Source: Crateriforma spongiae (GTDB lineage: Bacteria; Planctomycetota; Planctomycetia; Pirellulales; Pirellulaceae). From it: a stretch of 64,000 bases of DNA. The notes beneath the pieces are model-generated. The model did not search any database, was not told the DNA's origin, and saw only the letters and a list, made by a program, of their open reading frames with translations. Within the stretch, counting starts at the first letter, position 1. Each line of letters begins with the position of its first letter. Shown in pieces: positions 1 through 64,000 of the stretch. Location: the NCBI RefSeq assembly GCF_012290005.1, contig NZ_JAAXMS010000006.1, positions 124,001 to 188,000 of the forward strand, written 5' to 3'. The position numbers and the translations under genes are program-made.

Positions 1-1
1 C

Positions 2-2329
2 CAGGTGGTTGTCAACGGGTTCCCTTGGATCGTCGCCTACGATTTACAAACCGGTGATGAGGTTTGGCGTATCGAAGGGGGAGGCGACAACCCAATCCCT
101 ACCCCCTTTGTCGCGAATGATCGAATCTACATTACCAGTGCACACGGCGGCCCTTCGCCTGTGATCGCCGTCCGCACCGACGCCAAGGGGAATCTGACCG
201 ATACGGTGTCGCCCCAAGACGCGGGGTTGGTTTGGCGTGTGGAAAAGGGTGGCTCCTATATGTCGACGCCAGTCGTCGTCGGGGACTACCTGTATTTGGG
301 GCATTCCAACGGCGTGCTGCGCTGTTTTCATGCGAACACGGGAGAGAAGCTTTACGAAAAGCGACTGGACAGTGGCGCTTATGTGGTTTCGTCTCTGGTG
401 GCTGCGAACGACAAGGTCTACTGCACTTCGGAAGACGGCACCGTGTATGTGATTGCCGCGGGTCCGGAATACAAACTTTTAGCAAAGAATCCGCTGGGCG
501 ATTCTTGTCTGGCCACCCCCGCAATCTCCGCCGGGACGATCTATTTTCGCACCGCCAGTTCATTGATGGCCATCGGACCGGAAAACGATGTTGCGGTGTC
601 GGATGTGGGCTTGGAAGCGAGGCGAAAACCAAATGTCTTGTTCATTGCGGTTGATGACCTGCGTCCAACGCTTGGTTGTTATGGAGATGCCCACGCGATC
701 AGTCCGAATATCGATGGTTTGGCGGAAAGTGGAATGCGTTTCAATCGCGCCTATTGCCAGGTTGCCGTGTGCAATCCTTCGCGAGCCAGTTTGATGACCG
801 GATTGCGTCCCGACACGTTGGGCGTTTGGACGCTGCCGATCCATTTTCGCGAGGCAAAACCGGACGCGGTCACGTTGCCACAGTGGTTGCGGCGGTTCGG
901 CTACACCGCGGTCGGTCATGGCAAGATCTTTCATAATCCGACGCCGGACCCACAGTCTTGGAGCGAACCGATTCGCAGTTTGCCTTCGCTGCCCTATGTC
1001 TATCCCGATGGCACCCGCGATGTTGTGCGCCAGGCCATGGAAAAGCTGCCCGCGAACGACTGGCGTAAGAACAATTTGCGTGCGTTGGCGACGTCGGCGC
1101 CCGATTTGCCAGACAGTGAATTGCTGGACGGGGCCAGAACAGATAGGTGCATCGAAGACTTGCGACGGTTAGCCAAGTCGAAACAGCCGTTCTTCTTGGC
1201 CATGGGCTACATTCGGCCTCACCTTGCGTTTGTCGCGCCGAAAAAATATTGGGACATGTATGATCCGGATAAGTTGCCCGTGTTGGCAGGTCAGGCAACG
1301 CCGGAGGGGGCGCCGCCGTATGCGATGCACAACAACAGTGAATTGTCACACTATGTCGATTTGATCGACATGCCCAAGCCTTGGGACACCGACGAATTGG
1401 CCGCCGACAAAGCTCGTCGATTGGTTCATGGTTATCACGCCTGTGTCAGCTACATCGATGCCCAAATTGGGCGACTGCTAAAGGCTTTGGACGATGAAGG
1501 TTTGCGAGAGAATACCATTGTCGTCTTGTGGAGCGATCATGGCTGGAAGCTTGGGGAGTATCGTGGTTGGGGAAAGATGACCAACTATGAGATTGATGCT
1601 CGTGTGCCACTGATTATTTCTGCACCTGGGTTAAACAACGACGGGCAGTGCACCGAATCGCTGGTTGAATTGCTGGATTTGTTTCCGACCCTTTGTGACT
1701 TGGCCGGGGTGGAGATCCCCGGCTTTGTCGAAGGCAAAAGTGTGGTCCCGATTCTGCGTGATCCAGATGCGACGGTTCATTCATCCGTATTGAGTCAGTA
1801 CTACCGCCGTTATGAGGACACCGAGTACATGGGGTATTCGATGCGAACCGACCGGTATCGCTACATCGAATGGCGTGACTTTGCGACCGGGGAATTGAAA
1901 GATCAAGAGCTGTATGATCATCAAGCCGCTGGCGATCAGGGCGGATTTCAGCCGAATTTGGGGACGCCGGAAACGAAGAACATCGCGGAAGAGGTTGATC
2001 CGTCGTTATTGGCGAAGCTGAGCCAGCAATTGCAGTCGCAACACCCGCCGAGAAAATTGAGTCTGACGCCTGCCGTGCACACCAGCCCGTCCGGGCCCGG
2101 ACGTCTGCAGGTCGAATTCACCTTTGAGAATCGGACGGATGGGGACATCTTTCTGCAGGCGATCAAACCCACCGGTCGACGAGCTGTCAAGCGAACCCTA
2201 GCACCGGGCGATTCGGTCACATTGAATGCCCGCATCGGTGGCGTTTATGTGGTGGAAAGTCGCGACGGATCCATTCATGAAATTCATTCACCGTGTTGGC
2301 CGCCACGAACAGTGGTCATTCGAAAGTGA
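2..2329 (+). CDS. PQQ-like beta-propeller / sulfatase fusion protein (5' partial)
   Basis: The reading frame is open from the window edge, so the true start and any signal peptide lie upstream. Residues 1 to about 200 are repeated propeller blades of the PQQ/WD40-like type (recurring short hydrophobic-G-D/N-x-hydrophobic-Y strands). The chain then runs without a break into a type I sulfatase from about residue 209 (NVLFIAVDD, Asp metal ligands). Its CNPSR motif near residue 256 carries the Cys expected to become formylglycine. The overall look is iduronate-2-sulfatase-like (family S1). The last 75 or so residues form a small beta domain with an NRT-x-hydrophobic and LAPG pattern resembling the VHL beta domain. 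No second signal peptide precedes the sulfatase, which supports a true fusion rather than two genes. It probably acts outside the cytoplasm on sulfated glycans. A second S1-type sulfatase follows 111 bases downstream. Confidence 0.85.
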   Translation, partial: QVVVNGFPWIVAYDLQTGDEVWRIEGGGDNPIPTPFVANDRIYITSAHGGPSPVIAVRTDAKGNLTDTVSPQDAGLVWRVEKGGSYMSTPVVVGDYLYLGHSNGVLRCFHANTGEKLYEKRLDSGAYVVSSLVAANDKVYCTSEDGTVYVIAAGPEYKLLAKNPLGDSCLATPAISAGTIYFRTASSLMAIGPENDVAVSDVGLEARRKPNVLFIAVDDLRPTLGCYGDAHAISPNIDGLAESGMRFNRAYCQVAVCNPSRASLMTGLRPDTLGVWTLPIHFREAKPDAVTLPQWLRRFGYTAVGHGKIFHNPTPDPQSWSEPIRSLPSLPYVYPDGTRDVVRQAMEKLPANDWRKNNLRALATSAPDLPDSELLDGARTDRCIEDLRRLAKSKQPFFLAMGYIRPHLAFVAPKKYWDMYDPDKLPVLAGQATPEGAPPYAMHNNSELSHYVDLIDMPKPWDTDELAADKARRLVHGYHACVSYIDAQIGRLLKALDDEGLRENTIVVLWSDHGWKLGEYRGWGKMTNYEIDARVPLIISAPGLNNDGQCTESLVELLDLFPTLCDLAGVEIPGFVEGKSVVPILRDPDATVHSSVLSQYYRRYEDTEYMGYSMRTDRYRYIEWRDFATGELKDQELYDHQAAGDQGGFQPNLGTPETKNIAEEVDPSLLAKLSQQLQSQHPPRKLSLTPAVHTSPSGPGRLQVEFTFENRTDGDIFLQAIKPTGRRAVKRTLAPGDSVTLNARIGGVYVVESRDGSIHEIHSPCWPPRTVVIRK

Positions 2330-2440
2330 TGTCTTGATTCGCAAGCGGGTTTCCCGGGCTCATCCGATAAGTCAGCGTTGGCTGCGATCGGACGAATTTT
2401 GGCGGCTCGCTGATTCGAAAACAGATGAGAAACAGCGCCG

Positions 2441-4174
2441 ATGAAACTTCCTTGGTTTTTGAATCTGTGGCTTTTGGGTTGGGGCATCACGACCTGTTGT
2501 TTGGGAGACCCGCCGGTCGAAGCCGCGCGGCCGAACGTTCTGTTTATCGCCGTCGATGATTTGAATGATTGGATCGGCTGTCTGGGCGGACATCCGCAAT
2601 CGTTGACGCCGAATATCGATCGGCTGGCGGCCAGCGGCCAATTGTTCAGCAATGCTCATTGCCCCGCGCCGGCGTGCAATCCGTCGCGTGGTGCGATCAT
2701 GTCCGGTATCTCGCCGCACGTGTCGGGGCTGTATGACAATCGACAAAAGATGCGCCGGTTGATGCCCGACGCCGAACTGTTGCCCAAGTACTTTTCACGT
2801 CACGGGTATTGGTCGGCGGGGTCTGGAAAGATCTTGCATTATTTCACCGATGCCGATTCGTGGGACGATTATTTTCCACCCAAGGAAACGGAGAATCCGT
2901 TCCCACGCACGTTCTATCCAAAGAATCGTCCGGTCAGTTTGCCCGTGGGTGGACCTTGGCAGTACATCGAAACCGACTGGGCCGCGCTGGATGTGACCGA
3001 CGAAGAATTTGGTGGTGACTGGTCAGTCTCCCAGTGGATCGGGCAGCAGCTTTCCAGGCAACACGATCAGCCGTTCTTTTTGGCTTGTGGGATTTACCGG
3101 CCACATGAACCCTGGTTCGTGCCGGAAAAGTATTTTCGGCCGTTCCCGTTGGACGACATTCAGTTGCCGCCGGGGTATCGCGAAGACGATCTGGATGATC
3201 TGCCGCCGGCAGGCCAATCGCGTGGACCGAATCGCTACTTCGCACACATTCGCGAACATGGGCAATGGAAGCAGGCAATTCAAGGCTATCTGGCTTCGAT
3301 CCATTTTGCCGATGCGATGGTCGGTCGAGTGTTGGACGCTTTGGCGAACGGTCCGAATCGAGACAACACGATCGTCGTTTTGTGGAGCGATCATGGTTGG
3401 CACTTGGGCGAAAAGCAGCACTGGCAAAAGTACACCGGTTGGCGCGTTTGCACTCGCGTTCCGTTGATCGTTCGTGTTCCGGCGGGCGTGTCGGCTTTAC
3501 CCGATGGAACGCGGGACGGTGCGGTGTGCAGTCGTCCGGTGAACTTGCTTAGCCTCTATCCCACACTGACGGACTTGGCCGGGCTGCCGGCGAAAGAAGG
3601 CAACGATGGACCGAGTCTGGTGCCGCTGTTGAAGGATCCACAGTCCGATTGGCCTCATGCGTCGCTGACGTTCCTGAACCGACCCGGCAACCTGGCAATC
3701 AGTGGTGAACGCTGGCGGTACATTCGGTATGGCAACGGTGACCATGAGTTGTACGACACCGCGACGGACCCGCATGAATGGGACAACCTGGCGGAGCAAC
3801 CGAATCGCGACACAGAAATTCGGCGGCTACAACGGTTCGTCCCTAAATCCTTCGCGGATTACCGAAGTGACAATACCGCGTCATTGCCTCGGCTTTCCTG
3901 GCACCCGATCGGAGACGGAGCGTTGCCCGAATCAAAGCCGGATGCGGCCGCTGTCGACGTGACGATCGGCAATCGAACAGGCCAACCGGTCGACATTCAG
4001 TGGATCGACGCCGATGGCCGGGCGCGGTCGTTCGGGACGTTGGAGGCTGGATGGCAGAAGGCCTTTGACACGCATCCGGGAACCGTGTTGCGTGTCCAAA
4101 CCGCCGACGGGGAAACGATCGGATACTTCATCGTCGATGACCAGCCATGCCTTGCCTTGATTCCGGCATCGTGA
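2441..4174 (+). CDS. Secreted S1-family sulfatase, iduronate-2-sulfatase-like
   Basis: This is a 577-aa enzyme with an N-terminal hydrophobic signal peptide (about residues 1-25), then NVLFIAVDD as first metal-binding motif and CNPSRG near residue 79, where Cys is the formylglycine precursor. Further conserved blocks are GSGKI, PHEPW and WSDHGWHLGE (metal and sulfate-site residues). It should hydrolyse sulfate esters on polysaccharides in the periplasm or outside the cell. The last 70 residues (about 505-577) form a separate module with the NRTGQPVDIQW, LEAG and GYFIVDD pattern of VHL-beta-like domains. The preceding sulfatase ends in a similar module. The same strand and the 111-base gap suggest co-transcription. 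Substrate cannot be read from the sequence. Confidence 0.9.
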   Translation: MKLPWFLNLWLLGWGITTCCLGDPPVEAARPNVLFIAVDDLNDWIGCLGGHPQSLTPNIDRLAASGQLFSNAHCPAPACNPSRGAIMSGISPHVSGLYDNRQKMRRLMPDAELLPKYFSRHGYWSAGSGKILHYFTDADSWDDYFPPKETENPFPRTFYPKNRPVSLPVGGPWQYIETDWAALDVTDEEFGGDWSVSQWIGQQLSRQHDQPFFLACGIYRPHEPWFVPEKYFRPFPLDDIQLPPGYREDDLDDLPPAGQSRGPNRYFAHIREHGQWKQAIQGYLASIHFADAMVGRVLDALANGPNRDNTIVVLWSDHGWHLGEKQHWQKYTGWRVCTRVPLIVRVPAGVSALPDGTRDGAVCSRPVNLLSLYPTLTDLAGLPAKEGNDGPSLVPLLKDPQSDWPHASLTFLNRPGNLAISGERWRYIRYGNGDHELYDTATDPHEWDNLAEQPNRDTEIRRLQRFVPKSFADYRSDNTASLPRLSWHPIGDGALPESKPDAAAVDVTIGNRTGQPVDIQWIDADGRARSFGTLEAGWQKAFDTHPGTVLRVQTADGETIGYFIVDDQPCLALIPAS

Positions 4175-4222
4175 ATGAGTGGTCGGTCACCGACGAGTGA
4201 TCGGTTTCTGACGCGAGTCGAC

Positions 4223-6028
4223 TTATTCCAGGATGATGTCGTCGACGGTGTGACCGCCGGGGATCATCGGCAAGACGTGTTCCTGGTAGGGGACTTCGAC
4301 GTCCAGCAAGAACGGTCCCTTGTATTCGATCATCTCGCGGATGGCCGATTCCAGGTCTGCTTTCTTGCGAACCGTTGCGGCGCCACAGCCATAGCCTTTG
4401 GCGATTTGGACGAAGTTCGGATAGCGCTCTTTGGCGTATTCGAAGCGGTCCGCGTCACTCTTGCCCTTGGCTTCATCGTGGTGAATCGGTCCCAGGTAAG
4501 TGTGGGCACGGTTTCGGTCCATGAATCGGTCTTCCCACTGGACGACCATGCCCAGGTGTTGGTTGTTCAGCAAGAACACTTTGACGGGCAGTTCTTCGCA
4601 GAAGCAAGTCGCCAATTCTTGGATGTTCATCTGGAAACTGCCGTCACCGTCGATGTCGATGACCAGGGCGTCGGGATGTGCCGCTTGGACGCCCATCGCC
4701 GCGGGCAGACCAAAGCCCATGGTGCCCAGACCACTGCTGGACATGAACGTCCGCGGGCGACGGAACTTATAGAATTGTGCCGCCCACATTTGGTGTTGGC
4801 CGACGCCCACGCTGATGTAGGTGTTCATGTCGGCGGTGACATCGCTGAGCGTTTTGATCGCGTGCTGTTGCAGGATGCCGTCGAACGAATCGTCGTACGT
4901 CAGCGGGTACTTGGCTTTCAGTTCGCTGCAGTGGTCACGCCACGGATCGATTTCACAATGTTGAACGATCTCGTTCATCTGGACCAAGAAGCGTTTGACA
5001 TCGCCGCGGACCGGGATGTGAGCTTCCTTGTTCTTGTTCAACTCGGATCCGTCGATGTCGACGTGGATGATCTTGGCATCTTTGGCGAACGCTTCGACCT
5101 TACCCGTCACTCGGTCGTCGAACCGCACGCCCAAGGCGATCAACAGGTCACAGTCGCGAACGGCATAGTTGGCGTAGGCCGAACCGTGCATGCCCAGCCA
5201 GTCCATCGACAGCGGGTCGGCCGGATCGACCGCACCGATGCCCATGATGGTGGTCACCACGGGGATGCCACTTTGGCGGATGAATTGGCGCAGTTCTTCG
5301 CTGGCGTTGCCCAGGATGATGCCGCCACCGGCGTAGATGACCGGGCGTCGTGAAAGCTTGATCGCCGCGTTGATTTGGCGGATCGTCTCGGAGGGGATTT
5401 CCGGCGGAGTGGGTTCATAGCCGGGAAGATCCATTTCCGGATCCAGGTCCAATTCCGCGGTCGTCAGTTGGACGTCTTTGGGCATGTCCACCAAGACCGG
5501 TCCGGGACGTCCGGTGGTCGCGATGTGGAAGGCTTCCTTCATGATCCGCGGCAGATCGGCCAGGTCGGTCACCAGGTAATGATGCTTGGTGATTCCGCGG
5601 CAGATTTCGGCCATGGGGGTTTCTTGGAACGCGTCACTGCCGATCATCCCGGTGGGGACTTGGCCGGTGATGCAGACCATCGGAATGCTGTCCAGTTTGG
5701 CATCGGCGATCGCGGTGACCAAGTTGGTCGCGCCGGGGCCGCTGGTGGCCATGGCAACGCCGACTTTGCCGGTGCTGCGGGCGTAACCCTGGGCGGCGAA
5801 GGCGCCGCCCTGTTCGTGACGGGGCAGGATCGTCCGCAAATCGACGCCGAAACGGGTCAGCGACTGGTGCATCGGCATGCTGCATCCGCCCGGGTAGGCG
5901 AACAGAGTATCGACGCCCTGATCGACCAGCGATTTGACCAAAATATCGGCGCCGTTCATCACGGGGGCGTCGGCTGGCTTGGATCCGCTGGTGGCGGACG
6001 AATCTGAATCAACGGTGCTCATGGACAA
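4223..6028 (-). CDS. ilvB: Acetolactate synthase, large (catalytic) subunit
   Basis: This 601-aa thiamine-diphosphate enzyme condenses two pyruvates, or pyruvate and 2-oxobutyrate, in branched-chain amino acid synthesis. All three domains are present. The N-terminal PYR domain carries the catalytic Glu in RHEQGG near residue 70, the middle FAD-binding domain lies at about residues 220-360, and the C-terminal PP domain has the TPP/Mg motif GDGSFQMN near residue 470. The length matches IlvB. A short unconserved N-terminus (about 25 residues, Ser/Asp-rich) precedes the core. No ilvN regulatory subunit gene is adjacent, so the small subunit must be elsewhere. It converges on the upstream sulfatase gene with a 48-base gap and is divergent from the fluoride channel gene. 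Cytoplasmic. Confidence 0.95.
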
Positions 6029-6413
6029 TCCGGTCAGTCCGTGGTGGTGCGTTTAGCGAATTGGCGCGTCAAAACACGACATCCGCGGCAAAAACTCGGT
6101 CGCCTGGCCCGCAAACTGACATTGTCCTGGGCGGCGGAAATATCGAATCTTTGGGGCCGTCGCGATGAATACGAGACGATCCGGACGCGGGTCCGGGGGC
6201 GTCGCGTGCCGGGGCGTGTTGTGATTGCACACGTCCGGCTGGTGTTCTAGTGTCCGCTGGGCCCGGCCGGGTTCGCGGCTGTCGGTCGGACAAAACACGC
6301 AGATGCCCCGATTGGCGGGCCGACAACGGGATCGGCCGCGGCGATAACGCCGCTCTCGTTGCTAACGTAAATTCGTGACATCACTTAGGCAATGCGTAAA
6401 ACGGCCCCAGACC
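6029..6413. other. Divergent intergenic region between ilvB and crcB
   Basis: These 385 bases must hold promoters for both flanking genes. Short ORFs here look like GC-rich noise. I looked for a fluoride riboswitch before the channel gene. Only an isolated GGCGAT...CGCC fragment near 6348 resembles it, and the conserved downstream elements are absent. No T-box or other leader is evident. Confidence 0.4.
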
Positions 6414-6803
6414 ATGACAACTTGGATGAATCTCGGTGCAATTGCCGCAGGCGGCGCCGTCGGTGCGACCTGTCGCTATTTGGTGACCGTCGCCGCGATG
6501 GCGGTTCCGGGCGGATCATCCCTGTGGGGGACCACGATCGTCAACGTTCTGGGGTGCGGATTGCTGGGCGGATTGGCCGAATTCAGCCTGATTCACGGGA
6601 ATTTGCCGCCCGCGACCGCACTGGCCCTGCGAGTCGGATTTTTAGGCAGTTTGACCACCTTTTCCACTTTCGCAGCCGAATCGGCGGCCACCGCGGGCGA
6701 AGGTCGTTTGGGCGTCGCGTCGGTCTATGTGTTAACGAATCTGTTGGTCGGCTGGGCGGTGTTGCTTGGAAGCGCGTCGATGGTACGAGGCTGGATGTCG
6801 TGA
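6414..6803 (+). CDS. crcB: Fluoride ion channel / exporter CrcB (Fluc)
   Basis: This is a 129-aa protein with four predicted membrane helices. The motifs are GGAVGATCRY at the N-terminus, GTTIVNVLGC (Asn of the pore) and GFLGSLTTFSTF (the TTFSTF signature with the Na+ site and Phe box). It forms a dual-topology dimer that lets fluoride out of the cell. ATG 6414 is chosen because the hydrophobic protein begins there. An in-frame ATG at 6375 would add 13 unconserved residues. Its stop overlaps the GTG of the next gene (bases GTGA at 6800-6803), so the two are likely translationally coupled. Confidence 0.92.
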   Translation: MTTWMNLGAIAAGGAVGATCRYLVTVAAMAVPGGSSLWGTTIVNVLGCGLLGGLAEFSLIHGNLPPATALALRVGFLGSLTTFSTFAAESAATAGEGRLGVASVYVLTNLLVGWAVLLGSASMVRGWMS

Positions 6804-9799
6804 AGGTTTCAAGAAGATGGTGTCCGCAGGCCGCGTGGGCGTCGGCCGGTTCGATCTCGCGGAGTGGCCTGGTCCATCGAATTTTTTGGGCTGTCTGCTT
6901 TGCCCTGGTCCTGGGCGTTGCCGGATCGGTCCAGGCCCAGCGTGTTTGTCGATTTCCCGATTACAGCGCCGTCGACGTCCTGCGTGAAGAATCACGTCTG
7001 AACGCGGTGGCCGTGTCGCCCGATGGGCAAACGTGCGTGACCGTCGGTGATCGCGGGGTGATTCTTCGCTCGGCCGATCGTGGACAGACATGGGCTCTGG
7101 TGGAATCGTCCACGCGGGCTCGGTTGGATGACGTCACGGTGGTTTCGCCCGACCTGTGGGTGGCCGTCGGTGGGTTTGACGACCCGGTGACCGGGATCAG
7201 CCGCGGTGTCGTGCTCAGATCGACCGATGGCGGCCGGTCTTGGGCACGCGGCATCGATGGCGATCTGCCACGTCTGGGCCAAGTCAAATTCGATGCGGCA
7301 CGTCGTTGTCTGGTCGCCGATGGCCGGTTCAGTTTTGCCGATCTGACCGATCGCTTTGAAAGCTACGACGGCGGGCGGCAATGGCAGGGTGCGGCGGCAA
7401 AGGCACCGGAGGTTCAGCGTGCGTTGCCACCAGCAGCGAAAGCACCGATCGTTGACGGGCCTGCCGACGGCGTCGCACGCGCCTCGGTCACGATCACAGG
7501 CCGCCATGGCGATCATGGATCCGTTGAACAGATTGCCGTCGGCGATCACGGCCGCATCTGGCGACGCCGCGTACCGTCGACCGCGGGCGAAACGGCAGAT
7601 GGCACAATTCCCGATGACGATGCGACGGCGGCCGGTGCTTGGCAAGCGGTCCGTGGCGACGCCCGCCGCACCGCGATTCTGGTCGTCACCACCGACCGAA
7701 TCCAAACGCCGTGGCGGCTGATCGCCAGCGAAGTGTTGCAGTCGGGCCAGCGGACGGCCGTTCTGTGGTGGGACCAAGATTCGTCAGGCCGGGCGTCGAA
7801 CGCAACCGAACGCACGGCGGATTTGGATCGATTTCATGACGCGGTCGTGCAGATGGGCGGTGTCGGCGTCGATTATCAACCTGCCGCTCAACCGTCAGAT
7901 TCAGCCGACGATGTCTCGCATCCCGAGTGGATCAACACTTGGCTGCGCCGTCATCGTCCGGCGGTGTTGGTGATCGACCGTCGCATGTCGCGATCGGTGC
8001 GTCAGGCGTGGTTGCACGCCGCCGTGAAGGCTCAGGTGCAACGCGTTGTCGACTATCAATACGGCACGTCGGGCGACACTCTGATGCATGCCGGCGCGTT
8101 GTACCCGCGGCTGGGTGTGGTCGCCGGTGATTTGCAGAACGATGCGTGGATGACACTGGGACCCGATGCGGCGATCAGCGCGGGGACATCGGGCGAGCTG
8201 AATCACTTGGCTTTGCGTTGGTTGTATGACGCCCGAGGTTCCGTGGTGCCCGGCGAAAGCATTGCGTCTGGTCTGCCACTGTCGTCGGGTTACCGGATCG
8301 CGGCCGGGTTGCCGACCGCTTCGCGACGTGACGTCCAGATCGCACAAGCACGGATCGGACTGACCCGCAAAGTCGAAGCCCTGTTGGGGCTATCCGAAAC
8401 GGGGGATGGCGACGGGGCGTCTGTGCCGTCCGGCCGGCAATCGATGCAGGGAACCTTGAAACAACAATTGGATGCTCTGGTATCGCAATTCGATTCCGAT
8501 GATCGGTTAGCGGTGCTGTGGCGTTTGTATCGCCGGGCGACCGATGCATTGGAAAGGTCCGGGCCCATCCGGCCGGTCGATCCGAGCGAATCACAGCGAA
8601 TCCTTTTGGAACAAATCGCCAGCCGTTTTCAGTCGCAAAGCGTCGGACAGTGGGCAGCCCTGCGGTCGAAAGTGCTGGCAGCCAGCCAGGAACGAAGCAT
8701 GTTGGCCGCGACTTCCCTGCCGGCTTTCTTGACCGAAACGTCCGACGATCGGCCCCGACATTCGGTCGAGGTGGTTCGGTCGTCGCCCTTTCAAACCGAC
8801 AGCGTCCATCCAAGCGAAGCCCAGCCAGTGGATCCGTCGATCGGTGGAATCGATTCGCCTTTTCAAGTGGAACGAACGCGATTGAAGGGCAAGGCGACGT
8901 TGGGAACCTTAGGCCAATTCGGCGAAGCGGTGTTTCCGGGGGCACGCGCCGGCGATGTTTCCGCACCGTCATCCAAGGAACCGGGCGCCGTCGATCTGCA
9001 GTGGGAATTTCATCCCTGGCGACTTTGGCTGAAACGGCCGGGCGGATGTTTGGACACCGATGCCCATTCCGACACGTCGACCGAAAGTGAAAACATGGAC
9101 GCAGCGATCGCCGGTGCACCTGAACCCGTCCTCGGCGGCGATTCGCTATCACCGGGGCTGCAGCGTTTGGCGATGGCCGATCGTACGAACGGCTGGGGCG
9201 AATTGCTGACCCGTGCGACGATGGTCGCCCCCGTGGCGGTCACACCGACGCGTCCTTGGCTGGACGGTCGCTTGGATGACGCCTGTTGGCGGGAAGCGAC
9301 GGAAACCCGACGCGAAGGCGTTCGATATCGCTTCGCCAGTGACGACGAATTCCTTTTTGTCGCGGTGGTTTGCGGCGAAGCAACAAAAATCGACGCGGGC
9401 GGATCGGCTCCGGTGCAAGCGTCGGTGTCAACGGGATCCGCCGATTCTGCTAAACGTCGCGACCACGATTTGTCGCAACGGTCGCATTTGGAATTGCGTC
9501 TGGATGTCGACGGAGACCTGACGACGGCTTACCAGATCGCGATGACGGCCGATCGACACACGTTCGACGGCGTCGACGGTATGTCGGGTTGGCAGCCGAC
9601 TTGGTTTTATGCCAGCGAAGCGGACGACAGCGGTGTCACGTTCGAAATCGCCATCCGGCGCAACGACTTGCAACGCGACGGTGAAACCACGGATGTCTGG
9701 TTCGCACAAGTCCGCTGGTCACAGCCCGGTGCATCACACCGTGATCGTCTGTTGCCACAGCCGACCGATTGGGTGCGTTTACGCTGGCCGGTGCAATAG
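6800..9799 (+). CDS. Large exported protein with Ycf48-like propeller and DOMON/CBM9-like C-terminus
   Basis: The protein is 999 aa if translation starts at GTG 6800, overlapping the crcB stop by four bases. The frame stays open upstream inside crcB, but that part is out-of-frame shadow. Residues about 25-50 form a signal peptide ending at an AQA-like site. Residues about 55-160 contain Ycf48/BNR-type motifs (AVSPDGQTCVTVGDRG, LRSADRGQTW, LRSTDGGRSWARG). The middle 600 residues have no motif I recognise; an alpha/beta stretch near 320-480 and a variable Ser/Pro-rich part are visible. The last 190 residues (RPWLDGRLDDACW, then LELRLDVDGD) look like a DOMON or CBM9-type sugar/heme-binding beta sandwich. 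The function is unknown, probably periplasmic or cell-surface. The coupling to crcB may be incidental. Confidence 0.75.
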   Translation: MKVSRRWCPQAAWASAGSISRSGLVHRIFWAVCFALVLGVAGSVQAQRVCRFPDYSAVDVLREESRLNAVAVSPDGQTCVTVGDRGVILRSADRGQTWALVESSTRARLDDVTVVSPDLWVAVGGFDDPVTGISRGVVLRSTDGGRSWARGIDGDLPRLGQVKFDAARRCLVADGRFSFADLTDRFESYDGGRQWQGAAAKAPEVQRALPPAAKAPIVDGPADGVARASVTITGRHGDHGSVEQIAVGDHGRIWRRRVPSTAGETADGTIPDDDATAAGAWQAVRGDARRTAILVVTTDRIQTPWRLIASEVLQSGQRTAVLWWDQDSSGRASNATERTADLDRFHDAVVQMGGVGVDYQPAAQPSDSADDVSHPEWINTWLRRHRPAVLVIDRRMSRSVRQAWLHAAVKAQVQRVVDYQYGTSGDTLMHAGALYPRLGVVAGDLQNDAWMTLGPDAAISAGTSGELNHLALRWLYDARGSVVPGESIASGLPLSSGYRIAAGLPTASRRDVQIAQARIGLTRKVEALLGLSETGDGDGASVPSGRQSMQGTLKQQLDALVSQFDSDDRLAVLWRLYRRATDALERSGPIRPVDPSESQRILLEQIASRFQSQSVGQWAALRSKVLAASQERSMLAATSLPAFLTETSDDRPRHSVEVVRSSPFQTDSVHPSEAQPVDPSIGGIDSPFQVERTRLKGKATLGTLGQFGEAVFPGARAGDVSAPSSKEPGAVDLQWEFHPWRLWLKRPGGCLDTDAHSDTSTESENMDAAIAGAPEPVLGGDSLSPGLQRLAMADRTNGWGELLTRATMVAPVAVTPTRPWLDGRLDDACWREATETRREGVRYRFASDDEFLFVAVVCGEATKIDAGGSAPVQASVSTGSADSAKRRDHDLSQRSHLELRLDVDGDLTTAYQIAMTADRHTFDGVDGMSGWQPTWFYASEADDSGVTFEIAIRRNDLQRDGETTDVWFAQVRWSQPGASHRDRLLPQPTDWVRLRWPVQ

Positions 9800-9899
9800 C
9801 GTTGTGCCGCGTCTGTTAGAATAGGGTTCCGCGGAATCGTGCGGACGATTGCGGCTTGATGTGCATGATTGTTGATGGACGCCAAAGGCGGGTGACGCG

Positions 9900-10772
9900 A
9901 TGAAGATTCTGATTGCGGTGGACGGTTCCCCCGATTCGATGGAAGCGGTAAAGGCGATCGGTCGCCTGACGGAAAAGACGCCTTCGCAGATTTTGCTGGC
10001 CACGGTGGTCAATCCTCCGGAGGTCCCGATCGACGCCTCGGCCGACTTGTGGGTGCCTCAGTTGTTGCAACAACAGGAGGAATTGGCGGCGTCGACGTTG
10101 GACAATGCGGCGGCCTTGTTGGCCGGTCACGACCATGTGACGACCAAGACCTGCACCGGGCACGTGACCCATTCCATTTTGGACACCGCCGATGAATACG
10201 GTGCGGACTTGATCGTCATCGGTGCGGTCGGGCATTCGGCCGTTGCCCGCATCGTTTTGGGCAGCGTCAGCGACGACGTTGCCACTCATGCCAAGCAAAG
10301 CGTTTTGGTGTACCGACGCAGCGAAGGGTTCGCCGCCGGTGGGAACGACTTGCGTGTCACCGTCGCCTATGACGGATCCGATTCATCGGAAAAGGCGTTG
10401 GTTGATTTTGCCAACGTCGATTGGTCCGGAGACGCCATCGTCAATGTGGTCTCGGTGGCTTCGCGGTTGGAAATGTTCGGTCAAGAAATCACACCCGCGG
10501 CGATCGAAGAATCCGCCAAACGTCGTACCGATGCCAAGCGTTTGGCCGTCGTGGGGGCCGAGCGTTTGAAGAAGCACGTCGCCACCGTTGCCGCAACCAT
10601 GATGGAATCAGACCACCTGGGCGAAGGCATCATGAAAGCGGCCGCCGAACACAACAGCGGTTTGATCGTGGTGGGCGACAAAGGGCACGGCTTTGTTGCC
10701 CGTCTGTTGATGGGCAGCACGTCACGCTATGTGTTGCGGCACGCCACACAGTCCGTCTTGATCGCTCGCTAA
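9900..10772 (+). CDS. Universal stress protein with tandem UspA domains
   Basis: This 290-aa protein has two UspA folds in tandem (about residues 1-140 and 150-290). Each starts with a beta strand followed by DGS (AVDGSPDS and AYDGSDSS). Each ends in the nucleotide-binding pattern G-x2-G-x9-GS (GAVGH...LGSVS and GDKGH...MGSTS), so both halves probably bind ATP. Cytoplasmic; tandem Usp proteins of this kind are linked to stress survival and redox or hypoxia responses, but the role here is not shown. It stands 100 bases after the previous gene and converges on the PAS-AraC gene with a 50-base gap. Confidence 0.9.
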   Translation: MKILIAVDGSPDSMEAVKAIGRLTEKTPSQILLATVVNPPEVPIDASADLWVPQLLQQQEELAASTLDNAAALLAGHDHVTTKTCTGHVTHSILDTADEYGADLIVIGAVGHSAVARIVLGSVSDDVATHAKQSVLVYRRSEGFAAGGNDLRVTVAYDGSDSSEKALVDFANVDWSGDAIVNVVSVASRLEMFGQEITPAAIEESAKRRTDAKRLAVVGAERLKKHVATVAATMMESDHLGEGIMKAAAEHNSGLIVVGDKGHGFVARLLMGSTSRYVLRHATQSVLIAR

Positions 10773-10822
10773 AGCCCGATGCCACAAAATCGCGAATCAC
10801 CGCGGGCGACAGACACGCGGCA

Positions 10823-11581
10823 TCATACGCCTTTGGGAACGACCGCGTTTTCACCGTACTGTCGTCGATATTTCGTCGGTGACACATTCATGATTCGTTG
10901 AAAGCTGCGGCTGAAATGGGCGTGGTCGTAAAAGCCGCAGCGTTGGGCGATGCTGGAAACGCTGTGGTCGGTCTGCCGCAACATCTTGGTCGCCTGTTCG
11001 ATCCGAATGCGGATCAAATATTGTCGCGGTGATGTTCCAAAAGCCAGTCGGAACCGTCGTTCGAAATGGCTGACCGACAACCCCGACATCTCCGCTAGTT
11101 GGTCGCTGGTTACATGGCGATCAAAGTGCTGGTGAAGGTATTCCATCACGTCACCCAGCGAATCGGCGGTTCCCGATTGCATGCGTTCGATTTGGCGTGA
11201 ACACCCCGCCACGCCAATGACTTTGCCGCTTTGATCGCGCAGCGGGATCTTGGTCGTCGCGACCAAACGTGGCGAACCCACGTCCTCCGGGGCGCTCTCG
11301 ATCCGGTTGATGATGGGCTTGCCCGACTTCATCACGCGGCGGTCGTCGTCGCGATACTCGTCGGCGCGGACTTTGGGAAAAAAGTCATGGTCGGTTTTGC
11401 CGATCACGTCGTCCGCCGACGTCACGCCACAGTATTCGCATCCGCGGCGGTTCAGCGACACGAAACGCCCCCGGCGGTCTTTGACGAAAAACGAGACGTC
11501 GGGCAACCGGTCGAACAGGGCCAAAATTTGATCGGCCGGAAGACGCTGCAAAAAGGCGTCGCGAAAGTCAGTGTTTTTCAT
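10823..11581 (-). CDS. PAS-domain AraC-family transcriptional regulator
   Basis: The protein has 252 aa. Residues about 15-135 form a PAS/PAC sensor domain (FFVKDRRGRFVSLN, GKTDHDFF, IPLRDQSGKVIGVAG). Residues about 150-250 are an AraC/XylS double helix-turn-helix (FERRFRLAFGTSPRQYL, SIAQRCGFYDHAHFSRSFQ). It should be a cytoplasmic DNA-binding regulator with a small-ligand or redox input through the PAS domain. The PAS resembles the second PAS of the histidine kinase at 18886-21789 (shared FxKDRxxRxxxxN start and DFF, SGKP, KIP blocks). Its targets are unknown. The only close neighbours are the convergent stress gene and the divergent PSCyt gene. Confidence 0.9.
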   Translation of the reverse strand: MKNTDFRDAFLQRLPADQILALFDRLPDVSFFVKDRRGRFVSLNRRGCEYCGVTSADDVIGKTDHDFFPKVRADEYRDDDRRVMKSGKPIINRIESAPEDVGSPRLVATTKIPLRDQSGKVIGVAGCSRQIERMQSGTADSLGDVMEYLHQHFDRHVTSDQLAEMSGLSVSHFERRFRLAFGTSPRQYLIRIRIEQATKMLRQTDHSVSSIAQRCGFYDHAHFSRSFQRIMNVSPTKYRRQYGENAVVPKGV

Positions 11582-11811
11582 GCCGTAAAATTACACGGCA
11601 AAGGTTTTCCGGTGCAAGACGTTTGGTCGCACCCCGGATAGGTTTGTCGTCACAGCCGATGGTCGGGGCCGCCGCTATTGAGGGCGATCGCCCTGCGGAT
11701 CGGCCAATGCCGCCCCAGACCCGACCGGTGCATTGCGGCTTCAGCGGTATCGTTCGTTCGACCGGCGAAACCGATTTTCAGATTGTTTCCCCACTTCGGC
11801 CCTTTGATCTG

Positions 11812-14800
11812 ATGCCAATGTTTTTGACTTCATCCGGCACCGCGGCGCCCGGCGCAGCGATGGTGTTGGTGATTGCCTCATTCGGATCCGTTTCGATGGC
11901 GGAAACGCCGTCCTCGGAGATTGATTTTGCGCGTGACGTGCGGCCGATTCTTTCGGACAAATGCAACTATTGTCACGGGCCCGACGACGCCAACCGCCAA
12001 GCCGGCTTGCGGTTGGATCGGCGTGAAGATGCGGAGTACGTGTTGGAATCGGGCGATCTGATCGACCGCATCACCAGCGACGATCCTGACATGCGGATGC
12101 CGCCGCCGGAGTCCAAGTTGACTCTGTCCAATGGCGACGTCGAAACGCTGCGACGCTGGATCGACCAAGGCGCGGCTTATGCCAAGCACTGGTCGTTTCA
12201 ACCGTTGCCCGACACCGTCGATGTCCCCGCCGTGCAAGACGATGACTGGTGCCGCAACCCGATCGATCGATTTGTCGCCGCCCGTTTGGAAAAAGCCGGG
12301 TTGTCGCCCGCTGATCCTGCGTCTCACACGCGTTGGCTGCGCCGCGTCACGTTCGACCTGACCGGGTTACCGCCGACGTCCGGTCAGATCGCACGTTTTG
12401 TCGACGCATGCAAACACGACGCGGACGCCGCCTATCGCGATGCGGTCGATCGATTGCTGCAGTCGCGGTCCTTCGGCGAACACATGGCGGTCGGATGGTT
12501 GGACTTGGCCCGGTACGCCGATTCGTACGGTTACCAGTCTGACAAACTGAACACGCAGTGGCCGTACCGCGATTGGGTCGTCCGCGCCTTCAATGAAAAC
12601 CTGCCCTATGACGATTTTCTGACATGGCAGTTGGCGGGGGACTTGCTGGAAAACCCGACGACCGATCAACGGTTGGCCACCGCTTTCAATCGCATCCACC
12701 GATTGAACAACGAAGGCGGCGCGGTGTTCGAAGAATGGCGGGTGGAAAACGTCGCCGACCGCGTGCACACCTTCGGAACCGCGGTGTTGGGGCTGACGAT
12801 GGAATGTTGCCGCTGTCACGATCACAAATACGACCCGCTGCCGATGCGTGACTATTACGCGTTGTCAGCCTTTTTCAACAGCATTGACGAATCCGGCGTG
12901 TACGACCGGACGGCCAAGGTGCCCTGTCCGTCGATGCTGTTGCCCACCGACGAACAGGCGGTTGCACTGGAGCAGGCCAAGCGGGACGCCAAGCAGCGTC
13001 TGGAAGAATATCGCCGACTGGTCGAACAGGCTCGTGACCGGTGGACGCAAGAAAAGCAAGACATCACGCCACCGGCCGAGTTACCCGATCTGAAGGTTGC
13101 GTTGTCGTTCGATCGTGACTTTGACAATTCGATCAAAGAGATCTACCACCCGTCGGAAAACGATCGGGGTTGGACATCGATGCCGGACTTGGTGGCCGTT
13201 GAAGGATCCCAGATCCCTGTCCTGCCCGAATCCCAGGCGGCGGACTTGGCCGATTTCAAAGGCGAAACGACGCGACGTGCGTTGTCGTTGGATGGCCAGC
13301 GAGGCGTGACGGTACACGGCGTCGATCCGCTGGATCGATGGACGCCGTTTTCGGTGGTGGTGACGCTGCGGGAAACCGAACGTTCGCCGCTTCGCAGCCT
13401 GATCGTTCACCACACCCGCGGCACCGACTGTGGGTACAACGGATGGGATCTGACGATCGTCGACGGTCATGTCGAATCGAGGATGTATCGCGTTTGGCCG
13501 GGCAACGCGATCGGTGTCCGCACCGTGGACCCGATCCCGGCCGACGTATGGCACCAATTGTCGGCGACGTATGACGGGTCGTCGGATGCTAGGGGGCTGA
13601 AGCTGTATCTGAACGGAGTGCCGTTGCCCACGACGGTGCTGCGAAATGACATCAAGAAAAGCAGCAATGTCAAAGTCGATCATGGCGGCGAATTTGTGGT
13701 CGGCCAGCGTTTCCGGGCGCGGGGGCTGACCGGTGGGTTGATCGACGATGTTCGATTGTACCAACGACAGTTGACTGCACCGGAGCTGGGTTTTCTGGCC
13801 ACCGGGCAATGGGAAGGCGATTTGGCCGACACCTATGTTTCGGCGTTGGATTCGGACTGTCGTGATGCGATGGGGCGACTGACAAAGGCTCGCCAAGCGG
13901 TGGTGATGGCCGAAGAAGCGATGAACGAAATTCCGATCATGCAAGAATGGGACACACCACGCGAAACCCACTTGCTGGCTCGTGGGCAATACGACGCCCC
14001 GACCGACGATTCCACGCGGGTGCAACGCAACGTTCCCACAGCGATCGAATTGCCGTGGTCTGACCAGTGGCCCCAGGACCGTCTAGGGCTGGCACGCTGG
14101 GTGACGCATCCTAATCATCCGTTGACGGCGCGGGTGGCGGTGAATCATTTGTGGTCGCGTTTCTTTTCGGCACCCTTGGTGCGGACGCCGGAGAATTTTG
14201 GCCTGCAGGGTGAACTGCCCACGCATCCCGAATTGCTGGACTGGTTGGCCCGCGACTTTGTCGACAACGGCTGGGATGTCCAGCGGTTGTGCCGGCTAAT
14301 CGTTTTGTCAGCCACCTATTGCCAGGATTCCGTGCCGGACAAGAAGACGATGGAAGTGGATCCGGAAAATCGGTTGCTATCGCGAGGCCCGGCCCACCGG
14401 TACAGCGGCGAACAGATCCGCGACTTGGCTTTGGCCGCATCGGGGCTGATGGACCGACAGATGGGCGGACCCCCGGTTTCGCCCTACCAACCGGGCAAGG
14501 ACTTGTGGAAAGAGTCCAACGGGATGTCGCCGCCGTACCAGCAATCGGTGGGCGAATCGCTGTATCGACGATCGTTGTACTCGGTTTGGAAGCGGACGGT
14601 GCCATTGCCCAACATGATGGCTTTTGACGCGACGACACGTGAAGTCTGCACGGTGGTGCGGTCGCGAACGAACACTCCGCTGCAAGCATTGGTGTTGTTG
14701 AACGACGTTCAGTTTGTCGAAGCGTCACGCGTTTTGGCCCAAGACGTTTTGGGGGCCAAAGATTCTGGTGATGCCGTCGCTGCCGCGTTCCTGCGTCTGG

Positions 14801-15015
14801 CCGGTCGTGACGCGGACCAGGAAGAGATGCGATTGCTGTTGTCACTTTTGGATGATGAACGTCGTTACTTTGCCGACCATCCCGAAGCAGCCGAACAATT
14901 GATTTCGATCGGTGATTCGGCGGTGGACGCCACGGCGGATCCGATCGAATTAGCCGCCATGACCACGGTTTGTCAGGCGATTTTGAATTTAGATGCCACG
15001 ATTTGGAAACGATAA
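11812..15015 (+). CDS. PSCyt1 / DUF1549 / LamG / DUF1553 planctomycete protein
   Basis: The protein is about 1067 aa from ATG 11812 (ATG 11818 is equally possible). The frame is open to 11623, but a hydrophobic export segment starts only after 11812. Visible domains are a planctomycete-type cytochrome c module with CNYCHG (a CxxCH heme site) near residue 50, DUF1549 at about 140-350 and an inserted LamG/concanavalin-like beta sandwich at about 480-660. DUF1553 fills the C-terminal third ([24 protein letters not shown]). A second CxxCH ([11 protein letters not shown]) lies near residue 330. Such proteins are planctomycete-specific, exported and usually paired with a DUF1501 gene, as here with a 2-base gap. 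The biochemical role is not established; redox or polysaccharide-linked roles have been proposed. Confidence 0.9.
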
Positions 15016-15017
15016 AG

Positions 15018-16457
15018 ATGCCTTTTGAATCATCCCAGGCGACCGGTGTGAACCGGCGCGTGTTTTTCCGGCGTGGCGCGACGGGTATCGGTATCGCCGC
15101 GTTGGCTCAACTGCTGAACCAGTCCAATTCCGGTGCCGCTCCCACGTCCGGCGTCGGTGGCGGCTTGCATCATCCGGCGAAAGCCAAACGCGTGATCTAC
15201 CTGTTCCAATCCGGCGGTCCGGCCCAGCAGGATTTGTTCGATTACAAACCGATGTTGAATGAAATGAACGGCAAGGAATTGCCGTCGTCGGTGCGTGGCG
15301 AACAACGGTTGACGGGAATGTCGGCCAATCAGTCGTCTTTGCCGATGGCCGGGTCGCAGTTTAAGTTCCAGCAATACGGCAAGTCCGGGGCTTGGCTAAG
15401 CGAACTGTTGCCCCACCACCGTGACATTGTGGATGACGTTTGCTTCGTCCGTTCGATGTACACCGAAGCGATCAATCACGATCCGGCGATCACGTTTTTC
15501 CAAACCGGATCGCAGATCGCGGGACGTCCGTCGTTGGGCGCTTGGCTTTCTTACGGACTGGGAAGCGAAAACGCGGACCTGCCGGCGTTCATCGTGCTGG
15601 TTTCGGCCAACCAAGGCGGGCAACCTTTGTATGCACGACTGTGGGGCAACGGATTTTTGGATTCGCGTCACCAGGGTGTGCAGTTTCGCGGCGGCACCGA
15701 TCCGGTGCTGTACTTGTCCAATCCGGCCGGCATTTCGCCGATGCGACGTCGTGCCCAACTGGACGCGATCGCCCAATTGAACCGGCACCAGTTTGCCAAA
15801 GAGCTGGACCCAGAAATCGAATCGCGGATCGCACAATACGAAATGGCGTATCGCATGCAGACCAGCGTGCCTGATGCGACCGATTTTTCGGACGAACCGG
15901 AATCAACCTTCGACATGTATGGCGAAGACGCACGCAAGCCGGGGACGTTCGCGTCGAACTGTTTGTTGGCCCGGCGTCTGGCCGAACGGGATGTGCGTTT
16001 TATCCAGCTGTATCACCAAGGCTGGGACCAGCATTCGAATTTGCCCAAACAGATTCGCGGACAAGCGTCCGAAACCGATCAAGCGTCTGCGGCGTTGGTC
16101 AAGGATTTGAAGCAACGCGGTTTGCTGGACGACACGCTGGTGATTTGGGGCGGCGAATTCGGACGAACTTCGTATTCCCAGGGCACACTGACGGCCACCA
16201 ACTATGGGCGCGATCACCATCCGCGTTGCTTCACGATGTGGATGGCGGGTGGCGGGATCAAACCCGGCATGACCTACGGTGCGACCGATGAATTCGGATA
16301 CAACGTCACCGAAAATCCCGTCCACGTTCACGACTTCAATGCCACGTTGTTGCACCTGATGGGCATCGATCACGAACGTTTGACGTTCAAGTATCAAGGA
16401 CGCCGTTTCCGATTGACCGACGTTCATGGCCACGTGGTCGAAGACATCTTGGCTTAG
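15018..16457 (+). CDS. DUF1501 protein (sulfatase-fold, Tat-exported)
   Basis: This 479-aa protein starts at ATG 15018, two bases after the DUF1553 gene's stop. The N-terminus has a twin-arginine export signal ([18 protein letters not shown]). DUF1501 blocks follow: [50 protein letters not shown] and [21 protein letters not shown]. The fold is related to alkaline phosphatase/sulfatase, but the formylglycine motif is absent. DUF1501 is normally co-transcribed with PSD1-type genes, and the pair probably forms one extracytoplasmic system of unknown function. A 14-base tandem duplication sits exactly at the stop codon. Confidence 0.92.
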
Positions 16458-16470
16458 ACATCTTGGCTTA
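16443..16470 (+). repeat. Tandem 14-bp duplication at the DUF1501 stop codon
   Basis: The unit GACATCTTGGCTTA occurs twice head to tail (16443-16456 and 16457-16470). The TAG stop straddles the junction. With one copy the frame would end in TAA at the same codon, so the duplication left the protein unchanged. Confidence 0.9.
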
Positions 16471-16562
16471 ACAGTGATCGGTTCGCGGCGTCGCGATGTC
16501 CGCACGCGGTGACCGCAACTTGGCAAGGCGCGGCCATGCCCGGTGGGCGACCGAGACGACCG

Positions 16563-17009
16563 TTACTGTTCGTCGGGCAATCGCACGACGCGCACCCAAA
16601 AGTCTTTCAGCGATTGGACGATACTGAAGAATTGGGCCGCGTCGACGGGTTTGACGATGTAGGCTTCGTTGCTGAGACCGAAAGCCTCCAGCACATCCGT
16701 TTCAAAATCGGACGTGGTCAAGATCACCACCGCGATTTGCTTCAGATCGTCGTCTTGTTGGATTTCCCGCAAGACTTCGCGGCCATCCATCCGCGGCATG
16801 TTCAGGTCCAGCAGAATCAGATCGGGACGCAACCGGTCGGCGTACTTGCCTTGGCCCCGCAGATACTCCATCGCTTCCACCCCATCGACGACCCGGTTCA
16901 GGGTGTTGGCGATCTTGCCACGCTTCAATGCACGCGTCGTCAATTCCGCATCGGCGTCGCTGTCTTCGACCAGCAGGATGTTAATCGGTTTGGCGAGCGG
17001 TTCGGTCAT
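16563..17009 (-). CDS. Single-domain response regulator, Rcp1-like
   Basis: This is a 148-aa CheY-like receiver with no output domain. The phosphorylation site is Asp in LLDLNMPRMDG, the acidic pocket is VEDSDADAEL, the switch Thr is in ILTTSD and the conserved Lys is in VKPVD. ATG 17009 is chosen because ILLVEDSD begins 10 residues later; upstream in-frame sequence is Pro-rich noise. The sequence style, with an insert after the first helix (RVVDGVEAMEYLRGQG), is that of regulators partnered with phytochrome-type kinases. A kinase with a phytochrome-type H-box lies 1.9 kb away on the other strand, a likely partner. Confidence 0.92.
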   Translation of the reverse strand: MTEPLAKPINILLVEDSDADAELTTRALKRGKIANTLNRVVDGVEAMEYLRGQGKYADRLRPDLILLDLNMPRMDGREVLREIQQDDDLKQIAVVILTTSDFETDVLEAFGLSNEAYIVKPVDAAQFFSIVQSLKDFWVRVVRLPDEQ

Positions 17010-17475
17010 CAGTGAAATTGGACAAGGTCGTCTTGCAAATCGCTCACCGACATATCGCGGACCCGGGGGCGGACCGCATGGGGGCGATTGGGGCGGAAAA
17101 GGGATCGAGGGGGGAATAGGTATATCGAACGTTGTTTGGCCGGGCAACGCAATGCACGTGTCGTCGCGGAAAGCAAAACGCAGAACAACGGCTAAAAATG
17201 CAGCCAGAATCGCGGTTCAAGTGACACCGGCCCCCCAGCTATACTCGCCGCGGAAATCCCAATTGTATGAAGTATTCGTCATGGTCGATCGTTGTGGTGG
17301 TCTGCGACCGAATTGCACGGTTGATTGCCCGGTCCGGCCAGGTTTTGGCCGGCGACCGAAGCGTTGGCGGCACGTCGGCTTTGCCATGGCAATTCAGCTT
17401 TGCAGTGAAATGACGGCTTCGTCCCAGGGCGCGTGGCCCGTCGTGCATCGTCTTTGTTTGGATCGGAAACTTCCG
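17010..17475. other. Divergent intergenic region between response regulator and binding lipoprotein
   Basis: The 466 bases contain no convincing gene. The lipoprotein frame is open back to an ATG at 17281, but that extension is Arg/Cys-rich, unlike the gene, and the lipoprotein signal starts at 17476. A TATACT hexamer near 17236 could be a -10 element for the rightward operon; no good -35 is seen. Confidence 0.35.
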
Positions 17476-18870
17476 ATGAATCAATTTCTTTCAGCCATCG
17501 GGTGTGCTGCCGCGATCGTGTGTCTTGCCCTGGCCGGGTGCGATTCATCCAGCGATTCAGTCGCCAATTCCCATGATGCAACGGCGATCGGTTCTCCGGG
17601 GCCGGGGCTGACATTGCCGATCGAACGGACGTCAAACCGTTCACGTGGGCGTTCGGCCCGTTCAACGACGACGCCCTGGTCGGGCAGCGATCGGCAAAGC
17701 GAAGCCGGTTTTCAAGACGCCGACGCCGTGGCGGCTTCCTCGCCGGTACGCGATCGCGTCCCCAGGATTTTGATCGGATTGGATGCCGACATGTCCTCGG
17801 CATCGGCCAAGTCGGGGGAAGCGATCCGACGTGGCATCGTTCTGGCGATCGACCGCATCAATCAAGACGGCGGATTGCTGGGGCGCCAGGTCGAGTTGCT
17901 GGTTTGCGATCATCGTGGCAATCCCGCACGCGGCATCGACAACATTCGCGATCTGGCGGCCAATCCGGATGTCGTGGCGGTCGTCGGCGGAATCCATACC
18001 CCTGTGGCGTTGGAAGAATTGTCCGTCATTCACGACGTTGAATTGCCTTACCTTGGACCCTGGGCGGCGGGGACACCGCTGGTGGCCAACGGTTACGAGC
18101 CGAATTTTGTGTTTCGCGTTTCGGTACGTGATGAATTCGCAGGCGAATTTTTGGTTCGAAATGCGATCCAGGACGACAAAACGCAAATCGCCCTGGTTCT
18201 GGAAAGCACCGGATGGGGCCGGTCCAACGAAGTGGCCATGCGTCAGGCGTTGGATGAACGAGAGCTACAGCCGACGACCGTCCAGTGGTTTCACTGGGGC
18301 GAGCCCAGTTTCCGAATGCAGATCGATGCGATCCGCAGCAGCGGCGCGGAAGTCGTGTTGCTGGTCGCCAATCCGCTGGAAGGCATTCGATTCGTCCAGC
18401 AGATGGCTCAAGTACCCGCCGAAGATCGGATCCCAATCCTGTCCCACTGGGGGATCACCGGCGGCAACTTTGCCGACCAGGTCGGCGACGACCTGAACCG
18501 CGTGGATTTGCGGTTTTTACAGTCGTATTCGTTCTTGTCCGCCGATTTGACGGACACCGCGCGAAGCGTTGTTGCGGCGTATTGTCGGACGTTTGACGAT
18601 GCGGATTCGGCCCGCGATATCTTTGCACCGACAGGAACCGCACACGCTTATGAGGTCGTCATGATGCTGGCCCAGGCGATTCGCCAAGCCGGCACGGTGG
18701 ACCGTTTGGAAGTTCGTGCCGCACTGGAGCGTCTGAAAAACTACAATGGGCTCATTCGAAACTTCCAGCGACCGTTCACCGTCACCGATCACGATGCTTT
18801 GACGATCGACGATCTGCATCTGGCCCGATTCGACGAGGCCGGAGTGATTGTGCCGCTTGGACCGAATTAG
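17476..18870 (+). CDS. LivK-like periplasmic-binding lipoprotein (Peripla_BP_6)
   Basis: The 464-aa protein has a lipoprotein signal with lipobox LAGC (Cys near residue 22) and a low-complexity Ser/Arg linker to about residue 95. A two-lobed type I periplasmic binding domain follows (ILIGLDADMSS, GIVLAIDRINQDGGLLGR, VVAVVGGIHTPVALEEL, APTGTAHAYEVVMMLAQAI). This family binds branched-chain amino acids, amides or urea for ABC uptake. Here no permease or ATPase gene is adjacent. Instead a membrane histidine kinase begins 16 bases downstream, so I infer it serves as a ligand-sensing subunit for signalling rather than transport. ATG 17476 is fixed by the signal peptide. Confidence 0.88.
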   Translation: MNQFLSAIGCAAAIVCLALAGCDSSSDSVANSHDATAIGSPGPGLTLPIERTSNRSRGRSARSTTTPWSGSDRQSEAGFQDADAVAASSPVRDRVPRILIGLDADMSSASAKSGEAIRRGIVLAIDRINQDGGLLGRQVELLVCDHRGNPARGIDNIRDLAANPDVVAVVGGIHTPVALEELSVIHDVELPYLGPWAAGTPLVANGYEPNFVFRVSVRDEFAGEFLVRNAIQDDKTQIALVLESTGWGRSNEVAMRQALDERELQPTTVQWFHWGEPSFRMQIDAIRSSGAEVVLLVANPLEGIRFVQQMAQVPAEDRIPILSHWGITGGNFADQVGDDLNRVDLRFLQSYSFLSADLTDTARSVVAAYCRTFDDADSARDIFAPTGTAHAYEVVMMLAQAIRQAGTVDRLEVRAALERLKNYNGLIRNFQRPFTVTDHDALTIDDLHLARFDEAGVIVPLGPN

Positions 18871-18885
18871 CATCGGACCCACCGG

Positions 18886-21789
18886 ATGGCCAGAACCAGG
18901 ACACTGCAACAGACACTGCTCCTACGAGTCGTGCCGCTGACGTTGGTCGCGTTGATCGCGATCGTCTGGGTCACCCGATACAGCATCCGTCGCACGGTCG
19001 CCCAAGAAGTCAGCAATCGGATGCAGCAGAATGCGACGATCACGGCGATCGCGTTGGCTGATCGCTTGAACCTGTTGCGTGGGACCGCCAAAACGCTGGC
19101 CGCCAACGACTTGCTGATCAATTCGATCGTCGACAAAAGCCAACGGGAAGGCCAACTGGTCGTCTTCTTGCGGTCGTTGCAATTGCCCAGCCCGGCGTTC
19201 CGGCATGTCACGATGTTGGATTATCGCGGACGCGCGGTGATGACCAACGGCAACGCCAATCCGCTGCCCGTCGAACGATTCATCGAAACGGTGATGTCGG
19301 GACAGGACTATTTTGAAATCGACGAAGATTCGATTCTGATCGTGGCTCCGGTGCAATACGGTGGTTCGCCGGAAGCGGCTTTGGCGATTGAGTACGACAC
19401 GACGGTTTTCTTGGATGATTTTCTGACCACTGACTTTGATCACGAAGCGCAACTGTTTGACGAAGGCCAGCGTTTGTACCGTTCGTCGGAGTTCAACTTG
19501 GGCGATGATCGATGGATTTGGGCATCGCGTTCGTTACCGGGATATCCGGGGTTGCAGATTCGCCAATCGGAACGCCAATCGGTGGCGTTTGGGTCGATCA
19601 AAAACCTGGATCTGTTTTTCCTGGGCGTGTTGGCCGCCTGCGCCGCGTCGTTGATCTTGGCGGTGTCGCTGGTGACGCGTGGATCGACACGCCAACTGTC
19701 TCTGTTGGCCGAACAGATCCAGGAAATTCAGGAAGGCAATGATCTGTCGCGATTGGTCGACGTCAACGAAACGTCGGAGTTCCAAAGTCTGAGCGACTCG
19801 TTCAACCGGCTGATCGATTCCCTGTCACAGACGACCGTATCGCGTGACTTGTTGCAGTCGTCGGAAAACCGTTTGCGGGCCGTGGTCGATCACGCGCCCG
19901 GTGGAATCATCGGCACGGATCATTCCGGCACAATCACCCTGGTCAACGATGCGACCGAAAACATTTTCGGATACGACCGATCGGAATTGATCGGACGCCC
20001 CATCACGATGTTGATCCCCGACGCGCTCAGCAATCCCGACGACACCAATGACACGGTGGATTTGCATCCACAGTTTTCGTTTCGCAGCTGGGACGGTGTG
20101 CGACCCGCGGCCGGTCGTCGGCGTGGCGGGGAAGCGGTGTTTTTGGAATTTGGTTTGTCGCCGGTCGAATGGTCCGACGGCAGCGGTTTGCTGGCGACCG
20201 TGGTCGACGTGACCAAGCGTCGTCAGCAACAACAAGAAAACGAACGCTTGCGGCGCGAAACCCAGCTGATTTTGGATTCCATCCCCGCCACCGTGTTGTT
20301 CAAGGACCGACACAATCGCATCCTGCGCGTCAACCGCGCCGGTGCGGAAATGGTTGGTTTGCCGCCGGAACAAATCGAAGGCCACAGCACTGGCGATTTC
20401 TTCGCCGACTATCACGCCTATTACAAAGACGACTTGGAAGTCATGCGTTCGGGGAAACCTCGGCTGGGGATCATCGAACGTGTGTCGATCGAAAACAAAG
20501 GCACCCGCTGGGCCAGCACCGACAAGATTCCGATTTTCGATGCCGAAGGCGAACTGGCCGGCATCATTGCGGTGATCAATGACATCACCGAATTAAAAAA
20601 CGCTCAGGCCGAATTGGAAGAAGCCACGCGTGTTGCAAAGGAAAGCGAGGAACGATTGCGTTTGACCGTCCGCAGTGCCAGCATCGGCATGTGGGACTGG
20701 GACGTCGGCACGTCCAACGTTCGTATCAACCGCGAATTGTCGATGCAGTTGGGCGAAGAACTAGCCTATGAGAACTTCGAAGGCTGGCAACGTCGCGTTC
20801 ACCCCGCCGATTTACCGGAAGTCGAAAAGGCGATCGGCGATTGTTTGGAAGGCCGTGCCACTGATTACGAATCAACCTTTCGAATGCGGCACCGGGACGG
20901 CAGTTATCGATGGATTCTGTCGCGTGGCAAGTTGGCCGAACGAAACGACGACCGTCCGTTGCGGATGATCGGTGTGCACATCGATATCACGGACCGAAAA
21001 ATCAACGAGGTGGCGTTACAGCGTGCCAACCTGGAATTGAAACGCAGCAATGACGAACTGGCGCAGTTCGCCTACGTCGCGTCCCATGATTTGCAAGAAC
21101 CGCTCCGCAAAATCACATCGTTCTGCGAACTGTTGGATGAAGAATGCGAAGGGCAATTGAACGAAGATGCCCAGCGGTTCATGAAGTACATCGTCGACGG
21201 CGCCCACCGCATGCGGACGTTGATCCAAGACCTTCTGTCGTTTTCGCGAATCGAATCCCAGGGCAAGCCATTGGTCGATGTCGATGCCAACGATGCCGCG
21301 CAGCGGGCGATCGAAAATCTGTCACACTCGATCCATGAATCGAATGCCCGAGTCGAAATCGACGATTTGCCGGTCGTGCGGGCCGATCCGACTCAGTTGG
21401 CGCAACTGTTTCAAAACCTGATCGGAAACGCAATCAAATACCGAAGCGAAGCCGAACCTCGCGTCCAGGTCTGCGGCGAAACCCGGCACGACAAATGGGT
21501 CTTGTCAGTGTCCGACAATGGGATCGGAATTGACCCGAAGTATCACAAACAGATCTTCGGTGTTTTCAAACGCCTGCACAGCATGGACACGTACAAGGGA
21601 ACGGGGATCGGTTTGGCGATCTGCCGGCGGATCGTCGATCGGTTGGATGGGGAAATTCGCATCGAATCTGAACCATCAAAGGGCAGCACGTTCTATGTCG
21701 AGATTCCACGACCGGTCGAAACGCAAGACAAAGCGGACGCGATGATCCAAATGCGTCTGAATGAGATTGAAACAACGGCCGACGCGTGA
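18886..21789 (+). CDS. Membrane-bound PAS-PAS-PAS hybrid-length sensor histidine kinase
   Basis: The 967-aa kinase has a first membrane helix at about residues 12-32, an extracytoplasmic sensor region to about 235 and a second helix at about 238-260. HAMP follows at about 260-315, then three PAS/PAC units near 325-440, 455-575 and 590-705. The HisKA domain has H-box FAYVASHDLQEPLRKI near residue 730, of the phytochrome-like kind. The HATPase domain has N box QNLIGNAIKY, G1 DNGIGID and G2 GTGIGLA near 830-945. There is no receiver domain, so phosphate must go to a separate regulator; the Rcp1-like protein at 16563-17009 is the obvious candidate. It follows the binding lipoprotein by 16 bases, which suggests the lipoprotein feeds its periplasmic sensor. 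The next gene is 58 bases away. Confidence 0.92.
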   Translation: MARTRTLQQTLLLRVVPLTLVALIAIVWVTRYSIRRTVAQEVSNRMQQNATITAIALADRLNLLRGTAKTLAANDLLINSIVDKSQREGQLVVFLRSLQLPSPAFRHVTMLDYRGRAVMTNGNANPLPVERFIETVMSGQDYFEIDEDSILIVAPVQYGGSPEAALAIEYDTTVFLDDFLTTDFDHEAQLFDEGQRLYRSSEFNLGDDRWIWASRSLPGYPGLQIRQSERQSVAFGSIKNLDLFFLGVLAACAASLILAVSLVTRGSTRQLSLLAEQIQEIQEGNDLSRLVDVNETSEFQSLSDSFNRLIDSLSQTTVSRDLLQSSENRLRAVVDHAPGGIIGTDHSGTITLVNDATENIFGYDRSELIGRPITMLIPDALSNPDDTNDTVDLHPQFSFRSWDGVRPAAGRRRGGEAVFLEFGLSPVEWSDGSGLLATVVDVTKRRQQQQENERLRRETQLILDSIPATVLFKDRHNRILRVNRAGAEMVGLPPEQIEGHSTGDFFADYHAYYKDDLEVMRSGKPRLGIIERVSIENKGTRWASTDKIPIFDAEGELAGIIAVINDITELKNAQAELEEATRVAKESEERLRLTVRSASIGMWDWDVGTSNVRINRELSMQLGEELAYENFEGWQRRVHPADLPEVEKAIGDCLEGRATDYESTFRMRHRDGSYRWILSRGKLAERNDDRPLRMIGVHIDITDRKINEVALQRANLELKRSNDELAQFAYVASHDLQEPLRKITSFCELLDEECEGQLNEDAQRFMKYIVDGAHRMRTLIQDLLSFSRIESQGKPLVDVDANDAAQRAIENLSHSIHESNARVEIDDLPVVRADPTQLAQLFQNLIGNAIKYRSEAEPRVQVCGETRHDKWVLSVSDNGIGIDPKYHKQIFGVFKRLHSMDTYKGTGIGLAICRRIVDRLDGEIRIESEPSKGSTFYVEIPRPVETQDKADAMIQMRLNEIETTADA

Positions 21790-21847
21790 ACCCGCCACTC
21801 GCGACGGCGTGCCAATGTCCGCCCACTGTTTCCACCAGGAACATTCA

Positions 21848-22363
21848 ATGTTGACCGACAATGCCGAAGACCAACGAACCGACGATTGGTTCGGCGATTT
21901 GCAACGGTTGAACGACTGGATGGACCAGGTGATCGACACGCTGCAGCAAGGCATCGCGGCGGGGCAGAGTCCGTTTGCCGCCGGAATCTTTCATTCCGAC
22001 GGTCGTTGCGTCGTGACGGCTCATAATACGGTCCGGCGCCGAAACCAAATTTCACGTCACGGCGAAGTCAACGCGTTGGACGAAGCTTGCCGGCTGACCG
22101 GTCGACTGGATTTGTCGGGGTTGATTCTGGTCACCACCGGTGAACCATGCCCGATGTGCGCGGCAACCGCGGCGATGGCCAAGGTGGACGGGATCGTTTA
22201 CGGAGCGTCGTGCAGCGACATCTTGGAAGCCGGCTACAAGACGTTGGAATTGCCGTGCGAAGAATTCTTTCGGCATGCCAATCGTTCGCCAAAGATTCGC
22301 GGGCTGGTACGCCGCGAACGTTGTCGCGAACTCTTGCTGCAAAACCGAAAAGACGCTTCCTAG
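21848..22363 (+). CDS. Cytidine/guanine deaminase-family zinc enzyme
   Basis: This is a 171-aa deaminase with zinc motifs HGEVNA (His ligand and catalytic Glu) and PCPMCAA (two Cys ligands), the CDA/tRNA-adenosine/guanine deaminase arrangement. The pattern most resembles guanine deaminase or nucleoside deaminases (GEPCPMCAATAAMAKVDGIVYG). ATG 21848 is preferred over an upstream in-frame ATG at 21761, which lies inside the kinase gene; an AGGA sits 8 bases before it. The substrate cannot be fixed. It lies in the same direction as the kinase operon, possibly its last gene. Its stop shares the bases CTAG with the stop of the convergent sulfatase. Confidence 0.85.
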   Translation: MLTDNAEDQRTDDWFGDLQRLNDWMDQVIDTLQQGIAAGQSPFAAGIFHSDGRCVVTAHNTVRRRNQISRHGEVNALDEACRLTGRLDLSGLILVTTGEPCPMCAATAAMAKVDGIVYGASCSDILEAGYKTLELPCEEFFRHANRSPKIRGLVRRERCRELLLQNRKDAS

Positions 22364-23856
22364 TCTTGGACCAATCGGTGACCACGTTTTTGGATCACCT
22401 TCATCCGATCGCGGAGCTGGGAAACCAAATCGGGATATCTGCCGAACAGGTTTTTCGATTCAGCCAGGTCGCTTTTCAAGTTGTAAAGTTGCCCGTTAAC
22501 ACCGTCGGTTGCCGGGGCGATCGTTCGCGGCTTTGAAAACCCGCCTGAACCCAATCCGTCGATCAGCTTCCAGTCGTCTTTTCGAATCACCATCATCCGT
22601 CCACTGCCCGGACGCATGACGATTTCGGTTCGTCGCCGAGCATCCCCCGCTCGATCGCCGTCGGTATCGTCGGTCAATGCGGAAAGGAAACTGAAACTGT
22701 CGGGGCCTTCGTCATCACCCAATGGCACGTCCCACAGATCGGCCAGCGTCGCCATGATGTCGGTGAAGCAAACCAGTTGGTCGCTTTGGCTGGCGGGTTG
22801 GACGTGACCCGGCCAGCGTACGATGAACGGCATGCGGTGTCCGGCTTCCCAGGCGTCGGCTTTCATCCCACGTAGTGGCCCGGCCGAATCGTGACCAAAA
22901 CGTTCGACATCTTCGTCGTACCAAACCGGGCCGTTGTCGGAGGTCATGATGACCAGCGATTCATCCAGCATCCCGGTTCGTGCCAAAGCACCGATGACCT
23001 TGCCGATTTCTGCGTCGACCATCATCGCAAAATCACCATACAGACCAGCGTCGCTTTTTCCTTGAAAAGCTTCCGACGGTAACCATGGCGTGTGCGGCGC
23101 GGGGTAAGCCAAATACAACATCAACCGCTGGTCGGTTGCCTGATCATTAACGCCGTTTGTATCGCGCTGATGACCTTCGATCACATCGATGGCTTCCTGG
23201 GTGAAACGCGGAAGCACTTCATCCAACGACAAGTCGGGAGCGATGCCGCCGGCACGCCAGAACTCACCTTGGATCGGTGACCAGCCTTCAGTCTGGTTGG
23301 CTTCGATCGTATTGCTCGGTGGTTGTACGGCACGGTCGTCACGGATGTAAAAATACGGTGGGATATCGGTCGATGCGCGAATGCCAAAGAATTGGTCAAA
23401 ACCGTGGTCGACCGGACCGCCGGGCAGCGGATTTTCATAACCATTTTCGGCGAACCCCAGATGCCATTTGCCCACCATGGCGGTGTGATAATCTTGTCGC
23501 TTGGCCAGGCTGGCGATGGTGGTTTGGCCTTCGTCGATCAAAGGTTGCGTCGGCCAGACACCGACGTTCGTGCGGAACGGATACCGACCGGTCATCAGCC
23601 CGTATCGCGACATGTGGCACAGGGGGCCGGGGGCGTGGGCATCGGTAAATCGCATGCCTTCGGCAGCCAAGCGATCGATATTGGGCGTTGCGATTTTTGA
23701 TTCTGCGTTGAAGCATCCCGGGTCACCGTAACCCATGTCGTCGACCAAGATGACGATCACGTGAGGTCGCGGCGGGGCGTCGGATGCGGCGTTTCCGATC
23801 GCCGGAATCACGCAAGTGAACGCAAAAAATAGATGCCGAATGATGGATGTTTTCAT
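22360..23856 (-). CDS. Secreted arylsulfatase-like protein with atypical CHMSR active-site motif
   Basis: This 498-aa protein starts at ATG 23856 with a signal peptide (residues 1-24, cleavage after NAA). The upstream open frame is Arg-rich and unlikely. The sulfatase fold is clear: HVIVILVDDMGYGD, GKWHLGF, TSDNGPV. The sequence at the formylglycine position is C-H-M-S-R near residue 82 instead of the usual C-x-P/A-x-R. The Cys and Arg remain, but the third residue is Met. It may still be converted or may be a divergent enzyme. Other metal ligands look intact. It converges tail to tail with the deaminase gene, sharing four bases. Confidence 0.88.
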   Translation of the reverse strand: MKTSIIRHLFFAFTCVIPAIGNAASDAPPRPHVIVILVDDMGYGDPGCFNAESKIATPNIDRLAAEGMRFTDAHAPGPLCHMSRYGLMTGRYPFRTNVGVWPTQPLIDEGQTTIASLAKRQDYHTAMVGKWHLGFAENGYENPLPGGPVDHGFDQFFGIRASTDIPPYFYIRDDRAVQPPSNTIEANQTEGWSPIQGEFWRAGGIAPDLSLDEVLPRFTQEAIDVIEGHQRDTNGVNDQATDQRLMLYLAYPAPHTPWLPSEAFQGKSDAGLYGDFAMMVDAEIGKVIGALARTGMLDESLVIMTSDNGPVWYDEDVERFGHDSAGPLRGMKADAWEAGHRMPFIVRWPGHVQPASQSDQLVCFTDIMATLADLWDVPLGDDEGPDSFSFLSALTDDTDGDRAGDARRRTEIVMRPGSGRMMVIRKDDWKLIDGLGSGGFSKPRTIAPATDGVNGQLYNLKSDLAESKNLFGRYPDLVSQLRDRMKVIQKRGHRLVQD

Positions 23857-23984
23857 TGGTGCTGGTCGGAGCGCGGGGGGCAGTGGGCAGCGTAGATGGG
23901 AGGCATGAAAGGCAGCGTGACGACCGCGCGTGCTGGATCGTCGTCGCGACATTGTAAAAGGTCTGAACGGACCGACGTGGCGGC

Positions 23985-24758
23985 ATGTTCGTTCATTCAC
24001 CACCCGACGGGCCGGACGCATTCAGCGGGAATCCGTTCTTCGGGGCGGACGTCTCCAATGGCGTTGTCGATCCGCCGGCGACTGACCATACTGCCTCAAG
24101 TGAGGAACGAGCGTTTCCGACGCTCCTTGTACGAATTCTTTTGATACCGCTGTTTGCCCATTCCATTCGCCCCGGTTTGATTCGCCGCAGCATCGCTTTG
24201 GTGTTGTTGTTGGTGTTGGGCGGTGCGCTGTCGGGTTGCCTTTTTGTTCCGGTTTCTCCGAAATCCTCACCCCGGTCTTCGGACCAACGTTTTCCCTGTG
24301 AAGCCTGTCCCTGTGGTTGTTCGACCGCCGAGTTTTGTTGGGACAAGTGTTGTTGTTTCAATGACGAAGAAAAGCTGCGGTGGGCCGACGAAAACGGGGT
24401 AACACCACCGCCGTTTTTGGTCCGTCGGGTTGCCCAGCGACGGGCCGAATTGGCTGACTCGACGGTGGTTCCCAAGTCTGGCGAGTCCTGTTGTTGCTGT
24501 GGATCGAAATCCAGCGGCGACGATTCCCGGTGCACGGCCGCGATCGATGATGACAACGATGCAACCCGCATCGTGTTGTGGTGGAAGGCCGCTGAATGTC
24601 GCGGGTTGTCGTGGCTTTGGACGTTCATGGCCGATTTAGGCAGTGATCCTCCCACGATGACTAGGTCGGACGTCGCATTAGTCTATTGGATGACTTTGTC
24701 CGATCAGTCCGCCGAATCGATCATTCATCTACCTGATCCGCCGGTTCCCTGGTGTTGA
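23985..24758 (+). CDS. Cysteine-rich lipoprotein-like hypothetical protein
   Basis: The frame is 257 aa from ATG 23985, but the first 50-60 residues look unconserved. A TTG at 24141 or 24177 would place a lipoprotein signal (LLLVLGGALSGC) at the N-terminus, which I think more likely. The mature part has about 15 Cys in clusters: CPCGC, FCWDKCCC, SCCCCG. Around the first clusters is a planctomycete-type motif ending in WADENGVTPPPF. I recall this Cys pattern from planctomycete hypothetical proteins of unknown role. The clusters suggest metal binding or disulfide cross-linking in the periplasm. A DUF1559 gene and a DUF4198 gene follow on the same strand. Confidence 0.65.
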   Translation: MFVHSPPDGPDAFSGNPFFGADVSNGVVDPPATDHTASSEERAFPTLLVRILLIPLFAHSIRPGLIRRSIALVLLLVLGGALSGCLFVPVSPKSSPRSSDQRFPCEACPCGCSTAEFCWDKCCCFNDEEKLRWADENGVTPPPFLVRRVAQRRAELADSTVVPKSGESCCCCGSKSSGDDSRCTAAIDDDNDATRIVLWWKAAECRGLSWLWTFMADLGSDPPTMTRSDVALVYWMTLSDQSAESIIHLPDPPVPWC

Positions 24759-25117
24759 TTTGCCGCGTCCGGCGTTGATCGCCGGGCTTTCTGTTTCGCA
24801 AATCCCGATCCCATGCAAACGCGTTTTTCGACGTGTGGGCTTGATACAGGTGCGCGCCGTTGTCCGCGGTGCCAGACGCCTGACACACCAATACCGCTTC
24901 CATGTCGCGGTCACGGCGATCGCTCGTTCCTCACAACAACGCGTGAGTTGCCGCCGTCGGCATGGAGGCGTCCTTTGGGACGGCCAGTCAACGGGAATCA
25001 TCGATCCGTCTGCCGCGTTTTCGCACGCGGTTGTTGACGCGATTGCTGCGCGCCCCTGCCGGTCAGATCCGATCCTTCACAAAACAATTCAACTGATAAG
25101 CACAGAGAGATTCATCC
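24759..25117 (+). other. Intergenic region before DUF1559 gene, no gene seen
   Basis: The 359 bases hold short open frames whose translations are Arg-rich and lack any motif. A hairpin (24769-24785) stands just after the preceding gene. The DUF1559 ribosome-binding region (GAGAG near 25105-25109) is at the right end. I see no tRNA or leader RNA. Confidence 0.4.
24769..24796 (+). terminator. Candidate terminator after Cys-rich gene
   Basis: A perfect 6-bp stem CCGGCG/CGCCGG with a 5-base loop is followed by GCTTTCTGTTT. The T-run is interrupted, so the call is weak. Confidence 0.4.
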
Positions 25118-26206
25118 TTGTACTCCTATCACCCGCCCGTTTTCCGGCGTGGCCGCCCGGCGTTTACGTTGGTCGAACTACTGGTCGTCATTGCGATCAT
25201 TGGAATCCTGGTTTCCTTGTTGTTGCCAGCCGTCCAGTCGGCCCGCGAAGCGGCGCGGCGGATGAGCTGCAGCAACAACATGAAGCAGATCGTCTTGGCG
25301 ATGCACAATTACGAAAGTGCCTACAAACGCTTGCCTGCCAACTACACGACCGGAACCGGAATATCCGGGAACTTTTCGGTCTTCGCCCAGATGGCATCGT
25401 TCTATGAACAAGGGAACGTTCTGGACTTGATCGACTTCGGACGCCCGCTTCACGTGGGATGTTGTCCCGGAACCTTGGTCGCGCCACACGACCAGGCGGC
25501 TCAAACCCCGATCAGCCTGCTGACTTGTCCCAGTGAAAGTGTGGATCGTGTTTACGACGTCACCACGCTTTCCGGGTCCGGGCCGGTCCAACAGTATTCC
25601 GGAACCAACTATGCCATGAACTTTGGCACCGGCGTCGGGACCAAGTACGACACCCGCGTGCCCACCGACGGGATTCTGTGGATCGATGCCAACGTGGGTT
25701 TCGAATCCATCACCGATGGGCTCAGTAACACTGCCGCGTTTTCCGAGTCGCTGTTGGGGGTCAGCCAGCAGAGTCCTGCGGCGCCGACCAACGACTATCA
25801 GCGGCGCCGAACGATGATGAATGTCCGCTGTGACTTCATCGACCGTTCGCGATCGCCATCGAGTCCGGGGATGAAAGGTTACCAGTTGCCCGACGACCCC
25901 GACGAATTGGAAGACTTCACGCAGGGCAGTTCGCTGTTTCGCGGCTGGTCCGGACAACGCGGTGCAGGCTGGATCAATGGACGCGAATATTGGACCGGTT
26001 ATTCGCATTACCACCCGCCGCAAAGTGGGATCCCCGACATGCAGTCATGTGGTTGGGGCGTCTTCGCGGCACGCAGCAACCATCCCGGCGGCGTTCACGT
26101 CGCTTTGTGTGATGGCAGCGTGCGTTTCGCCAGCGAAAGTATCGACCTGGAAACATGGCGTTCGGTTGGATCCAGGAACGACCATCGCAGCATCGAAGCG
26201 TGGTGA
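25118..26206 (+). CDS. DUF1559 pseudopilin-like protein
   Basis: The 362-aa protein begins at TTG 25118. An in-frame stop at 25097-25099 leaves no other start before the pilin-like segment. Residues about 15-45 match a type IV pilin/prepilin cleavage and methylation motif ([25 protein letters not shown]). A DUF1559 body follows, ending in the typical [16 protein letters not shown]. Planctomycetes carry many DUF1559 copies. They are presumed exported via the type II secretion/pseudopilus machinery, but their function is unknown. A DUF4198 gene follows 69 bases later. Confidence 0.92.
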
Positions 26207-26275
26207 CCCGCTGGGGGTACCAAATCGCATTCACTTCATTCAATCAAATCATCCATCGAAAGACAAAATCATTCC

Positions 26276-27097
26276 ATGTTGAAATCACTTACCCGCACCA
26301 TTTTCATCATCACGGTATTCTTCGGCTTGTTCGGAAAATCGGAGACGTCGGCTCACGACACATGGCTGCAAACCAACACGCCGATCGTTCGAAACGGCCA
26401 GCCCCTGAACGTCGAACTGTGTTTGGGAAATCACGGAAACGGGCATCGCGATTTTCTGTTGGCCAGCCAAGTCACCTTGGACTGGACCACCACACGATGG
26501 CATCAGCCCGACGGGGCGAACGTTGACCTGAATGACACCATGCATTCGACATCGTCGGCGGAAAAGCAAGGCGTTTGGCGAACCACGGTGTCACCCAAAT
26601 CTTCGGGCGTTCATGCTTTCACCCAAACGCTGGACAAGGTGCTGAACCACGGTCGCCCGATCCGCAGCCAACGTACCGCCAAGACGTATGTGGCCGTGGG
26701 ACCGATGCTGGATTCGATCACGCTGGACGACCGACCACATCAGAAACCTTTCGGCTGGGCGTTCGAAGTGGTACTGGATAGCTGTCCGTTTCGTGAAGTG
26801 GTTGCCGGGGAACCACTGACGGCAAAGGTGCTGTTGCATCATCAGCCGTTGGCCGATTGTCGGGTCAGCCTGATTCCCGAAGGCGGCCAGCTTGCCGAAA
26901 ACTTTGATCCCCGGTACGAAGCCGACACCGATGATCAGGGAAACGTGACACTGGTGCCGCCAAAACCAGGTCGATACTTATTGGTCGCCCACCATACGGC
27001 GTCCGATGAAAAATCAGATGAGTATGATTTCACCAGCTATGCCACGACGGTCACGCTACACGTGCCGGCGGGGCGTCCGTGGGTGGCTGTCGAATAA
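26276..27097 (+). CDS. DUF4198 family exported protein
   Basis: This 273-aa protein has an N-terminal signal peptide (about 1-26, cleavage before HDTWLQ). The mature start AHDTWL is typical of DUF4198/NikM-like proteins, where the N-terminal His can coordinate metal. Later blocks include a middle propeller-free beta domain (GEPLTAKVLLHHQPLADCRVSLIPEG) and TDDQGNVTLVPPKPGRYLLVAHH, a Cna-B/transthyretin-like beta fold. Related proteins occur near Ni/Co transport genes, but no transporter is adjacent here. It probably forms a unit with the DUF1559 gene upstream. Confidence 0.85.
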   Translation: MLKSLTRTIFIITVFFGLFGKSETSAHDTWLQTNTPIVRNGQPLNVELCLGNHGNGHRDFLLASQVTLDWTTTRWHQPDGANVDLNDTMHSTSSAEKQGVWRTTVSPKSSGVHAFTQTLDKVLNHGRPIRSQRTAKTYVAVGPMLDSITLDDRPHQKPFGWAFEVVLDSCPFREVVAGEPLTAKVLLHHQPLADCRVSLIPEGGQLAENFDPRYEADTDDQGNVTLVPPKPGRYLLVAHHTASDEKSDEYDFTSYATTVTLHVPAGRPWVAVE

Positions 27098-27123
27098 GAA
27101 CGTCTTGATGACACAGTGTGTTA

Positions 27124-27164
27124 GATTCGTCGGTCGGTAGGCTTCAAAAGCCGGCCGGCGAATC
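27124..27164. terminator. Hairpin at convergent DUF4198 / GT2 junction
   Basis: Imperfect inverted arms (GATTCG-TCGGTCGG... and CCGGCCGGCGAATC) with some G-U pairs span the stop of the GT2 gene. The stem is GC-rich, but no T-run follows on either strand. Confidence 0.3.
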
Positions 27165-28001
27165 GATGACGGTCGCGGCCACTTCGTCCTTGTTGGGACA
27201 CCGCAGCACATCGATTTGGTCGGAACCAGGATCGAACCGAATCAGGTCACGTTCGGCGAACGCATGAAGCCAAGACTCCATGGGCCAAACATCCCACTTG
27301 CGGCGGAATCGTTCGGCGTTGGAAACGATCTGGCTGAAGTGATTCAGCGGTGGCTTGCAGACCGGATGGTGCTGGTGAAATGCGACAGCCGCAACAAAAC
27401 CGAATGGCACACCGGCGCGTCTTGCCGTGAAGGCAAAATCGGTGTCTTCGCCACCATAGCCTTCGTACCCGGTATCAAATCCGCCGATCGTTTCGAAGGC
27501 TTCGCGACTGATCCCAAAGCACAAAGACCAAAACCGGTGATAGTCCTGCGACGGCTGTCTGTCCGTTATCAGTTTCGGTTGCAAGGGATGACGCACCGAC
27601 AGCGGCATCAAGTCGTTCATCGTCCAATGATCGGTTGTCGCGCCCTTGGGTAGGTAGCGAACATCGCCCATCCATAGACCACCGGCCTGTTGAACGGTGT
27701 CGACCATCGCTGGAAACAATGTGGGCGATGCGATGCAATCGACGTCCAAAAACACCATCGTTTCGGTGCTGCAACGGTCCGCCGCCCGGTTGCGGGCTTC
27801 GGCCAGCGGCAAACGTTCGCCGTCGCCATTGACGCGATCGATCACGACATCGACGCCGGGGATGCTCGGCGGATCCACGTCCTCATCCATGCCGACGATG
27901 ATCCACTGGTCCGGCTTGCGATGAGATTCGGTGATGCTGCGGCCTTGATTCCATAAATGGTTTCGACGACCACGGACGATCGTCATCACGCTGAAGGACA
28001 T
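27144..28001 (-). CDS. Family 2 glycosyltransferase
   Basis: The 285-aa enzyme has a GT-A fold with an N-terminal nucleotide-sugar binding region (VMTIVRGRRNHL) and a VFLDVDC acidic motif near residue 95, which is the DxD metal-binding site. A galactosyltransferase-type C-terminal segment follows (GGFDTGYEGYGGEDTDFAFTARRAG). No membrane helices, so it is soluble or membrane-associated. Its start overlaps the upstream glycosyltransferase gene by 16 bases, so it is the third gene of a three-gene operon. The sugar donor and acceptor are not evident. An exopolysaccharide or glycoconjugate role is inferred. Confidence 0.88.
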   Translation of the reverse strand: MSFSVMTIVRGRRNHLWNQGRSITESHRKPDQWIIVGMDEDVDPPSIPGVDVVIDRVNGDGERLPLAEARNRAADRCSTETMVFLDVDCIASPTLFPAMVDTVQQAGGLWMGDVRYLPKGATTDHWTMNDLMPLSVRHPLQPKLITDRQPSQDYHRFWSLCFGISREAFETIGGFDTGYEGYGGEDTDFAFTARRAGVPFGFVAAVAFHQHHPVCKPPLNHFSQIVSNAERFRRKWDVWPMESWLHAFAERDLIRFDPGSDQIDVLRCPNKDEVAATVIDSPAGF

Positions 28002-29095
28002 GGTGACGTTTCCGTTTGTGAACGTTTTTGTTTAGCGGCCCATTGTGCTGTTGATGTCAGATAGCTGGCCGCCTGTTGCGCCCCGTCCTCTTGAAAAACG
28101 CGATCCCATTGGCTGGTGTCCAGCCGGCGGGCCCGATCCAGGAGTTTTGGCCAGCTGCCAGCTTCGGGCCAGCGCGACAATCCGACCGCCAAGCCCTCAC
28201 GGTCGAGTATCCTGGCTTTGCGGATCTGTTCGTCGAAGGGGCGATCCTGGGCAATGGCGATCATCGGTCGCCGATAAGATCCGATTTCCATCACACTGTT
28301 GTGCCCCGCCGCGGTGACCACGACATCGGCGTGACGATAGATATCTTGGGGGGATTCTTGCCAGCCAAGAAAGCTTAGGTTTGCCGGACCGGCCGGGTGG
28401 TGTTCGTCGTCATCCAGTCCGATCACCAGCCACTGAAAATCGGGGCACTCGTTCGCTGCGGAACGCAGTGGGGCGTGCGCATCAGCATGTCCTCCCCGTC
28501 CAAACATGACGACCACGGTGGGACGTTCATGCTGTGGTATCGTCTGTGGCGCCTTTTCCGGTTCTCGGCGAAAACCGTTCAGATAGATCGTCTTTTGGCG
28601 GACCCAGGACGGTGTGATGTCGTCCTCCCAAGATTCCGGAAAAGGTGCCAGCAGTGAAATCGCTGCGGCGTATGCATTGTGATGCGCATCGTCATCACGG
28701 CGACCATGTTGGCGGACGACGACTTGTGGGATGGAGGCCAAACGCGTCAGCATCGAAGTTTCTGCCGAAACATCCACGACCATCAAGTCCGGCTTGGCAT
28801 CTTGCAACCACCCCGTGTATGCGGCGACGCGTGCAGTGATGTTGCTTGTCCACAAAGGAGCGTAATGCAGGGCGGGAACTTCTTGACGATGCCGATAGCC
28901 ATGATCGGGAACATCATCGATGTCACTGGGAAGGTCCATCACATCGATCAAGTGTTTGCCCGACCACGCGGCATCGCCACATCGACTGGTGATGACCGTG
29001 CAATCGCAATCCAGATGACGCATGATTGCTTCGGCCCGATGTTTGTGGCCCAATCCGTGATAGTGGACATAAAAGCCGACATGAGGACGGTTCAT
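27986..29095 (-). CDS. MurG/GT28-like glycosyltransferase
   Basis: This 369-aa enzyme begins at ATG 29095, overlapping the preceding GT4 gene stop by four bases. A longer frame upstream is unconserved. The N-terminus HVGFYVHYHGLGH (Gly/His-rich phosphate-binding loop) and a C-terminal segment with HADVVVTAAGHNSVMEIGSYRRPMIAIAQDRPFDEQ give the GT-B fold of the MGT/MurG type. It probably transfers a sugar from a nucleotide donor to a lipid or glycan at the inner membrane. The operon context with GT4 and GT2 genes points to assembly of one oligosaccharide. Confidence 0.85.
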   Translation of the reverse strand: MNRPHVGFYVHYHGLGHKHRAEAIMRHLDCDCTVITSRCGDAAWSGKHLIDVMDLPSDIDDVPDHGYRHRQEVPALHYAPLWTSNITARVAAYTGWLQDAKPDLMVVDVSAETSMLTRLASIPQVVVRQHGRRDDDAHHNAYAAAISLLAPFPESWEDDITPSWVRQKTIYLNGFRREPEKAPQTIPQHERPTVVVMFGRGGHADAHAPLRSAANECPDFQWLVIGLDDDEHHPAGPANLSFLGWQESPQDIYRHADVVVTAAGHNSVMEIGSYRRPMIAIAQDRPFDEQIRKARILDREGLAVGLSRWPEAGSWPKLLDRARRLDTSQWDRVFQEDGAQQAASYLTSTAQWAAKQKRSQTETSPCPSA

Positions 29096-30162
29096 GCTGC
29101 CGCCTCCAAACGATGACGTGCGTACAACGATTCGTACTGGTCGACCATGCGTTGGAACCCGAAACGTTTCTGGGCGATACGCCGGCAAGCCAACCCGTTG
29201 ATGTCGATGCACTGTAAAGCGGCACGTGCAAGGTCCGATGAATCACCGGGGCATGCCAATCGACCGACCGCGGGAGTGATCAGTTCGGGCAATGCACCGC
29301 GTGCAAACCCTGCGACGGGGGTTCCGCAAGCCAAGGCTTCGGCCACCACTAAACCGAAGGGTTCGTCCCAGCATGGTGTGACCAATGCCACCGCGGATCG
29401 GCTGAGTAAGCCGCACAATTCTTCATGGGTCAAGTGGCCGTGATAGCAATCGGTGTCCTGCAGTCGCGGTTGAATCTCGTGGTCGAAGTATTCGGAATCC
29501 GCAACCGGTCCGGCGATGTCGATGGGTAACCCTGCCGCGTGTGCCGCATCAATTGCGTGGTGGGGCCCCTTGTCCGCCAGGATGCGACCAAACCATATGG
29601 CACGACGCTGTTTCGGCTGATGACACTTCTTCCAAAACGATGTGTCGACGCCGTTGTAGATAATGGTTTGTTGGCTGATGCAAGATCTCCATCGTTCGGC
29701 GTTGGCATTGGAGATGTTGACGAATGCGCCACTGTTGTCACTGCCGCGATCCGCAAGTTCGTCGACCATTCGGGGCAACGGTGGCGTGTGCAGCGTGGTG
29801 ATCATCGGCATCGGTAACGTCGACGCGAAAGCTAACGGCAACGGGCTGAGGGTGTGGTTATGAATCACGTCAAAATTGCTTGCCGCCAGACCGGCCATCA
29901 GAGAAGCATAGGCTTCGTTCTCCACCGACTCGATCCATTCATGATGAACACGCTGTAGGCGACGCTTTGAATCGGCAACCGTCGCACGCTTAATGATGGA
30001 GACCAAAGGTAGGGTTGGGTCCGAATCGCCACTGGCAAACAAAGTGACGTCATGACCACGCTTGGTCAGTGAATGTACGAATGAATCCGTGAACGTTTCC
30101 AAACCGCCGGCGAATGGCTTCGCAATGGGATGCTTCAGGTGCCCGATGATTCCGATTTTCAC
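29092..30162 (-). CDS. GT4-family glycosyltransferase
   Basis: The 356-aa GT-B enzyme has an N-terminal Gly-rich loop PFAGGLETFTDSFVHSL and a C-terminal nucleotide-sugar binding region with HEELCGLLSRSAVALVTPCWDEPFGLVVAEALACGTPVAGF. The EPFGLVVAEA block is the E-x7-E motif of retaining GT4 enzymes. It is first of three overlapping glycosyltransferase genes, its stop sharing ATGA with the next start. Cytoplasmic. Acceptor and product are unknown. Confidence 0.9.
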   Translation of the reverse strand: MKIGIIGHLKHPIAKPFAGGLETFTDSFVHSLTKRGHDVTLFASGDSDPTLPLVSIIKRATVADSKRRLQRVHHEWIESVENEAYASLMAGLAASNFDVIHNHTLSPLPLAFASTLPMPMITTLHTPPLPRMVDELADRGSDNSGAFVNISNANAERWRSCISQQTIIYNGVDTSFWKKCHQPKQRRAIWFGRILADKGPHHAIDAAHAAGLPIDIAGPVADSEYFDHEIQPRLQDTDCYHGHLTHEELCGLLSRSAVALVTPCWDEPFGLVVAEALACGTPVAGFARGALPELITPAVGRLACPGDSSDLARAALQCIDINGLACRRIAQKRFGFQRMVDQYESLYARHRLEAAA

Positions 30163-30412
30163 TGTGATGTCATCCGATAGTTCAAAATTTATGTCAAACG
30201 TCCGTGTGCTTGTTGGCTCTTCCTGGCAAGGACGTCGATTGGCAATTGCTGTGCCAGACGCAAATTTTTAACCGGGGCAATGGGAAGCCCCGCGGTTCCT
30301 TCGCATCGTGCGATCACCAAACCGTTGGTCCTTGCCGAACGTTCCACGCGATCAATGTTTCCGGTCCAATGCCGGATTCGATACGCAATGCGATACAGTG
30401 AATTCCGGAAGG

Positions 30413-30628
30413 ATGAGTTTCGTTCAGACCGTTGCATGGGAATTGATTGATGGTGGACCAGGGCGGTATGAGATTCGCAAAGAGATTTGCAAACCTACGC
30501 ACAGCATTGCGGTGGTGACTTGGACGTCGGAAAACCGGCGGGCGGTGCGGACAGGAGACTGGCTGCAATTTCGACACCGTTTTGATGACCGATTTTCGAC
30601 CCATGCGGATTTGATGAGCCCGAATTGA
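30413..30628 (+). CDS. Small hypothetical ORF coupled to MATE gene
   Basis: A 71-aa frame ends in TGA overlapping the MATE gene start by one base (TGATG at 30626-30630), a hallmark of translational coupling. ATG 30413 is the only start before an obvious coding-like stretch (TVAWELIDGGPGRYEIRKE). The longer frame from 30308 is less likely. Its translation is moderately charged and has no recognised motif. Its reality rests on the overlap and on lying in a gap between the divergent glycosyltransferase genes and the MATE gene. Confidence 0.4.
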   Translation: MSFVQTVAWELIDGGPGRYEIRKEICKPTHSIAVVTWTSENRRAVRTGDWLQFRHRFDDRFSTHADLMSPN

Positions 30629-32022
30629 TGCTGCGTGATGAACGTCGAACCGCGAATCAACGCAAGCCAAAGCGACGGGAATCAAGCGAGTTCGGTTATG
30701 CGGCTTTGTTGAAGGTGGCCGTACCCTTGGCGGCAACCGTTGGCTGTTTTTCGATCACGCTTTTTACCGATCGGACGTTGTTGATGTGGTATGAACCCAC
30801 GTCGTCCGCAGCGTCGGTGGCGGCGGGAAATCTTTATTGGGCAGTGGCCTGCATTCCCGTAAGCGCAATGGGGTATGTCACGCCTTTGGTGGCGATGCAG
30901 ATGGGGCGGCGAGATCGACGTCTGGCAAACATCCAGATCTGGTCGCTGATCTGGCAATGCATTTGGATGGCTGCCGCCAGTGTGCCGGTCTTTATGATGA
31001 TCGGATGGGCCAGTCCGATTTTGTTTCAAGCGTTTGACCACGAACCGGCGCTCGCAAAAGCGGAAGCCGGATACTTTCGCATTCTATTGTGGATTGCCCC
31101 TGCATCGATGTTAGAAGCCGGGCTGACGGCATTCTTCGTGGGGCGGCGTATCACGCGACCGATTCTGCGGATGAATCTATTTTCCGCAGCGGTGAATGTG
31201 GGTTTGGATGTTTGGCTGATCTTCGGAGGCCTCGGTGTTCCGGCGATGGGAGTCCGCGGCGCGGCGCTCGCGACTGTCTTGGCGATGTGGCTAAAGGTTG
31301 CCGGTTTCGCAACGCTAATGACACGTTTGCGATCCTTCGCACGGTATCGAACCGTTGCATGGAAGCCGGATTTGTCGGTGGCCACCAAAATCGTGGGACC
31401 TGGATCTGCTTTAGGCGTTCAGCAGTTGATCCGGTCGGCGTTGTTCAGTTTCATCTTGCTGGTCATTGGTGCCGCGTCGGTCAATGGGTTGGCGGCAACG
31501 TCCGCAACGCTTTCTTTGTATCAATTGTTATCAATTCCGGTCATTGGGCTGGCAACTGCCGTGACAGTGGTCACTGGTCAAGCCTTCGCCGGACATGGAC
31601 GTGAAGTCGCCTCGCAGGTGATCCGGCGTGGCCTGGTCTTGGGTCTGACAACGGCGGGGATCATCAGCGTGTTGTTGATGTTCGCAACGGACCCTTTGCT
31701 TCAAATCCCGCTGCGCGGCGTCGACGAAGGCAGAAAGGACCAGATTTATCAGATCGCCAGCGTGCTGATGATCTATGCAGCGGTATATGGGATCGCCGAT
31801 ATCGTTGGGTTGCTGTTGGGAGCGGCGGCCAAAGGACTCGGACGGACGACTATCATCCTGGCAGCCACCGCTGGTTCCGGGATCGCAGTCGTCGCCATAG
31901 CGTGGTGGATTCGCCCGCATGACGAAACCGCGGTGTCGTTCTGGTGGTCCGCTTTGGTGATTTGGGCCGTGTTGCAGGCCGGATGGATTGGACTGCATTT
32001 ACGCCGCTTGGCGAATCGATAA
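30628..32022 (+). CDS. MATE-family efflux transporter
   Basis: The 464-aa protein has about 12 membrane helices in two pseudo-repeated halves. ATG 30628 overlaps the stop of the small upstream ORF; a TTG at 30625 is also in frame. The pattern of helices with small residues (FSITLFTDRTLLMW, VGLDVWLIFGGLGVPAMGVRGAALATV) matches the MatE/NorM/DinF family, which exports drugs or lipid-linked or small-molecule products using Na+ or H+. The divergent glycosyltransferase operon and the nearby diamino-acid operon are both possible sources of a substrate, but neither link is shown. The C-terminus ends in a positively charged tail. Confidence 0.88.
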   Translation: MLRDERRTANQRKPKRRESSEFGYAALLKVAVPLAATVGCFSITLFTDRTLLMWYEPTSSAASVAAGNLYWAVACIPVSAMGYVTPLVAMQMGRRDRRLANIQIWSLIWQCIWMAAASVPVFMMIGWASPILFQAFDHEPALAKAEAGYFRILLWIAPASMLEAGLTAFFVGRRITRPILRMNLFSAAVNVGLDVWLIFGGLGVPAMGVRGAALATVLAMWLKVAGFATLMTRLRSFARYRTVAWKPDLSVATKIVGPGSALGVQQLIRSALFSFILLVIGAASVNGLAATSATLSLYQLLSIPVIGLATAVTVVTGQAFAGHGREVASQVIRRGLVLGLTTAGIISVLLMFATDPLLQIPLRGVDEGRKDQIYQIASVLMIYAAVYGIADIVGLLLGAAAKGLGRTTIILAATAGSGIAVVAIAWWIRPHDETAVSFWWSALVIWAVLQAGWIGLHLRRLANR

Positions 32023-32030
32023 GTTTTCGA

Positions 32031-32068
32031 CCAACGGCCGGTCTGGGAATTTAAGACCGGCCGGTTGG
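32031..32068. terminator. Hairpin between convergent MATE and mscL genes
   Basis: A stem with arms CCAACGGCCGGTCT and AGACCGGCCGGTTGG (one extra G) and a 9-base loop lies in the 57-base gap. It would serve both strands; U-runs are weak. Confidence 0.55.
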
Positions 32069-32079
32069 TTTGGACATGC

Positions 32080-32616
32080 TTAAGAAGTAGGACGGCCGGC
32101 CAAGCTCTGGTCGCGTGCTACCGCGTCAGGTACCGACAGTTGTGATGTGCAATGCGGACACCGAGTCGCACGATAGGCGATCTTGGTTCGACAGAAGTCA
32201 CATTTCTTTTCAGCCGGTTCGCCCGGTGGCGGCGTGTCGCCGAACGCTTCATCCAGTTCTTCGTCGACGCGGTTGGCGATGCGGATGATCAGGAACATCG
32301 CCAAGGCAATGATGAACAATGCCAGGCAATTGTTCAAAAAGACGCCGTAGTTGATCGTCACTGCGCCGACGTTTTGCGCGGCAGCCAATGTCTGGAACCC
32401 GCCCTCGGGACGCTCCACGCCGTCGGGCAGGTTCAGAACAAAGAACAGATCGGAAAAGTCAGCATTGCCGGACACCAATCCGATCGGCGGCATCAAAATA
32501 TCATTGACTAGCGATTTGACCACCGTGGTGAACGCCGCACCAACGGTGAAACCAATCGCGAGGTCAACGACGTTGCCGCGCAATGCGAACTTCTTGAAGT
32601 CTTCGATAAATTTCAT
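32080..32616 (-). CDS. mscL: Large-conductance mechanosensitive channel with zinc-ribbon tail
   Basis: The protein has 178 aa, longer than the usual 130-150. The first 105-110 residues are standard MscL: the N-terminal [19 protein letters not shown]1, and TM2 [16 protein letters not shown]. After the cytoplasmic helix comes an unusual tail: a Pro/Gly linker (about 130-135) and a CDFC...CPHC zinc-ribbon-like motif at about residues 137-160. The channel releases solutes on hypo-osmotic shock; the ribbon may bind zinc or a partner. Its start overlaps the catalase stop by four bases (32613-32616), so the two are co-translated. Confidence 0.92.
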
Positions 32617-34097
32617 GCGATCGGAATCGGTTCCTCGGCGGGAGCATCCAATCGTGACTTCACGCCTTCGGCAAAATCGGGATGAACCTTTTCAAACTGT
32701 TCCAGCATGGCGTTCCGGATACGTTCGGGGCTATCAAGCATCGAGTTTGAAATTGCCGTGCACAAACGTTCGCGTGCACCTTCGTCCAAAACCTTTTCCC
32801 AAAAGATCTTGGGCTGGCCATAGTAGTCCTTGTCGTCACAGGGAAATTCGTCGTAACGATCGCCGTCTCCATGGACGGGCATCGGCGGTTCATTTCGTCG
32901 GCCAGTTTCCTTGGGGCCGTCCATCGTGTTCGGTTCATAGTCGACCGAACCGCCGCCATTGCCATCGACTCGCATGGTGCCATCACGATGGTAGGTCGCA
33001 TACGGACAACGCGGTTGGTTGACGGGAATTTGGTGATAATTCACGCCCATTCGATAGCGGTGTGCATCGGGATAGCTGAGCACGCGGTTCTGTAACATTC
33101 GGTCTGGGCTAAGGCCGATGCCATCGACCAGATTGCCCGGTTCAAATGCCGCCTGTTCGACGTCTTGAAAATAGTTCGACGGGTTGCGGTTCAATTCAAA
33201 AGTGCCGACTTCGATCAAAGGATAATCGTCATGAGGCCAGACTTTGGTCAGGTCAAAGGGGTGCCAGTGATAGTCGGCCGCGTCGGATTCCGGCATCACT
33301 TGGATGCACATTTTCCACTGTGGGAAGTCGCCGTTTTCAATCGCGTCATGCAGGTCGCGTGTGGAATAGTCCGGAGCCTTACCCGCCATGGCGATCGCTT
33401 CATCGTCGCTGAAGTTTTCGATGCCCTGTTGAGTTTTGAAGTGGAATTTGACCCAATGACGTACGCCATCGGCGTTGTACATGCTGAAGGTGTGGCTTCC
33501 ATAACCGTTCATGAAACGTGCGCTTTTCGGCGTGCCACGATCGCTGTACAGAAACATCACCTGATGAAGAGCTTCGGGAACCTGCCCCCAAAAATCCCAG
33601 CGTCGCCAGTGGGGTTGCAAATGGGTTTGCGGATGTCGTTTTTGTGTGCGAATGAAATCACTGAACTTCAACGGATCGCGAATGAAGAAGATCGGTGTGT
33701 TGTTACCGACCAAGTCCCACACGCCCTGGTCTGTATAGAACTTCAACGCAAAGCCGCGTGGATCACGCGCGGTATCGGCGGAACCGCTTTCACCGCCCAC
33801 GGTGGAAAATCGCGCGAACGTCTCGGTCTTCTTGCCGACCTTGCTGAACAAATCCGCCATGCAGTATTCGGTGATGTCGTTGGTCACGGTGAAGGTACCG
33901 AAAGCGCCGTAGCCCTTCGCGTGAACCACCCGCTCGGGAATGCGTTCGCGGTTAAAGTGAGCCATCTTTTCAACCAGATGGACATCTTGCATCAGCATGG
34001 CACCGCGTGGACCCGCGGTTTGTGAGTGCTGGTTGTCGTCGACGGGACGACCGAACTGTTGGGTTTGGTAGGGGCACTGCGGTTTAGGATCGGACAT
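32613..34097 (-). CDS. katA: Monofunctional heme catalase (clade 3-like)
   Basis: The 494-aa enzyme converts hydrogen peroxide to oxygen and water in the cytoplasm. Key sites are the catalytic His in [12 protein letters not shown] near residue 58, distal Asn in LVGNNTP near residue 131 and the proximal heme Tyr in [12 protein letters not shown] near residue 341. The length fits small-subunit clade 3 catalases (about 480-500 aa). It is the first gene of a two-gene unit with mscL. The 117-base gap upstream holds a terminator for the DUF1328 gene, so catalase has its own promoter. Confidence 0.95.
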
Positions 34098-34153
34098 GTT
34101 CTGTACTTGAAAATCGGTGTGTGAATTGGCCGGAGATATTCACAAAGGCCATG

Positions 34154-34186
34154 AAAAAAGTGCGATCACCGGCGCGTGACCGCACT
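34154..34186 (-). terminator. Intrinsic terminator after DUF1328 gene
   Basis: On the minus strand an 11-bp stem (arms AGTGCGGTCAC / GTGATCGCACT, one mismatch) is followed directly by six T residues. It is a textbook rho-independent terminator and separates the DUF1328 transcript from catalase. Confidence 0.85.
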
Positions 34187-34214
34187 AAGAAAATATCGGG
34201 GTGTGGGACGTTTC

Positions 34215-34382
34215 TTATCCCACGCGTCCGCGTCGACCGAACAGCAAGCTGATCACAAACAGGACCAGAAAGACGACGAACAGGACTTGAGCGATGGTGG
34301 AGGCTCCGCCTGCAATTCCGCCGAAACCTAACAAGCCCGCGACTAGAGCGATGATGAAAAAGACGGCTGCCCAGTAAAGCAT
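34215..34382 (-). CDS. DUF1328 small membrane protein (YtjA-like)
   Basis: This is a 55-aa hydrophobic protein with two helices ([18 protein letters not shown] and [20 protein letters not shown]) and a basic C-terminal tail. The [13 protein letters not shown] loop is typical of DUF1328. ATG 34382 is preferred because MLYWA starts the family; the upstream extension is polar. Function unknown; such genes are often stress-linked. A strong terminator follows it. Confidence 0.92.
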
Positions 34383-34538
34383 CGGATTCTCCCAGTGTGG
34401 AATGGTTGGACGTTCGGGCCGCGAAACGATGCGAGGCCCAAGCGATTTCACTGGGATTGGGAAAGCACGCTGCGTGCCATTTCGAAAATTGACCGCAATC
34501 AGCGATGATTTGCAGGCATGGGGCCGGCGATTGGTCGA

Positions 34539-36008
34539 TCAGCGATCAATGTCGTCCAATCGTAGGTCGGCGCCCCCGTCAGCACCGATTACCAAGTTTT
34601 TAGCCAGCGGAAATTGATGCGACCGGCTCTCTAAGAAGTGCATCAGATAGCCGGCCGTGTTGGGAAACACGATATGGTCTCCGATACCGACGCCGCTGGG
34701 AAAACGGAACTTTCGCCAAGATAAGAGCTCCGATTCCATACAGTATGCGCCCACCAGATAGCCTTCCACGGCCGTTCGTGCTTCGCGATTGGATGGGATC
34801 AGCAGTGGATCGACCAAGAAGTCGTCGCTGGTCGTGCGGCACTGGGTGCGATTCATCGACAAGCCCAGCAGCCGGCGTCCACGTGTGTCTTGCTTTTGAA
34901 ATTCAATTCGTGCAATCGTGATCCCGCATCCGTCCAACAGGCTGCGTCCGGGTTCACATCGCAACTGCAGTCCGTTTTCTTTCAAAGCCTGAGCCACGGT
35001 TTGGCGGCCCACATTGGAATCCAGGACGGTCGCCAACCAAGTCGCTCGGGTCTGACTTTGGTAATACGGATACATCGACTGTGGTGGACCGACATCGGCC
35101 TGGTGGACAGAGCGAGAAAGCGGATTCCGGTTGTAAGTCACTTCATCGGTTCGCCCGCGGAGTGATTCGGCATGCTGGTCCCAGAAATGATCCCACTGAT
35201 CCTGGTGTTTCAGATAACACACCGGCAGTCCACCACCCATATCGATGAAGCGGGGATGATGGCCGGCGGTCCGCAAGCGTTTGGCCCAACGGATGGATTC
35301 GCCGATGGCGGTGACGCGTTGATGCGGATCGTAACCGTCCAGATGAAAATGCAGGCCAATGATTCGAATACGATCATCCACTGGAATCTCGGACAGGTTG
35401 CGGTCACGTTCACAATCGAATCCGAATCGCGATTCCAGTCGCCGGGTTCCGTGCAGAAACCCGCTCAGCCGCAACGCTACGATGGCTTGCTTTTGGTGAG
35501 TGGTCGCCAGGCAGCGAACACGTTCAAATTCGTCATGGTTGTCGATTGCGATGCAGATCTTGTTGTCCATGCATCGCCGGATCAGAGATTCCGATTTCAC
35601 CGCGGCGGTGCAGATCACATCGGCGGGCGGCAGATTTCGATCGAGCGTCTGTTCCAACTCGATTTCGCTGGCCGTATCGACGCCGATCCCCAGTTGATGT
35701 GCTTGATCGACGAACGACAAACACTTGTTGGCTTTGCGTGCAAAGAAGATGCGAAAGTCAACCTGACGCTCCGCCGCGATCTGATTCAATTCGGCGACGT
35801 TTTCGGCCATCCGGTGCGGATTCAACACGTTGACGGGTGACCCGTGCGGCTCAATCCGCTGACGAAATTCCGCCGCACTTAAGAACTGAACCATCCACGG
35901 TTCGATGCGTCCGGACAACGGCGGGACGCCTTGGCAGTATCGATCAAACGTTGGATCGTTGTCAGGCGATGTCGTTTGTTCCGTGATGGTTTCAGTGGGT
36001 GTGGGCAT
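34539..36008 (-). CDS. Group IV PLP-dependent decarboxylase (ODC/DAP decarboxylase fold)
   Basis: This 489-aa enzyme starts at ATG 36008, overlapping the FAD gene stop by 17 bases. It has the alanine-racemase/ODC fold: PLP Lys in FFARKANK near residue 92, GGGLPV, EPGRSLLDG phosphate-binding block near 345, and a catalytic Cys in GAYCMESEL near 425 at the other subunit's face. It should decarboxylate a basic or diamino acid (ornithine, diaminopimelate, diaminopropionate or a carboxylated adduct). Substrate is unclear. Context with an SbnA-like enzyme and an FAD oxidoreductase suggests a tailor-made pathway in which it acts last, as SbnH does in staphyloferrin B synthesis. Confidence 0.85.
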   Translation of the reverse strand: MPTPTETITEQTTSPDNDPTFDRYCQGVPPLSGRIEPWMVQFLSAAEFRQRIEPHGSPVNVLNPHRMAENVAELNQIAAERQVDFRIFFARKANKCLSFVDQAHQLGIGVDTASEIELEQTLDRNLPPADVICTAAVKSESLIRRCMDNKICIAIDNHDEFERVRCLATTHQKQAIVALRLSGFLHGTRRLESRFGFDCERDRNLSEIPVDDRIRIIGLHFHLDGYDPHQRVTAIGESIRWAKRLRTAGHHPRFIDMGGGLPVCYLKHQDQWDHFWDQHAESLRGRTDEVTYNRNPLSRSVHQADVGPPQSMYPYYQSQTRATWLATVLDSNVGRQTVAQALKENGLQLRCEPGRSLLDGCGITIARIEFQKQDTRGRRLLGLSMNRTQCRTTSDDFLVDPLLIPSNREARTAVEGYLVGAYCMESELLSWRKFRFPSGVGIGDHIVFPNTAGYLMHFLESRSHQFPLAKNLVIGADGGADLRLDDIDR

Positions 36009-37653
36009 GCAACCGGCTGGCGATGGTTTGGGACCAAGATTCGATCTGGTCGTGTAGTGTACGCGACAGAGTATCGTTGCCCAGGATCCAGCCTTCGGTG
36101 GCGCGACCAAAGATCGCCAGGCCGTCGGGCGAATTCACCGCCGCACCGTCGCGATGGATACGGATGCCGCCGGTTTCTTCGTCTTGGTGAAGGTGGCCTT
36201 GTTGCAGCAACGATCGAACGGGACCCGATTGATTGGCTTGGCTGGGGCCGGCGATGACTGCATCGATCACCGAGTCAACGCCCACCGGTGGTTCAGTTTC
36301 TTCGGCGATGCGGACATGACGCGATTTGATCAAACGCACCATCTTGGCCACGCTTCGAGCCGGTGGTCCGAACGCGATCTTTTCCATTTCCATCGCCACT
36401 TTATGGAACGTCTGATATTGTCCTGGTTCCAGTCCGCCAAAGCTGACCAGTTGCACCAATTGCGGATACAGACGACGCCAAGTTTCACCAATCGCATAGG
36501 CTTCGTTGATCGGACGCTTGGCATACGACACACAAACCGATTGAAACATGTGATGTTGTGCCGACGCCGCGTCCATTCGGTATCGTGACCAGCCGCGATA
36601 CCAGTGGTCGATGTCGCAGGCGGAGCAATCTTGACCACTGGCCGACATCAATCCGGCAGCGGCGTCGGTCAGGATGGGCCAAAGGTGTTGATTGAATCGA
36701 ATCTCTCCACGCTGTTTTTGCAATGCCGACAGTGCCGCTTGGAATGGCTGATAGAAAGTTCGATCGACCGGTTCCACCTTGCGAGTCGGTTTCGCCAACA
36801 TGGGACGTCCTGATCGACTGTGCAGCGAAATCTGTTCGGGCTCCAACATGCTGGGGATATAGCTGGGCAGAAATCCGTTGTCCAAGAATTTTCCGCCGCG
36901 GCCTTCGGTCAGGCTAAGGACTGCATCAATCGCCGTCAGACCAAATCCGCGGACGGCAACACGGCTGCCGGCCGGGATGCAGCTTCGGCAAAGCGAGTCT
37001 TGCACCGGATAGACAAAGCGAACAGGCGTGTGGTCATCTGTCGGTGGCAAGTCCACGTTGGCACGCAGGCCTTCGTGACCGGTTGCCAGAACAACCTCGT
37101 CAAAATTCCACCAACGCCCCTGCGACTTGATTTCCCAACGTTCACCATCGTGCCTCACGTCCGCGACTTTCGACTGGCGGTGTCGGAACACCGCAACGGC
37201 CTGAAGCCTTCGGCGAATGCGGACAAAAGCGTCGTGCAAGTATTCGCCGACCAGAGCGCGTGGAATGTAGGAATCCGCTTGGGCGTATTGCGGTGCGTTT
37301 TCAGCCAACCACTGCAGCAGCGATGGGCCTCGCAGCGATTTGCCATCGGTGTCCGCGTCGCTGGCAGTGCCGCCAGAGCGGTTCCAAACATCGATGTGTT
37401 CGGTGGCAAAGTTCATCTTCAACGAAGCGGGCTGGTCGGGCGAATAGATTACACCGGCGCCGGGGCATTCAGCGGGTTCGAACACGGTGACTTCGGTTCG
37501 TGCCAGATCTTCATTCGTCAAATGACGTGACAACGCATCCAAACAATGCAATCCACGAGGACCGCATCCGACGATTGCAATTCGGTACGGCTGACGCTGC
37601 GGGATCGTGGGGACGCCCCAACCGATGGTGCCAACGCTGGGTGCAATGCTCAT
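35992..37653 (-). CDS. FAD/NAD(P)-binding oxidoreductase (PF13454-type)
   Basis: The 553-aa protein begins with a Rossmann FAD site (IAIVGCGPRGLHCLDAL) and an E-x-x-x-G-A-G-V-I-Y motif, followed by a second dinucleotide-type segment (VVLATGHEGLRAN and GSRVAVRGFGLTAIDAVL). It matches the FAD_NAD_binding_9 family related to lysine/ornithine monooxygenases. The C-terminus is His-rich (HAHTH). It is sandwiched by overlap between an SbnA-like gene (4 bases) and the decarboxylase gene (17 bases). I infer it oxidises the adduct or amino-acid intermediate made by the first enzyme. Cytoplasmic. No characterised member with this gene order comes to mind. Confidence 0.82.
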   Translation of the reverse strand: MSIAPSVGTIGWGVPTIPQRQPYRIAIVGCGPRGLHCLDALSRHLTNEDLARTEVTVFEPAECPGAGVIYSPDQPASLKMNFATEHIDVWNRSGGTASDADTDGKSLRGPSLLQWLAENAPQYAQADSYIPRALVGEYLHDAFVRIRRRLQAVAVFRHRQSKVADVRHDGERWEIKSQGRWWNFDEVVLATGHEGLRANVDLPPTDDHTPVRFVYPVQDSLCRSCIPAGSRVAVRGFGLTAIDAVLSLTEGRGGKFLDNGFLPSYIPSMLEPEQISLHSRSGRPMLAKPTRKVEPVDRTFYQPFQAALSALQKQRGEIRFNQHLWPILTDAAAGLMSASGQDCSACDIDHWYRGWSRYRMDAASAQHHMFQSVCVSYAKRPINEAYAIGETWRRLYPQLVQLVSFGGLEPGQYQTFHKVAMEMEKIAFGPPARSVAKMVRLIKSRHVRIAEETEPPVGVDSVIDAVIAGPSQANQSGPVRSLLQQGHLHQDEETGGIRIHRDGAAVNSPDGLAIFGRATEGWILGNDTLSRTLHDQIESWSQTIASRLHAHTH

Positions 37654-38732
37654 GCTAAAACCTCATCTGAAACGGCGAAATCCGCCTGGGTTACCATTTG
37701 ATGTAGTCGCTCCGGTGCAATTCCAAGTGCGGACTGGACCCACTGGTCGTTGAACACCGTGTCCAGGTAACGCGTGCCCGAATCGTGCAGGATTCCGACA
37801 CAGCGTTTTCCGGCTAATTCGTTTTTCATCGTGGCGACCGTCGCAAGTACACCGCCAGATGATCCGCCCACCAGCATGGCTTCGCGTCTCGCAGCGACTC
37901 GGCAGCCGATCACACATTGCAAATCGGTCACGCGACGCACTTGGTCAAAGGATTGGCCTGCCGCCAATGCCGGGATCTTGCCCGCCCCCATGCCTGGAAT
38001 TTTTCGTGGACCGGGTGATCCACCGAACAACACGCTGTTGATCGAATCGACGGCGATGACGTCCACTTTGCGACCGCGTTGACGTAGAAAATCGCGACAT
38101 CCGCGAGCGGTTCCGGTGCTGCTGGTCGCTACCAACAACACGTCAAATTCGCCGGATAACGCACGGTCAATCTCCGCGATCGTGCCGTGGAAGTGAGCCA
38201 GTGGGTTGGCTGGATTGGCGTATTGGTTTGGCCAATACGCATTGGCGTGTCGCTGAAGCAAATCCTGAACGCGCGACAAGCGTGCTGTCAGAAAGTCGCC
38301 GTCGATCGGCCGCGTCACGGTTTCAATCTCGCCACCCAAGGCACGGATGATCGACAGATTGTTGACCTGTGCACGAGGGTCGACCACGCAAATGAAACGC
38401 AATCCGTGATAGGCACAAGCTTGGGCTAAACCAATGCCCATGTTGCCGGAGGATGATTCGATGATCACCGTTTGTTGATCAATCCTGCCGTCATCCAAGG
38501 CTTGTTGCAGCATCCGCTTGGCGGGACGGTCTTTCGCGCTGCCGCCCGGATTCAACGCTTCGACTTTGACCAACAGATCGATATCGGCGTCCGGCAGAAA
38601 ACGATCAAGGCGAATCAGCGGCGTCGATCCGATCGCGTCTAACACGCCATCGCATACCGAAGTGACCGCTGATCGACCGGTCGGAATGGCCCAGGGGCCA
38701 AACCGCGGGAGCGTGGTGGGGTTGATCAGCAT
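37650..38732 (-). CDS. SbnA-like PLP synthase (cysteine synthase fold)
   Basis: The 360-aa protein, using ATG 38732 (TTG 38753 is an alternative), belongs to the fold type II PLP family. PLP Lys lies in NPGGSAKDRPAK, phosphate loop in ESSSGNMGIGLA, and a late GGSSGG loop. It is closest to SbnA, which condenses O-phospho-L-serine and glutamate into an N-aminocarboxyethyl-glutamate en route to 2,3-diaminopropionate. Shared blocks are CVVDPRAQ, YWPNQYANP and HDSGTRYLD. It is first of the three-gene operon. Unlike staphyloferrin clusters, no SbnB-type dehydrogenase is present; the FAD protein may replace it. Confidence 0.82.
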   Translation of the reverse strand: MLINPTTLPRFGPWAIPTGRSAVTSVCDGVLDAIGSTPLIRLDRFLPDADIDLLVKVEALNPGGSAKDRPAKRMLQQALDDGRIDQQTVIIESSSGNMGIGLAQACAYHGLRFICVVDPRAQVNNLSIIRALGGEIETVTRPIDGDFLTARLSRVQDLLQRHANAYWPNQYANPANPLAHFHGTIAEIDRALSGEFDVLLVATSSTGTARGCRDFLRQRGRKVDVIAVDSINSVLFGGSPGPRKIPGMGAGKIPALAAGQSFDQVRRVTDLQCVIGCRVAARREAMLVGGSSGGVLATVATMKNELAGKRCVGILHDSGTRYLDTVFNDQWVQSALGIAPERLHQMVTQADFAVSDEVLA

Positions 38733-39079
38733 AGGTGTATCAAGATCGGTCAACGCCGTCGGGCAAACGCCCGTTCAATGGTTCGTCGCTAGGGCATCGA
38801 AAGTGATGCAACGCGATCGAAATGTGGGCCATGACCGTTGTGGGGCAAGATCGTGTCGCAAACCCGTTTTGCGATCACGACAACGGCAGAAAGCAACCGG
38901 CGTGCCGAAAGGTGTCGAAAGAAACAGCCGAATCAACGACCTGAGGCGAAAATCAATGAAAATCAACGCTTTCTTGGAATCGAATCGCCAAAGAACACGT
39001 TGAAGAATGCGGGTTGACCAGCGGTGATTGAACGCTGATCCGCCATCGCTGGATCGTGTCGAATCCGCCGGTCAGGCGA
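38733..39079. other. Intergenic region upstream of SbnA-like operon
   Basis: These 347 bases lie between the EcsC gene stop (39080) and the SbnA-like start. Open frames here have no motif or codon-use support. The operon promoter is expected here, but no clear -35/-10 pair or Fur-like palindrome is visible. Confidence 0.35.
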
Positions 39080-39946
39080 TCACTTGTTCTCGGACGGCAG
39101 CGATTCATAGGCACGCCGAATCAGGTCGGCACCGTGCTGGCGTTCCAGACGTCGGATCGCGAAATGGGCACGGGCCAAGTCTTGGTAGTGATCGATGAAG
39201 TAACTGTTGATCAACGCACCACCAATGGCACCGATTACCGGCACCGCTTGTGCCGCGATCTTTTCACTGACCACCAAACCGAATCGTTTACCGATCTGGG
39301 AAATCAGCTTCACCAACGGCGGTGCGACCGATCCGCCCAAACCGTTCTTGGTGATGTACTGTGTGGCATCTTTGATCTGCTTGGCCATCGCGGCGCGAAC
39401 GGCGAAGTAGCCGATTTCTGTTTGGTCATCAATGTCCGAGCCTTTGCCGGGATCCAGCGCGAAGACTTCCAAGCACGCCAGACGTGTTTCCAAGTCGCTT
39501 AAATCCTCACCTTCGCTGCGGGCGATGTCGGCGACACTGCGTAGGATCAGCACCGTCGACACGGGCAACTCCGCCGCCACGGTCGCGCCGCCCAAAACGC
39601 CACCCGCCGCACCGCTGATACCCGCCAAAAGTTTGTGGGTCCGCAGGCTGGGGCTGGATCCATCGCCATCGGATTGTCCCAGCGTCCGAACGGCAACGTC
39701 CAAAGCGGCTTTCAAGGAACGATCGATGGCGCGATAGAGCAAATCTTCGGTGACATCGGGCAACAACCTGATCGATGCGGTGATCGGCGTTCCCACCAAT
39801 TCGGTCAAGCGATCGGCAATCCCGCGATGCTGCAACACATCTCGAGCCCACCGCAGTTCTTGTAAGGCGGGCTGGGGTAAATCGGTGGTGATGATTTCGT
39901 TTGTCACTTGGTTACAGTCATGAGTGGATGGAAACGATGGCTGCAC
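39080..39946 (-). CDS. EcsC family protein
   Basis: This 288-aa protein shows the EcsC pattern: long amphipathic and hydrophobic segments rich in Gly/Ala (AGISGAAGGVLGGATVAAELPVSTVLILRSVADIA) and a C-terminal AVPVIGAIGGALINSYFIDHYQDLARAHF block. In Bacillus EcsC accompanies the EcsAB ABC transporter, but no transporter is adjacent. Role unknown, probably membrane-associated. A GTG at 39907 could be the true start, shortening it by 13 residues. Divergent to the lipase-like gene. Confidence 0.85.
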   Translation of the reverse strand: MQPSFPSTHDCNQVTNEIITTDLPQPALQELRWARDVLQHRGIADRLTELVGTPITASIRLLPDVTEDLLYRAIDRSLKAALDVAVRTLGQSDGDGSSPSLRTHKLLAGISGAAGGVLGGATVAAELPVSTVLILRSVADIARSEGEDLSDLETRLACLEVFALDPGKGSDIDDQTEIGYFAVRAAMAKQIKDATQYITKNGLGGSVAPPLVKLISQIGKRFGLVVSEKIAAQAVPVIGAIGGALINSYFIDHYQDLARAHFAIRRLERQHGADLIRRAYESLPSENK

Positions 39947-40167
39947 GTCATGGAGAAGCCGTGCGTTCCGTGTTCCGGCCGAAAATCGCTAGCCGAAAGG
40001 CCGATCTTCGTACGTTTAGGCATTCGCCGGTTGCGAAGGAATCTTGGCTCGGGCGTGAACCCTTGGACGCGAAATGGAAGCAATTGGCATGCCATCTGCG
40101 TCGACACCTGGCACTGAACACCCCCACAGGCAACCGAAGTAAACAAACGACGAAGGACTCACCCGCC

Positions 40168-41052
40168 ATGAGCGTCTTGCCCGACGACACATTGATTTCA
40201 TCCGACGATCGACCGCTGCACATGCGATTGTACGGGGACCGATCCGCGGCGATGGTGCTGGTGGTCGTCCACGGTTTGGGGGAACACAGCGGGTGGTACC
40301 AGGAATTCGCAAAGCGATTCTCGAAGGGCTCATCTAGCGAAGAGAACCAGGGCAAGTCCTCAGCAAAGTGCGGCGTGCTTTTGTACGACCAGCGTGGCCA
40401 TGGGAAGAGTCCCGGACGACGCGGCGACGCGGAATCACTTCAAAACCTGGTTGATGATGTTGCGGTGGCAATCGAAGCCGCCCGGCAACACTTTCCCAAT
40501 GCACAACCGATTCTGGTGGGCCACAGCTTGGGCGGGCACCTGGTGCTGCGTCATTTGATCGAAAACGCTGCAGATGCGGATCATTCTTCTCCGGTGCAAC
40601 GTGCTGTGGTGACCAACCCAATGATCTTGCCGGAAAACCCGCCGACCAAACCGCAAGCGTTCGCCGCCTGGGTGACGGCGAAATTGATCCCGCGTCTTCG
40701 ATTCAGTGCTTCGATCGACGCGACGGAACTGACCCACGATGCCGACGTCTTACGCGAATTGGCGGATGACCCGTTGGTGCACGAACAGTTGTCGATCGGC
40801 ATCGGAGGTGCATTGATGGCCAGCGGGCATGAACTGGTCGAAAACGCCGATCAAATATCCGCTGACTTGCTGGTGTTGACCGGCGGCGATGACACGCTGT
40901 GTGATCGCGAGTCGACACAACAATTGGTGGACCGCTGCGACACAGCCCGCCGAAAAGAATTCGCCGGGCTGAAACACAACTTGCTGTTGGAATCGGATCG
41001 CCAGCAAGTTTACGACACAATTGACGACTGGCTAATCGAGAAGACAAATTGA
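40168..41052 (+). CDS. Alpha/beta hydrolase, monoacylglycerol-lipase-like
   Basis: The 294-aa enzyme uses ATG 40168; the in-frame extension to 39901 overlaps the EcsC gene and looks spurious. It has the serine-aminopeptidase/lysophospholipase fold: HGLGEHSGWY oxyanion region, YDQRGHGKSPG, nucleophile Ser in GHSLGG near residue 117, Asp in TGGDDTLCD and His in LKHNLLLE. This is the monoglyceride lipase pattern. No signal peptide, so it is cytoplasmic. No functional link to neighbours is visible. Confidence 0.88.
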   Translation: MSVLPDDTLISSDDRPLHMRLYGDRSAAMVLVVVHGLGEHSGWYQEFAKRFSKGSSSEENQGKSSAKCGVLLYDQRGHGKSPGRRGDAESLQNLVDDVAVAIEAARQHFPNAQPILVGHSLGGHLVLRHLIENAADADHSSPVQRAVVTNPMILPENPPTKPQAFAAWVTAKLIPRLRFSASIDATELTHDADVLRELADDPLVHEQLSIGIGGALMASGHELVENADQISADLLVLTGGDDTLCDRESTQQLVDRCDTARRKEFAGLKHNLLLESDRQQVYDTIDDWLIEKTN

Positions 41053-41085
41053 GCCGAAGGGATCAGCGATCAATGCGACCAGAGC

Positions 41086-41718
41086 CTATTTGGGCAAGTT
41101 GTCCAGGATCTTTTTGGGATCCAAGCGTTCGCGATAGTTTGGATCGCTGTGGGCGTAGACGATCTTGCCGTTCGCGTCGGTGATGTAGACCGCCGGAATG
41201 GGCAACGCGTGATGGTCAAAGCCCGACGCTTTTTCCAAATCGATTCCGTAGCCCTTGTACTTTTCCAAGGTTCCATCGTCGACTTGAAATGCCAACCCGA
41301 ATGCTTTGGCGGCCGACACATCGGCGTCGCTGAAGACGGGGAAGGGGATCGAGTTTTTGGCGATGTTGTCTTTGCTGCTGGATTCATTGTCGGGACTGAT
41401 GGCGACGATCTGCGCACCCGCTTCCTGAATCTTTGGATGTACCTTGATCAGTTCCGCAGTGTGCCGCGAACAAATCGGGCACCATCCGCCGCGGAAAAAG
41501 ACAAGCACCGTTGGCTTGCCGTCGGCGATGTCACGCAGCGAAACGTCTTCACCTTTGATCGATGTGACTTCGACCTCCGGCAAATCCGCACCGACACCGA
41601 TCGGGTCGGTCTGCTGGGCCGTCGGTGCGATACCGGCGGCGGGGGCGACCGATGTTCCCAGGACGCTGCCCAAGGAAGCGGCAGCGGTCATCAACAGCGC
41701 AAAAGGTTGGAATTTCAT
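41086..41718 (-). CDS. Exported peroxiredoxin-like protein (AhpC/TSA)
   Basis: The 210-aa protein starts at ATG 41718 with a signal peptide (about 1-28, ending near APAAG). The thioredoxin fold has the redox motif GGWCPICSRH near residue 85, a CxxC with the first Cys at the peroxidatic position. Later conserved blocks are IVAISPDN and PAVYITDANGKIVYAH. It is a periplasmic peroxiredoxin-like 2 protein, probably reducing peroxides or acting as a thiol oxidoreductase. Convergent with the hydrolase gene, 33 bases apart. Confidence 0.9.
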   Translation of the reverse strand: MKFQPFALLMTAAASLGSVLGTSVAPAAGIAPTAQQTDPIGVGADLPEVEVTSIKGEDVSLRDIADGKPTVLVFFRGGWCPICSRHTAELIKVHPKIQEAGAQIVAISPDNESSSKDNIAKNSIPFPVFSDADVSAAKAFGLAFQVDDGTLEKYKGYGIDLEKASGFDHHALPIPAVYITDANGKIVYAHSDPNYRERLDPKKILDNLPK

Positions 41719-41824
41719 AAGGCTCGATTGGCGTTTCAGGGTTTGGTGATGCACCGGTACGGTGACGGGCGTCGACAATGGCAACGCAACGGATCAATGC
41801 CCGGATCTGGCCCGACGCCGACAG

Positions 41825-41850
41825 AAAAAAACGCACAAATGTGTGGTGCG
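41825..41850 (-). terminator. Intrinsic terminator after DUF1593 gene
   Basis: On the minus strand a stem CGCAC/GTGCG closes a 9-base loop and is followed by seven T residues. It lies about 80 bases after the DUF1593 stop. Confidence 0.75.
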
Positions 41851-41928
41851 GTTCCTGGGGCGAACAACCGTTCACGTCAACGGCCGTTCGGCTATACGAT
41901 GCGGCTGGCCGGCGGATGCGACGCTGGT

Positions 41929-42969
41929 CTAGTCGGCTTTGTCGCCCGCCGCCAATTGGCTGCGTCGCAGCAGTTCGTCGTGGATGCGGCGTGAGTGTTT
42001 TCGAAACACCTGTTCATTGGCACGTTCGATCGCCGGCGTGTTGGTTCCGTCGGCGGGGATGTCATCCAGGGTGACGCCGAAGCCCGGCATCAGCACCCAA
42101 TAGGTTGCCGAATCCGAATGGTCGACGCTGCCGTAAGCGAATTTGCCCTCGACAAAAAGGGTGCCCAGCCGGCTGGTTCGAAACGCTTCGAAATAGTCTT
42201 TGCCCGACGGAGCACCGCTGACGATTCCGTGTTGGCCGATCGCGCCACATTCGTGATAGACGATCTTCGATTGGGCGGCGACCGATTTCAAATAGGCACA
42301 CGCCTTGGCGTCTTCCCGACAATTGGCAACGTGTTCGGGATGCGCCGGGGTTCCCTGGTGAAGGGATGAATTGGTCCAGTGCGCGATGAATTTCATTCGT
42401 TGCAGCACGTTTGCCTTGCCGGTCGTCAAACAGTGCTTCACCAGAATCGCCGGCTCGGTCAAAGATCCCCAGCACAAAACGTGAATGGGATCGGATGGGC
42501 TGACGTCGTCTTGTTGGGCACGGTTCAGCAAAGCGGCGACGGTGTCGTAGGAATCCAGCGACACATAGTCGTTTCTTGGATCAAACCGTTCGGCCGATTC
42601 CTTGATGCACGATTGTTGAAACGTGATATCGTCAGGATAGCCGTCCAGCGATTCATTCAAAGCGGCGACCTCGCTGCGATAGGCTTCGCCGAAGTACTGG
42701 TCGGCCCAGGCGGCTTGGTCCGGTGTTGTGGCGTGCTCGCCGCGGTGCGTGCTGGTCACCACGATGCCCAAGGTTTCAAACTCATTGGCCAACAACAGAT
42801 AGCCCGCCATGGCGGACACGTCGTCGGGATCATTGATCGTGCCTTCCTTGTTGTTGCCGGCCAACGTCGGGTCGCTGATGTCCGAATAGATCCAAACCTT
42901 CGGCGTTTGAGCCGCCAAGTGGGATGCCGACACACAAACGGCGATCAGCAATAACGACACTCGAATCAT
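41929..42969 (-). CDS. Exported DUF1593 / nucleoside-hydrolase-like protein
   Basis: This 346-aa protein starts at ATG 42969 with a signal peptide (RVSLLLIAVCVSASHLAAQ). The N-terminal beta strand with YSDISDP and NDPDD acidic cluster resembles the metal site of the inosine-uridine nucleoside hydrolase fold. The segment HVLCWGSLTEPAILV also fits DUF1593. Secreted proteins of this kind are often found with carbohydrate-active genes. The substrate is unknown; a glycosidic-bond hydrolase is plausible. It lies downstream of xylA on the same strand, but a terminator separates them. Confidence 0.8.
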   Translation of the reverse strand: MIRVSLLLIAVCVSASHLAAQTPKVWIYSDISDPTLAGNNKEGTINDPDDVSAMAGYLLLANEFETLGIVVTSTHRGEHATTPDQAAWADQYFGEAYRSEVAALNESLDGYPDDITFQQSCIKESAERFDPRNDYVSLDSYDTVAALLNRAQQDDVSPSDPIHVLCWGSLTEPAILVKHCLTTGKANVLQRMKFIAHWTNSSLHQGTPAHPEHVANCREDAKACAYLKSVAAQSKIVYHECGAIGQHGIVSGAPSGKDYFEAFRTSRLGTLFVEGKFAYGSVDHSDSATYWVLMPGFGVTLDDIPADGTNTPAIERANEQVFRKHSRRIHDELLRRSQLAAGDKAD

Positions 42970-42994
42970 CGTGGGACCAATGCAAGTGAAAGGC

Positions 42995-43027
42995 AAAAAA
43001 AGGGCCGGCCGACCAAGCCGACCGACC
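42995..43027 (-). terminator. Intrinsic terminator after xylA
   Basis: On the minus strand a 9-bp stem (GGTCGGTCG / CGGCCGGCC with two G-U pairs) is followed by C and seven T residues. A second perfect 8-bp hairpin (ACGGGTGA/TCACCCGT, 43035-43057) precedes it. Confidence 0.82.
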
Positions 43028-43129
43028 ATCGCGAACGGGTGATTAGGCTTCACCCGTGCAGTGCAGTTTCTGATTGCCCGACGGCGACGCCAGCACATCG
43101 GCTCGCCTCGCCGTGAGCGGACGTCCGTG

Positions 43130-44446
43130 TTAGGCCAAATCCAAGTAGCGGTTGAAGATGTTTTCCATCAACTCTTGGCGGCCGCTGGCGTTGGCTTCGA
43201 CCTCGCCCTTCTCCAGCATGATCTTTTCTAAGTCGGTGAAGGAAACCTGGCCGGCTTCGATCTTCTTGCCCAAGTCGCCGTCCCAGCTGGAATATCGCTG
43301 GTCGACCAATTTGCTAAGGCCGCCTTCGTCGATCATCTTCGCGGCGATCTTCAAACCGCGGGCGAACGCATCCATGCTGCCGATGTGGGCATAGAACAGA
43401 TCGATCGGTTCAAAGCTTTCGCGACGAACCTTGGCGTCGAAGTTCACGCCACCGGGTGACAAGCCGTACTTCAGCAAGACCAGCATGATTTGCGTGGTCA
43501 GGTAATAGTTGGTCGCGAACTGGTCGGTGTCCCAGCCCAACAGCAGGTCGCCGGTGTTCGCGTCGATCGAACCCAACATGCCTTGCATGCCCGCGTATTC
43601 CAGTTCGTGCATCATTTCGTGACCGGCCAGCGTCGCGTGGTTGGTCTCGATGTTCAGCTTGAAATGATCGGTCAAGTCATACGCACGCAGGAAGTTCAGA
43701 CAAGCCGCTGCATCGGAGTCATACTGGTGCTTGGTGGGCTCTTTCGGTTTGGGTTCGATCAGGAACTGGCCCTTGAAACCGATTTCTTTGGCGTAGTCGA
43801 CCGCCATGTGGAAGAATCGGCCCAGGTGATCCAGTTCGCGTTTCATGTCCGTGTTGTAAAGGCATTGGTAGCCTTCGCGACCGCCCCAGAACACATAGTT
43901 TTCGCCACCCAGTTCGTTGGTGATCTCCAACGCTTTTTTGACTTGTGCCGCGGCGTAGGTGAAGACGTCGACATTGCACGTGGTTGCCGCACCGTGCATG
44001 AACCGCGGATTGCTGAACATGTTGGCGGTGCCCCACAGCAGCTTCACGCCGGTCGCGTCTTGCTGTTCCTTCAGGACTTTGGCGACCGCGTCGAAGTTGG
44101 CGTTCGTTTCCGCAAGATTGGCACCTTCGGGAGCAACGTCACGGTCGTGGAACGCGTAGAACGGGGCGTCCAGTTTTTCAAAGAACTCGAAAGCCACGCG
44201 AGCACGGTTGCATGCGTTTTCAACGCTTTCGGTTCCGTCGTCCCAAGGCCGGCACATCGTCGCGCCGCCGAACGGGTCCGCACCGGTGCCGCGGAAGGTG
44301 TGCCAGTACACGACGGTGAACCGCAGGTGTTCCTTCATCGTCTTGCCGGCAACCACTTCATCGGGGTTGTACCAGCGAAACGCCAGAGGGTTGTCCGACT
44401 GGGGACCTTCGTACTTGATCTTGCTGACTTCGGGGAATGCGGACAC
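43130..44446 (-). CDS. xylA: Xylose isomerase
   Basis: The 438-aa enzyme, of the usual class II length, interconverts D-xylose and D-xylulose in the cytoplasm. Catalytic His and Asp lie in [13 protein letters not shown] near residue 100. Metal ligands are in [16 protein letters not shown] (Glu, Lys, His) and in [13 protein letters not shown] and [26 protein letters not shown] marks the N-terminal substrate site. A XylR-like regulator gene is divergent, 272 bases away. No xylulokinase gene is adjacent. Two T-run-linked hairpins end the transcript. Confidence 0.97.
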
Positions 44447-44718
44447 GGCGGGGTTCCTGTCGGTTGAGGGCGAAGTTATTTCACGTCACAGCAGAGCCGG
44501 CGATGATACCGGGACGCAGTCGGTCGATGGGGCCGTTCGGCGATCCATCCACCACTGAAGCCAAGTTTCTGCGGACATGGGCCCCTATTTTTGGCCACCC
44601 GGCTCCCAGGCTCCAGTAGACTTCACGCAAAGTGTCGTAGATATTTCACATCTTTCTGGGCGGCGTTTTCTGTCCCCGCCGTCGCCGGAAACACCTGTTT
44701 TCCCGATCCGGATCATCG
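44447..44718. promoter_or_regulatory. xylA-xylR divergent control region
   Basis: The 272-base gap should hold both promoters. The octamer TATTTCAC occurs twice in the same orientation, within GTTATTTCACGTCA (44475-44488) and GATATTTCACATCT (44640-44653), one near each gene. AraC-type XylR proteins bind direct repeats, so these are candidate half-sites. This is inference from two copies only. Confidence 0.4.
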
Positions 44719-45885
44719 ATGACCCGCCGCGCCGTCGCATTGCTGGTTGAAACGTCCAATGGTTATTGCCGCGGTTTGCTGGACGGGATCAACCAGTACG
44801 CCAAGCACCAAACGGACTGGTCGATCTATCTGAGCGAACAGGAACGCGGGGCGATGCCGCCGGCATGGCTGGACACTTGGCAGGGCGATGGGATCGTCGC
44901 TCGAGTCGAAACCGATGCGATCGGACGTCGGCTTCGGCAGTTGAATTTGCCCATGGTGGACCTGAGTGCCGCGCGACATTTGCCGGGGGTGCCCTGGGCC
45001 GACACCGAAGACCGTGGGATCGCTGAACTGGCGGTGGAGCATTTCTTGGATCGCGGTTTTCGCAACCTGGCATTCTGTGGCGACCCGGGCCTTCGCTGGT
45101 CCAACGCCCGGCGTGATTGGTTCTGTGAATTGGCGACACGCGCGGAATGTCGCTTCTTCGAACACCAGACGATGCATCGCTATGATCCGATGTACCGCTG
45201 GGATCGCGTTGCGTCGGGGCTGACCGATTGGCTAAAGAGTCTGCCGCGGCCGGTGGCGGTGATGGGATGCAACGATTTCTTGGCACATCAAGTCTTGGAT
45301 GCGTGTCGAACGCTGGGGATCAGCGTTCCCGAACAAGCCGCCGTGTTGGGGGTCGATAACGATCGTCTGATTTGCGAACTGAGCGATCCGGCGCTGTCCA
45401 GTGTCATCCCTGATACTCGCCGTACCGGTTACGAGGCGGCTGAAATGTTGGACCGAATGATGAACGGCCAAGTGGTCGACGCGGATCATCCCTTGATCAC
45501 GCAACCGTTGGGGATTCGCATGCGGCAATCAACTGACACGATGGCGATCGATGATCAGGACGTGGTCAAGGCGCTCAGCTTCATCCGTCGGCATGCCTGT
45601 GAAAACATTCGCGTGGCCGACGTGTTGAAGCAAACTGAATTGTCGCGTCGGGCGCTGGAGCATCGATTTGTCAAATTGGTCGGTCGCACGCCGCATGACG
45701 AAATGACGCGGGTGCGAATGGACCGCGTGAAGGTTTTGCTGGCCGAAACGGACATCTCAATCCACGAAATCTCCAAGCGAACGGGTTTTGAGTATCCCGA
45801 GTACATGGCGGCAGCCTTCAAACGGGCGACCGGACGATCGCCGACGGAGTTCCGCCAGTTGGTGCAAAGCGACGCGGCGTCCTAA
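44719..45885 (+). CDS. xylR: XylR-like xylose-responsive AraC-family regulator
   Basis: The 388-aa protein has an N-terminal LacI/periplasmic-binding type sensor domain (AVALLVETSNGYCRGLLDGINQYAK, then VMGCNDFLAHQVLDACRTLG and VLGVDNDRLICELSDPALSSV). The C-terminal AraC double helix-turn-helix lies at about residues 285-385 (ADVLKQTELSRRALEHRF, ISKRTGFEYPEYMAAAFKRATG). This architecture is that of enterobacterial XylR, which activates xylAB on binding xylose. The divergent xylA supports the call. It might also control the GH117-like gene 148 bases downstream. Confidence 0.9.
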   Translation: MTRRAVALLVETSNGYCRGLLDGINQYAKHQTDWSIYLSEQERGAMPPAWLDTWQGDGIVARVETDAIGRRLRQLNLPMVDLSAARHLPGVPWADTEDRGIAELAVEHFLDRGFRNLAFCGDPGLRWSNARRDWFCELATRAECRFFEHQTMHRYDPMYRWDRVASGLTDWLKSLPRPVAVMGCNDFLAHQVLDACRTLGISVPEQAAVLGVDNDRLICELSDPALSSVIPDTRRTGYEAAEMLDRMMNGQVVDADHPLITQPLGIRMRQSTDTMAIDDQDVVKALSFIRRHACENIRVADVLKQTELSRRALEHRFVKLVGRTPHDEMTRVRMDRVKVLLAETDISIHEISKRTGFEYPEYMAAAFKRATGRSPTEFRQLVQSDAAS

Positions 45886-45909
45886 GACAAAACACACCCC
45901 GACACGGCT

Positions 45910-45926
45910 TTGTAAATTGTTTACAA
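45910..45926. promoter_or_regulatory. Perfect operator-like palindrome upstream of GH117-like gene
   Basis: TTGTAAA-TTG-TTTACAA is a perfect inverted repeat, AT-rich in GC-rich surroundings, 108 bases before the next start. A wider imperfect inverted repeat (CACACCCCGAC / GTCGGTGTG) flanks it. It probably binds a dimeric repressor or activator. Confidence 0.6.
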
Positions 45927-46033
45927 TGGGTCGGTGTGCCGAGCCGGGCGTTTTCGTCTTGGGGGTTCGGCACGACCTGCCCCACCCCTGATTCGCCTTT
46001 TTTGATCTCCATTCCCCACCCAGGCGTCCCACC

Positions 46034-47332
46034 ATGTTGTTTCGATTGTCTTTAGCGTGCTGGATGTTCGGCGCGTTGTTGTTGTGCTGGTCGGCTTCGC
46101 CCTGCATGGGGCAATCTCAAGCGTTTCCGCACAAGATGCCCAGCACGAAACCGGATATTCCGCTAAGCACCGCTTCGCAGCGGTTGTTCGAGTATCCGGC
46201 ACCGTTGCTGCAGGACAATCCGCTGTACACGCAATTCAAATACACGCCGCTGCAGGGCTTGGATTACCACGACGGCGATGGCACGGTGACACGTCGCGAT
46301 CCGTCGCGTCCGATCCTGGCCGATGGCAAGTACCACATCTGGTACACCAAGCGAGACACCGTCGTTCCGCCGATCGGTGCGGCCAACGCGGAACAGGCGA
46401 CCGATGAGATCCCGTCGACCGATTGGGACTTGTGCGAAATTTGGCACGCGACCAGCGTGGATGGTTTCACTTGGGAAGAACAAGCGGTCGCCGTGCCACG
46501 ACCTCCCAAACCACAACCGGGATGGCGTAGCGTGGCAACGCCGGACATCCTGGTTTGGAAAGGCCGGTATTACCTTTACTATCAAGCGTTCATTGAACCG
46601 AGCGGATTGAAAGGCGATTGGTGTGCGGTATCGGTGTCGCACGCGGATTCACCCGATGGGCCTTGGACGCATACCTATCAGAACGTTGTGCCGACCGGTC
46701 CCAAAGGAACGTGGGACCAAGACGCGGTGCACGATCCGATGCCGATTGTTTATCGCGGCAAGATTCACATCTATTACAAGGCGGCGTTCAATAAGTGGCC
46801 CGATGAACGAAAAAGGTATGCGGTGGGTCATGGCTTGGTCACGTCGGACGATCCGCTGGGACCGTTTCAGCGTTGTCCGCTGAATCCCGTGCTGCACTCC
46901 GGGCACGAAACGACTTACTTTCCGTTCAAAGACGGTGTGGCGGCGCTCAGCATCAAAGACGGCAACGAACGCAGCACGATGCAGTGGTCGCCGGACGGCA
47001 TCAACTTCGAAATCGCATCGGTCGTCGACATGCCGCCGGTCGCCTGTGCGCCGTTCACTCCCGACGCGTTCACTGACACCGATGACGGACGCGGCATCAC
47101 GTGGGGGCTGTGCCATTTCATTAACGCTGGCACGGCGGGCAAACGCCATTCGATCCTGGCCCGGTTCGATTGCGACCTCAGCCTGGACGTCGACGATCCA
47201 TGGATGCGTGGCAACAAGATTTGGTTCAAGCCGGAAGTCTATTTCAGCCAAGGGCTAAACAAGGCACAGCGACAACGGATCGAACAAGCCAACGCCGCAG
47301 CCGCCGCCTCATCAGCCCCGTCAACCGAATGA
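46034..47332 (+). CDS. Secreted GH117/GH43-like glycoside hydrolase
   Basis: This 432-aa protein has a signal peptide (1-26, ending near CMGQ) and a five-bladed-propeller look. Blocks are DGTVTRRDPSRPIL...YHIWYTKRD, CEIWHATSVDGFTWEEQ, TPDILVWKGRYYLYYQAF and SGHETTYFPFKDGVAAL. The RRDP with the Asp and the His in SGHE recall GH117 alpha-1,3-(3,6-anhydro)-L-galactosidases that act on agar or porphyran oligosaccharides. A broader GH43-type fold is the safer call. It is exported and fits a marine polysaccharide diet. A palindromic operator lies upstream. Confidence 0.75.
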   Translation: MLFRLSLACWMFGALLLCWSASPCMGQSQAFPHKMPSTKPDIPLSTASQRLFEYPAPLLQDNPLYTQFKYTPLQGLDYHDGDGTVTRRDPSRPILADGKYHIWYTKRDTVVPPIGAANAEQATDEIPSTDWDLCEIWHATSVDGFTWEEQAVAVPRPPKPQPGWRSVATPDILVWKGRYYLYYQAFIEPSGLKGDWCAVSVSHADSPDGPWTHTYQNVVPTGPKGTWDQDAVHDPMPIVYRGKIHIYYKAAFNKWPDERKRYAVGHGLVTSDDPLGPFQRCPLNPVLHSGHETTYFPFKDGVAALSIKDGNERSTMQWSPDGINFEIASVVDMPPVACAPFTPDAFTDTDDGRGITWGLCHFINAGTAGKRHSILARFDCDLSLDVDDPWMRGNKIWFKPEVYFSQGLNKAQRQRIEQANAAAAASSAPSTE

Positions 47333-47345
47333 CGTGTGTGTGGTC

Positions 47346-48980
47346 CTACTTGCCGGTCATGAAGCGGGTGATCAGGCGTGCGACCGCGTCGTCGGGTTGG
47401 CCCATTTGGTTGGCGATCGTGGAATGGTTGCGTCCGGGCACTTCGACGAAGCGGATGTGAGCGTGGCCGGCGGCTTTCATCGCGGCCACGAAGTAGCGAT
47501 TCTCCGCCGATCGAGCGGGCAAGTCGTCGTCGCCGACGATGCACAAAAACGGCGGTGCTGAATCGTCGACGTGATAGGCCGGCGCGGCGGCGTCGATCAC
47601 CGGACGTGAACGGTCGATCCCGCGTTCGGCCCTGACGGTCGAATGCGTGATCATCTGGCCGGACACCGGAACCACGCCCGCCAACAAATCGGTGCTGCAG
47701 CCATGTTTGGCCAACGCATCGGGGTGGACGCCGACCATCGCGGCCAGGTACCCGCCGGCGGAATGACCGGACACGTACACCTTGGATGGCTCGCCAACAT
47801 ACTCGCGGACTCGGCCGATGACGTGGGTCACCGCGGCGGCGGCATCGTCCAGATAGACCGGATAATGGACCTTGGGTGACAGCCGATAGTTGACCGACAC
47901 CACGGCGAAGCCGTCACGGCAAAATCGTCGCGCCAAGTTCACGGCAATATCGCCGGCTTTGTCGCCGCTGCGGATCGAACCACCGTGGAACCAGACCAGC
48001 GTTGCGGTCGCCGCAGTATCGGTCGGCAGGTACCAGTCCAACTTGCATCGACGGCGCGCGTATGGATCGGTCGCATCGGGACGATACGATTCGTCTTGGA
48101 TCAAACGGATCGAATCAAGCTCCGGTGCAACCACTTGTGGTTCCGCGAGGTGCGTGTCAAGCATCATCACGATGTCGCGATGAAACTTGGTTGACATCTG
48201 TCCCAGGTTATGTCCGGTCTGGGGAAGGATCGTCAGTGAGTGATCCACGTCCAGTGTGGTGAGGGCTTCTGCAAAGGCTTCATTGCCCGGCCTTAAAAAG
48301 TCTGTTTCGCCGACGGCCATCCAGATACCAACGCGGTCGCGGATTTCGTCGATGTTGCGACGCAGATTCGCCGCCGCCGAATCGTTGGCGTCTTCGCCTG
48401 GCATCCCCAAAGCCGCGCTCATCGTCGCCGCCGCACAAAACAGGTTCGGATATTTCATGGCAAACCGCAGGGACCCGCCGCCGCCCATGGACCAGCCGCA
48501 CAGCGCGCGACCGTCACGGTTGGCGATCGTGCGAAAGGTTGTATCGATGTGAGGGATCAATTCTTGGATGATCCACGATTCGGTCATGACGGTGCCGTCG
48601 TCCCAGTCGCGATAGCCGCTGCGCTGGCCACCGTTGGGGAAAACATAGATCACGGGCTGGATGGCTTTGTCGGCAATCGCCTGTTTGACTGCCCATGCGA
48701 ATTCACGGGACGACGATTCGCTGCCGCCGGCTCCGTGCAGGTAATACACGACCGGATAACGTTGGTTCGACGTTTCATAACCCGGCGGCAGGTAGACGCT
48801 GAACCCGATGTCGCGCCCCGATGCTTCGCTGTAAAGCGTGTGGTGCTGGCAGTCGTCGGCGATGTTGGTATCGACCCATTTCCACTGGGACGGGGGCGTG
48901 CGCTGGGCAAGAGATACTTGGGTCGCCAATGCACACAACATGACAACGGGCAAGCACAATATTTGGAGGTGGCATCGCAT
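47346..48980 (-). CDS. Tandem-domain secreted esterase
   Basis: The 544-aa protein starts at ATG 48980 with a signal peptide (LQILCLPVVMLCALATQVSLAQ). It contains two complete alpha/beta-hydrolase units. The N-terminal esterase-D/feruloyl-esterase type (about 30-285) has nucleophile Ser in CGWSMGGG. The C-terminal carboxylesterase type (about 310-540) has LVWFHGGS oxyanion motif, Ser in SGHSAGG and His in GRNHSTI. The pair probably removes acyl groups such as acetate or ferulate from plant or algal polysaccharides. It is convergent with the GH117-like gene, 13 bases apart. Such double esterases occur in polysaccharide loci. Confidence 0.88.
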   Translation of the reverse strand: MRCHLQILCLPVVMLCALATQVSLAQRTPPSQWKWVDTNIADDCQHHTLYSEASGRDIGFSVYLPPGYETSNQRYPVVYYLHGAGGSESSSREFAWAVKQAIADKAIQPVIYVFPNGGQRSGYRDWDDGTVMTESWIIQELIPHIDTTFRTIANRDGRALCGWSMGGGGSLRFAMKYPNLFCAAATMSAALGMPGEDANDSAAANLRRNIDEIRDRVGIWMAVGETDFLRPGNEAFAEALTTLDVDHSLTILPQTGHNLGQMSTKFHRDIVMMLDTHLAEPQVVAPELDSIRLIQDESYRPDATDPYARRRCKLDWYLPTDTAATATLVWFHGGSIRSGDKAGDIAVNLARRFCRDGFAVVSVNYRLSPKVHYPVYLDDAAAAVTHVIGRVREYVGEPSKVYVSGHSAGGYLAAMVGVHPDALAKHGCSTDLLAGVVPVSGQMITHSTVRAERGIDRSRPVIDAAAPAYHVDDSAPPFLCIVGDDDLPARSAENRYFVAAMKAAGHAHIRFVEVPGRNHSTIANQMGQPDDAVARLITRFMTGK

Positions 48981-49125
48981 AGGTGGACTGTTCCCAGCAC
49001 GAGTGGAAAAACGTGGATGGGGCACCGAGATGTCCATCATTGGGACGCCCACGATCCGATGGGCACAGTTTATCCGACCGCCGGACGTGTCATGGGCAAT
49101 TGCGGGGGAAGCGTTTTGACGATGG

Positions 49126-49548
49126 CTACTGGGGCGATTCGCACAGTGGCACAATCGGACTGGTTGATTCCAACAGCGCCGCGATCGTCACGCGGCTGAA
49201 CGCGGCCTCCGTTTCCGCGTATGCCTTGTCCAGTTCCGCATGTAACGGACACAACTCATGGTGCGTGGCCAGTCCCAGCGGACAACGACGGATTCGTTCG
49301 ATCGGGTCGACGATGTTGATGACGTCCAGAATCGTCAATTGATCGGTCGGCCGAGTCAATTCGTAACCGCCACCAGGACCGGGCCGCGACCGGACCAAAT
49401 CGTGAGCCACTAAGTCTTGCAGCACGCGGGTCAGATAACGCCGTGGCACCTTGGTCTGTTTCGCCAAGTTGTCTGCCGAAACTGGTGCCCCGCATCCGGC
49501 CATGCTGGCCACGGCACGCAAAGCGTATTCGGCAGTCTTGGAAATCAT
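49126..49548 (-). CDS. Rrf2-family transcriptional regulator
   Basis: The 140-aa protein starts at ATG 49548; the upstream frame is unconserved. A winged helix ([42 protein letters not shown]) is followed by a Cys-bearing loop ([17 protein letters not shown]). The two Cys and nearby His could hold an Fe-S cluster as in NsrR or RsrR, making it a redox or NO sensor, though the third Cys is absent. Targets are unknown; it is the upstream neighbour on the same strand of the double esterase, 145 bases away. Confidence 0.9.
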
Positions 49549-49931
49549 GATGGGCCGGCAATGCCGATGACGTTGGGGAAGTTCAGCGGATTCGTTTGTT
49601 TCCGCAGAATAGCTTTTCGACGCGGAATCATCCACACGCAGGAGAATCGGTGGCATCCTTCTGGCTACATGTCCATTTGTCACCGATCACCCACTGCGTG
49701 TGGGGCGGAAACACGGGCTGTTCGCCCCGTCTTGGCGTGCAACATCAACGGGTTGAACTTGGATCCCGTTGTGTCCGGACGGCTCGTGTTGCGGTGAAAC
49801 AGGAATGTCAAGAATTCGTCCGATTGTCGGTGTGACACCAGTCGGTTGAATCGTCCTATCGGTGCCAAGCGGAGATCCGTTTGTTTCGGATCGCTGTTTG
49901 GAGCTTTCCCCCCGTGAAGGATTTCGAATTC
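49549..49931. other. Divergent intergenic region before metalloprotease gene
   Basis: The 383 bases lie between Rrf2 and the metalloprotease gene. Short frames have no recognisable motif. A GAAGGA near 49916-49921 is a likely ribosome-binding site for the protease gene. I see no other structure. Confidence 0.4.
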
Positions 49932-51443
49932 ATGTTGACAGGTCAGTCACGATTGACACGCAAGTCACGAATGAAACAGAAGACACGACGCCGACGTCTG
50001 ATGGCCGAATCGCTGGAGTCTCGGCGATTACTGGCGGCCAGCATGGGATGGGATGGCCCCGGCCAGGGGGCAGCCGATCTGAGTTACTACATCGAGGGCA
50101 CGGCACCGGGGTTGTCTTCGGAAGAAACGATCCAGGCATTGGAGACGGCGTTCGACGCCTGGGCTTCAGTCGCCGATATCACGTTCACGCCGACATCCAC
50201 CGCGGGCCTTCGCGATTCGATTGATATCTCATTTGCTGCGATCGATGGATCCGGCGGCACGCTGGCTCAAGCCTACTTCCCGGATGACGTGAATCCACCA
50301 CGCATTGCGGGCGACATTCAGTTCGACATCGCGGAGAACTGGGAAGTCGGAAATGAGCAAGGCAATGCCGCCTTCGATCTGGTCTGGGTCGCGGTCCATG
50401 AGATCGGACATTCGTTGGGACTGGAGCACTCGGATGATTTCGGCGCCGTGCTGTCCGAATCCGTTTCACCGGCTCAAGCGTTCACGGAACTGGGCGATTC
50501 GGACACCAACGAGATCTTGGAGCTGTATGCTCCGGCAGTGACCGAAACGCCGTCCGAAGATGACGTCACCGATCCCGATGTCGATGAAGACCCCGATGTC
50601 ATCATCGACGATGGCGGTTTGATCGATCCGACGGACTCGGCCGATGACGGAACGGACGATGAGTCGGACGGGGATTCGGGAACCGACGACACGCCGACAA
50701 ACGACGGCGAAGAGCAAGCTGACGGCGACGAAACCGATGGTGATGAAACCGATGGTGATGAAACCGATGGTGATGAGACCGATGGTGATGAGACCGATGG
50801 TGATGAGACTGACGGCGACGAAACCGACGGCACGGATCAAAGCGACACGCCGGACGACGGCAACACGGATGCGGGCGATGACATGGCAGATGACGACGAC
50901 ACGGACGCGGGCGATGTTCCCCCGACGCTAAGCGACGCGGCGATCAACCGTTTGACACGTATCAACACCGACACGCTGTTTGAAACTTATGACACCGACG
51001 GTGATGGTTTCTTGGCGGAAAGCGAAGTTCCCACGCGGTTGTGGACGCATCTGTTTGACGCACAGGCCGACACCGATGGCGACACGGTTCTATCGAGCGA
51101 AGAGATCAGCAGCTTGGTTGCGATGCTTCGCCAAAACCGCTTTGATACTCTGGACAGCGATGGCGACGGTACGCTGACCGAAGACGAATTGAGCCGCCGA
51201 CAGTGGCGTCGATTGTCGGCCGCGGATGCCGATCTGGATGCCACGATCAGCTTTGACGAATTCGATCAATGGATGGATGATCGTGGATCCGAAGCGGGCG
51301 CGAAGTCTGAAAGATTCGGGTTCGGTTCCATGTTCACGCGAATGATTCTGGACACGATGTTGAACATGTTCCGTCAAGTTTTGTCGTTCGCGCTGCATCC
51401 ATCCGGATTCAGGACCGGTTTCAGTTCGTTCTTTCGGATTTGA
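49932..51443 (+). CDS. Exported matrixin-type metalloprotease with Asp/Glu-rich linker and EF-hands
   Basis: The 503-aa protein starts at ATG 49932 (a TTG 51 bases upstream is also in frame). The N-terminus has a basic segment then LESRRLLAAS, the planctomycete export-linked motif. A matrixin zinc-protease domain follows, with HEIGHSLGLEH near residue 157. After it comes a low-complexity acidic stretch with seven DGDET repeats, then four EF-hand-like loops (DTDGDGFLAESE, DTDGDTVLSSEE, DSDGDGTLTEDE, DADLDATISFDE). The C-terminus is hydrophobic. Secreted or cell-surface, calcium-dependent protease; substrate unknown. It overlaps the convergent GH51 gene by 23 bases. Confidence 0.85.
   Translation: MLTGQSRLTRKSRMKQKTRRRRLMAESLESRRLLAASMGWDGPGQGAADLSYYIEGTAPGLSSEETIQALETAFDAWASVADITFTPTSTAGLRDSIDISFAAIDGSGGTLAQAYFPDDVNPPRIAGDIQFDIAENWEVGNEQGNAAFDLVWVAVHEIGHSLGLEHSDDFGAVLSESVSPAQAFTELGDSDTNEILELYAPAVTETPSEDDVTDPDVDEDPDVIIDDGGLIDPTDSADDGTDDESDGDSGTDDTPTNDGEEQADGDETDGDETDGDETDGDETDGDETDGDETDGDETDGTDQSDTPDDGNTDAGDDMADDDDTDAGDVPPTLSDAAINRLTRINTDTLFETYDTDGDGFLAESEVPTRLWTHLFDAQADTDGDTVLSSEEISSLVAMLRQNRFDTLDSDGDGTLTEDELSRRQWRRLSAADADLDATISFDEFDQWMDDRGSEAGAKSERFGFGSMFTRMILDTMLNMFRQVLSFALHPSGFRTGFSSFFRI
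50721..50825 (+). repeat. Seven 15-bp in-frame repeats encoding DGDET
   Basis: The unit GATGGTGATGAAACC occurs seven times in a row, with a few synonymous changes, inside the metalloprotease gene. It encodes an acidic linker between the protease and the EF-hand part. Copy number may vary between strains by slippage. Confidence 0.93.
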
Positions 51444-53922
51444 TCCGGATCGCCTGGACGGCGTATGGCGGGATGGTGTGTTGAAACTCCGTCCCTGCCG
51501 CGATCTTTGACGCCACCGGCTTCACCGTCTCGGGCGACTCGAACGTATTGACGGCGTCTTTGGTGCCCGCCAGGGTGACCATCGATGCCGTTGATGCCAT
51601 GGCTTGAACACCGCTGATTTCGATCTGGGCATCGACTTCAGCGGCCGTCGGATTGACCAGCTTCAGGATGATCTCGCCACCGTCGCGGTCGTACGTCGAC
51701 GAAATGGAAACGTCCAGCGATCCAAGTTGAATCTGTTGCTTCAGGTCGCCGTTGATGAAACAGCGTAGGGTGTCGCCATTCATTTCGATCTTCAAGTCGT
51801 ACCATTGGTCGGATTCGATGCCTCCGTCGACTTCGGCGATCGTGCTGCTTTGGTCACCGTCAAACGATTCAATGCCATGTTTTTGATTGTTCCAACCGCC
51901 GACGTTCCACCAGTAGCCGCCGTTGCCATTGGCGTCAGAAGCGAATCGAAGCAGGAATCCTTCTTTGCCGCCCGTTTTCCTGACACGCGCGGTGAAGACG
52001 ATTTTTTCTCCGGAGAAGCTCTCGTGACTAATCGCCAACGCGGGAGTCGCTTGCAGGTCGGTTTGCCTGAGTCGACCGCCGGTGTAATCGAATTCTCCCG
52101 AACTTGATTTCCAATCCGCCAAGTCAAGCGGTCGGCCGTTGACCGCCGCTTCGGCCAATTCGATCGTCGTGTTCCATGTGCCGATTCCGACGTGACCGTC
52201 AAACAAGGGTTCCGGCGACTTGGCGACCACATCGATGCTGTTCGCAAGGTAGACATCGCCCTTGTTACGGCTGAACAACTGTTGGACGTAGTAGTTGGTC
52301 GTCCGCACGACGTTTCGATCGTCAAAATAGATCATGTCGGGACGCCATTGCATGTGTCCTTTGCGGCCGAACAGCGGCGCGTAACAGGTCATGTCAACCA
52401 GGTCGGCGTTGCGTTCGATGCCCGTCAAGAACGCGGCTTCGGACAACGCGCAATACAGCGTGTTCTTGCGATCGGTATCGTGCGCGGCGTATTCACCGAC
52501 AAAGATCAGCGGTTTATCGCGGTCAAATGAATCGAACCGATTCACGTTGTCAAAGAACCAGCGTGGGCTCATGTAGTAATGTTCGTCGGAACTGTAGACT
52601 TTTTCTTTCGTCATCAAGTCGTAGATCGGAATGCCCGTGCCCAGTCCTGACGTGCCGATGATTTTGATCTCGGGATACGCCTTTCTTATTGCTTCGGCAA
52701 AGACCGGGAATCTTTGCCGCATGTCCGGCGTGTCGTGTTCTTCGTTGCCCAGGCAAACGAATTCCAAGCCGAACGTTTCGGGATGGCCCATTTCGGCACG
52801 CACCGATCCCCAAGTGCTATCGACCGGTCCATTGGCAAATTCAATCAGGTCCAACGCGTCCTGAACGTGAGGCCCCAATTCATCCATCGGTACAAACTCC
52901 GTGCACCGAAAACCACAGCCAACGCCGATGGGAACCACCGGCAACGGTGCCATGTCCAAGTCTTCGCACAGCTGGAAGTATTCAAAGTAGCCCAGGCCAT
53001 ACGTCTGGTGGTAACCCCAGAGGTTCCAGTTGGGTTTACGTTGTGCGACGTCACCCACACTGTCTTTCCAGCGGTACTGATTGTCCAAGCCCCAACCGTG
53101 AGTGATGCAGCCTCCGGGGAAACGCAAAAATTGGGGGTTCAAGTCACGCAATGCTTCGACCAAGTCTTTGCGCAGCCCATTCTTGCGACCGTTGAAGGTT
53201 TGCTGGGGGAACAGCGACACCATGTCCAGGTCAAGCGTGCTCGGGCCTTTGGTCGTGATCTGCAGTCGTGCGTCGTCTCGCGTTTCATTGGCGGTCAGCA
53301 CGCCGTCCAGCTTTTGCCACGTGCTGCCCGGTTTGGGCAGTTCCACCTCTCCACATACATCGCCTTCGGGTGAAAGCAGACGTACGGTAAAAGGGGTGTC
53401 ACCCCGCCAGTCGTCAACGCGAGCGTACAACGACACGTCGTACTTGGCGGACTGGTCGATCCGTATGCCGTCAAAGCCCAGGTTTTGAATTCCAAAAGTG
53501 CCCGGCTGGTCCGCAGTCACGCTGACATAATGCGTGTTGTTGGAATTCAGCGGCGATTCGTCTTGGACTTGCAGGGTCGCATCAACGAAGCGCTCGTGAT
53601 TCTTGGGCGACGATGCGATTTGCCAAGCGTAAAGCGGATGAAATTCGGTACGTGGATGCGTGTCCTTCAGCGAAAAATATTCAAAAGACCGGTTTTGAAT
53701 CAGCTCCGCGTAAAGCCCGCCGTCCGCGGCGTCATTGATGTCTTCGAAAAACAGACCATAAAGATGCGGACTGATTTCCACGGTGGGTTGGTCGGCATGA
53801 ATGCGTACCTTGATCCGTGTTTGTGCCGATGCGATTCCAGCGATGCAACAGAGGATGCCTAGGAAGGCAACCATTCGGTTGCCGTGACGATGGAACGATC
53901 GAATCTTGGGAAGACAAAACAT
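51421..53922 (-). CDS. GH51-type alpha-L-arabinofuranosidase
   Basis: The 833-aa exported enzyme has a signal peptide (about 1-33, ending near IASAQ). A carbohydrate-binding-type beta domain (about 120-240) precedes the TIM barrel; the acid/base Glu lies in VCLGNEEHD near 395 and the nucleophile Glu in FVGEYAAHD near 480. A C-terminal LamG-like insert (about 600-740) and beta domain follow. It should release arabinofuranose from arabinoxylan or arabinan. The length with an extra insert is larger than classical GH51. It overlaps the convergent metalloprotease gene by 23 bases. Xylose isomerase, GH117-like and esterase genes nearby point to hemicellulose use. Confidence 0.9.
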   Translation of the reverse strand: MFCLPKIRSFHRHGNRMVAFLGILCCIAGIASAQTRIKVRIHADQPTVEISPHLYGLFFEDINDAADGGLYAELIQNRSFEYFSLKDTHPRTEFHPLYAWQIASSPKNHERFVDATLQVQDESPLNSNNTHYVSVTADQPGTFGIQNLGFDGIRIDQSAKYDVSLYARVDDWRGDTPFTVRLLSPEGDVCGEVELPKPGSTWQKLDGVLTANETRDDARLQITTKGPSTLDLDMVSLFPQQTFNGRKNGLRKDLVEALRDLNPQFLRFPGGCITHGWGLDNQYRWKDSVGDVAQRKPNWNLWGYHQTYGLGYFEYFQLCEDLDMAPLPVVPIGVGCGFRCTEFVPMDELGPHVQDALDLIEFANGPVDSTWGSVRAEMGHPETFGLEFVCLGNEEHDTPDMRQRFPVFAEAIRKAYPEIKIIGTSGLGTGIPIYDLMTKEKVYSSDEHYYMSPRWFFDNVNRFDSFDRDKPLIFVGEYAAHDTDRKNTLYCALSEAAFLTGIERNADLVDMTCYAPLFGRKGHMQWRPDMIYFDDRNVVRTTNYYVQQLFSRNKGDVYLANSIDVVAKSPEPLFDGHVGIGTWNTTIELAEAAVNGRPLDLADWKSSSGEFDYTGGRLRQTDLQATPALAISHESFSGEKIVFTARVRKTGGKEGFLLRFASDANGNGGYWWNVGGWNNQKHGIESFDGDQSSTIAEVDGGIESDQWYDLKIEMNGDTLRCFINGDLKQQIQLGSLDVSISSTYDRDGGEIILKLVNPTAAEVDAQIEISGVQAMASTASMVTLAGTKDAVNTFESPETVKPVASKIAAGTEFQHTIPPYAVQAIRIKSERTN

Positions 53923-54139
53923 GACGCATCGACAACGTGAGTGGTGAGATCAACCTTGTGTGTCATCACGCTAGCACAGGCGGCATTGAACATTTGCGCA
54001 AAACAGTGTTGAAATTGCGCTCGCTTTCCTCTCGATTGTGCGTCGAAAAGCCGCGTGGCTCTTTTGTGTGAAAAGGCTTGACACCGGAAGACAACGTGAT
54101 GCCTGTGTCGAATGATTTATCAGTATTGCTGAATATAAA

Positions 54140-55543
54140 ATGCCGTTGATCTATCTGCTGATCGTCGTTGTTGCTTTGTTGTTGGCGGTCGGCCGATACA
54201 AAGTGCATCCATTGATCGCGTTGCTGATGTCCGGTTTGACGCTGGGCTGTCTTTGCGGCGTCGGCGCGGCGGTGACGGTTGATCTGTTGATGCAAGGGTT
54301 CGCCGACACGCTGAAGTGGATCGCGGTGGTGATGGTGTTCGGTGCGATCATCGGCGAGATCACCAGCGAAACCGGCGGTGCACAGCGGATTGCGGCCGCA
54401 GCGGTTCGCATCGCCGGGCGCAAGCATGTGTGTTCCGCCATGGGCGTCACGGGGTACATCGTTTCGATTCCCGTGTTTGTGGATATCGCCTACATCATGA
54501 TGTGCACCGTGACGACGGCGGTGGCCCGGCGCAGTGGTCGATCGGTGTTGTCGGTGGGATTGTCGTTGGCGGCCGGTTTGACGGCGACGCATGCGCTGAT
54601 GCCGCCGACGCCGGGCCCGTTGGCGGTGGCCGGGATCCTGGATGCGTCGCTGGGCCGTGTGATCGTGATCAACGCGGTGGTGGCGTTTTGTGCGATGTCC
54701 GCGGGTGTTTGGTGGGCGGCGACGGTAGGGGGACGTGTCAGCCTGGCATCGGATCCGTCCAACGGTGACTCGCGTCGGGCGGATGGTACACCGGATCCAT
54801 CAAGTGGGACAAGGAACGATCAGCAAGATCATGTTCAGGACGTCAATGGGCAGGACGTCGATGCATCGATCCCATGGTCGGCTTTGCTGCCCATTGTCGT
54901 GCCATTGGTTTTGATATCGGTGCGATCGTTCTTGCCGGTGTTGGATGATGCATCCAGTGGTGCTTCCTTGTTGGCATGGTCGGTTGGGGCCTTTGAGGTT
55001 TTGGGGCTTCCCTTGGTGGCGCTGACGATCGGCGTCGCCCTGGCGATGTTGCAGTACGGCCGGGACTTTTCCATGGCCCGGTTGGCGGCGGCGACGGAGC
55101 GAGGCATCGAGAAATCAGCGGCGGTCATCATGATCACCGGGGCCGGTGGCGCGTTCGGTCATGTCATCAAGAATGCGGGGGTGACCGAATGGATCGCACA
55201 AGCGGCACCTATGTTGGGGACCCTAGGCTGGCTATTACCGTTTTTTCTGGCGGCGATTTTTACCACCGCCACAGGGTCGATCACCGTTTCGATGGTCACC
55301 ACCGCGGGCGTCGTGGCACCACTGGTGGCTTCGATCGGTGTGTCGCCGGAAATGGCGGCTGCGTTGATCGGCAGCGGTGCGTTTTGTGTTTTTCACGTCA
55401 ATTCAAGCTTCTTTTGGCTATTGAATCGTTTGCACGATGCGCCGCCCGCGGTGTTGCTGCGAACCTACACGGTCCAATCGCTGTGCATGGGGCTGGGGGG
55501 ACTGGCGGCCGTCGGGCTGATGCGTCTTTGCGGGCTGCGTTGA
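54140..55543 (+). CDS. GntP-family gluconate-type permease
   Basis: The 467-aa membrane protein has about 12-14 helices. Conserved blocks are a first helix at about 5-25, FADTLKWIAVVMVFGAIIGEITSETGGAQRIA, HALMPPTPGPLAVAG, and VIMITGAGGAFGHVIKNAG. The GPLAVAG and GAGGAFG motifs are typical of GntP/GntT H+ symporters for gluconate and other sugar acids. ATG 54140 is used. Divergent from the GH51 gene. Sugar-acid uptake from degraded glycans is inferred, but the exact substrate is open. Confidence 0.92.
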   Translation: MPLIYLLIVVVALLLAVGRYKVHPLIALLMSGLTLGCLCGVGAAVTVDLLMQGFADTLKWIAVVMVFGAIIGEITSETGGAQRIAAAAVRIAGRKHVCSAMGVTGYIVSIPVFVDIAYIMMCTVTTAVARRSGRSVLSVGLSLAAGLTATHALMPPTPGPLAVAGILDASLGRVIVINAVVAFCAMSAGVWWAATVGGRVSLASDPSNGDSRRADGTPDPSSGTRNDQQDHVQDVNGQDVDASIPWSALLPIVVPLVLISVRSFLPVLDDASSGASLLAWSVGAFEVLGLPLVALTIGVALAMLQYGRDFSMARLAAATERGIEKSAAVIMITGAGGAFGHVIKNAGVTEWIAQAAPMLGTLGWLLPFFLAAIFTTATGSITVSMVTTAGVVAPLVASIGVSPEMAAALIGSGAFCVFHVNSSFFWLLNRLHDAPPAVLLRTYTVQSLCMGLGGLAAVGLMRLCGLR

Positions 55544-55663
55544 ACAGCGGAATCGGCTGGCTAGACGCGACGACGTGGATCAAGCAAAGTAGCGGGGCGG
55601 ATCAGGCCGACTTGCCTGCGACGCCACTTCCCCGCCATCGTGCTACGACGAAGAATTGAATTG

Positions 55664-56725
55664 ATGAAGACGAACCTTGATGTGTTCTCAAACGCCGCCA
55701 TCGGTCCCCGGTTATGGCTGGCTTGCGGAATCGCCGCCGTGCTGGCACTGGCCGGTTCACCGTCATCGGCCGACGAAAATGATGCCGCACTGAGCGTGAT
55801 GACGTGGAACGTGGAATGGTTCTATGACGAATACCGTGGTGACAACCACAGTGATCTGTCCAAGAAGCAGTCCGCACCGGATCGGGACCGCTGGGAATGG
55901 AAACGTGATGCGGTGGCCGAAGCGATCGCGGAAGTGCGGCCGACGGTTGTGGCGCTGCAAGAAGTGGAAAACCGGCGTGTGCTGTGGTACCTGACGCGTG
56001 CGTTGGATCGAAACCATCGCGAAAAGTATCGCGAATATCAGATCGATGGTACCGATCACTACACCGAACAAGACGTCGGTTTGCTGTGTCACGAATCCGC
56101 TGACGTTGTTGCGGTCAGCCAATTCCATCAGTCCAAGTCGATGCGCGCGACCGAGCGGTTCTACAACCTAAGCAAACACATGTTGGCGACCGTGGAGGTC
56201 CCGGTCGGCGATACGACCGAACACGTCCACATCTTGATATTGCACCTGAGAGCCAGAGCGGAGGCGGAGGACCTGCGTATCCGTCAAGCCAGATTGGCCC
56301 ATTTGTGGATCGCCGATCGTGTCGCCGCGGGCGAACATGTGATCGTGCTGGGTGATATGAATACCGAAGAAGACGGCAGTCAGACGCGACCCGAAAGTGA
56401 CGTCGCGGCGCTTTGCGGATGGGACACGGCGACTAAAGACGACGACTTGATCGATCTGCACGATCGTTTGCCCGCGTCCGGTCGCCGTACTCACTTGTTA
56501 CCCGGCAAACAGTTTGATCGCATCTTGGTCACGCCTTCGTTGATCGAGGACGAACCCGGAGTCCCCGATTTGGTGTTCGACGAAATCACCGTCCGCAGTG
56601 ATGTGAACATTCGCGGCGACTTGGACACCCAAAGCGAACACTGGGACGGATACTGGTCGATGAAAGATCAGGATCGTGATATCAGCGATCACCATCCGTT
56701 GGTGGCGACATTTCGGGTCAAGTGA
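55664..56725 (+). CDS. Exported endonuclease/exonuclease/phosphatase-fold protein
   Basis: The 353-aa protein starts at ATG 55664 with a signal peptide (ACGIAAVLALAGSPSSADEN). EEP motifs are SVMTWNVEWF, VVALQEVEN (metal Glu), ILHLRARAEAEDLRI, VLGDMNTEED (Asp, Asn) and SDHHPLVA (catalytic His). It could cleave nucleic acids, phospholipids or sugar phosphates outside the cytoplasm. Its stop overlaps the RecQ-like start by four bases (GTGA), an odd pairing of a secreted enzyme with a DNA helicase. Confidence 0.9.
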   Translation: MKTNLDVFSNAAIGPRLWLACGIAAVLALAGSPSSADENDAALSVMTWNVEWFYDEYRGDNHSDLSKKQSAPDRDRWEWKRDAVAEAIAEVRPTVVALQEVENRRVLWYLTRALDRNHREKYREYQIDGTDHYTEQDVGLLCHESADVVAVSQFHQSKSMRATERFYNLSKHMLATVEVPVGDTTEHVHILILHLRARAEAEDLRIRQARLAHLWIADRVAAGEHVIVLGDMNTEEDGSQTRPESDVAALCGWDTATKDDDLIDLHDRLPASGRRTHLLPGKQFDRILVTPSLIEDEPGVPDLVFDEITVRSDVNIRGDLDTQSEHWDGYWSMKDQDRDISDHHPLVATFRVK

Positions 56726-58140
56726 GTCCGCTGGATGTGCTGCGTGACGTTTATAGTCACGCTAATTTTCGAACCAGCCAATCACAGGTCATTGATCATG
56801 TGATGTCGGGTCACCATGCGATGGTGGTGATGCCGACCGGCATGGGAAAGTCACTGTGTTACCAGATTCCTGGCATCCTGCTTCGTCGTGATCCGGCGGA
56901 TTTGACGTTGGTTCTGTCGCCCTTGATTGCGTTGATGCAGGATCAGGTGGACGCGCTGTGTCACAAGGGCATTGATGCGACGTTTATCAATTCATCTCTC
57001 GACGCGAATGTAAGAAATCAGCGTTACCGAGAGGTTGCCGAAGGGCGATATGCGCTGCTGTACGTGACCCCCGAGCGTTTTCGGAAACCTGAGTTTCGTG
57101 AAGCTCTGGCCAAACGCACGGTTCAGTTGTTTGTCGTGGACGAAGCCCATTGCGTCAGCCAGTGGGGGCACGATTTTCGACCCGATTATTCTCGTATGGC
57201 GGAGATCAGGTCTGTCGTGGGAGATCCGGTCACGATCGCGGTGACGGCGACCGCGACGGCCGAATGTCGTGAGGATATCTATCGCCAACTGGACATTGAT
57301 GCGGCCGATATTCGGTTGTTTCATGAAGGAATCGACCGGCCGAATTTACAGCTGGACGTCCAACATGTTTACGACGAAGCGGAAAAACTGGAACACTTGC
57401 ACGATCTGTTGCATTCACCGATGGCCAAGACGGGCAGCACGATTCTGTACTTCTCATTGATCAAAACACTGCAGCGTTTCAGCGATCAGTTGCTGAGCCG
57501 CGGCGTTGATCATGTCAGCTATCACGGTGATCTGCCGCGAAACGTCCGTCGTCGCATCCAAGATGAGTTCATGTCGGGCCAGGCCGATTTGGTTTTGGCC
57601 ACACCCGCGTTTGGGATGGGCATCGACAAGTCGGACATTCGCATGGTGATCCATGCGGAAACGCCGGGATCGATCGAATCGTATTACCAGGAAATCGGTC
57701 GTGCCGGGCGCGACGGAAAGCCCAGTCGTTGTGTGTGGCTATATGACCAAGCGGACCTAATGACTCAGATGCAGTTCATCGAATGGTCCAACCCTGATGC
57801 GGCGTTCTACGGACGCTTGTTTGATGCTCTGCAATCCAAACGGGAACAGTGCCTGGCATACGGGCTGCAATGGCTGAGCGATCAATTGCAACGCATCAGC
57901 CGTCACGACCATCGTTTGGACACGGCGATGGCGATGTTGGAAAGGGCCGGTGTCTTGGCAGGCCCACGACCGCCGGAATGTTTCGATCTGACGACCGATC
58001 ACTTGCCGTCGCCGTTTGATGACGACGCGGCACTGGGGCAAAAGAAGACGCGTGACCAGCAACGGTTGTACGAGCTGGTCAAGTTTGCGGCGACCGATCC
58101 GAGCGATCGCCAGAAATACTTGTACGAGTATTTTTGTTGA
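56722..58140 (+). CDS. recQ: RecQ-family helicase, truncated C-terminus
   Basis: This 472-aa protein uses GTG 56722, overlapping the previous stop. It has all helicase motifs: PTGMGKSLCYQ (Walker A), VVDEAHCVSQWGHDFRP (DEAH), LFHEGIDRPN, and QEIGRAGRDGKPSRCVW (motif VI). It unwinds DNA 3' to 5' in the cytoplasm. The chain ends at KYLYEYFC, just where typical RecQ proteins begin the CxxC zinc subdomain; no zinc cluster, RQC winged helix or HRDC follows, and the CRRQ Cys of the usual site is absent. It may be a naturally short form or one that lost its C-terminus. Confidence 0.88.
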   Translation: MSPLDVLRDVYSHANFRTSQSQVIDHVMSGHHAMVVMPTGMGKSLCYQIPGILLRRDPADLTLVLSPLIALMQDQVDALCHKGIDATFINSSLDANVRNQRYREVAEGRYALLYVTPERFRKPEFREALAKRTVQLFVVDEAHCVSQWGHDFRPDYSRMAEIRSVVGDPVTIAVTATATAECREDIYRQLDIDAADIRLFHEGIDRPNLQLDVQHVYDEAEKLEHLHDLLHSPMAKTGSTILYFSLIKTLQRFSDQLLSRGVDHVSYHGDLPRNVRRRIQDEFMSGQADLVLATPAFGMGIDKSDIRMVIHAETPGSIESYYQEIGRAGRDGKPSRCVWLYDQADLMTQMQFIEWSNPDAAFYGRLFDALQSKREQCLAYGLQWLSDQLQRISRHDHRLDTAMAMLERAGVLAGPRPPECFDLTTDHLPSPFDDDAALGQKKTRDQQRLYELVKFAATDPSDRQKYLYEYFC

Positions 58141-58339
58141 ACGTCGGGGACGGGCATGGAACCTGGCCACGGTTGATCCAGGGAGCGAATCGTGGCATTG
58201 GAACCGATGGCGCGTCGCGAATAATCACCGACGCATCGCGATTGATAGACAGTACCGAGTTGATTGCGCAGGGACGCGGCGAGGTTTGGGCGGTGGTCCC
58301 GGTCTCGGAGAGATCGGGCTACGTGCTGGGCCTTGCCGG

Positions 58340-61300
58340 CTAGGCCGCTTTCAGTTCACGGTTTTGGCGGGCGTATTCGACCCAACCGGTGACTTCTTCC
58401 AAATCGGGCAGTGCTCCGCCGCGAAGGATCCGTTGACCTTCACCGCCGCGAGCGATCGGATCAACGATCGCCAGCAATTCGGAGGGATCCCATGCGACCA
58501 AGTCTTCGGGGCTGGTGATTTCCGCCAACACCAACAACTGGGCATCGTGACCGCGGAGCATTGGCACACGGCAAACGAAGGTCGCTTGCTGTTGCCAAGC
58601 CAGAACGGTTTCGGCTTCGACGCGTCGGTGATCCAACTGTTCGGCTACCTTGGCAGGATCGGAAATCAGCAGGTCGTCGACCGTGTAGATACCGATCGCG
58701 TTCAATCGTTCCGCCATGCGGGGGCCGATCGACGGAGCGTCGACGACATCGTCGCTGCGTTGCAGGTAGAAACGCAGAGTCTTTTCGCTGCTGGAGGATG
58801 ATTCACGCGACGACGAATTGCTGGACGTCGACGATCGTGACGACGAGCTATTGGACGATGAACTGCGCGAGGACGATCCACGTTGGCTGGATGCTTCACC
58901 GCTGCCGGATCCGTTGGATTTGCCGTCGCCGTTGCGGCCGTAGCCGTCACGATCGTATTCCGACTCATAGGTGCGTCGGGTGTTGTCGTGATCACCGCCA
59001 TCGCTGATCCGAACGACGTCACGGTCGCTTTGTCGATGGCTGCGGCGTGTGCGTTCGCGTTCACCGTTGCGGTACGAACGGGTGCCAGAGTTTGAGGAAC
59101 GGGTGGACGAACTGCGTCGGCTGGATGACCGGCTGGACGTCGACCGTTGCGAAGAAGCCGATCGCGACGAACCGCTGCTGCGGCTGGTTGACGACGAACG
59201 CGACGATTCTCGTCGGCGTCCATTGCGACGCAGGTTGTCGTAATCGACCGCATCGGATTCGTGACGTAGCACGCGGCGGCGGCGACGTCGGATCAACCGG
59301 CCGTCGGCGTCACGATCGTATTCATAGTCGTCGTCATCGTATCTGGCGTCTTCGTATCGCTCGCTGTCGAACGGGTCGCGTTCAATCTCGCGATAGGATC
59401 GTGAACTGACCGGCTTGCCGTCGACGACCAAGCCGTCGGCGTCCAGCGAAGTGCTGCGATGGGCCGAAGCGATCCAGCTGGTGATGCGGGACAATTCGTA
59501 ACTGCTGCCGGACAGCAGGATGCGTTGGCCGCGTTCGGTGGCCAAGAAGGCTTGAACGCGGACCAGAAGCTGGTCGGGGTGGATCGCAGCCAATTGTGCC
59601 GGGTCAGTGATGCCACAGCCCACCAGGACGCGAGCGTCAAAGCCACGCAATTGAGGAACACGACAAACCAAACGGCACTCATGTTGCCAACGACGGATGG
59701 TCGCGGCGTTGGTGTTGCCCAGCCCAAGCGAATCGGACAGGCGGTTGGAATCTTGTTGCATCAAGTGATTGATGTGGGTGATGCCGAGGCTGCGTAATCG
59801 AGCGGCGGCAACGGCATCGATTGACGGTGCTTGGTCGATCGGGCTGTCCACGGTCAAAAAGAACGGGCTGTCGGTTTGATCCTCGCCCGCACTCCGGCGG
59901 CGAATCATGCGACTGCCGTCGGCATCGGCCAGCTGTTGGTCGGCCGCGGTTGCCTTGGCATCGCTTTCGCCCGGCGTCGGTTGCACGGTCGTGTAAGTGT
60001 TGCCGTAATAAAATCCGTCGCGGTACGTGGTGCCGTCGGCGGCCAAGTCGGTCGCCGGCATCGCGCGGCTTTGGCCTTCGCGGTGCAAGTACAAGTCGTG
60101 TTGGCCGTAGGCTTCACGCCAAGCGACGTCAAAGTCACGGTTGATTTGATCGACCGGTGCGTTTGTTGCGTGGCCAACCGCAGCGCGATCAACGGATGTT
60201 GTGTGCGGGTGCGGACCGACGTACGTCTCCGGTGCATACTGTGGTTTCCACATCGGGCGGTGCGGATGCAGCGTGGCTTGGCCGTGCAGACGGAATTGTC
60301 GTGCGCCGGTGCGATTGGCCTGGTTGGCAAATTCTGCATCGCTGGTCAGCACCAACAACTGGCGTCCGGTGCGGACGAAATCGAACAACGCACTGGTCAC
60401 GCTGTGGTTCCAGCGTCCGTCGTCACCGTATTCGTGATAGCCACGGTGGGCTTCGGTTGCGCTGACCGGTTGAGTCCCGCCCGCAAGGGCAAACATCGAC
60501 GGCCAAGTTTCGATAACCAGTGGAACGGGGCGCCCGGTTCGAGCCAGCAGATCGGCCGCGGCCATGCGGATGGCCAGGGAAGCCAAGCCACGATCGGCTT
60601 CGCCGAACTGATTTTCCGGCCGGCCATCAATCTGGACGTTCAGCGATGCCGATTCGTGGCCAACGCGAGCGGTGTCATGATGGCTGCGTCGATCCGCCAA
60701 GTGACGATGGGCCGCCGGATTCCAGCTGACGTGACGCAGACGTCCGCCGGACAACCGGACCAACCAACGGCTGGCCGCATCGGCAAGTGGCGTTTGGCTG
60801 GGCGTTGATCGGACGATCGATCCCAGTTCTTGCAGAATTTGCTGGCGACGACGTTGCAGCCAATCCCAACGTGATCCGTTGGAAAGCTGGTGGTCGATTT
60901 GTTTCAGTTCCGAAACGATTTGTTCGTACTCAAAGCAATCACGCTGATTCTTCCATTCATCGCGGTGCGGACCGGTGACGGTTGCACCCATGCCATGCAG
61001 ATCGACGACGGGCAGATGCCGCAAGGAGGCTCGCAAATCAGCGGCTTCGCGAAGGCAAGTTTCCAGTTCACTGGTCACACGTTGCAGTTCTTCGCTTCGA
61101 AGGCCACGTTCGTGATTCCAATTGGGGTGCCGGAAGTAAACGCTGTCGAATTCCGCCGTGCGAGATGTTTCGGCCAAGTGAGCCGATTCACGCAGCAATG
61201 ATTCTCGCTGGGCCGACAACCGGTCAACGGCGGCGGTCAGCCAATTGAAACAGGATTCCAGTTCGGCCATCGAACGGTCGTGAACCGGACGCAAGGTTTC

Positions 61301-62797
61301 GACCGAACCACGATAGTCGGTATTGGGATAGTCGGTTCCGGTCGGGTAACGCCAAGCGTCGGTCAAGTCCGCGCGGATCGCACGCAGTGTCTCAGCGATG
61401 CTGGTTGCCGAATACGGTCGATCGCTTGCGACAGGTCGATACACCGGAGCTCCCGCGTACCAATCCGACCACAGACCTGGTCCGGCGTCATAGTGATTCA
61501 GCAACCAGTCGATTTGACGGGTGGCCGCCGCGATCCGCGACTGGACATCGTCGATCGAGTGCAACGGACGATACGCACGACGGTAGAAGTCTTCCCAACC
61601 GGCATCTCGATCGTATCGGTCAAGCGCGGCGGCAAAGTGATCCACCGACGGACGGTTGCGGTAGGTGGACCAGGCGTCGTTGCGTTTGGCCAAGTCGGCG
61701 ACCAGCGTGCGAAGCGACTGGACTTCCACCAGAGTGCGACGAAGGTGAACGATTTGGGCGTCAACGTCGTTGATACGTGCCCGTAGTCGGCTGTCCAGAC
61801 CTGCGGCCCATCCGTCAAATCGGCGGTCGGGGCGATAAAGGTGGGCGTCGCGATCGATCGCCGTGATCCAGCGTCGCAGTTCGGCTTGACGATGACGCAG
61901 CGATTCGGCGCGGTCGTGCAGTTTGGCCAAGCGGTTGCGCCACTGCGATCGGTCGGCGGCATGCCAGTAATCTTGGGCCAGGACCGATGACGAGGCATCA
62001 CGGTGTACCGGATCCGCGTCTGGCACGATGCGCCGGCGCTCCAAAACGGCCAAACGCTGGTGAAGTTCTTCGCGTCGACGCACCAGAGAATCGTATTGCC
62101 AGGTCCGGTCGCTGGGACGCAGTTCGGCAATTTGCGCGTCCACGTCGGCCAATTCGGTCCGCAGTCGCCGTTGCCGTTCCGATTCGCGGTCGTGTCGATA
62201 GTTGCCGCCCAGCGGGTCGGCGGAACCCAGTTCGTGATAGGCGTACCCGCGGAACCCCGATTCGCCCCGTGACGCCAATGCGGAATCGCCGTGCAAGGGC
62301 AGATCGCGATAGGTTTCGGGGTGATCCAGGCCGCTGCGGACGCAAGCCGAAACCACGCGACTGACATCGCTCAGGTGCGTGTCGGTGATCACCCCGTCGA
62401 CGATCGATTCGGGCAATTCGACCGAACGCAGCGACAATCTTGCGTCGGTGTTGTGTGCGGTCGTGCGGACCCACGATCCTTCCAGATTGTCGAAACGGAT
62501 CGGGTATTCACCGCGAGTTTCGAATTCAATCGTGCGGCGACCGTGTGGCGATCCGTCTTGTTCGCGACGGCAATGAACCATCCCGTTGCGGTCGGCCCAG
62601 ACGACGCGGCCGGTGCTGCTGCTCATCATTCCCAGCGGGTAATCGCGGTCGACCAGCGAATCGCGGACGAACCTGGCGATTGCCGTTTTTCCGGCACCCG
62701 CGGGGGCGAGCAACACGTTCAGATGTTCCGAAAGCGGGCCGATTTCGACTCGCTGCAACGGACCATGAGTGTCAATATCGATGCGGTCCAACAGCAT
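58340..62797 (-). CDS. Giant SMC/Rad50-like ATPase with DUF4332 helix-hairpin-helix modules
   Basis: The 1485-aa protein starts at ATG 62797 behind a strong ribosome-binding site. It has a Walker A APAGAGKTAI (residues 31-40) in an ABC/SMC-type head, then a long charged coiled-coil-like segment (about 200-660). The signature is LSGGR near 682 and a Walker B-like VPLVIETW near 759 with Glu but no usual Asp-Glu pair. Two DUF4332-like modules lie near 985-1110 and 1355-1480 (SIDAVAAARLRSLG and SIGPRMAERLNAIG), each followed by a CRVPxLRG block. A Ser/Arg-rich low-complexity linker fills about 1190-1340. It probably binds DNA and acts in chromosome organisation or repair; function is unproven. 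Confidence 0.78.
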   Translation of the reverse strand: MLLDRIDIDTHGPLQRVEIGPLSEHLNVLLAPAGAGKTAIARFVRDSLVDRDYPLGMMSSSTGRVVWADRNGMVHCRREQDGSPHGRRTIEFETRGEYPIRFDNLEGSWVRTTAHNTDARLSLRSVELPESIVDGVITDTHLSDVSRVVSACVRSGLDHPETYRDLPLHGDSALASRGESGFRGYAYHELGSADPLGGNYRHDRESERQRRLRTELADVDAQIAELRPSDRTWQYDSLVRRREELHQRLAVLERRRIVPDADPVHRDASSSVLAQDYWHAADRSQWRNRLAKLHDRAESLRHRQAELRRWITAIDRDAHLYRPDRRFDGWAAGLDSRLRARINDVDAQIVHLRRTLVEVQSLRTLVADLAKRNDAWSTYRNRPSVDHFAAALDRYDRDAGWEDFYRRAYRPLHSIDDVQSRIAAATRQIDWLLNHYDAGPGLWSDWYAGAPVYRPVASDRPYSATSIAETLRAIRADLTDAWRYPTGTDYPNTDYRGSVETLRPVHDRSMAELESCFNWLTAAVDRLSAQRESLLRESAHLAETSRTAEFDSVYFRHPNWNHERGLRSEELQRVTSELETCLREAADLRASLRHLPVVDLHGMGATVTGPHRDEWKNQRDCFEYEQIVSELKQIDHQLSNGSRWDWLQRRRQQILQELGSIVRSTPSQTPLADAASRWLVRLSGGRLRHVSWNPAAHRHLADRRSHHDTARVGHESASLNVQIDGRPENQFGEADRGLASLAIRMAAADLLARTGRPVPLVIETWPSMFALAGGTQPVSATEAHRGYHEYGDDGRWNHSVTSALFDFVRTGRQLLVLTSDAEFANQANRTGARQFRLHGQATLHPHRPMWKPQYAPETYVGPHPHTTSVDRAAVGHATNAPVDQINRDFDVAWREAYGQHDLYLHREGQSRAMPATDLAADGTTYRDGFYYGNTYTTVQPTPGESDAKATAADQQLADADGSRMIRRRSAGEDQTDSPFFLTVDSPIDQAPSIDAVAAARLRSLGITHINHLMQQDSNRLSDSLGLGNTNAATIRRWQHECRLVCRVPQLRGFDARVLVGCGITDPAQLAAIHPDQLLVRVQAFLATERGQRILLSGSSYELSRITSWIASAHRSTSLDADGLVVDGKPVSSRSYREIERDPFDSERYEDARYDDDDYEYDRDADGRLIRRRRRRVLRHESDAVDYDNLRRNGRRRESSRSSSTSRSSGSSRSASSQRSTSSRSSSRRSSSTRSSNSGTRSYRNGERERTRRSHRQSDRDVVRISDGGDHDNTRRTYESEYDRDGYGRNGDGKSNGSGSGEASSQRGSSSRSSSSNSSSSRSSTSSNSSSRESSSSSEKTLRFYLQRSDDVVDAPSIGPRMAERLNAIGIYTVDDLLISDPAKVAEQLDHRRVEAETVLAWQQQATFVCRVPMLRGHDAQLLVLAEITSPEDLVAWDPSELLAIVDPIARGGEGQRILRGGALPDLEEVTGWVEYARQNRELKAA

Positions 62798-62804
62798 GGT
62801 CAGG

Positions 62805-62811
62805 CTCCTCC
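62805..62811 (-). promoter_or_regulatory. Strong Shine-Dalgarno of the SMC-like gene
   Basis: On the minus strand GGAGGAG stands 7 bases before the ATG at 62797, confirming this start. Most other genes in this window lack so strong a site. Confidence 0.75.
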
Positions 62812-63084
62812 ATGGCCACGTGGGTCTTCAATACGTTGGGTCTTTCTCGGCCAGCCGGCCTACATGCCTGACTGCGGGATTGCCGAAAAACCTGTGCTGT
62901 TTCACAGCGTGCCGGCGAACTTTAATCGAAATGGGAAAAAAGCCGAAAGATCGATTTGTGGTGCAACGTTCGCAATTGTGCACCTGGACAAAAAAGAACG
63001 CCCCCGACGAACTCCGCTGCAGATTCCCTGTGCCACAGGCTCAACATCCTGTGACCGGCGACCCTGCGAACCTGCCACCGTCGC

Positions 63085-64000
63085 TCATTCGCCTTTTTCA
63101 GGCACTTTTTCCAGGATGTCCAGCAACACCTGGTCGGTTTCCACGCCCTCGGCCTGGGCTTCGAAGTTCAACAGGACACGGTGACGCATCGTCGGCAAAA
63201 ACACTCGCCGGATGTCTTCAAAACTGACGTTGTAGCGACCGTCCAATAACGCCCGCACCTTCGAAGCCAACGCCAGCGTCTGTGCGCCACGGGGACTGCT
63301 GCCCCAACGCACGTACTGATTGGTGGCATCGACGCTGTGCGGGCCTTCGGGATGCGTGGCCAACGTCAGCCGGACCAGATAATCCTGGACGTGCTTGGCC
63401 AGAATCACGTCGCGGATCAGTTGCTGCAGCTGCAAGATTTCTTCGCCGCCCATGACTTTCTCGACACTGGCTCGTTCGCCGCGCGTGGTCCGGTCGACGA
63501 TCGTGTTCAGCTCGTCACGGCTGCTGTAGCCGACGACCAACTTGAACAAGAAACGATCCAACTGGGCTTCGGGCAACGGATAGGTGCCCTCTTGTTCGAT
63601 CGGGTTCTGAGTCGCCAGCACAAAGAATGGGCGATCCAATTCAAAGCGATGCCCCGCGGCGGTGACGGTGCCTTCCTGCATCGTTTCCAGCATCGCGGAC
63701 TGTGTTTTCGGCGTCGCGCGGTTGATCTCATCGGCCAGCAAGATCTGCGTAAACACCGGGCCACGCTGGAACTCGAAACGCCGATGCCCCTCGGCGTCTT
63801 CGACGATCATGTTGGTGCCCAGGATGTCCGCGGGCATCAAGTCGGGCGTGAACTGGATGCGGTTGAAATTTAAATCCAGCACTTCGGCCAGCGTGCGGAC
63901 CAGCATTGTCTTGCCCAGCCCCGGAACGCCTTCCAGCAAGCAATGCCCGCCACACAGCATGGCCGTCAACACGCCGTGGACGATGTCATCGTGTCCGACG
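63085..64000 (-). CDS. MoxR-family AAA ATPase (5' partial)
   Basis: The frame is open through the right edge, so about 10-40 N-terminal residues are missing. The visible 305 residues include Walker A GVPGLGKTML, ILGTNMIVED, Walker B LLADEINRA with sensor-1 LATQNPIEQEGTYPLPEAQLDRF, and a C-terminal lid region (RWGSSPRGAQTLALASKVRALL). MoxR ATPases act as chaperones, usually with DUF58 and von Willebrand A proteins, which would be expected downstream or upstream of the edge. It is followed by a 287-base gap before the SMC-like gene on the same strand. Confidence 0.93.
   Translation of the reverse strand, partial: VGHDDIVHGVLTAMLCGGHCLLEGVPGLGKTMLVRTLAEVLDLNFNRIQFTPDLMPADILGTNMIVEDAEGHRRFEFQRGPVFTQILLADEINRATPKTQSAMLETMQEGTVTAAGHRFELDRPFFVLATQNPIEQEGTYPLPEAQLDRFLFKLVVGYSSRDELNTIVDRTTRGERASVEKVMGGEEILQLQQLIRDVILAKHVQDYLVRLTLATHPEGPHSVDATNQYVRWGSSPRGAQTLALASKVRALLDGRYNVSFEDIRRVFLPTMRHRVLLNFEAQAEGVETDQVLLDILEKVPEKGE

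Follow-up and report, generated by a model that had tools for sequence, protein, structure and literature searches.

A conserved three-gene cassette from Crateriforma spongiae that probably builds an unusual small diamine from phosphoserine

Three overlapping genes in the window (the whole 64,000-nucleotide stretch of Crateriforma spongiae DNA that we analysed) encode an SbnA-type synthase (gene A), a flavoenzyme (gene F) and a Y4yA-like decarboxylase (gene D). The A-F-D genes travel together across three phyla, partly on plasmids, and their probable product is an unusual small diamine derived from phosphoserine. We propose, as a reading that falls somewhat short of an even chance, that they form a self-contained and ligase-free pathway in which N-(2-amino-2-carboxyethyl)-glutamate (ACEGA) is made, N-oxygenated, either as such or as the diaminopropionate derived from it, and decarboxylated. 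In the first step A would make ACEGA from O-phosphoserine and glutamate, an assignment that is well supported at the level of sequence. In the second step, which we infer, F would act in the place of SbnB and N-oxygenate the bridging amine of ACEGA, and oxidation to a nitrone followed by hydrolysis would yield 2-oxoglutarate and an N3-oxygenated 2,3-diaminopropionate. In the third step D would strip the alpha-carboxyl to leave a small, probably N-oxygenated 1,2-diamine; decarboxylation is supported as a reaction class, and the substrate is the one that the preceding steps would supply. With a little more reserve still, we suggest that the pathway is a mobile one in which an F of N-hydroxylase fold displaced SbnB and oxygenates the SbnA adduct, giving a new N-oxygenated 1,2-diamine of the N-hydroxy- or nitro-ethylamine type. 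No description of the trio, of this route or of its metabolite was found in the open-access text available to us.

Table 1. Positions within the window of the three genes and of two nearby features.
Feature	Position	Strand	Remarks
Gene A, SbnA-type PLP synthase	37650..38732	minus	ATG start; alternative TTG at 38753
Gene F, FAD/NADPH enzyme, PF13454, class B N-hydroxylating monooxygenase fold	35992..37653	minus	
Gene D, Y4yA-like fold-III PLP decarboxylase	34539..36008	minus	ATG; possible upstream TTG at 36110
Terminator-like stem-loop with T run, 3' of gene D	34159..34186	minus	11-pair stem, TTTTTC tail
MATE gene	30625-32022	plus	PF01554

The open reading frame coordinates confirm that A and F overlap by 4 bases and F and D by 17, as an earlier note on this DNA had stated. 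The stem-loop behind gene D is a consensus match only, from a scan that gave 6 such sites per 5 kb against a shuffle mean of 5.6. The conservation of the trio, which the earlier note had proposed as a check, was found in every examined locus with a full-length F: all 14 (11 planctomycete, two Sulfitobacter and one Tsukamurella) have the order A-F-D, and the arrangement is therefore not due to chance. F has a possible start codon between 4 bases inside and 2 bases past the end of A in 14/14 loci; for D, 10 loci have a start that overlaps the end of F by 1-17 bases, and the other four have it 2 to 86 bases past F, or indistinct. When 392 genomes of the window's phylum were scanned (E < 1e-165 for F, E < 1e-187 for Y4yA-type D), F and D co-occurred in the same seven, and were adjacent in 7/7. 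SbnA scored above its curated cut-off in eight genomes of this set, namely the seven trio genomes and one (G238) in which F and D are both missing behind sbnA; this solo gene, together with a second-copy solo sbnA in another genome (G385), indicates that an sbnA gene can be maintained apart from F and D. Beyond the window's phylum, the distribution comes from a plasmid collection and one genome scan (four loci confirmed, all planctomycete); five Sulfitobacter plasmid records carry D and five carry F, two records being examined, and one FAD-gene locus outside the trio (L011) was left out of the comparisons. No fourth gene was common to more than four of the 14 loci in a comparison of neighbouring ORFs of at least 100 amino acids, with upstream flanks that are short (0.8-1.7 kb) in L003, L006 and L007.

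The protein encoded by gene F matches PF13454 only, an FAD-NAD(P)-binding family (E 2.4e-32), and not OCD_Mu_crystall. An SbnB equivalog (TIGR03944) above the cut-off was found in none of the 10 trio genomes searched, six of which hold unlinked OCD-like genes that score below it (98-112 bits). An FAD enzyme of another family thus takes the place of SbnB, just as the earlier note had read it. The AlphaFold2 model of F, of moderate confidence (mean pLDDT 78.4), finds its best Foldseek match over the whole length in FzmM (8cp5/8cp2; TM 0.74, rmsd 5.6, E 3.1e-29), and its next fold neighbours include SidA-type N-hydroxylases among others. Like the L-aspartate N-hydroxylases FzmM and CreE, F combines FAD and NADP domains with a large helical substrate domain in a fold shared from end to end, and it retains the catalytic Asn62 (14/14 F proteins), Arg409 (as Arg or Lys) and the Arg577 position (13/14), at 21-22% identity to FzmM in the structural alignment. 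In contrast, Arg276, Arg412, Asn413 and Arg416 of FzmM/CreE are replaced in F. Throughout the 14 proteins Arg416 has become Val or Ile, Arg412 Tyr and Asn413 Pro, Ser or Gly, and the poorly aligned Arg276 column holds Arg in two and a gap in four. The residues that hold L-aspartate (Arg276, Asn413 and Arg416) are kept in the three Streptomyces CreE homologues examined out of 63 records, all three of which adjoin a lyase-type gene. The genomic partners of F are SbnA and Y4yA instead of the CreD-type lyase of FzmM/CreE, the nitrosuccinate lyase, and the comparison of neighbouring ORFs revealed no conserved gene besides A, F and D in the 14 loci. Because the substrate residues are lost and there is no conserved fourth gene, we rejected F as an aspartate N-hydroxylase with CreD-type nitrite release.

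Given the flavin N-hydroxylase fold of FzmM and CreE, N-oxygenation rather than plain dehydrogenation is the default chemistry for F. The middle step had earlier been read as oxidative release of diaminopropionate or retention of the adduct; its non-SbnB FAD enzyme stands, and the chemistry is sharpened to a presumed N-oxygenation. F could nevertheless have turned oxidase or dehydrogenase, and in the literature text available to us we found no example of a PF13454 enzyme that N-oxygenates a secondary amine, a term absent from the one review searched for it. The best-surviving alternative, which we hold to be unlikely, though worth serious weight, is that F is a plain stand-in for SbnB, freeing L-2,3-diaminopropionate and 2-oxoglutarate without forming an N-O bond, so that D would produce ethylenediamine or a similar plain diamine. 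The SbnB reaction indeed converts ACEGA to diaminopropionate and 2-oxoglutarate (PMC7139808), and other Y4yA cassettes use an oxidoreductase of OCD or opine-dehydrogenase type. However, F still has the core of a class B monooxygenase, with the catalytic Asn in place, and many of its fold neighbours are N-hydroxylases, enzymes that spend NADPH and O2 and do not reduce NAD+.

Gene D matches the N-domain of Orn/Arg decarboxylases (PF02784, E 1.4e-26) and is 41-42% identical to Sulfitobacter proteins annotated as Y4yA and about 30% identical to Y4yA of NGR234; no Y4yA model was matched in Pfam or NCBIfam scans. Among the 14 trio proteins the PLP-Lys, GGG and EPGR motifs are present in all and the His motif in 13, with the Cys motif as written in 13 and the C-terminal Tyr motif as written in 10. 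The earlier note had likened this gene to SbnH, a likeness that was not supported: in the PDB, SbnH (6knh, described in PMC7139808) is a weak match (E 1.1e-5) and LysA 3vab a stronger one (E 9.3e-13), and the fold neighbours are DokD and LysA, 6knh not being among the 50 matches listed. We describe D as Y4yA-like and not as SbnH-like in particular.

The 14 loci have neither a ligase nor an NRPS nor a dedicated exporter in common, and with no conserved ligase the product should be small. The nearby MATE exporter to which the earlier note had pointed is present, but its link to the trio was not supported, since no MATE-like ORF was found in the 13 other trio loci and the protein is only 25-29% identical to the MATEs adjoining OCD-type cassettes; we therefore rejected it as a member of the unit. 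The earlier reading thus holds in part, for a conserved trio with an SbnA-type A and a non-SbnB FAD enzyme, and gives way on SbnH and the MATE.

The absence of a conserved ligase also agrees with a second alternative, in which the adduct is kept: D would decarboxylate ACEGA or an analogue and F would N-hydroxylate it, to give a secreted opine-like or EDDS-like metal chelator. A precedent exists in [S,S]-EDDS, an aminopolycarboxylate known as a zinc-regulated bacterial chelator (PMC9252823), and Hyphomicrobiales Y4yA clusters adjoin iron ABC transporter genes or a TonB siderophore receptor. Yet the 14 trio loci share no metal transporter or receptor, and in the 300 bases upstream no Fur or Zur box scored above shuffles in 14/14 loci, which is weak evidence from a crude consensus test (single-base shuffles, approximate sbnA starts for L004, L031, L034 and L035). 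We consider this kept-adduct scheme rather improbable, and for the metallophore role that had been envisaged earlier we obtained no positive evidence.

Much further down stands the idea that the trio supplies a precursor for an NIS siderophore, with the synthetase encoded at some other place in the genome. ODH-type rhizobial Y4yA clusters do include IucA/IucC and MFS genes, but the IucA/IucC synthetase family (PF04183) was absent from 10/10 trio genomes tested, whereas the same search was positive in E. coli, Haloferax and two rhizobial plasmids. These genomes are partly draft (G000 is 97.8% complete), the search covered the plasmid only in Sulfitobacter and Tsukamurella, and the L006 genome, a MAG, was left out. 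The earlier observation that no IucA-type ligase is visible thus extends to these genomes, and we rejected the NIS route as very improbable.

The identity of the first enzyme supports our preferred pathway. Gene A scores 364.6 bits against the SbnA equivalog TIGR03945, above the cut-off of 349.95, and only 200.5 bits against the CysK model, below its cut-off of 350.95; its best PDB match is SbnA itself (5d84, E 3.7e-69). TIGR03945 is likewise passed by L004, L007 and all seven trio copies of the phylum scan, the Tsukamurella SbnA (L008) falling just below it at 343.6 bits. Six residues of the SbnA active site (K47, S75, R132, Q151, Y152 and S185) are kept in gene A, and Lys47 and the OPS-selecting Arg132, Tyr152 and Ser185, whose roles are given in PMC12414870, are found in 14/14 trio SbnAs. 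Among the partner synthases of related cassettes (examined in 5/6 ODH loci and 5/7 OCD loci), Tyr152 is replaced by Ser and Ser185 by Gly in 5/5 of the ODH type, and Ser185 by Gly in 5/5 of the OCD type. These data uphold the SbnA-type first enzyme of the earlier note, and the view of A as an ordinary cysteine synthase among unrelated genes, for which the high general similarity of this fold II PLP family to CysK and CBS might speak, is hardly credible against scores that pass the SbnA cut-off and not that of CysK, and a trio conserved in 14/14 loci.

If the N-oxygenation pathway is correct, an N-hydroxylase has given diaminopropionate-type metabolism a branch that depends on oxygen. This branch would be contained in three genes that occur in three phyla, in part on plasmids, and that offer cluster callers no ligase, NRPS or IucA as a signal. 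Set beside two other types of Y4yA cassette, it would mean that one pairing of synthase and decarboxylase takes three unrelated oxidoreductases. The trio also makes the unexplained y4yA family testable by reconstitution of three enzymes.

These other cassettes were found on plasmids carrying homologues of D, of which 18 were examined among the 40 matches listed from at least 100 records, a sample and not a census. The 18 loci comprise three of FAD type, seven with an OCD enzyme, six with an octopine/nopaline dehydrogenase (ODH) together with IucA/C, and two of neither type. In the Y4yA tree the FAD, OCD and ODH types each form one group, support for the FAD group being modest (71/81, in 68% of bootstrap trees). 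The OCD partners score 88-91 bits against the SbnB model (cut-off 326.9; two plasmids), and the OCD- and ODH-type synthases 235-240 bits against the SbnA model (five proteins). Since the former do not score as SbnB and the latter are not SbnA equivalogs, the parallel between cassettes is one by partner and not strict orthology.

One of the closest known counterparts is the staphyloferrin B system of Staphylococcus aureus (SbnA/SbnB/SbnH). There too, one cluster holds a fold-III PLP decarboxylase and an oxidoreductase beside an SbnA-type synthase, whose active-site residues are those of the trio enzyme. The middle enzyme of that system, however, is the NAD-dependent, OCD-family SbnB, where the trio has a PF13454 flavoenzyme, and the trio differs further in its Y4yA-like decarboxylase, in having no NIS synthetase in the 10 genomes tested, and in having neither an adjoining ParB-N (SbnI-like) gene nor a conserved exporter. 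Another relative is the rhizobial cluster of pNGR234a, whose genes we take to be y4yA-y4xP-y4xO-y4xN-y4xM. In this cluster (PMC3973906), as in the trio, the Y4yA decarboxylase adjoins a fold-II PLP synthase and an oxidoreductase; unlike in the trio, the oxidoreductase is octopine/nopaline-dehydrogenase-like, the synthase is of a type without two of the SbnA phosphoserine residues, and IucA/IucC and MFS genes are present. The OCD-type cassette, found on plasmids of Aureimonas, Agrobacterium vitis, Rhizobium and Mycobacterium avium, resembles the trio in joining Y4yA to a CysK-like synthase and an oxidoreductase with no IucA/IucC adjoining, and departs from it in its OCD_Mu_crystall enzyme, in a ParB-N protein (6/7 loci) and in a dedicated MATE exporter (6/7 loci).

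The three genes, SbnA-type synthase (gene A), FAD enzyme (gene F) and PLP decarboxylase (gene D), lie in the order A-F-D in a genome of 6.87 Mb, whose nearest named relatives are planctomycetes. Their reading frames overlap by 4 and 17 bases, as the earlier note had described. An 11-pair terminator-like stem is found 3' of gene D, such matches being about as frequent in shuffled sequence.

Coordinates of the trio in the window and of the sites compared for G238, a genome with a solo sbnA
Feature	Coordinates	Strand	Family
Gene A, SbnA-type PLP synthase	38732-37650	minus	TIGR03945
Gene F, FAD/NAD(P)-binding protein	37653-35992	minus	PF13454
Gene D, fold-III PLP decarboxylase	36008-34539	minus	
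G238 site (locus L068)	8501-9592		
Trio site compared with it (locus L034, turned)	8326-11648	plus (trio)	

A genome scan based on D confirmed four planctomycete loci, all with A-F-D, and the same order was found on one Tsukamurella plasmid and on two Sulfitobacter plasmids (two examined of five records with D). Among 392 genomes of the window's phylum, full-length F (E below 1e-165) is present in seven, and five further genomes have partial, weak matches (E 1e-21 to 1e-25). A Y4yA-type D (E below 1e-187) occurs in the same seven genomes and adjoins F in each; the next-best D matches (E 4.5e-34 or worse) are limited to the generic PLP domain. SbnA scores above its cut-off in eight genomes, namely the seven with the trio and G238, G385 having a second copy. 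The trio is conserved in 14 loci altogether, planctomycete and other. When the neighbours of these 14 loci were compared (E up to 1e-8), no further gene was common to more than four. Near the trio of one locus (L035) stands a relative of the window's catalase, and near that of another (Sulfitobacter plasmid L010) relatives of three glycosyltransferase-like genes of the window, but no relative of the window's EcsC, MscL or MATE was found near the trio elsewhere, and the suggested link to the MATE exporter is not sustained. The three glycosyltransferase-like genes adjoin one another (27144-30162) and resemble three annotated glycosyltransferase genes of the plasmid, with no similar ORF at other trio loci. 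On the Tsukamurella plasmid (L008, 8550-10070), F carries just the annotation of a hypothetical protein of 720 bases (9351-10070), and an open frame of 506 amino acids spans the family length.

On either side of the trio site G238 and G350 are almost the same: 90.2% identical over the 8.4 kb that include sbnA and 94.4% over 3.5 kb. G238 lacks the segment that begins directly behind the sbnA stop and ends about 97 bases past the D stop, so that sbnA remains alone; F and D were probably lost there. Its solo SbnA has Cys in place of Arg132, and its dS against the G350 copy is 0.97, compared with 0.14-0.21 for three neighbours; this copy has therefore had a history apart from theirs. F and D occur as a pair. 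Of the two solo sbnA copies, the one in G238 has lost a substrate residue and the one in G385 has not. The latter (L067, 8327-10888) is followed by a FAD gene of the pyridine nucleotide-disulphide oxidoreductase type, a further case of a flavoenzyme adjoining an SbnA.

The SbnA-like nature of the first gene is borne out by the curated model TIGR03945 (364.6 bits, cut-off 349.95). Arg132, Tyr152 and Ser185, which confer selectivity for O-phosphoserine on SbnA according to PMC12414870, are kept together with the PLP lysine in all 14 trio A proteins. Gene A is hence well supported by sequence as a predicted source of N-(2-amino-2-carboxyethyl)-glutamate (ACEGA), the SbnA product of O-phosphoserine and glutamate.

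Among solved structures, FzmM (8cp2), an L-aspartate N-hydroxylase, is the sole strong relative of F (E 1.3e-45 when searched with the family profile); flavin-containing monooxygenases come next, at E 0.005. An AlphaFold2 model built with five sequences (mean pLDDT 78.4) aligns along its full length with FzmM (TM 0.74, rmsd 5.6); weaker matches are SidA-type N-hydroxylases and further class B monooxygenases. Residues were compared using the roles given for FzmM in PMC10404684; the N413E change in FzmM abolishes hydroxylation. All 14 F proteins keep Asn62, which lies over the flavin. Arg412 is replaced by Tyr, Asn413 by Pro, Ser or Gly, and Arg416 by Val or Ile, each in all 14; Trp51 is always Tyr and Arg266 always Lys. 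The Arg13 position holds Arg in seven and Lys in seven, and that of Arg409 holds Arg in 13 proteins and Lys in the other. Arg276 corresponds to Arg in 2/14, in a poorly aligned region, and Arg577 to Arg in 13/14 by motif spacing judged by eye, the automatic alignment having slipped there. On this evidence F resembles an N-oxygenase with its pocket remodelled for a different substrate. As an aspartate N-hydroxylase F was rejected, tested features of that enzyme being absent.

The reading of the third gene as SbnH-like fared less well: D orthologues are annotated as Y4yA family, and SbnH is no closer to D than D-ornithine/D-lysine or diaminopimelate decarboxylases, which are also the nearest folds of its predicted model (mean pLDDT 71.9). 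PLP-lysine, GGG and EPGR motifs are each found in 14/14; with patterns as written for this analysis, the His and Cys motifs are found in 13/14 each and the C-terminal Tyr motif in 10/14.

Sequence and fold establish the enzyme class of A, F and D; which substrates F and D use, and in what order the steps run, we infer. In the route that we favour, gene A would form ACEGA, F would N-oxygenate with release of 2-oxoglutarate, and D would decarboxylate. One main rival is plain release in the manner of SbnB. No SbnB equivalog scored above its cut-off in any of the ten trio genomes searched, six of which have weaker OCD-like matches (98-112 bits; OCD being SbnB's family) not linked to the trio, and the middle gene is a PF13454 protein, which upholds the claim that a FAD enzyme of another family takes SbnB's place. 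The other main rival is that the adduct is kept as a chelator. The suggested metallophore role gained no backing: no metal transporter is conserved with the trio in the 14-locus comparison, and Fur and Zur scoring, a crude test, picked out no box at trio loci. PF04183 has no match in 10/10 trio genomes tested, in line with the reported lack of an IucA-type ligase, nor on the Sulfitobacter and Tsukamurella trio plasmids, and does match on two rhizobial plasmids in the same search as the latter. The product may serve as a metallophore or a signal, or act as an antimetabolite, none of which is singled out.

Eighteen loci were examined among the 40 listed of 100 plasmid records matching D. Three carry the FAD type of cassette. 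Seven carry an OCD type (Y4yA, CysK-like synthase and OCD-family enzyme), with a ParB-N protein in 6/7, a dedicated MATE in 6/7 and annotated iron ABC genes in 3/7; PF04183 is lacking on six of these seven plasmids, and Aureimonas pAU20b has two copies distant from the cassette. Six carry an ODH type (octopine/nopaline-DH-family enzyme, IucA/IucC and MFS). The remaining two, both Streptomyces, have Y4yA without any of these oxidoreductases. Three OCD-type cassettes (L038, 4471-9820; L043, 4307-9717; L050, 4275-9786), each with ParB-N, OCD enzyme, Y4yA, CysK-like protein and dedicated MATE, adjoin iron ABC transporter genes, with no IucA/IucC beside them; Mycobacterium avium pMAH135 (L039) has a similar set, with no iron ABC genes within the stretch seen. 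On the Streptomyces megaplasmids (L042, 7001-11005; L046, 6001-8282) a Y4yA-like decarboxylase adjoins a CysK-like gene, accompanied in L042 by a class V aminotransferase, possibly a fourth cassette type.

In the Y4yA tree the FAD type forms one group (14 rows; support 71/81; intact in 68% of bootstrap trees), as do OCD (7 rows) and ODH (6 rows), both at 100/100. A single functional slot therefore seems to be filled by three unrelated oxidoreductases. Gene order differs among the types. OCD- and ODH-type synthases are not SbnA equivalogs (235-240 bits, five proteins scored) and lack Ser185 in 10/10 and Tyr152 in 9/10 compared, so their substrates may differ from those of SbnA; OCD enzymes from two loci score under the SbnB cut-off. 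The parallel is by partner, and counts as support rather than proof. In open-access papers we found no published description of the A-F-D combination. Its parts are of known kinds, and the middle enzyme makes the trio a variant, not found in print among those papers, of the SbnA-type pathway.
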